From a virus, in the IMG/VR virus record IMGVR_UViG_3300045738_001226, positions 1-21,420 of that record: a stretch of 21,420 nt of DNA; one strand, given 5' to 3'. The notes beneath the pieces were generated by a model that worked only from the letters and a program-made list of their open reading frames with translations, was not told where the DNA came from and ran no database searches. Shown here piece by piece: positions 1 to 21,420 of the stretch (positions are counted from its first letter, which is position 1; each line of letters opens with the position of its first letter). A program made the position numbers and the translations under genes.

Positions 1-1
1 A

Positions 2-667
2 GACCAAATTCTTGAAGGTGACGCAGGCATAGAGGGGGAGGATGGAGAATCTGAACAAAGCGAGGATGAGGTCAAAACAAAAGGTGCCATTTCTTATAAC
101 GCAGCACACCCAGACGGGACACCAAAGGCTCCAGAAGGAGAAGCCTGGAGTGGGCCAAGACAGGTTGCCGCTGCAGATGTACAGAAATTATTTCATATGT
201 GTGCCTGGTACGATACGGCAGACAAAGAAAATAAAGGCGCTTATAAACTTCCGCACCATGAAGCTGACGGAAATACTCTTGTCTGGAGAGGTGTTGCCGC
301 AGCAATGGCAGCACTAATGGGAGCAAGAGGCGGAGTAGATATGCCATCAGGCCAAAGGCGCGGAGTATATAATCATTTAGCAAAACACTATCGGGATTTC
401 GACAAGGAGCCACCTCCTTTTAATGAGAGGTCTGCGAAAACAAGTGGTGATTTAGCTGACGAAGTATTATATGAAGAGACTAACCCTTGCACTGATGTGC
501 AAAAAGATATTAGTAAGGTTATTGTAGACACAGAAGAAAAATGTAGTCAGACTGCTATGAACCGCGAAGAGGCGAAAGAAGTAGTTAAAACTGCCGTAAC
601 AGAAGAAATTAAGACCCTGAGAAGCCTTATTTGTCAACTCAGTGGTAAACAAGGAGTACGACGATGA
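2..667 (+). CDS. Probable prohead protease, C-terminal part (5'-truncated)
   Basis: The reading frame is open from the left edge, so the start and any catalytic domain lie outside the window; 221 residues are visible. They begin with an acidic linker (about residues 5-23), then a conserved-looking block from AISYNAAHPDG through CAWYD, YKLPHH and GARGGVD to YNHLAKHYRDFDKEPP (about residues 29-140). I recall this block from C-terminal regions of HK97-type prohead proteases and related phage head proteins. The last 75 residues are charged and probably helical, like a scaffold or delta-type segment. The stop overlaps the capsid gene start (ATGA at 664-667), which suggests translational coupling and fits the usual protease-capsid order. 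The protease role is inferred from position and recalled similarity, since no Ser/His catalytic motif is visible. It could also be the end of a separate scaffold-like protein. An internal ATG at 197 is unlikely to be the start, because the conserved block begins upstream of it. Confidence 0.6.
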   Translation, partial: DQILEGDAGIEGEDGESEQSEDEVKTKGAISYNAAHPDGTPKAPEGEAWSGPRQVAAADVQKLFHMCAWYDTADKENKGAYKLPHHEADGNTLVWRGVAAAMAALMGARGGVDMPSGQRRGVYNHLAKHYRDFDKEPPPFNERSAKTSGDLADEVLYEETNPCTDVQKDISKVIVDTEEKCSQTAMNREEAKEVVKTAVTEEIKTLRSLICQLSGKQGVRR

Positions 668-1908
668 GTATTGTCTCTAAAGAAGATGTTCAGTCATTCG
701 TTAAAGAAGCCTTGGGTGATGAAATTGCTGATCTCAGGGAAGAAATTGTCAAAATGTCAGCAGAAGCCCAAGAGAAAAGTGAAACTGACCGCAAGTACAC
801 ACATGCGTTTGTTGGTGAATCTGCTCGGCCTGAAGTAGAGGATAACCTTAAAGGCAACCCTGAAAAGGGTATGAAGGCAGCACGATTTATCCGCCTTCTT
901 GCCGCCGGACGAGGAGACCCTGGAAGAGCCGCTCTTATCGCTAAAGAATGGGGCGATGGCTACATGCAGAAAAGCCTGAACGAATCCGTGTTTGCCGCTG
1001 GTGGCGCATTGGTTCCGCAGGACTTTATGAATGAAGTCATTGAGCTTTTACGCGCTAAAACTGTTGTCAGGGCAATGGGTGCCACAAGCATTCCAATGAA
1101 CATGGGCAGCATTACGATGCCTTTCCAAGATACAGCAAGCACTGCGAACTATATCGGGGAACTGCAAAACATTCCTGCAAGTCAACCAAGTTTTGGACAA
1201 CTCACCCTGTCTGCCAAGAAACTTGTTTCATTGGTACCAATCTCGAATGACCTCCTACGTGATTCTTCAATCAATGTAGATGGGCTGGTTCGTGATGATA
1301 TGGTCCGTAGTATGTCGCTTCGTGAGGACATTGCATTCATTCGTGATAATGGTGCAGTTAATACGCCTCGTGGTATGCGATTCTGGGCTATTCCTGGCAA
1401 TGTGTTCGTGAGAGCTGCTGCCGGTGGCCCTGGTACTGCTACCCTGAACGAGATTACTAATGATCTCTTCTTGGCTATGACAAACCTTGAGAACCTGAAT
1501 GTTCCCTTGGATAATGCTGGTTGGATTATAACCCCTCGAACCAAGTCTGGTTTGATGCGCTTGCGTGATGGCAATGGCAACTTTGTTTATCGTGATGAAA
1601 TGCTACGAGGAACACTGCTTGGGTTTAGGTATAACTCTACCACTCAGATCCCCACCAACCTGAATGTTGTCGGTGCCAATAATGATACTGAGGTCTACTT
1701 TGCTGACTTCCGTTCGTTGGTAATCGCAGAAAGCACCTCGCTTGAGGTCAGCGTCTACGAAGGCGGAGCTTTCAACGATGGCGCTAATGTTGTATCTGGA
1801 ATCAGCACCGACCAGACGATCATTAGAACGCTTGCCCGGCATGATTTTGGTGCCAGACAACGTGGTCAAGAGATCTCTGTGATCACGGGTGTTGACTGGG
1901 GCGTGTAA
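664..1908 (+). CDS. Major capsid protein, HK97 fold
   Basis: This 414-residue protein forms the icosahedral shell. It has the layout of the Phage_capsid (HK97 gp5) family. Residues about 5-45 form a charged helical segment, typical of the delta/scaffolding region that the prohead protease removes. The linker at about 50-105 includes AARFIRLLAAGRGD. The mature core follows, with GGALVPQDF (113-121), the helix after it (MNEVIELLRAKTVVRAMGA), the strand region GSITMPFQD (148-156), VPISNDLLRDSS (191-202) and DIAFIRDNG...TPRGM (222-238). Length is normal for the family. It starts at the ATG inside the ATGA overlap with the upstream protease frame, with AAGGAG (652-657) six bases before the start. 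The cleavage point cannot be fixed by eye but should lie between the helical segment and GGALVP, at about residues 50-112. The following gene is 35 bases away and has its own strong ribosome site. Confidence 0.93.
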   Translation: MSIVSKEDVQSFVKEALGDEIADLREEIVKMSAEAQEKSETDRKYTHAFVGESARPEVEDNLKGNPEKGMKAARFIRLLAAGRGDPGRAALIAKEWGDGYMQKSLNESVFAAGGALVPQDFMNEVIELLRAKTVVRAMGATSIPMNMGSITMPFQDTASTANYIGELQNIPASQPSFGQLTLSAKKLVSLVPISNDLLRDSSINVDGLVRDDMVRSMSLREDIAFIRDNGAVNTPRGMRFWAIPGNVFVRAAAGGPGTATLNEITNDLFLAMTNLENLNVPLDNAGWIITPRTKSGLMRLRDGNGNFVYRDEMLRGTLLGFRYNSTTQIPTNLNVVGANNDTEVYFADFRSLVIAESTSLEVSVYEGGAFNDGANVVSGISTDQTIIRTLARHDFGARQRGQEISVITGVDWGV

Positions 1909-1943
1909 GTCACTATAACCTCTAGCCTTTAAGGAGCTAAAAA

Positions 1944-2435
1944 ATGACAAGTGTATCAGATGTGCATGATGTTGGAGCCTCTATTATCTCCAATCTTTTA
2001 TTGCAGAACAGGTTTGCCCTTGGCGACCCTGAAGCGAACGGTGCCTCATTCGACACCATTCCAAATAATTCCCAGGAGTTGGGATCGGCATTGATTCAAA
2101 TTGATGCTGATGGAGCCATAGCCGGTGCTGACGCAACTTGCGCGATTACGTTGCAAGATGCTGCCGACGATGGTGCCGGGGCCCCCACAGCGTTTGCAGA
2201 TGTAGCCGCTGGGGTGTTTATGGATGCTGCTGATGGTGCCGCCGGGATTCCGGCTAATCCTGTTATCACGTTGACTGTCGGGGCCCCTGCTGGAGCCTTC
2301 TTCTTCAACGTGCCGCTTCATCGCCTGCGAAGGCATGTGCGTGTGCAAACACTTTGGGTCGTTCCAGGTGCGGCAGATACAGTAGATTTCCATATGTCTG
2401 CAATCTGCGGTGGTACTGTTATTAAACCTGTATAA
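1944..2435 (+). CDS. Putative capsid cement/decoration protein
   Basis: The protein has 163 residues, starting at an ATG preceded by AAGGAG (1931-1936). It sits directly after the major capsid gene, where siphoviruses usually encode a capsid stabilising protein. It is rich in Ala, Gly and Asp, has only a few basic residues, and alternates short predicted strands with glycine/proline turns. It has a compact end segment with PLHRLRRHVRVQTLW followed by ICGG. The pattern recalls Bbp16-type cement proteins (an N-terminal section, Asp/Ala-rich loops and a C-terminal beta section), but I cannot show homology by eye. There is no signal peptide, membrane segment or enzyme motif. Alternatives are a head fibre or another small virion protein. 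The call rests mainly on position and composition. Confidence 0.5.
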   Translation: MTSVSDVHDVGASIISNLLLQNRFALGDPEANGASFDTIPNNSQELGSALIQIDADGAIAGADATCAITLQDAADDGAGAPTAFADVAAGVFMDAADGAAGIPANPVITLTVGAPAGAFFFNVPLHRLRRHVRVQTLWVVPGAADTVDFHMSAICGGTVIKPV

Positions 2436-2454
2436 GGAATAAAGGGGTGTGGAG

Positions 2455-2739
2455 ATGGCGAAGCTAATAGGAATTCAGTTTATTCGGAACTGTTCACCGT
2501 ATAACGAAGGCGACAAAGCTGGATTCGTCCAGGATGCTGCTGATAAATATGTTAAGCGTGGCCTTGCCACGTACCTAACTACGGCAGTTATAGAGTCACC
2601 TGTTGTTAAGTCCGAAAAGGCTGCGCCTGCACCTAAGCCATCTCCACCACCTCCTGAACCTAAAGCAGAAGAACCACCACCTGAGAAAAAGAAAAAGAAG
2701 CGAATTCTTCAAAGGTTGAAAAAGAAAACGCTAGAATGA
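2455..2739 (+). CDS. Small head-region protein with Pro/Lys-rich C-terminal tail
   Basis: I chose the ATG at 2455 because GGGG (2444-2447) lies seven bases before it. A GTG at 2449 in the same frame is possible and adds two residues. The 94-residue product has an N-terminal domain of about 45 residues (IQFIRNCSPYNEGDKAGF, then KYVKRGLATYL). This recalls the short 'pathway-like' proteins often found between capsid and connector genes, in which a Pro-Tyr-Asn/Gly motif is followed by an Ala-Gly-Phe motif. From residue 53 it becomes a low-complexity tail: alternating Pro/Ala/Lys/Glu (57-77) and then a strongly basic end with five consecutive lysines (78-82). The function is unknown. The basic tail could contact packaged DNA or the acidic inner surface of the head, but this is inference. 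Confidence 0.7.
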   Translation: MAKLIGIQFIRNCSPYNEGDKAGFVQDAADKYVKRGLATYLTTAVIESPVVKSEKAAPAPKPSPPPPEPKAEEPPPEKKKKKRILQRLKKKTLE

Positions 2740-2751
2740 TTCGAGGGTTAC

Positions 2752-3438
2752 ATGGTACTTGCAGCGAATGCCCTCACAACTCTAAGTGCGGTCAAACTAG
2801 AGCTTGATATCAGTGTCCCAGATGATGACGCTTATATAGAATCGTTGATCGACGCTGTATCAACCCAGATTGAAACATTTCTGCAACGCCACCTCCTCCA
2901 AGAGATCGGTAGGGTTGAGCGTGTTTCAGGGTACGGCAATTATACTTTAATCCTGTCTCTTACCCCTGTGACAGTGCTGACTAGCATTGAAATCATTTCA
3001 ATGACTGCGCCACCCCTTTTTCCGTTTGACATTACAGACGTGGAAATAAAGGACGCTGATGCAGGGTTGGTATATTATCGCGCAGGCTGGCCTTGGACTG
3101 TCCCGCGTCCGTCTGGGACGATCACAGCAGATCCCATGCCAGGGCAAGAATGGAACGTCATAGAGGTCACCTACGATGGTGGGTACTTGCTACCTGATGA
3201 CCTTACGCCCACATTGCCCGTGGACATACAAAGAGCCTGCACCATTGCTGTTTCTACTGAATTCAGAAAGCGCGGGATAGATAGAACCATCAAAAGTGAA
3301 AGGCTGATGTCCTACAGCATTACTTACGACAAGACCGGGATGGGGGAAGCAACGATGCACAAGCTATACCCAGCATCTCCCTTCTCTTCTCAAGTAACAC
3401 AAATGCTGGTGCCACACAGGCACATACCGGGGGCATAA
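2752..3438 (+). CDS. Head-tail connector protein, gp6-like
   Basis: The 228-residue protein starts at ATG 2752, with GAGGG at 2743-2747. The N-terminus has the signature of gp6-type head-tail connectors: a helical segment with 'LTTLSAVKLEL' followed by PDDDAYIESLIDAV and QIETFLQRHLL (about residues 8-49). A beta-rich middle follows and then a late segment VTYDGGYLLPDDL with a final helix QRACTIAVSTEF. Proteins of this family form the ring beneath the portal that extends the DNA channel (HK97 gp6, SPP1 gp15). It is longer than HK97 gp6 because of the beta-rich insert in the middle. The stop codon is immediately followed by the next ATG, so the genes are translationally linked. The family is confident, the exact ring position less so. 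Confidence 0.82.
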   Translation: MVLAANALTTLSAVKLELDISVPDDDAYIESLIDAVSTQIETFLQRHLLQEIGRVERVSGYGNYTLILSLTPVTVLTSIEIISMTAPPLFPFDITDVEIKDADAGLVYYRAGWPWTVPRPSGTITADPMPGQEWNVIEVTYDGGYLLPDDLTPTLPVDIQRACTIAVSTEFRKRGIDRTIKSERLMSYSITYDKTGMGEATMHKLYPASPFSSQVTQMLVPHRHIPGA

Positions 3439-3762
3439 ATGGCTCTTGCAGGTATGTTGACGCAGCAGATAGTCATCGAGAGATTCACTGGCAGAGACAA
3501 CTACGGTCAGCCCCAGTTTAACCCTGTGCAAATAATTGCCGACGCCCGCGTTGAATCCAAGATGGAGTTAGTCAGAGACAGGGATGGAGACGAAAGGGCA
3601 AGCTCAACGCAGGTCGTCACACTTACTGTCGTGAACCCGGCAGATCGTGTCTGGCTTCCTGGTGATGACCCCACAAACCCAAGTGACTCCATAGTCCCAA
3701 TCGCTGTGTCGTCAGCGCAGACCCCAGCAGGGGACATAGTGATGTATCACCTTTATTTCTAG
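3439..3762 (+). CDS. Head closure protein (phage head-tail joining family)
   Basis: This protein has 107 residues. The ATG abuts the stop of the connector gene (TAAATG) with a G-rich site (GGGGG) just upstream. The sequence has the pattern of head-tail joining or stopper proteins (SPP1 gp16/HK97 gp7 type). It has an N-terminal 'MLTQQIVIERFTGRDNYGQP' module describing a strand, turn and Gly-Gln, a central section with VESKMELVRDRDGDE and TQVVTLTVVNP, and a final beta section with WLPGDD. These proteins form the stopper ring that closes the head after packaging. Position between the gp6-like connector and the gp10-like protein supports this. The fold is inferred from pattern and order, without a search. 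Confidence 0.72.
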   Translation: MALAGMLTQQIVIERFTGRDNYGQPQFNPVQIIADARVESKMELVRDRDGDERASSTQVVTLTVVNPADRVWLPGDDPTNPSDSIVPIAVSSAQTPAGDIVMYHLYF

Positions 3763-3770
3763 GAGCGGTT

Positions 3771-4241
3771 ATGGCTTTCGCAATATCGCTGGACGTGAAC
3801 AAGAGGGAGTTGTCCAAAAGGAAGACAATGCTCAAGAAGATGCAGCAGGATATGCCAGGTGCCTATCTTCGTGCCATTTATGACGAGGCAGTTAAGATAT
3901 TCGAGGACAGCCAGGAAAGGGTTCCAGTAGACAGTGGGGATCTAAGGGCTTCAGGTCGCTTAACTCCTCCCACGAGGTCAGACCCTGAAGCTGAAATTTC
4001 CTATGACACCACCCTGGAGAGCAGCAAAGACTACGCGATGGCTGTTCACGAAGGCTACGAGAAGACATTTGAACACGGAAAAGAAGCAGGTTTTCTCATC
4101 AATGCGTGGCACAAGGTGGTGAATACCAAGTTTGATCAGCGTCTGCGCGACGCGACAAGGGAAAATTACAAAGCGAAGAAAGGCATCAGGGGGGTAAAAG
4201 GCAGGAAGGGTTCCAAGGGTCCACTGGCGCGTAAGGGATAA
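3771..4241 (+). CDS. HK97 gp10-like neck/tail completion protein
   Basis: This protein has 156 residues; the start is supported by AGGAG at 3761-3765, five bases upstream. It matches the HK97-gp10-like family. An N-terminal helical segment (about 10-50) leads to the hallmark VPVDSGDLRASG (51-62), a middle strand region, and YAMAVHEG (88-95), which is usually followed by the conserved His/Gly and a helix (NAWHKVVNTKF). The C-terminus (from about residue 133) is very basic and Gly-rich, with many Lys and Arg, beyond the usual family end. Members of this family act in head-tail joining and tail completion. It lies between the head-closure gene and the probable tail terminator, as expected. The family call is firm, the precise role inferred. 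Confidence 0.88.
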   Translation: MAFAISLDVNKRELSKRKTMLKKMQQDMPGAYLRAIYDEAVKIFEDSQERVPVDSGDLRASGRLTPPTRSDPEAEISYDTTLESSKDYAMAVHEGYEKTFEHGKEAGFLINAWHKVVNTKFDQRLRDATRENYKAKKGIRGVKGRKGSKGPLARKG

Positions 4242-4247
4242 TGATAG

Positions 4248-4973
4248 ATGGCGATTGTCTACGAACCTGATTTGGATGTGGCGACGTATTTAAACACGAC
4301 GCTTCCACAACTTACCCTCGGGACCAATCTTTTCGCTGGTCCCATGCGAGCGTATTCCCAGTCTAATGATCCAGTTGGAGTGCCACACGAGGCTACCTTC
4401 TGCTTGAATACAGGGGGTGCGGATCCCGTTACTTATATGAATGGGTCCGTAAAAAGAATCCAGATAAAAAAGCCAACAGTCCACGTAAAGCATAGGTCTG
4501 AGCCATACGAGTTTGCGAATGGACAGGAAATCGTAAGAGCCGTTCTGGATGCAGTAGATCGAAAACAGATCGGTACATACATAGACTCCCAGGTGAATGA
4601 TGGCTCTCCACACTACCTAGGCGAAGATAAAGACGGACACCATACATGGTCGATGAACATCGACATGATGTATCGCCTGGAAGAGTTTAAGGTTTACTGG
4701 GGGATAGGAGCGGCGGGAAGCTCAGGTGAGCCATTTATCACAGGTCTTCCCAATGATGACTATACAACAAACCGGTTTAGGGAGTTCACTCTTACCACGG
4801 CGGTTGGTGATTTCATGTATTACTGTTTCCCTGAAGAGTATTCTTCTATCGGAACAGTTGCATTTAGTGTACCCTTTTCGCTAACATCTACTGATGCAGT
4901 CGGAGGAATTCCATATCAAGTATGGAGATCGGACAGTGATAACTTAGGGGCATCTACGGTTTTGGTGACATAA
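4248..4973 (+). CDS. Tail terminator-like protein with extra fibre-type C-terminal domain
   Basis: This protein has 241 residues. The ATG at 4248 follows AAGGGAT (4233-4239). Residues 1-146 look like a tail terminator or minor capsid-type protein: LNTTLPQLTLGTNLFAGP, VPHEATFCL, then VKHRSEPYEFANGQEIV with a helix and a final WSMNIDMMYRL strand. This is the usual shape of the ring that caps the tail tube, and the position before the major tail genes agrees. Residues 148-241 form a separate beta-rich unit: VYWGIG, FITGLPNDD, a Thr-rich strand, YYCFPEEY, and YQVWRSDSDNLG near the end. That pattern is one I recognise from C-terminal domains of phage tail fibre and baseplate proteins. The fusion is unusual, see findings. 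The terminator assignment is position-supported; the second domain is a pattern-based call. Confidence 0.65.
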   Translation: MAIVYEPDLDVATYLNTTLPQLTLGTNLFAGPMRAYSQSNDPVGVPHEATFCLNTGGADPVTYMNGSVKRIQIKKPTVHVKHRSEPYEFANGQEIVRAVLDAVDRKQIGTYIDSQVNDGSPHYLGEDKDGHHTWSMNIDMMYRLEEFKVYWGIGAAGSSGEPFITGLPNDDYTTNRFREFTLTTAVGDFMYYCFPEEYSSIGTVAFSVPFSLTSTDAVGGIPYQVWRSDSDNLGASTVLVT

Positions 4974-4988
4974 TGAAAGAAAAAAGAC

Positions 4989-5018
4989 TTGACGTTTATA
5001 ACTCGATAGCGTTCTTAT
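4989..5018 (+). promoter_or_regulatory. Candidate sigma70-type promoter before the tail tube genes
   Basis: TTGACG (4989-4994) and TCTTAT (5013-5018) are separated by 18 bases. The first matches five of six consensus -35 bases, the second four of six -10 bases. It lies in the largest noncoding gap of the window and points toward the tail tube genes. A second -10-like TATAGT is at 5034-5039 without a good -35. It was found by eye in a phage late region where transcription often reads through from an upstream promoter, so it may not be used. Confidence 0.35.
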
Positions 5019-5041
5019 TGCATGGGGTGCATTTATAGTGG

Positions 5042-5131
5042 GCGACCGATCCCCCCCTTTTGGTCGCTGTGGCTTTGCCGCCACCCCACCTTTCTGGGGG
5101 ATTGTCCTGTAACAACAGGGGATGATTCCCC
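5042..5131 (+). promoter_or_regulatory. Structured leader with successive hairpins before the first major tail gene
   Basis: The stretch holds several inverted repeats: GCGACC (5042-5047) with GGTCGC (5062-5067), GTGGC (5069-5073) with GCCAC (5080-5084), CCCCA (5084-5088) with TGGGG (5095-5099), CCTGT (5106-5110) with ACAGG (5115-5119), and GGGGA (5118-5122) with TCCCC (5127-5131). Some exclude each other. GGGGA at 5097-5101 can pair with TCCCC at 5127-5131 and enclose the CCTGT hairpin, instead of joining CCCCA. The last arm ends three bases before the ribosome site AGGAG (5134-5138). No U run follows a stem, so I do not call an intrinsic terminator. It may protect, process or regulate the tail tube message. 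Confidence 0.45.
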
Positions 5132-5145
5132 GTAGGAGATTTAAA

Positions 5146-5718
5146 ATGGCAGCAATAGCAGGTAGACTAGGAGAATTCTGGGCTGCAATCGACATCAACC
5201 TTGGCCCTCCAGTGGTTGTAAGTGATTGCCCCCAGCCGACTGGTGGTGTTCCAGCTTCAGATCCAGAAGCGCAGGCGACACCCGTAAACGGTAACTTTGG
5301 CATTATTCTGGAATCCTTGGTGGACACAACGCTTAATGGGAATGTGGACGAGCTAGAAACGACGGTTCACAATACAGGTGGGCAGTACACAGTTCCTCCC
5401 ATAACAGTTGACCACAATACGGCCAGGCAATACATTCCCAATTTCCATGATGAAACCCTGGATTTGACCTTGCGTTACGACGAAGAAGATCCCTGTCAGC
5501 GGAACCTTCTTTACGCGGCGATGGGTTCCAACCTGTTTTGGTATTGGTTCTTCCCTGATGGTCCTGGGTTCATGGGAGCTGTTCCAGCTTCGAATACGCG
5601 GGCATTCTTCGGCGCAGCATTTTCCACGAGCTTCAGTCCAGGGGCCCCGTTGGACGATGTGGCTACGCTTGATTTAACGCTTCGACTGAGTGGGACGATA
5701 ATGGAAGTGACTCCATGA
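5146..5718 (+). CDS. Major tail tube protein, first copy
   Basis: This protein has 190 residues. I chose ATG 5146, with AGGAG (5134-5138) seven bases upstream. An ATG at 5122 is in frame but lies within the hairpin region, and the start at 5146 aligns exactly with the paralogue downstream. The protein carries a major tail tube pattern: MAAIAGRLGEFWAAIDI at the N-terminus, then NGNVDELETTVH, then a segment with IPNFHDETLDLTLRYDEED that matches the strand-turn-strand typical of tail tube proteins (a His/Asp near the tip, then a long strand). It ends with a strand pair, DDVATLDLTLRLSG. It lies between the terminator-like gene and the tail assembly chaperone, as expected. It should form the stacked rings that line the tail channel. 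Confidence 0.85.
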   Translation: MAAIAGRLGEFWAAIDINLGPPVVVSDCPQPTGGVPASDPEAQATPVNGNFGIILESLVDTTLNGNVDELETTVHNTGGQYTVPPITVDHNTARQYIPNFHDETLDLTLRYDEEDPCQRNLLYAAMGSNLFWYWFFPDGPGFMGAVPASNTRAFFGAAFSTSFSPGAPLDDVATLDLTLRLSGTIMEVTP

Positions 5719-5773
5719 TCTCTCGTGTTTCCCATTTGGATTCTCAAATTTCAAGAAAGTATAGGAGTACACA

Positions 5774-6352
5774 ATGACAGCAATAGCCGGAAGACTAGGG
5801 GAATTTTGGGCCGCAGTGGACGTTACGTTAGGCGTGGTGACGAATGTGGATCAGCCTACTGCCGATGGCGGCGGTCCAAGTATCCCAACCCCTGGCTCAG
5901 ACCCAGAAATAGTGATTGTTCCTGCTGGCGCAAACGCAGTTACAGGAATAATCCTTAGCTCGCTTGTTGACAGCACCTTTAACGGCAATGTCGATGAACT
6001 TGAAACGACCGTTCATAATACGGCAGGTACATACGCAGCAGTCACAGTTGACCACAGTACAGCAAGGACTTACATCCCTAACTTTCATGACGAAACGCTA
6101 GATTTGACCCTTCGTTATGATGAGGCAGATGTCTGCCAGCAGAATCTGCTTTACTGCTCCATGCAATCAAAACTGTTTTACTACTGGTTTGCCCCTGACG
6201 GTCCAGCGTTCTTTGGCGCTGGCTCAACAGGAGCCAGACAATTTAACGGTGCAGCCTTTGCAACCAGCTTTAGTCCTGGTAGTCCATTGGATGATGTTGC
6301 TACGTTAGATCTGACGCTGCGACTGAGCGGGTCGGTGATGGTTGTTCTTTAA
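5774..6352 (+). CDS. Major tail tube protein, second copy
   Basis: This protein has 192 residues, starting at ATG 5774 after ATAGGAGTAC. It is the paralogue of the preceding gene: MTAIAGRLGEFWAAVDV, NGNVDELETTVH, IPNFHDETLDLTLRYDEAD and DDVATLDLTLRLSG are shared or nearly so, while residues about 20-55 form a longer Pro/Gly/Asp-rich loop of different sequence. Both are complete, so both may enter the virion, for example as mixed rings or with one used as a minor or adhesive version. The variable loop is the likeliest place for a surface-exposed difference. The gap between the two copies (5719-5773) holds no other evident signal than the ribosome site. Confidence 0.85.
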   Translation: MTAIAGRLGEFWAAVDVTLGVVTNVDQPTADGGGPSIPTPGSDPEIVIVPAGANAVTGIILSSLVDSTFNGNVDELETTVHNTAGTYAAVTVDHSTARTYIPNFHDETLDLTLRYDEADVCQQNLLYCSMQSKLFYYWFAPDGPAFFGAGSTGARQFNGAAFATSFSPGSPLDDVATLDLTLRLSGSVMVVL

Positions 6353-6396
6353 TACGTGACGCCACTCTAAGGGGGGGCTTCGCAAAGGGAGTAGAA

Positions 6397-6828
6397 ATGG
6401 TCAAAAATAAACAACGAGGTATCCTTAACATCTATCTGGGTGGGCATAATCGCACGTTGCGGTTTCGCTCACATGAGATTTGTATGCTTGAGGAAAGACT
6501 TGGCATGGGCATCAGCAAGATCTTATCAGAAGATCTGATTGGTATTCGTGTTCTGAGAGAAGCCATCCTTGTCGGTGTAATGCACGAATTTGCTGGCAAG
6601 AAAGGCAAAGAAGCCAAGCTGACCACAGTTAAGGTTTCTCGTTGGATTGATGATCACGGTGATTTCGCGGAGCTTTTAACTGCTGTCGTTGAGACGATTG
6701 CTATGGGTCTTCCAGGTGCTGAAGAGTTGATGGCTGAAGAAGAGACTGACGATGAAGAAGAAGGGGATGGTGAATCCAGCCCTTTCGTCGGGAGCCAGAC
6801 AACAAGCGTTTCGAGTTTGGCAAGCTAG
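6397..6828 (+). CDS. Tail assembly chaperone, short form (gpG-like)
   Basis: This 143-residue frame starts at ATG 6397 after AAAGGGAG (6384-6391). The protein resembles the GTA gp10/tail chaperone group: an N-terminal strand pair (GILNIYLGGHNRTLRFRS), then a helix containing MLEERLGMGI, and an all-helical remainder with LREAILVGVMHEF and WIDDHGDFAELLTAVVETIAMGL. A Glu/Asp-rich end (112-127) precedes the frameshift site at codons 129-130 (Pro-Phe). Without the shift the frame continues 13 more codons and stops at TAG 6826-6828. Tail assembly chaperones coat the tape measure protein while the tail tube polymerises and are absent from mature virions. Its place just before the tape measure gene agrees. 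Confidence 0.87.
   Translation: MVKNKQRGILNIYLGGHNRTLRFRSHEICMLEERLGMGISKILSEDLIGIRVLREAILVGVMHEFAGKKGKEAKLTTVKVSRWIDDHGDFAELLTAVVETIAMGLPGAEELMAEEETDDEEEGDGESSPFVGSQTTSVSSLAS
6780..6786 (+). other. Programmed -1 frameshift slippery site (CCCTTTC)
   Basis: The heptamer C CCT TTC lies in phase for a -1 slip: in frame zero the codons are CCT (Pro129) and TTC (Phe130), and after a one-base backward slip both tRNAs re-pair on CCC and TTT. The -1 frame is open from 6774 to the stop at 7298 and carries the conserved extension. An internal AAGGGGA (6761-6767) ends 12 bases upstream and could act like the Shine-Dalgarno stimulators seen at dnaX. A stem (6855-6862 with 6868-6875) lies further downstream. 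Confidence 0.85.
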
Positions 6829-7298
6829 TCCGTTCAGCAGCCGCAATTGGCATCACCCCAGATCAATTCTGGGGTAGACCCGATGACATTTTCACGGGGA
6901 TGACATTGCGTGAGTTTAAGATAATAGCAGAAGGCTACGAAGAACAATCCAGGCACGAGCTGGAGCGTATGGCGTGGGCTTGCGCCAATTTGATGAATTG
7001 CTGGACAAAGAAGAAAATAAAGCCAGCAGACCTACTTCCAAAAGGTAAATTCTTTAAAGGAGCTGCCAAGGCTCCGAGGATGTCTTCCTTTGAGCAGAAG
7101 ATGATAAGCAAAAAGAAAGACATGAAATCATTCCAGTCAATGATGCGTGGGATACAGGCAGACATCAATGAGAACAATCCAAGAATAGCAGAGGAGGAAG
7201 AAGAGTATATGGGGGAATCTGCGGTTGATTTGTCCTCGTACAGCGACAAGTACGATGAAGATATAGATGTTGATAAAGAGTTAGATTCTGAGGTTTAG
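6786..7298 (+). CDS. Tail assembly chaperone, frameshift extension (gpT-like)
   Basis: This is the second half of the long chaperone, read in the -1 frame after CCCTTTC at 6780-6786. It adds 170 residues, for a 300-residue fusion. The frame is closed by TGA at 6771-6773, just before the heptamer, so it cannot start much earlier. Its hallmark ITPDQFW...MTLREF...EGYEE begins before the first ATG (6900), which would cut through this block. That ATG also lacks a good ribosome site, so independent initiation is unlikely. The rest is helical and highly charged: RHELERMAWACANLMNCW (about 55-72 of the extension), a basic stretch with KGKFFKGAAKAP, and an acidic C-terminus ending at TAG two bases before the tape measure ATG. 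The extension of gpGT-type chaperones recruits tail tube protein to the tape measure complex. Confidence 0.85.
   Translation, partial: RREPDNKRFEFGKLVRSAAAIGITPDQFWGRPDDIFTGMTLREFKIIAEGYEEQSRHELERMAWACANLMNCWTKKKIKPADLLPKGKFFKGAAKAPRMSSFEQKMISKKKDMKSFQSMMRGIQADINENNPRIAEEEEEYMGESAVDLSSYSDKYDEDIDVDKELDSEV
6855..6875 (+). other. Stem-loop in the tail chaperone overlap
   Basis: Eight base pairs can form between ACCCCAGA (6855-6862) and TCTGGGGT (6868-6875) around a five-base loop. It lies 68 bases past the slippery heptamer, farther than usual for a -1 stimulator (5-9 bases), and inside coding sequence. No U run follows, so it is not a terminator. A role in frameshifting is possible only if intervening RNA folds to bring it closer. 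Confidence 0.35.
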
Positions 7299-7300
7299 GT

Positions 7301-10300
7301 ATGGGTGCCAACACAAAGACCGTGAAACTTAACGCCGACGTTGCCGAGTTCCTGAGAAACATGGGCAAGGTCAACAAGTCTCTTCTTCAGATGGGGAAGA
7401 AGCTCAGTGGTCTGGCCACACGTTTTGGCAAGATTGGCAAAGAGTTTGAGACGGCAGCAACCAAGATAAATAAAGCGTCTGGTTCATTCACCACAGCAGG
7501 GAAGAGAGCCTCCTCCGCCGCGAAAAAGATAGACAGAAGCGCAAAGAAGATACGCGCAGCAAATACAGCAATCAAGAATACAGGGACTGCCTTGAAGACG
7601 GCAGGGTCTCAGATGCTGAGATTCGGCGTCGTAATGGGAATCCCGGCTGCCGCCAGCATCAAGATGGCTGCAGACTTTGATTACTCGATGTCTCGCATAT
7701 CTGTCATCGCACGAGGGACAGCCAGAGGGGTAGACAAAGACTACCGGTCGATGAGTAAGGCAGCGTTAGATCTTGCCAACAAAACAGAACATACAGCCAG
7801 CCAGGTGGCTCAGGGTATGCAGTTCATGGCAATGGCCGGGTTCAAGGCTACCCAGATCATTGGCGCGATGCCTGCTGTGGCAAAGATAGCCACTGCCGGG
7901 AATCTTAGCATGGCAGACGCTGCCAATATCACCACCAATATCATGGCAGGGTATGGAATAACTCTTTCCAATGTAGCGAAAGAGATCAATGCAAACATTG
8001 GAACAACGAAGGGGTTGACTGCCGCCCAGGATGAACTGAGAAGCAAGCTGGGGGAGACAGCAAACATACTTGTAGGTACGTTTACAAATGCGAACGTAAG
8101 CCTGCTTGAGATGGGGGAAGCGTTTAAGCTCGCTGGCTCCAACGCAAAACTTCTTAATATGCCGATGGAAGATCTGTTCGCCATGATAGGTCTCCTCGGA
8201 AATATCGGTGTGAAAGGTACTGAGGCAGGCACAGCCTTGAAGAGATCTTTTTTCGCCATGCTGGACCCAACAGAAAAAGCCAAGGCAGCGATGAAGAGGC
8301 TTGGCATTGCTGCCGAGGATTTGTCTGGCAAGGGAAAATCAATGACCCTCATAGCGAAGCTAGAGGGTGCGAAGAAGGGGTACGAGGCTCTCCGCAGGGA
8401 ATTGGAGTTTGTCACCGACATGGCGATTGTGTTTGGTGAACGTGCTGGGCCAAAAATGGCCGCTGTTGTTGCTCAGGGTACAGCAGAATTCGTCAAGCTA
8501 AGAAGAGCAATTGAAATGGCAAAGATGGAGGGTCTTGCCGACGTGATAGAGACCCGCCAGTTGAGGACAACGAAGGGTGCGATAAAGGTTCTTATTAGCA
8601 ATATCCAGTCTCTCGGGATTGCCCTTGGTAAGTTTCTTTTGCCTGCGATTAAGGCTGTCACCGTATGGTTCACTGAGCTAACGAAAACTTTCAATGAGGC
8701 ATCCCCTCAGATGAAAAAGTTTATCTCTGAGGCTATGCTTATAGCCCCTGCGATGATCTTAGGCGTTGGCGGCGTAGCAAGGGCCTCGGGTGGACTTTTA
8801 GATCTAGTCGGAAGCCTGGGGTTCGCCGCCTGGGGGCTTGCACGTCTCAAGAAAAATACAGGGGTAATGCAGACCCTGGGGAAATTGAAATTCACTGGAT
8901 TGCGCAAGGGGATAAGCGGGGTCGGGACTACGCTGGCGAGCGTATATATGGGAACCACTGCGGCTTCTTCTGCGTGGACTGCTTTTGGCTCAAAGGTAAG
9001 CGGTGCCGCGTCCAGCATGAAGACGAGCATTGGAGGGCTGATTGGAAGGGTTCTGGACCTTGGAACTCGTCTCCTGTGGGCCGGGGGAACCATCGCGGCA
9101 TTAAAAGCTGCCGCCGTCGGGGGCGTTGTCTTTACCGTGACAACGGCAGCGATGGACCCAGAGGCATTCTTCAAGAAGGATAGCTTCAGCAAGATAAAAG
9201 ACAATATCACAAGCTCCCTTTCAGACACATTTGACCTTCTGACTAAGAGCTGGAGACATGCCGTTTCTGGCTTTGTGGACTGGATGGCCTCAATCTCGGT
9301 GGGGCTTGCAGATCTTTTCTCTGGAGCAGGAATGTCCAGCCTGGGGCATGAGCGGTTAAAGGAAGCCACTGCCGCCACCCGTAAGTGGGCCGATCTGAGC
9401 GTTGACGAAGCTGCCAGGGTAGAGAAATCATGGCAGTCTGTCAACGCTGCGCAGGGCGGGCTTGGGAGTCAAGCGAAGAGTCGCCCCGTATTTGCTGCCG
9501 CCATGAAGGAAGAGGGTTTATCCCCTACTGGATCGCCCAAGGAGCTTCAAGGTCTAATAAAGGCCACAAATGAACACGGCAAGCTACTCAAGGTGTGGGG
9601 GGACCGCATAGACGCAATCCGGCGCGTAGAAGAATTTGCTGGCAAGAAGGGAGATGCCTACAACGAAGCCAAGGCTGCACTGGGAAACCTAGATGCAGAG
9701 TCAATCAGGGATTTGGACCAGGAGTTTATGAAGTATGTCAAGGTGCAAAGTGCGGCGCTTTCGGCAAACGAGAAGCAGATAGACACGGCTCAAGATACAA
9801 ACAAGCAGTTGCTCGACTTGACACAGGCACTGAAGAATGTCCGCGACAGTGGGATGATGGCCGCAAGAGGATACGACAAAAGCGGCAAGGTGGTTGATAA
9901 GAAAATAATGAATCCAGAAATCCGAGCCGGGTTAATGGAACTACTCGAGGGGCAGGGCGTTGATGTCACAAAGGTACCCTATGCCAAGGGGAAGGTCGTA
10001 ATTGACGATGCGTCGCTGGCAAAACTTGCGCAGACGATGATCGAAGCCAACGGCCAGATGCTCAAAAGAGCAGCCAAGGTGACCCCTGCCTTGGCTGGGA
10101 AGGCGGATACCCAGGCCGCGCAAAATCAAGCACAATTTAATGAGATTTTAGAGCTATATAAGAAAAGTGTTGGGGATGACACGGCGAAAAGACTCAGGAT
10201 AAAACTCCTCAAGAAAGAACAAAAGAATGCCCTGAAGCTATGGAAAGACTTCTTTGCAAAACTGAAGTTTACCAAGTTTTTTAAAGAAGCGAACCGAATG

Positions 10301-13300
10301 GCACCAGAGTTTTCCAAGGTGACAGGAGGGGTCCAAGAATTCTTTAAGACGCTGAAGGATATCAACACTCGCATCAAGTCCGTCATAGACACCAAGTCAA
10401 TGAAAAGGGGAGACCCTAGAATAAAAGCTGATGTTGATCCTGCCGTCCAGGGAGCGATAAGGGAACTTGAGGGTCTCACCGCCCAGTTTATTGCAAGCAA
10501 ACATGGAACAGAGCAATACGCTTTCTTTATGGAGAGTGCAGGGAGACATGCCCAAGATACAATAGGCAGCGTCCTCGAAGCCTTCCCTGAATTTAAAGAA
10601 CAGTTTGGAGATTTGATAAACGTCACGGGAGATCTAAGCGAAGCGCTGGCATTAAGCAAGGACAGGATACAGGACATAGCGCAAGAATTGGCAGGGATAC
10701 AGATCCTGAAGGGTCTATCTGCCAAGATCAAGGGGCTGAGAGAGGAAAAAGAGCAGGCAGAGGAGATAGAAAAAGAGTCTCGAAGGAGTGTCGAGGACAA
10801 ATTTGTTGAGCGAATAATACCTGGGTCGCTGGAGGGTATGGACATTGCCGAGGAGTCGGTGGAAAAACTGATCACTTTCCTGGGAAAGGCAGAAAAAGCT
10901 ACCGAGGATCTGCCAGGAGTGCTGGAAAATATCTGGGAGAAGTATGCCTTAGATGAAGTGAAGGTGGCTGGCGAGACACTGCCAACGAGCCGATTCACAG
11001 GCCCTGACACTATTCCCCCTGGGGAAGTAGCCGCGTTCCTAGAAGCCTTGAGGAAAGCCATCCCAGCCCAAGCGATGTTGTCGAAGGGAACCGTCACGGA
11101 GATGCCCGAGGGAGGGGGAGTGTTTGGCTCTGAGACGACGAAAGACATGGCCGCCCTTGCCGAAATGGCAGCCACCTTTAGGGAGGCCGGGAAGGTCCAA
11201 TACGCAACAGCGAAAGCCGGAGAGGCCGCCGCCCAGGCACTAGGCAAAATAGAGACAGGTGGAGATGGTGTTTACGCTTCGACTCAGGATCTAACCACGG
11301 CCTTCGGCATCCTGCGGGGTCGATTGAGCAAGTTAGGTGAAGAACTTGACGACTTGGCCCCCTCGGCGCAGACAGGGATGCGTAAAAATTTAACAAACAT
11401 TGAGGAGACCCTCGATAAACAAGAGAAGGAAGCGAAAAAAGACACCTACCAGGAGTCATACGGAACAGTCGATATGCTGGGGGGGGATGAGAACAGGACG
11501 AAGATCAAGGCTGGACTTTTTGATTTCGTCGATGGCGTATTTGGAGGTGCCACCGAAAGTGCAAAATCCAAAGTCGTAAATTCGGTGGTGGGTGGCTTTG
11601 ACGGCATGATGAGTTCCCTGCAGACAGGGTGGATATCGAGCCTTGGTGGGATGATTGGTCAGTTGGCAGGGAGTACACTGGGAAAGAGTATTGGTGGTGA
11701 CATATGGGGTGGATTCGCAGGGACGGCAGTTGGGAAAATAGTAGAAATGATCCCCAATATGCTACTTGGCCCCTTCAAAATCGTTGGTGATGCCTTTAAG
11801 TGGATGGCCGGGAAACTCAGAGAAGTCGGTGAGTTTGTCCTGAACTCTCTGTTGAAATTTGGGAAAGACCTCAAATCCGCCATCACAGGAATCGGAGACT
11901 TATTCCCAGAGGAACGCGCAGGCAGCGCATTCAAGGGGACAGTGGAACAAATGACCCCAGGTGGAGGCGTATTCGGGATGCAGTCTGCCTTGGGGATTAC
12001 GATAGCAGCCTTTGCCACGCTAAACGCTGCCCTTGGTGCTGCCGCTGCGGCATTCATTATACTGCAGCCTATCCTTGCCGTTAATACCCCCCTCCTTATG
12101 TTTCTTGGGGTAGGGCTTCTCGTGGTGAATTCTGGCCTCCTTGGAATGGCGGGAGGTCTGGCGGCAGTCATCGCCGTACTCTCTGCTGTCATTGGCGTTA
12201 TCTTCTTCGTGGTGGGGGGTATTTTTTATGCTATAGTAAATGCCATTGCGCTAGTGGTGGGAGTAATTCTGACAGTGGTAGCCGTCGTCGCCGTCCTGGC
12301 CACCGCCCTGTACACAGTAAGCGCCATTCTTGTCACCGCCTTCGCCATTCTGGCGATTGCGGCACAGGTCGCCGCCACGATAATCTCCATATCGTTTGAT
12401 ATTGCAGCGGTTTCGATACTGGGAGCTGCCGCAACCATAGTGGCCGCACTGGTGTTTGCGGCAGCGGCAATCATGTCCTTTGGTGGCAGCATTATACCCA
12501 TGCTGGCGTTTGCGCTTGTTCATGTCATTATACCCCTGGGGTTGGCACTCGCGGCAGGGGTGGTTATGCTATTCGCCGGACTAGCGGCCATATTAGGCAC
12601 GTTGTTTGTTGCGCTTATCCCGGTTGCCATAGCGGGTCTCACTCTTTTCATCCTTGCAATTGTTGGTGCTGCGATGATTTTCGTTGCGGCCATAGGTTCA
12701 GCAGTTGGGGCCATAGCCGCTGCCTTGACACTTGGTCTTTCTGGCCTTTTGACAATGTTCACCTTCCTTGCATTTAAGGATGTTGAAGGTCCATACGTTG
12801 ATGAAGAAGGAAACGTACAAGAAGAGTACAAGTCGAAGCGGGAAGACGTATTCGCCGCGTTCGAGGGGGCATTAGATCCCCTTATCATTGCCCTTGACCA
12901 GCTATGGGCAGGCGTAATGCCGCTCGCAGGGCTTTTTGCCACAGTCGTCAAGGTTATGATCCCGATGGCCAAAGGGTTCTCAAACACAGAAGGTATTTCA
13001 CGTAAGCTATTTTACGCCCTAAAAGCCGTCGCAGTTGGCTTTGCGATTACGCTTCTTGCCCTTGGGTATTTCGCCACAGGGGTTCTGGAAACCATTGCCT
13101 GGATGCTGGAAAATGTTCCTGCCGGTATAACTACTTTCATGGACCAATTCGGGAAGGCGTTGCTTGGAGGGCTTGCTTGGGTACTCAGGGGGTTTGCCCA
13201 ATTTGCCAAGTCACTGGGGATGAACGAGGCAGCGATAATCAAGGTTGCCGATGGCCTTGATGAGTTTGCCCTAGAGCCTGCGTCTGATACCCTTCAAGAT

Positions 13301-14059
13301 CTCGCAGATGCGGCAAGGGCCATGAAACCAGATCTCGGGGCGATGGCCCTCGCGATACAAGAACTTATGGACCTCACGTATGAAGAGGCTATGGCGATTG
13401 CAGAGGAAATTGCCGCCAGAAAGGGTCTGGACCTCAAGGAATTCAATGAGTCTCTGACCAACATTCCAGAGGGATACAAGGTAAGCCTCGCTCGGTATTT
13501 GAGCATGGACGAGGAAAACCCAATGGCAGTCGCAGGCGTTTCGAGGAACAACGACACCCTTGCCGAGATGAATCCAGATGACTACTTCAACCGTCTTGGA
13601 CAGTCCTGGGGTGGGGCATTTGGGGATGCCTATAGTTTCATTGGGCAGTTGGAGAATGAGATCGCAAAACTTGCCGAGGCTATAAATCCATCCGAGTGGG
13701 CAGACCTCTTTGGTGGATCACTTGAGGAGGCTTTTTCGAGGTCGCTTGAGGGGCTGGATGAGCTTTTTGCCGAGACTGCTGAATGGGTGGTGAATACCGT
13801 AATGCCAGGGGATGACGCATTCAACCTTGGAGAGAAGGGGTTAGAAGCAGGTCTTGGCGCAGGGGGCGTGATGGGTGGCGAAAAGAGTGGCAATATTACG
13901 AATATCTATGTAAATGATATGAACATCAACGATGTGGATGATGCCACGAACTTCGGTCAAAGGGTCATGGAGCAGTCAGAGGTGCGTTCTATGCAGCAAA
14001 CCGGAAACCCTTACGCAGGTGGAAACCTACGTGGATCTGAATGGGGGGGAGGACATTGA
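7301..14059 (+). CDS. Tail tape measure protein, very long
   Basis: At 2252 residues it sets tail length and is ejected ahead of the DNA. Start ATG 7301 is two bases after the chaperone stop. Residues 1-100 are basic and coiled-coil-like. Residues about 105-330 match the phage tail tape measure (TP901) core: SQMLRFGVVMGIPAAASIK, then FDYSMSRISVIARG, HTASQVAQGMQFMAMAGF, MADAANITTNIMAGYG, MGEAFKLAGSNAKLLNMP and GIKGTEAGTALK-like turns. A long charged helical section (about 650-1400) includes repeated Lys/Glu stretches. Residues 1562-1825 are an almost uncharged hydrophobic tract, see findings. Residues after 1840 are amphipathic and end with GNITNIYVNDMNIND, as in many tape measure proteins. 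A short motif GTVxxMxxGGGVFG occurs at 1263-1276 and 1546-1559. No peptidase or lytic transglycosylase motif was seen. Confidence 0.93.
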   Translation: MGANTKTVKLNADVAEFLRNMGKVNKSLLQMGKKLSGLATRFGKIGKEFETAATKINKASGSFTTAGKRASSAAKKIDRSAKKIRAANTAIKNTGTALKTAGSQMLRFGVVMGIPAAASIKMAADFDYSMSRISVIARGTARGVDKDYRSMSKAALDLANKTEHTASQVAQGMQFMAMAGFKATQIIGAMPAVAKIATAGNLSMADAANITTNIMAGYGITLSNVAKEINANIGTTKGLTAAQDELRSKLGETANILVGTFTNANVSLLEMGEAFKLAGSNAKLLNMPMEDLFAMIGLLGNIGVKGTEAGTALKRSFFAMLDPTEKAKAAMKRLGIAAEDLSGKGKSMTLIAKLEGAKKGYEALRRELEFVTDMAIVFGERAGPKMAAVVAQGTAEFVKLRRAIEMAKMEGLADVIETRQLRTTKGAIKVLISNIQSLGIALGKFLLPAIKAVTVWFTELTKTFNEASPQMKKFISEAMLIAPAMILGVGGVARASGGLLDLVGSLGFAAWGLARLKKNTGVMQTLGKLKFTGLRKGISGVGTTLASVYMGTTAASSAWTAFGSKVSGAASSMKTSIGGLIGRVLDLGTRLLWAGGTIAALKAAAVGGVVFTVTTAAMDPEAFFKKDSFSKIKDNITSSLSDTFDLLTKSWRHAVSGFVDWMASISVGLADLFSGAGMSSLGHERLKEATAATRKWADLSVDEAARVEKSWQSVNAAQGGLGSQAKSRPVFAAAMKEEGLSPTGSPKELQGLIKATNEHGKLLKVWGDRIDAIRRVEEFAGKKGDAYNEAKAALGNLDAESIRDLDQEFMKYVKVQSAALSANEKQIDTAQDTNKQLLDLTQALKNVRDSGMMAARGYDKSGKVVDKKIMNPEIRAGLMELLEGQGVDVTKVPYAKGKVVIDDASLAKLAQTMIEANGQMLKRAAKVTPALAGKADTQAAQNQAQFNEILELYKKSVGDDTAKRLRIKLLKKEQKNALKLWKDFFAKLKFTKFFKEANRMAPEFSKVTGGVQEFFKTLKDINTRIKSVIDTKSMKRGDPRIKADVDPAVQGAIRELEGLTAQFIASKHGTEQYAFFMESAGRHAQDTIGSVLEAFPEFKEQFGDLINVTGDLSEALALSKDRIQDIAQELAGIQILKGLSAKIKGLREEKEQAEEIEKESRRSVEDKFVERIIPGSLEGMDIAEESVEKLITFLGKAEKATEDLPGVLENIWEKYALDEVKVAGETLPTSRFTGPDTIPPGEVAAFLEALRKAIPAQAMLSKGTVTEMPEGGGVFGSETTKDMAALAEMAATFREAGKVQYATAKAGEAAAQALGKIETGGDGVYASTQDLTTAFGILRGRLSKLGEELDDLAPSAQTGMRKNLTNIEETLDKQEKEAKKDTYQESYGTVDMLGGDENRTKIKAGLFDFVDGVFGGATESAKSKVVNSVVGGFDGMMSSLQTGWISSLGGMIGQLAGSTLGKSIGGDIWGGFAGTAVGKIVEMIPNMLLGPFKIVGDAFKWMAGKLREVGEFVLNSLLKFGKDLKSAITGIGDLFPEERAGSAFKGTVEQMTPGGGVFGMQSALGITIAAFATLNAALGAAAAAFIILQPILAVNTPLLMFLGVGLLVVNSGLLGMAGGLAAVIAVLSAVIGVIFFVVGGIFYAIVNAIALVVGVILTVVAVVAVLATALYTVSAILVTAFAILAIAAQVAATIISISFDIAAVSILGAAATIVAALVFAAAAIMSFGGSIIPMLAFALVHVIIPLGLALAAGVVMLFAGLAAILGTLFVALIPVAIAGLTLFILAIVGAAMIFVAAIGSAVGAIAAALTLGLSGLLTMFTFLAFKDVEGPYVDEEGNVQEEYKSKREDVFAAFEGALDPLIIALDQLWAGVMPLAGLFATVVKVMIPMAKGFSNTEGISRKLFYALKAVAVGFAITLLALGYFATGVLETIAWMLENVPAGITTFMDQFGKALLGGLAWVLRGFAQFAKSLGMNEAAIIKVADGLDEFALEPASDTLQDLADAARAMKPDLGAMALAIQELMDLTYEEAMAIAEEIAARKGLDLKEFNESLTNIPEGYKVSLARYLSMDEENPMAVAGVSRNNDTLAEMNPDDYFNRLGQSWGGAFGDAYSFIGQLENEIAKLAEAINPSEWADLFGGSLEEAFSRSLEGLDELFAETAEWVVNTVMPGDDAFNLGEKGLEAGLGAGGVMGGEKSGNITNIYVNDMNINDVDDATNFGQRVMEQSEVRSMQQTGNPYAGGNLRGSEWGGGH

Positions 14060-14062
14060 TAG

Positions 14063-15049
14063 ATGCCATTTCTTGCTTTAAATGGAATAGTTATCCCCAT
14101 TACCCTGGGGCAGTGTAGGCGCGGAGAAAGCAAGATTGGGGCTGAGTCTCGATCCTTTCTTGGCGAATACAGGATAAGCAGCAGGGGCTACAGGAGAACC
14201 TGGGAGGCTACTGCACTATTCCAAGACTACGACATAGCCGATGGCTTTATCCATCTGATTAACGGTCAAGGTCACACCATAAAGCTAGGAGACGGTCCCA
14301 CTGCGGCAACAGGGCTATCCCCTGTTCCAGGCTATATGGGGAGAGGACTGCGTGAGCTTGGAGTCACTGGCGGGTTTACGTTTACAGGCACAGGGGGCGA
14401 TTTCTGGTCAACTAAGTGCCTGGACTTCTCTGCAGCCATAGCTGACTTCCCAGATTGCTTTGCGTGGGATGCCCAATTGGAACAAGATGAGTGGACTGCA
14501 ATTGTAGTCTATCAGGACACCGGAGTTGGAGACTTCATGCCCTTAATCTTCAGATCTGATGGGAGAGTATTCTTAAATGGGGCAGAGGTCTCGTACAACA
14601 GCGGAAGTACCGCCACGTTGAAATACATTCCAGACACGGCAAGCCAACTGGGATACTTTGTCTGCGTAAGGGACGGGGTTTTGTATTTAAGTATATCCGT
14701 TATCGCGGCCGTGACAGTGAAAATAAGCGATATCGTTATCCTTCCATATGTGATGTGCGATTACTTTGTGGACCAGATAAGTACCGGTCCAGGTGCCGTT
14801 TCTGAGATACAGGTACCCAGTATCCCAGTGACAGGAGAAGTGACTTCAATCGCGTACATACAAAAACCCGGCGAAGGAATCCCTAACGCCAAAACCATTG
14901 GGTTTAAACTCACCGAGTATCTTCCTGGCTACAAGAGGGAGTCAGGCTCTACCCCAATATCCCCTTTTGATCTTCCCGTTCTTCGTCTTTCTGGGGATGT
15001 CCTCTCAGAGGGCGAAGGCGAGTTAACCCGAATCCCTGTGGCTCCGTGA
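14063..15049 (+). CDS. Distal tail protein with one LamG-like domain
   Basis: This protein has 328 residues; the ATG at 14063 follows a G-rich site with AGGA at 14050-14053. It sits where siphoviruses place the distal tail (Dit) protein, directly after the tape measure gene. Residues 1-80 form a compact N-terminal domain (MPFLALNGIVIPI, then RGYRRTWEATALFQDYDIADGF and GQGHTIKL) shared with the next gene. Residues about 80-240 form a beta-rich, LamG-like section (WTAIVVYQD, VFLNGAEV, ISDIVILPYVMCDYFV). The last 90 hold a small module, with GEVTSIAYIQ, IGFKLTEYLP and LPVLRLSGDVL, that also occurs in the next protein in a different order. No enzyme motif was seen. It is probably a tail-tip ring or adhesin; whether it has a true Dit fold is not shown. 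Confidence 0.6.
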   Translation: MPFLALNGIVIPITLGQCRRGESKIGAESRSFLGEYRISSRGYRRTWEATALFQDYDIADGFIHLINGQGHTIKLGDGPTAATGLSPVPGYMGRGLRELGVTGGFTFTGTGGDFWSTKCLDFSAAIADFPDCFAWDAQLEQDEWTAIVVYQDTGVGDFMPLIFRSDGRVFLNGAEVSYNSGSTATLKYIPDTASQLGYFVCVRDGVLYLSISVIAAVTVKISDIVILPYVMCDYFVDQISTGPGAVSEIQVPSIPVTGEVTSIAYIQKPGEGIPNAKTIGFKLTEYLPGYKRESGSTPISPFDLPVLRLSGDVLSEGEGELTRIPVAP

Positions 15050-15056
15050 GGTAGAA

Positions 15057-17351
15057 ATGTCGTTTCTGACAATCAATGGATGGGACATACCCATCATAAA
15101 TGGAGGGATATCGCAAACGTCAACACAGCTTGGCAACGTGGGGCCATCGTTTACTAACCGCAGCATCCTGAATCGGCGCATCATCCCAAGGGGATGGGCT
15201 GGGAGTATGCTTTTTCAGTCTCCTGCCGTTGCCGATACGTTCGAGGGATTGCTGATGGGAAGGGGCCATCATTTCCCCTTCGATAACGATGGATGGAGTG
15301 AGTCTGGCATATCCGTATCCCCTGATTACTATTCAAGCGTTATCGTGACCCAAACATTGCCTGCGTTTGGCATAGGAAGCGCCGAGTTGACTCATGTGAG
15401 CAATGAAACCCATTTTGCGACAGACCTCCCCACAGACAAGTGGACTATGATGGTTTGGGTCTACAATACAGCCCTGTCTGTCGGTGGCAACAACGTGTAT
15501 GACCACTATGTAGAGGTTGGCAACGGAGACCAGTATATCAACGGGGTGCCAGACTCGTATAACTTTTTCATGGACGAGCATTTAGGGGTGGCTCGCATCT
15601 TTACCAGCGTTGATTTCCCAGACCCGGCCCACCGCATAGATGATCTGGTCATCCTCCCATTCAACGTAGACGCTTCCTTCGTCGCAGGTGTTTACGCCTA
15701 CCAGACTGCCAACAACTGCGTGATGCAATGCCCTTTTGATTACCCTGGTGACTTCGTGGACAGGGTTCACAACAATGAAGGTGCATCTACCACCATGACT
15801 GCCGGTGATGAAATAAGAAAATCAGGCAAGGGGTCTTTGATCAATTTGCTGGTTACGTCAGGCGTTGAATACACCGTGGTCGCCGGTAGCCCAATAGAAC
15901 TCAACAATGCTGAAAATCAAACGATATGTTTTTGGGTCAGGCCAGACTCTGCCAGTGCCGTTGCCAGCCGGACCTATTGCAATCAAAATAATGCTGCACC
16001 GGCAGCGTGGCTTTTTTTGTCGGGTGCTACGGGCAAAATCGGAGTTAACCGATTAGTCGGGGCCAATAACTTGCAGGTCTTGGATGCCGTTCCGCCAGTG
16101 GCAGATGAATGGGTCCATTACGCCATGACGTACACAACAGACGGTGCTTCTACGTCTTCAATGTCCCTTTATAAGAATGGGGCGTTAGTTGGGACTGACA
16201 CTGTTGCCTTCACTGGAGGCGCGAGTGCCGACAGCATATTCGTGGGTGCGGCAGGGGCCTCGTTTACCGGAAACATGGACGATTTTAGGTATTACAAATC
16301 CGCCCTGTCTCCACAGCAAGTCAGGGACGTTGTAAATGAAGGATACTTTGGGTATGAGTTTCTCCCTCCAGGCAAGCGAGCATTCTCCAAGTTGCCCAGA
16401 CTGCTTCTTCACGGGGATGTCATTGGAAGCAAGGAGCAAAAGCAGGTAGTGGGAGCCGTTACCAGCGAACCATATGTTACGACCGCCAGCAGCCCCAATG
16501 ACAGGTCTGTAGACTTCACCCTTGAGGAAATATACCCACTTCCAGAAGAGGGGATACCAAGACCTGACGCCCACTTCCTACTTGAGCCAAAATTCATTAT
16601 AGATGATGCAGGCGACGGGGTGCATGAGGATGCCGTTGCTGGCTATGAGTACACTGGGCGAAGTGGCGGGAACCCCACCCTTTTCCACGACAGTGATGAC
16701 AACTTTGGATTTTGCTATAAATTTGTTACGGCAGCTCTACCCAGGGATGCCTTCGACCTTCCAAGCGCCACGATGCCTGTATCTGGAAGTGATGAAAACT
16801 TTGGTGGAGACCTAGCTGGAAGAAGCGCCGTTACTATTGCCTCATGGTTTAAGATAGACATACTCCCAGGAACCGCCTCGTCAGACACTTTAGAGTACAT
16901 ATTCTCATCCCTCCTTGACACGGGAGGGGTAAGCAAGCTGGGCATAGGGATAAATGCAGCACCTAATCACTTTTTCTTTGCTGGGGCCAGAAGCTCATCG
17001 GCGGATTCATCAGTAGGCGGAGGCTCTGCCGTCAGTGCCGTTGCCGATGTCTGGTATTTCGTCGCCAGCGTTTTCAACCTAGCGGCAAAAACCTGTAATA
17101 TATTTGGGAATATGATCCCCGGCGGAGCAGGCAGCGAGTTGTTATACCTGGCCGGGAACACCGGGGTAAGCTGGGCCTTGGACCACTTTGACGCAGATGC
17201 CAGAAATACTCGCATTGGAGTATATGGAAACGGCAACCAAGAGGGATTCGACGGAAAGATAAAAAGCGTAATGTACTGGGGTCGAGCAGTTCCATACCAT
17301 GAGCTTAATGTGGTATTTGAAAAGGGATATAAACGTAGGATTTTTAGGTAG
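15057..17351 (+). CDS. Tail-tip protein with multiple LamG-like domains
   Basis: This 764-residue protein is an enlarged paralogue of the preceding gene. Start ATG 15057 follows GAGGT (15048-15052). Residues 1-78 match the neighbour's N-terminus (MSFLTINGWDIPI, RGWAGSMLFQSPAVADTFEGLL, GRGHHFPF). Residues about 80-215 match its LamG-like section (KWTMMVWVYN, IDDLVILPFNVDASFV). Residues about 282-430 are a clear LamG/concanavalin-like domain (QTICFWVRPDSAS, EWVHYAMTYT, LYKNGALVGT, GNMDDFRYYKSALSPQQVRDV). A small GDV/VTS/EEIYP module follows at about 446-496. Residues about 585-755 form another LamG-like domain (AVTIASWFKI, VWYFVASVFN, GKIKSVMYWGRAVPYHEL). Such domains commonly bind glycans, so a host-surface adhesion role is likely but untested. 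There is no signal peptide, as expected for a virion protein assembled inside the host. Confidence 0.75.
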   Translation: MSFLTINGWDIPIINGGISQTSTQLGNVGPSFTNRSILNRRIIPRGWAGSMLFQSPAVADTFEGLLMGRGHHFPFDNDGWSESGISVSPDYYSSVIVTQTLPAFGIGSAELTHVSNETHFATDLPTDKWTMMVWVYNTALSVGGNNVYDHYVEVGNGDQYINGVPDSYNFFMDEHLGVARIFTSVDFPDPAHRIDDLVILPFNVDASFVAGVYAYQTANNCVMQCPFDYPGDFVDRVHNNEGASTTMTAGDEIRKSGKGSLINLLVTSGVEYTVVAGSPIELNNAENQTICFWVRPDSASAVASRTYCNQNNAAPAAWLFLSGATGKIGVNRLVGANNLQVLDAVPPVADEWVHYAMTYTTDGASTSSMSLYKNGALVGTDTVAFTGGASADSIFVGAAGASFTGNMDDFRYYKSALSPQQVRDVVNEGYFGYEFLPPGKRAFSKLPRLLLHGDVIGSKEQKQVVGAVTSEPYVTTASSPNDRSVDFTLEEIYPLPEEGIPRPDAHFLLEPKFIIDDAGDGVHEDAVAGYEYTGRSGGNPTLFHDSDDNFGFCYKFVTAALPRDAFDLPSATMPVSGSDENFGGDLAGRSAVTIASWFKIDILPGTASSDTLEYIFSSLLDTGGVSKLGIGINAAPNHFFFAGARSSSADSSVGGGSAVSAVADVWYFVASVFNLAAKTCNIFGNMIPGGAGSELLYLAGNTGVSWALDHFDADARNTRIGVYGNGNQEGFDGKIKSVMYWGRAVPYHELNVVFEKGYKRRIFR

Positions 17352-17359
17352 GAGTGAAC

Positions 17360-17593
17360 ATGGCCAGCAAGATTTCATCTCGAAAGATTATCATAGAAGT
17401 GAAGGGGGATCTTTCCTCTCCACTTCCAGACCTATTGCTTGGGAAGTCCGTTTCCCTTAGCCTTGATGGTCCCAAGATAACAGGGTTTCAGGCAGACCTG
17501 CGGGCAGGAAACGCCTCTCAGGTGGTGATTACTGTGAAGTGTGCCTCTGCTGAAATTGAAGTCCTTGAAGATCCAGAAGTTCCGGGTGATTGA
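17360..17593 (+). CDS. Small unknown tail-region protein
   Basis: I chose the ATG at 17360 because AGGAG (17350-17354) lies five bases before it. A GTG at 17354 in frame is possible but overlaps that site. The 77-residue protein has three beta-like stretches (KIIIEVKGDL, KSVSLSLDG, QVVITVKCASAEIEVL) with a Gly/Asp-rich middle, so a small beta-sandwich is plausible. Composition is slightly acidic at the end. No family is recognised. It lies between two tail-tip genes, and its stop overlaps the next start (TGATG, 17591-17595). That suggests coupled translation and a tail role, for example a chaperone or a minor tip subunit. Confidence 0.6.
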   Translation: MASKISSRKIIIEVKGDLSSPLPDLLLGKSVSLSLDGPKITGFQADLRAGNASQVVITVKCASAEIEVLEDPEVPGD

Positions 17594-20500
17594 TGAGAAT
17601 GCCGCCTCACAGGATGGGGTCTCACCCCCTGGTTAGAAGTTCCTCTTTTCGTGCATGGTATTTGGACGAAATATCAGGGGTCGACTCCCCTTGTGTGTGG
17701 TCTACCCCTGGCGCAGGGCAGCTATTCAATAAAGACCTAGTGCTTAATGCAGGCATAGGCGCAACGGCACCCTTTATTACCGATTCACCCATTGGTATGG
17801 CCAGAAGGTTTCTAAGCGCAAACACCAATGCAATGCAGGGATCTCCTACTGCATCATCTCCTGCCGACTCGGACTCTGTAGCAGTTTTTCTAACGACAGA
17901 AACGACTGTTGGGGTTTGGCTCAAAATCAACACTGCTCCCCCTGCGGCGACAAAGGAAACGGTCGTCAGCCTTGTCAGTATCCTTAACAGTGCCGCAACG
18001 GCAGCAAATACCCTTTTTGCCCTCAGAGTTAACGATAACCTTACGTTGGAGATTGGACACGAGGAAGCTGGAGGGGGTAACCGTTTTGCGTCTACATCTT
18101 ACGCTATCCCACTGGGAAAATGGATCTATGTATGCGTCGTGAAGACTGCTGACGGTGGGAATGTACAGTATAAAGTTTATGTAAATGGAAGACACATTGA
18201 AGACCTTCCATCAGTCACAAATTGCGGCAATGGAGCAGATGCATTCTGGCAGGTAGCAGGAGTCATCGAGGCTACCACTCCTTTCGCACCTGTATTTCTG
18301 CTTACTGACGGAGAAATGGCCGGGATTTACACCTGGGACGATGCTCTTTCTGCAGATGCTATCTTGGAGGACTTCCAAAGGGGCCTCCTTCAAGGATTCC
18401 ACACTTCGGTAGATATACAAGTGTATATCGACAACGGAGAAACAGTCACTTCGGGACTCGAAGAAGAAGCAGTCTACCTGGAAGCCACAAGGTTGGACGG
18501 GTTGGACTTTGTTTCGTCTCTTACCATGTCAAATGCACCAGACAATGCCGTGACGCAGGGAACCGTCAAGTTGACCAGGGACCAGCAGAATCTCTCCCTC
18601 GCGTACCTGAAGAATGACACAAAGATCAATTTTCCTGATCCCAATGTAACAAGTGGACCCAGGTTCCTAGACACGTCCAGGGGAATAAAGATTTATACGT
18701 GCAGGACACCGCTTGGCGTTAGAGCCAGTGGCAGGGATTTCTGGCTCTTGCTGGATGGTACCACTGATATGTTTGACTGGGGCAGCGATGAGGTATCCCT
18801 TAACTTCAGGGACAAGGGTGGCGTTTTAGTCGATACGTTCATTGAGGAAGAGCTTCCGTATGGCAGCGTGCTAGGGGCTACAATTCATAGCCAAATGCAG
18901 TTAATCTTAGATGCTAACTCCGTTGGCGGTGGGAAGATTGGATCGTATGATTCTCCCACGTTAACTGATTCTGTAAGCGGGCTTATGCCGACCTGGGCAA
19001 TCAAGTCATTTGAACAGAGACGTGAGCCTGTGATGGTTGCGCTTAGAACGCTCGCTGGGCAGTTTGGTCATGATGTCAAATACAGGTGGAATGAGATATT
19101 TGAAGAGTTCAGGCTTACCCTCTACCAGCCAGAATCGGACTCCACGACTCCTGCCATTATCTTCAACCCAGCAGAAATTGCATCCGTGTCAAAGGCTGAA
19201 ATAGCCCTGCAAAAGATTAGAAACGTGGTTCGAGTTTCTTACGACTCAACTGAGACAGGGGGTGCGTCTGGGACACAGCTTGCGAACGTAAACGCGGCAT
19301 TGGCCCTTCTTCCACTTCCGGGGACATTGCCCGGAACACCAGTGGTCCCAACTGGCGCAGTGGGTCAAGATGCAGATGGGAATCGCCTGCCCGCCTTTGT
19401 TATGCTTGAGGATCTTGTTTCTATCGCCAAGTATGGCCGCAGATTCATGGAGGTGCAAGAGTCCAGCACGTCGCACATTGATTTAGGCACAGAGGCCACA
19501 GAGATGGCGTGGCGAATGCTGGGGGATCTATCAGAGCCTGAATTTGGTCATTCTGTCAGCATCCCGATCACACCGGAAATAGACATTCATGACATAATCG
19601 GCTTCTCCCCTAATGAGAAGTTGTACACCGAAAGTCAGTATCTTGCAGTGGCCAGGGTTTCCCATACCTTTGGCGAGAAGGCTACCACCTCTATTGATGT
19701 CCGTGGGAGGCCCAATATGGGCATCAAGAGATGGCTGATGCTGGAGTCAAGGTCTGCGAACAACCCTGCGAATACGCCCATGCAGGCGCAAAACGCAATG
19801 ACAAAAACCCAGCGAATGAACCCCATGCAGTCCATCGTGGATAAGACACACTGGATGGCAGGCGGAAAGTTTGCTCAGGTTAGAAATAATAGCTTCTCCA
19901 CATGGACAAATGGGAGGGAGAATCCACCCACGTCTTGGGTTATGGATACGGGAGATGAATGGGACAACGATACGATAAAAGCCACAACTACATCACTGAC
20001 TGGCCCTTTGTCAGTGGCGATGCACGAGGACGGAGGGACGAATCCAAGAATAGACTCGGATCTCATCCCCCTGGATGGCGACGTAAACGTACCATATTGC
20101 CTAGAGGTCACATGGCAGAGAATCGCGGGGGCAAGCACCTCGTCACGTCCTAGTTTTTTCGTAAAATGGCTTGACGCTGCGTTTAACGTGGTTGGTTCGT
20201 CTGGCCCTCTTGAAACTCTTATACCTGCACCTGGAGCGGCAGAGTGGCACACGCATCGGTATCAAGGTCTTTCGGGTGCCGCCAGTGCTGTTTATGCACA
20301 GATTAACATGGGGTCAAACTTTGGCGGCGTGGCAAATGAAGTCATAGTTGATAGTGCTTCTATTTACAGGAATGCGTATGGGAGCCGAACAACACTTCAA
20401 ACAACCGGCGACTGGGTAGGAACCGCCTTTAGTGCAAACATAAAGGCTGGCGGTGGGTTAAACATTAGGGCATCGAACGTCTCTACGGCTGGTTCCTATG

Positions 20501-21069
20501 ACTTTGGGGAAAATTGGGTAGACGACACGTCAACAGCGGCAGGGAATCACGATGGGACTTACTTTGATGTGCCAGTCACGGGGTACTATGATGTGTCAGG
20601 AGCTATATATGTCGGAATAACGCCCAGTGAAGCTATTCCTTGGGACTACTGGGAGGATGTAGTGTTTCCAGGTGGATCTCTCCAAGTTCTTTTTAACAGC
20701 CACATACCCCCAGTCACCAGCACCATAATACCTCCTCCTCCATCTTGGACGGGTGGAGTTTTGGCGTCGATTAACACGCAGTATGGACCGACAGGGCTTC
20801 TTACGATTATTGGAACGCCACTTGCGCAAGAATCGGCAACCTTTACGATCGGTTTCAATGCGGCATCAAACAGGGCGTTGCCTGGAAACCCTATTCCCAT
20901 TAACATGCGAGGGCTTCTTCTTACCAGGGGTGACAGGCTCTCCTTTTCTCTCTTCGCTGTCCCTACGGCAGCCCTTGTTTACCCAGCGACGGATATGGAT
21001 ATTAGCACGGCAGGCTCAGACTTTCTCGATCCATCTTACATTCACGTAAAGCTCATCGAAAACGATTAA
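17593..21069 (+). CDS. Multidomain tail-tip protein: LamG, hub-like core, C-terminal binding modules
   Basis: The start at ATG 17593 is coupled to the upstream stop by TGATG. TTG 17590 would also be in frame, but ATG is preferred. The product has 1158 residues. Residues about 15-265 are a third LamG-like region (TVGVWLKIN, GKWIYVCVV, YKVYVNGR, MAGIYTWDDALS). Residues about 270-710 resemble the core of siphovirus baseplate hub/tail-associated proteins: SVDIQVYID, a strand-rich section, then KIRNVVRVSYDSTETG (541-556), TEATEMAWRML and ITPEIDIHDIIGF. Residues about 760-930 look like a carbohydrate-binding jelly roll (FSTWTNG, AEWHTHRYQGL, NEVIVDSASIYRN). Residues about 935-1158 look C1q/TNF-like: YFDVPVTGYYDVSGAIYVGI, and GDRLSFSLFAV near the end. 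These tail-tip parts suggest receptor recognition. Domain edges are estimates. Confidence 0.7.
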   Translation: MRMPPHRMGSHPLVRSSSFRAWYLDEISGVDSPCVWSTPGAGQLFNKDLVLNAGIGATAPFITDSPIGMARRFLSANTNAMQGSPTASSPADSDSVAVFLTTETTVGVWLKINTAPPAATKETVVSLVSILNSAATAANTLFALRVNDNLTLEIGHEEAGGGNRFASTSYAIPLGKWIYVCVVKTADGGNVQYKVYVNGRHIEDLPSVTNCGNGADAFWQVAGVIEATTPFAPVFLLTDGEMAGIYTWDDALSADAILEDFQRGLLQGFHTSVDIQVYIDNGETVTSGLEEEAVYLEATRLDGLDFVSSLTMSNAPDNAVTQGTVKLTRDQQNLSLAYLKNDTKINFPDPNVTSGPRFLDTSRGIKIYTCRTPLGVRASGRDFWLLLDGTTDMFDWGSDEVSLNFRDKGGVLVDTFIEEELPYGSVLGATIHSQMQLILDANSVGGGKIGSYDSPTLTDSVSGLMPTWAIKSFEQRREPVMVALRTLAGQFGHDVKYRWNEIFEEFRLTLYQPESDSTTPAIIFNPAEIASVSKAEIALQKIRNVVRVSYDSTETGGASGTQLANVNAALALLPLPGTLPGTPVVPTGAVGQDADGNRLPAFVMLEDLVSIAKYGRRFMEVQESSTSHIDLGTEATEMAWRMLGDLSEPEFGHSVSIPITPEIDIHDIIGFSPNEKLYTESQYLAVARVSHTFGEKATTSIDVRGRPNMGIKRWLMLESRSANNPANTPMQAQNAMTKTQRMNPMQSIVDKTHWMAGGKFAQVRNNSFSTWTNGRENPPTSWVMDTGDEWDNDTIKATTTSLTGPLSVAMHEDGGTNPRIDSDLIPLDGDVNVPYCLEVTWQRIAGASTSSRPSFFVKWLDAAFNVVGSSGPLETLIPAPGAAEWHTHRYQGLSGAASAVYAQINMGSNFGGVANEVIVDSASIYRNAYGSRTTLQTTGDWVGTAFSANIKAGGGLNIRASNVSTAGSYDFGENWVDDTSTAAGNHDGTYFDVPVTGYYDVSGAIYVGITPSEAIPWDYWEDVVFPGGSLQVLFNSHIPPVTSTIIPPPPSWTGGVLASINTQYGPTGLLTIIGTPLAQESATFTIGFNAASNRALPGNPIPINMRGLLLTRGDRLSFSLFAVPTAALVYPATDMDISTAGSDFLDPSYIHVKLIEND

Positions 21070-21081
21070 CCCGGAGGAAAA

Positions 21082-21420
21082 ATGAAAAACATTAAAGAAA
21101 TAGCAACAGCGGGGGTATTCTTCTTCGCGCTATTCGCCTTATTTATGACAACCTATCCACCAGCACGGCAGGCATTGGCCCAGATATCGCCGTCTGCGAC
21201 TCAAGCAGCACACGGAACGCATGTGTGTAGTGCTTTGGTGCCACTTGACCCAATCGACGGAGTTTTAACCTCTGGGGGAAGACCACCAGTGGAAATCATG
21301 GTCGGCAATTTCAGCCCCACCCCTGTATTCCTGACAAGCCAAAATGGTAATCCAGCAGCTCAAGGCTGGCCAATATGCACAGACCCACTTCAATGTGCCA
21401 GCGCGGTTTCATTGCCAATA
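21082..21420 (+). CDS. Exported protein with signal peptide, unknown function (3'-truncated)
   Basis: The ATG at 21082 follows GGAGGAAA (21073-21080). The frame is open to the window end and gives 113 residues. Residues 1-33 form a Sec signal peptide: basic KNIK, hydrophobic core GVFFFALFALFMTTY (11-25), and ALA before Q34 as the likely cleavage site. The mature part holds three cysteines (HVCSAL, WPICTD, LQCASA), Pro/Gly/Ser-rich stretches, and VEIMVGNFSPTPVFL, which suggests a small beta-rich domain. There is no Cys directly after the cleavage site, so it is not a lipoprotein. Phage virion proteins rarely carry such signals. It could be a host-surface or superinfection-related product or a periplasmic accessory. 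The remaining part lies outside the window, and no family is recognised. Confidence 0.7.
   Translation, partial: MKNIKEIATAGVFFFALFALFMTTYPPARQALAQISPSATQAAHGTHVCSALVPLDPIDGVLTSGGRPPVEIMVGNFSPTPVFLTSQNGNPAAQGWPICTDPLQCASAVSLPI

Follow-up and report, generated by a model that had tools for sequence, protein, structure and literature searches.

The tail terminator of the phage analysed here is a fusion, in which the terminator domain is followed by a module of the kind that ends phage fibre-like proteins. The gene lies at 4248..4973 (+ strand) of the window, the whole 21,420-base virus record under study, and encodes 241 amino acids; the N-terminal terminator domain comprises residues 1-146 (4248..4685, +) and the C-terminal module residues 149-241 (4692..4970, +). 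We hold this two-domain anatomy with very high confidence. A sequence-only reading had proposed such a fusion, with the second part at residues 148-241 (4689-4970), and the translation, the coordinates and the residue strings that it quoted are all present as described.

The gene is located between the neck/completion gene and the tube genes, as in tail terminators. Upstream are the major capsid gene (664), a head-tail adaptor (2752), a connector (3439) and the neck or tail completion gene (3771..4241, +; phrog_5, tail completion or Neck1, E 4e-08). On the 3' side are two tube-like genes, a tail protein (6397), a member of an unknown-function family (6900) and the tape measure (7301), which has 2252 residues. 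The first tail-tube gene (5146..5718, +) has a weak match to a PHROG major tail protein family (E 0.00066), its start being put at 5146 by conservation among relatives, and the second (5774..6352, +) is a paralogue with 70% identity to the first tube protein. Two adjacent paralogues are present in the window, versus an apparent single tube gene in three related loci (L014, L019 and L069). Judged from these family matches, the arrangement is the standard siphophage order.

This setting bears on the possibility that the protein is a terminator of the contractile-tail type, with a C-terminal domain that touches the sheath. Contractile-tail terminators with an additional C-terminal domain, as in the window protein, do exist (for example PVC16), but the examples named in the available text of PMC11784142 either touch the sheath or, in PVC16, have an extra domain that resembles the terminator fold itself. 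No sheath gene was found from 4973 up to the tape measure (7301) of this record, which is a fragment, and a myophage sheath domain was rejected on that basis. The genes up to the tape measure instead match tube or tail-protein families or the one unknown-function family, the short homologues described below are complete terminators, and the C-terminal part matches fibre modules, which together make a contractile-tail terminator extremely improbable.

As a single query, the window protein retrieved nothing from cultured phages or viral contigs. It scores 12.7 bits against PF12691 (tail terminator 6), under the Pfam cut-off of 23.8; all four distinct short homologues tested are above that cut-off (27.2-32.4 bits), and 9 of 11 aligned family members match PF12691 at a threshold of E up to 1. 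A single-sequence fold (pLDDT 34.6) was replaced by a model from a 22-row alignment, with a mean pLDDT of 86.5 and a pTM of 0.68. In a VIA-align comparison of this model with solved structures, residues 1-148 had Z scores of 13.2 (2gjv), 12.7 (a gene transfer agent chain), 12.3 (T5 p142) and 10.1 (lambda gpU, 3fzb), with rmsd values of 2.5-3.5 among the terminator alignments. This comparison listed essentially terminators, over residues 1-150, and is uninformative on the C-terminal domain. On the evidence of the model, residues 1-146 are a tail terminator, in agreement with what had been suggested from the sequence. Both the fold of residues 1-148 and the gene position resemble those of the siphophage terminators (lambda gpU, T5 p142; PF12691), but lambda gpU and T5 p142 end at the terminator domain, whereas the window protein adds about 95 residues of another family.

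The affiliation of those additional residues emerges from profile comparisons. An HMM constructed from 11 distinct terminator C-domains only, and scored as if against a million sequences, was applied to five fibre-like proteins, which are the nearer intermediates of a scan led by a large-phage module (L080-L091 were omitted). It gave 33.1 bits for L095 (E 2.5e-6), 30.9 for L098, 29.1 for L102, 19.1 for L093 and 15.0 for L092, with 7.6 bits for the best of 1005 decoys (one reversal and 200 shuffles of each of the five proteins). On the same fibre-like proteins, a reversed HMM scored no higher than -1.0 and an N-domain HMM no higher than 0.1. A chance beta-rich pattern in the C-terminal part is ruled out by these decoy, reversed-HMM and N-domain controls. 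Alignment of the C-domain profile (A1) to a fibre-module profile (A12) with hhalign gave a probability of 98.7% and an E-value of 2.6e-16 over columns 1-93, versus 0.3% for the N-domain profile against A12. The PaBG-type modules (A3) were considered as closest kin and rejected (84% over 48 columns, compared with the full-length 98.7% match to A12). In the window protein the module profile spans residues 149-241 of 241, which is the extreme C-terminus. At the level of sequence profiles, then, residues 149-241 are a complete copy of the module that ends phage fibre-like proteins, and the earlier suggestion of a resemblance to fibre C-terminal modules is borne out by homology search.

Searches with individual sequences point in the same direction at lower scores. 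The window sequence as query gave only a weak match to the PaBG tail fibre (E about 2). Its relatives as queries matched phrog_14098 ('tail protein') in 2 of 10 members, with a best E-value of 0.0038, and a 642-kb phage at E 0.02 (E-values from the related-locus searches are relative to the candidate stretches only); a scan led by the module of the 642-kb phage reached both fibre-like proteins and terminators of the window's clade. Profiles of the C-terminal part had no credible match among solved structures, the best being Fusexin1, at E 0.0048, which aligned to no more than part of the profile, and the C-terminal part alone matched nothing in Pfam, Ig-like families (Big_1, Big_2, I-set, FN3) included. 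Neither the N-domain nor the module had a relative in scans of bacterial and archaeal genomes, and therefore no host is proposed. A second copy of the module was found neither in the window, nor in the fetched stretches of its relatives, nor in the three full records searched among those with the module.

A scan led by the L102 module identified 15 fibre-like loci, along with seven terminators. In all 15 fibre-like loci the module match ends 0-6 residues from the C-terminus, and the C-domain HMM matches all 15 (L141 partially only) and the N-domain HMM none. These loci are in part non-independent: L132-L134 look the same in all the features listed, L138 and L139 are on one contig, and L127, L129 and L131 repeat L102, L098 and L095. 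They derive from scans with terminator C-domains in the alignments, and the confirming sequence is a fibre-type protein. The carriers are 406-918 residues long, except for L139, which is cut at its start, and most feature a second module copy immediately before the terminal one. The window protein thus shares with them (L095, L098, L102; the PaBG tail fibre) a whole-length profile match and an extreme C-terminal position, but has a single copy on a 241-residue terminator in place of the usual tandem pair. L095 contains collagen repeats at its start and matches tail fibre families, and the PaBG carrier is annotated as tail fibre/intimin-like, with baseplate and fibre genes as neighbours; carriers beyond these two are called fibre-like from architecture alone, and none of the 10 proteins tested among the neighbours of fibre-like carriers matched any tail family.

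In the model, strand 131-154 is continuous across the domain junction, and since it is unbroken there is no flexible linker. The alignment used for the structure (A10) included five fibre modules, so that a good model of the C-terminal domain is not independent proof of homology. The alternative of one continuous terminator fold is ruled out by the natural short forms and by the fibre-module match of the C-terminal part; in the fold comparison the terminator fold covers residues 1-148, and short forms lack the rest. Of the two outcomes named in the sequence-only reading as fatal to it, a continuous terminator fold and a C-terminal part with no fibre or baseplate match, neither occurred.

Those short forms come from a survey of relatives. 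There are 23 capsid-related loci, and a terminator was found in 16 of them, 14 with the long form and two (L017 and L018) with the short form, and the extension that had been predicted from one sequence is therefore carried by most of the close relatives with a terminator. Six of the seven capsid-related loci without a terminator end before or inside neighbouring genes, and in the seventh, L024 (37% capsid identity), there was no terminator match. A scan with the N-domain added two long-form loci (L064 and L069) and five short-form ones (L070, L073, L075, L076 and L077). The long form totals 17 loci including the window, with 13 distinct proteins, and the short form seven contigs, with five distinct proteins. 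The short terminators are 145 (L017, L018) or 134-136 amino acids long (the remaining five contigs), and end at the position where the module starts. The domain break seen in the original sequence thus coincides with a natural end of the protein. Because seven contigs have terminators without the module, tail capping does not need it.

The two forms also differ in what follows them. In eight of the nine short-form loci (two contigs are represented twice, and the remaining locus, L077, is cut too early) there are one or two small genes, encoding proteins of about 115 residues, between the terminator and the tube gene, as in L017:10261-10957, L070:2354-2710, L073:3418-3765 and L075:3487-4227, where one or two copies are present. 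No such gene was found in that position in any of the 17 long-form loci, of which L015 is cut before the tube gene. This is weak evidence that the module may stand in for the small tail-type proteins of the short-form phages, since a single event in one clade could explain the pattern. The small proteins themselves have weak matches to phrog_16194 ('tail protein') and to unknown-function families.

Between the terminator and the tube gene of the window, and outside the protein, is a conserved structured element (5001..5150, +), supported by covariation. Its parts are two hairpins, the first with a C-rich loop, then a closing helix, and a short hairpin ahead of the ribosome-binding site. Twelve of its 26 pairs are changed on both sides, and the covariation score is 0.422, compared with 0.258 for shuffled alignments (0 of 500 reach 0.422) and at most 0.163 when slid. 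A model of the element scores 123-147 bits at the same place in 18 of the 30 sources searched, 11 of those 18 having built the model, and of the nine whole records searched, eight contain it once and that of L017 lacks it; the short-form L017 locus has a weak match at the same place (15.9 bits, E 0.22). There was no Rfam match in the window. The element at 5001-5150 fits a putative RNA leader of the tail-tube gene. In L015, the end of the contig (about 5775-6031) diverges suddenly, within the leader, from the sequence of near relatives, and this may be a chimeric assembly end.

Nucleotide comparisons suggest that the module and the leader have moved together. Between L007 and L023, 25 of 46 fourfold sites differ in the N-domain and four of 55 in the C-domain, and sliding identity reveals an island of 91-99% that begins at about base 60-100 of the C-domain and runs almost to the tube-gene start; the flanks are mostly at 45-75% (some stretches reach 82-95%). 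Similar but less sharp islands were found between L007 and L012 and between L019 and L069. The trees disagree as well: that of the N-domain unites L014 with L069 (support 100/97), and that of the C-domain L019 with L069 (94/90, under the starred level). Between subclades, identity is 50-62% in the C-domain and 42-53% in the N-domain, and most C-domain fourfold sites differ; a general nucleotide constraint on the coding sequence therefore fails to explain the islands. They appear instead to reflect recent exchange, to which the constrained leader may contribute. Given the islands and the discordant trees, the C-domain and the leader that follows it have probably been exchanged as a cassette in one subclade.

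The identity islands, and the absence of the module from some relatives, could also be expected of a mobile passenger, which spreads by recombination and brings little benefit. Such a passenger is improbable, as every one of the 17 long-form loci (13 distinct proteins) has kept the module intact, with many invariant positions.

What the module does is less certain. The most likely reading, on which the arguments for and against are about evenly balanced, is that it acts as an accessory adhesin, with six copies on display where head and tail meet; both the ring and the ligand are inferred. The N-terminal domain would form a hexameric ring, as suggested by its family, which would close the tail tube and join it to the neck. 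The module would leave this domain on the continuous beta strand, so that six copies would be arranged around the head-tail junction, where their most likely role would be that of accessory adhesins of low affinity, probably with surface glycans as ligands, which help the virion to remain near or along a cell. The identity profiles support the further step that related phages can exchange the module independently of the remainder of the gene. An adhesin is suggested because the other carriers are fibre-like, because the module is apparently mobile, and because the same phage encodes lectin-like domains: two large genes after the tape measure, 15057-17351 and 17590-21069, encode distal tail proteins that match Laminin_G_3, a concanavalin-like lectin domain, at E 5.1e-25 and 7.6e-11, respectively. 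Precedents include the modules on neck and tube proteins of the 936 lactococcal phages, which bind host cells (PMC6669499, available text), and the Ig-like domains of Douge, which bind mycobacterial glycans (PMC13033339, available text).

Three observations argue against an adhesin. Between subclades the module is conserved as much as or more than the N-domain, unlike a typical host-range adhesin; the continuous joining strand would also suit a rigid collar; and the long-form phages do not have the small genes of the short-form ones, so that the module might replace a structural part. A structural collar, in which the module would support the neck, the capsid vertex or the first ring of the tube without being an adhesin, is the main rival and would be compatible with all three (the unbroken strand of the model, the strong conservation, and the presence of the module where relatives encode one or two small tail-type proteins), and the Ig-like domain of the R4C adaptor is thought by its authors to stabilise the neck and not to adsorb (PMC10276861, available text). 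However, the seven contigs with module-free terminators are against it, exchange among phages with differing N-domains and tube genes is harder to reconcile with a tight contact, and the other carriers of the module are fibre-like proteins, and we consider a purely structural collar rather unlikely. The module could also be a docking site that holds another virion protein, such as a whisker or a fibre, at the neck, and neck whiskers and neck passage fibres are known from other phages (PMC6669499, available text). Here, though, the module is the free C-terminus of its other carriers, from which an end piece would be expected and not a socket, and no partner gene was identified; a docking role is very improbable. 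Taken with the adhesin proposal, the exchange and the small-gene pattern might be combined into the view that the terminator of this lineage is an adhesive collar of six fibre-tip modules, swapped as a cassette independently of the capping domain and replacing the small tail proteins beside the terminator, which as a whole we put forward only tentatively and consider possible but somewhat doubtful.

Modules of the fibre and lectin-like kinds are known from tube, Dit, capsid and separate neck proteins. The terminator is a core assembly part, present as one ring at a fixed place, and a fibre module on it would be a host-interaction site at the end of the tail opposite the tip. The short and long forms are a clear example of a core assembly protein that has gained or lost a domain, with probable cassette exchange, and the natural plus and minus forms in related phages make the role of the module directly testable.

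Modular decoration of virion proteins is known; what appears to be new is that the decorated part is the terminator. Accessory domains have been described for tube, Dit, capsid, adaptor and neck passage proteins in the available text of PMC6669499, PMC9022992, PMC10276861 and PMC13033339. In the 936 phages, as here, the modules are off the receptor-binding tip, on the neck passage structure, the TpeX tube protein and Dit, and two of the carbohydrate-binding modules bound host cells; the carriers are different, however, with BppA-like or other folds, and none is described on a terminator in the available text of PMC6669499. R4C, as here, has an accessory beta domain on a neck ring, but on the dodecameric adaptor (PMC10276861, available text). 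Among open PMC papers, subscription papers being mostly uncovered, no report of a siphophage terminator with a fibre or adhesin module was found. As to the initial impression that there are few comparable cases at the neck, comparable decorations do exist there on other proteins, namely the lactococcal neck passage structures and the R4C adaptor. Another fusion to a small non-fibre protein is seen in Yersinia phage fHe-Yen9-02, in which a 232-residue protein (L049:1132-1830), whose gene directly follows that of the tail sheath, has a PaBG-type module at its end (phrog_14098, E 3.4e-17).

Follow-up and report, generated by a model that had tools for sequence, protein, structure and literature searches.

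A candidate lambda G/GT-type -1 ribosomal frameshift at C CCT TTC in the tail chaperone locus of an IMG/VR virus

The locus that precedes the tape measure gene in IMG/VR virus record IMGVR_UViG_3300045738_001226 raises the question of whether its two overlapping reading frames, G and T, are expressed as separate proteins or are joined by a change of frame during translation. Positions 1 to 21,420 of the record, a stretch of 21,420 bases hereafter called the window, were analysed together with related loci, and the features concerned are listed in Table 1. The comparisons point to a programmed -1 ribosomal frameshift like that of lambda G/GT, located at the heptamer C CCT TTC and giving a G-T fusion protein, and a probability of about 95% is assigned to this reading. 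The same frameshift, leading to a G-T chaperone fusion, had been the central proposal of a preliminary description made from the letters of the window, and it is strengthened here by the conservation of the heptamer and its phase and by the lack of a conserved T start in 11 further distinct loci. The event would be an ordinary kind of frameshift at an uncommon heptamer, well supported by solid comparative evidence from the sequences.

Table 1. Coordinates of the features of the G/T locus and its neighbours in the window.
Feature	Position	Strand	Basis or remark
Two tandem major-tail-protein-like genes	5122-5718, 5774-6352	+	phrog_158 and phrog_1407 (major tail protein), weak (E 0.0007)
gpG-like tail assembly chaperone (G)	6397..6828	+	zero frame, 143 aa, ATG start; ORF, phrog_2115, Phage_TAC_11
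AAGGGGA, internal SD-like segment	6761..6767	+	12 nt upstream of heptamer; role possible, not supported
T frame (-1)	6774..7298	+	opens after TGA 6771-6773, ends at TAG 7296-7298
Slippery heptamer C CCT TTC	6780..6786	+	candidate -1 tandem slip to CCC TTT; phase, conservation in 12/12 distinct loci
8-bp stem-loop ACCCCAGA/TCTGGGGT	6855-6862/6868-6875	+	-14.4 kcal/mol; lineage-specific, role doubtful
Tape measure protein, next gene	7301..14059	+	phrog_1533 (tape measure) 4e-79; PhageMin_Tail 7e-33

Reading frames and gene neighbourhood

The G frame is read around the heptamer as GAA TCC AGC CCT TTC GTC, so that the heptamer is divided as C CCT TTC and both tRNAs are in the phase required for a shift by one base and renewed pairing on CCC TTT. 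An in-phase X XXY YYZ motif is thereby found near the 3' end of G, as in lambda-type G/GT pairs, and the preliminary description was correct both in stating that the heptamer lies in phase for a -1 slip and in stating that the -1 frame opens just 5' of it. An SD-like AAAGGGAGT was observed 4 nt 5' of the G ATG. Under the proposed mechanism most ribosomes would translate G to its stop at 6828. In a minority, the tRNA-Pro paired with CCT and the tRNA-Phe paired with TTC would shift back by one base, to CCC TTT, and translation would then proceed in the T frame as far as 7298. Reading after the slip would resume at 6786 (CGT) and cover 170 residues before the TAG, and the predicted fusion would comprise 130 residues of G and 170 residues of T (300 aa). 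The T frame ends two bases short of the tape measure gene, the ATG of which is at 7301. In-phase XXXYYYZ motifs occur at 30 of the 6,571 codons of the window's listed genes (0.46%), and the chance of such a motif falling somewhere within the 55-base overlap of G and T is about 8%, so that the heptamer in the window alone is suggestive only and its significance derives from its conservation in relatives.

The locus belongs to a head and tail gene run on the + strand, which includes an HK97-type capsid, connectors, two tail-tube-like genes, G, T and the tape measure gene, and the G/T pair is located, as in lambda-type systems, between the major tail protein genes (a weak assignment) and the tape measure gene. 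The two tandem tail-tube-like genes are 66% identical to each other, and a similar tandem pair was observed in relative L006 (1460-1987, 2008-2604). The tape measure protein is very long (2,252 aa); by the rule of about 1.5 angstrom of tail per tape measure residue, a tail of ~340 nm would be expected.

Profile matches place G in the tail assembly chaperone family across the members compared. All eight members matched phrog_2115 (tail protein), with 3e-10 for the window, and all eight likewise matched Pfam Phage_TAC_11 (PF11836; best 3.9e-6), the window G alone scoring E 0.0025 and 18.3 bits, under the curated cut-off of 27.8; two of the eight also matched phrog_183 (tail chaperone protein; best 1.5e-4). 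For T, all nine members matched phrog_7377, the PHROG matches of T in all members being of unknown function, and three of the nine reached Phage_tail_T and Phage_TAC_6 (PF09550), at an E of only ~0.011. The structure model of G had a low pLDDT (64) and its comparison with the PDB gave no match at E < 0.001, the AlphaFold model of T (pLDDT 51) was too poor for use, and only chance matches came from searching PDB sequences with a profile. The roles of the lambda proteins suggest by analogy that the G part may bind the tape measure protein, the expected client of the chaperone, and the T part may recruit tail-tube subunits.

Conservation of the heptamer and of the T frame

Relatives were taken from scans of IMG/VR, which gave L002 and L003, then L006 and L009-L018, and then L024, L025 and L026; after identical copies had been removed, 11 distinct relatives in six further lineages were retained, making 12 distinct loci with the window. 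Their T parts are 27–71% identical to that of the window (71% for L002 and 66% for L003, by alignment). An in-phase C CCT TTN is present in 12/12 of these loci. The last base of the heptamer is C in eight of the relatives (L002, L003, L009, L010, L012, L013, L015 and L024), G in two (L006 and L026) and A in one (L025), and with G or A the zero-frame Phe is replaced by Leu. The zero-frame Pro follows a Ser, Ala, Asn, Asp or Leu whose codon ends in C in every case. Six bases are thus fixed, the seventh is free and the residue preceding Pro varies, indicating that the nucleotides are held rather than the peptide, which is the signature of tandem slippage on X XXY YYZ. The preliminary description had proposed the conservation of the heptamer in related phages as a check and a conserved start codon in its place as contrary evidence; the heptamer was found in all 11 relatives examined, and the T start codons were not conserved among them.

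The constraint on the site is also observed at the level of codon choice. A comparison of the eight distinct loci in which the aligned G is intact showed CCCTTTC to be the longest stretch of invariant DNA in this gene. A single codon is used throughout in just 5 of the 54 invariant amino-acid columns of G, and the CCT and TTC of the heptamer account for two of these five. Given the zero-frame amino acids, the per-lineage chances of CCCTTT were 0.112, 0.026, 0.152, 0.148, 0.107, 0.010 and 0.037, the product of which is ~3e-9 when the seven lineages are taken as independent, a figure inflated by their relatedness; synonymous sites between the lineages are saturated or almost so. The stop codon of G lies 24 to 75 nt 3' of the heptamer across the 12 distinct loci. 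In L006 (2641-2977) the G frame is disrupted 5' of the heptamer, with ~43 residues missing and the frame changed, reflecting either a damaged gene or an assembly error, and this locus is therefore weaker evidence.

Some loci display additional motifs around the site. In L009, L010 and L012 the site is extended by 3 nt upstream to AAACCCTTTC, with overlapping in-phase AAACCCT and CCCTTTC, and in L025 (2965-2983) an extra in-phase GGGAAAC precedes CCCTTTA by 12 nt, giving two candidate slip sites. Searches with tblastn of G, T and the T of L006 against 50,697 phage records gave no match, and neither did a search of GTDB genome contigs with two T profiles.

The conservation of the T frame starts at the heptamer, 38 codons before the first ATG of the window (6900). 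Over the 24 codons that separate the stop of G from ATG 6900, a dN of 0.12 and a dS of 1.8 (dN/dS ~0.07) were obtained between the window and L002, and codon divergence of this kind indicates that T is under purifying selection before its first ATG. T is consequently a conserved and open -1 extension lacking a start codon of its own. Counted from the heptamer, the first T-frame ATG, GTG or TTG occurs at +45 to +147, its position and kind varying among relatives, which argues against separate initiation of T. According to the preliminary description a conserved MTLREF block begins before any start codon; the Met of MTLREF proved to be the first ATG (6900) itself, whereas the block RREP...FWGRPDD does precede every T-frame ATG, GTG and TTG, so that the argument on the T start rests on RREP...FWGRPDD and not on MTLREF. 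Automatic gene callers would report G and T as two genes and wrongly start T at ATG 6900, with the loss of 38 conserved codons.

Alternative explanations and candidate stimulators

Production of T as a separate protein from its own start codon, either ATG 6900 or a non-standard one, could draw on the 132-aa ORF that ATG 6900 opens in the T frame and on an equally distant ATG in L002. However, GGGG directly abuts ATG 6900 with no SD at a workable spacing, the coding conservation begins well upstream and the first start codons are unconserved among relatives, as described above, and the conservation of the heptamer would be left unexplained, all of which makes a separate start very improbable. 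A sequencing or assembly error that splits one continuous gene would be conceivable for the window, which is a single metagenome-derived record, but its probability is reduced to a negligible level by the recurrence of the same frame relation across the 12 distinct loci, which stem from many independent records. Transcriptional slippage requires long runs of A or T, whereas no run in the site exceeds three bases and what is conserved is the X XXY YYZ pattern of tandem codons. Although slippage of this type is known generally in phages and bacteria (PMC5009743), a frame change by this route is considered extremely improbable here. An independent T start, a sequencing error and transcriptional slippage were all rejected.

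It is also conceivable that a genuine frameshift is driven chiefly by the internal Shine-Dalgarno segment, as the preliminary description had suggested it might be, or by the 6855-6875 stem; both elements exist as it described them, AAGGGGA lying 12 nt 5' of the heptamer and the 8-bp stem 68 bases 3' of it, and GAGGG is placed at the same upstream distance in L009-L012. The duplex energy of AAGGGGA (-7.9) compares with a mean of -9.3 when the acidic codons of this segment are shuffled synonymously (P 0.77), the strength of the segment is that expected by chance from acidic codons in every lineage tested, and in L006, L013 and L015 it is either weak or lacking, which goes against the internal SD as the main stimulator. 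The stem is stronger than expected from synonymous shuffling in the window (P 0.002) and in L015 (P 0.013) and marginally so in L006 and L013, but it is not present as such in L002 and L003 (P 0.36) or in L009-L012 (P 0.94), these P values being uncorrected for nine loci. Where it does occur, its distance from the heptamer is 68-74 nt, compared with the 5-9 nt that usually separate slip site and stem (PMC7618472), and an RNAalifold consensus of the 132-column region showed little covariation (-0.81 kcal/mol). The 105 nt after the heptamer are more stable than shuffles in the window and in L015 (0 of 400 in both), with a less clear or absent signal elsewhere, and a larger lineage-specific fold is therefore possible. 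Dependence on the internal SD or the stem thus appears unlikely, with a distinctly higher probability than the alternatives rejected above.

Compared with a dnaX-like cassette, the loci examined have neither a conserved SD 10-14 nt upstream nor a stable stem 5-9 nt downstream, the nearest clear stem being 68-74 nt away, and no conserved stimulator (SD or nearby stem) was found among them. With C CCU UUN kept throughout these uncultivated phages, the G:GT ratio may be set by the heptamer itself, through re-pairing of tRNA-Pro and tRNA-Phe, or by a lineage-specific long-range fold, a proposal to which roughly even odds are given. The family, in which the heptamer is held constant except for a free last base, offers a clean natural series in which to ask what a bacterial -1 site requires in the absence of a conserved stimulator.

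Comparison with known frameshift systems

The primary surveys of tail-chaperone frameshifts are reportedly those of Xu et al. in 2004 and 2013. In the literature search, CCCTTTC was not found named as a tail-chaperone slip site, the survey table of Xu et al. 2004 lying outside the comparison; CCCTTTC combined with frameshift gave no match, CCCTTT gave incidental matches only among those checked, and CCCUUUC combined with frameshifting led to work on a fungal RNA virus and on SARS-CoV-2, neither concerned with tail chaperones as judged from title and abstract.

In five phages with similar tape measure proteins, the in-phase sites include GGGAAAG, TTTTTTC, TTTTTTA and, in Microcystis phage Mae-JY30 (PP438422; L019:2728-2934), CCCTTTG. 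In Mae-JY30 the gene preceding the tape measure gene carries this heptamer 28 nt short of its stop codon, and the -1 frame is open for 65 codons, to just before the tape measure gene, representing an unannotated candidate frameshift; unlike the window, this phage has a gene order of the contractile-tail type that includes a tail tube gene, and it has no detectable homology to G or T. No relative of it was found for comparison. The GTA gp10 family resembles the present one in the PF11836 matches of G and the marginal PF09550 matches of T given above, and differs in that the window G stays below the curated cut-off. The SPP1 pair gp17.5/gp17.5*, with a putative -1 site UUUUUUC, is likewise a tail chaperone pair with a -1 slip in which the A-site pairing moves from UUC to UUU (PMC6316719), whereas its P-site codon is TTT in place of CCT, and a search of the phage collection revealed no sequence relationship to it.

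In lambda, gpG and gpGT are produced by low-level -1 frameshifting, which is conserved in many long-tailed phages (PMC5009743), and the window shares with it the chaperone gene 5' of the tape measure gene, the in-phase tandem slip motif near the 3' end of G and the T part in the -1 frame (PMC5009743). The two differ in the heptamer (G GGA AAG in lambda, C CCT TTC here), in the TAC_11-like G and in the T part, which is longer here and marginally similar to Phage_tail_T. Two HK97-like chaperone genes gave 6-7% frameshifting in reporters (PMC3711429), and in the annotated chaperone frameshifts with the X XXY YYZ motif surveyed for PRFect, all four nucleotides occur at each of the X, Y and Z positions (PMC10885494), so that C CCT TTC fits the known class. 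C CCU UUN would accordingly join the tail-chaperone slip sites that are backed by comparative evidence.
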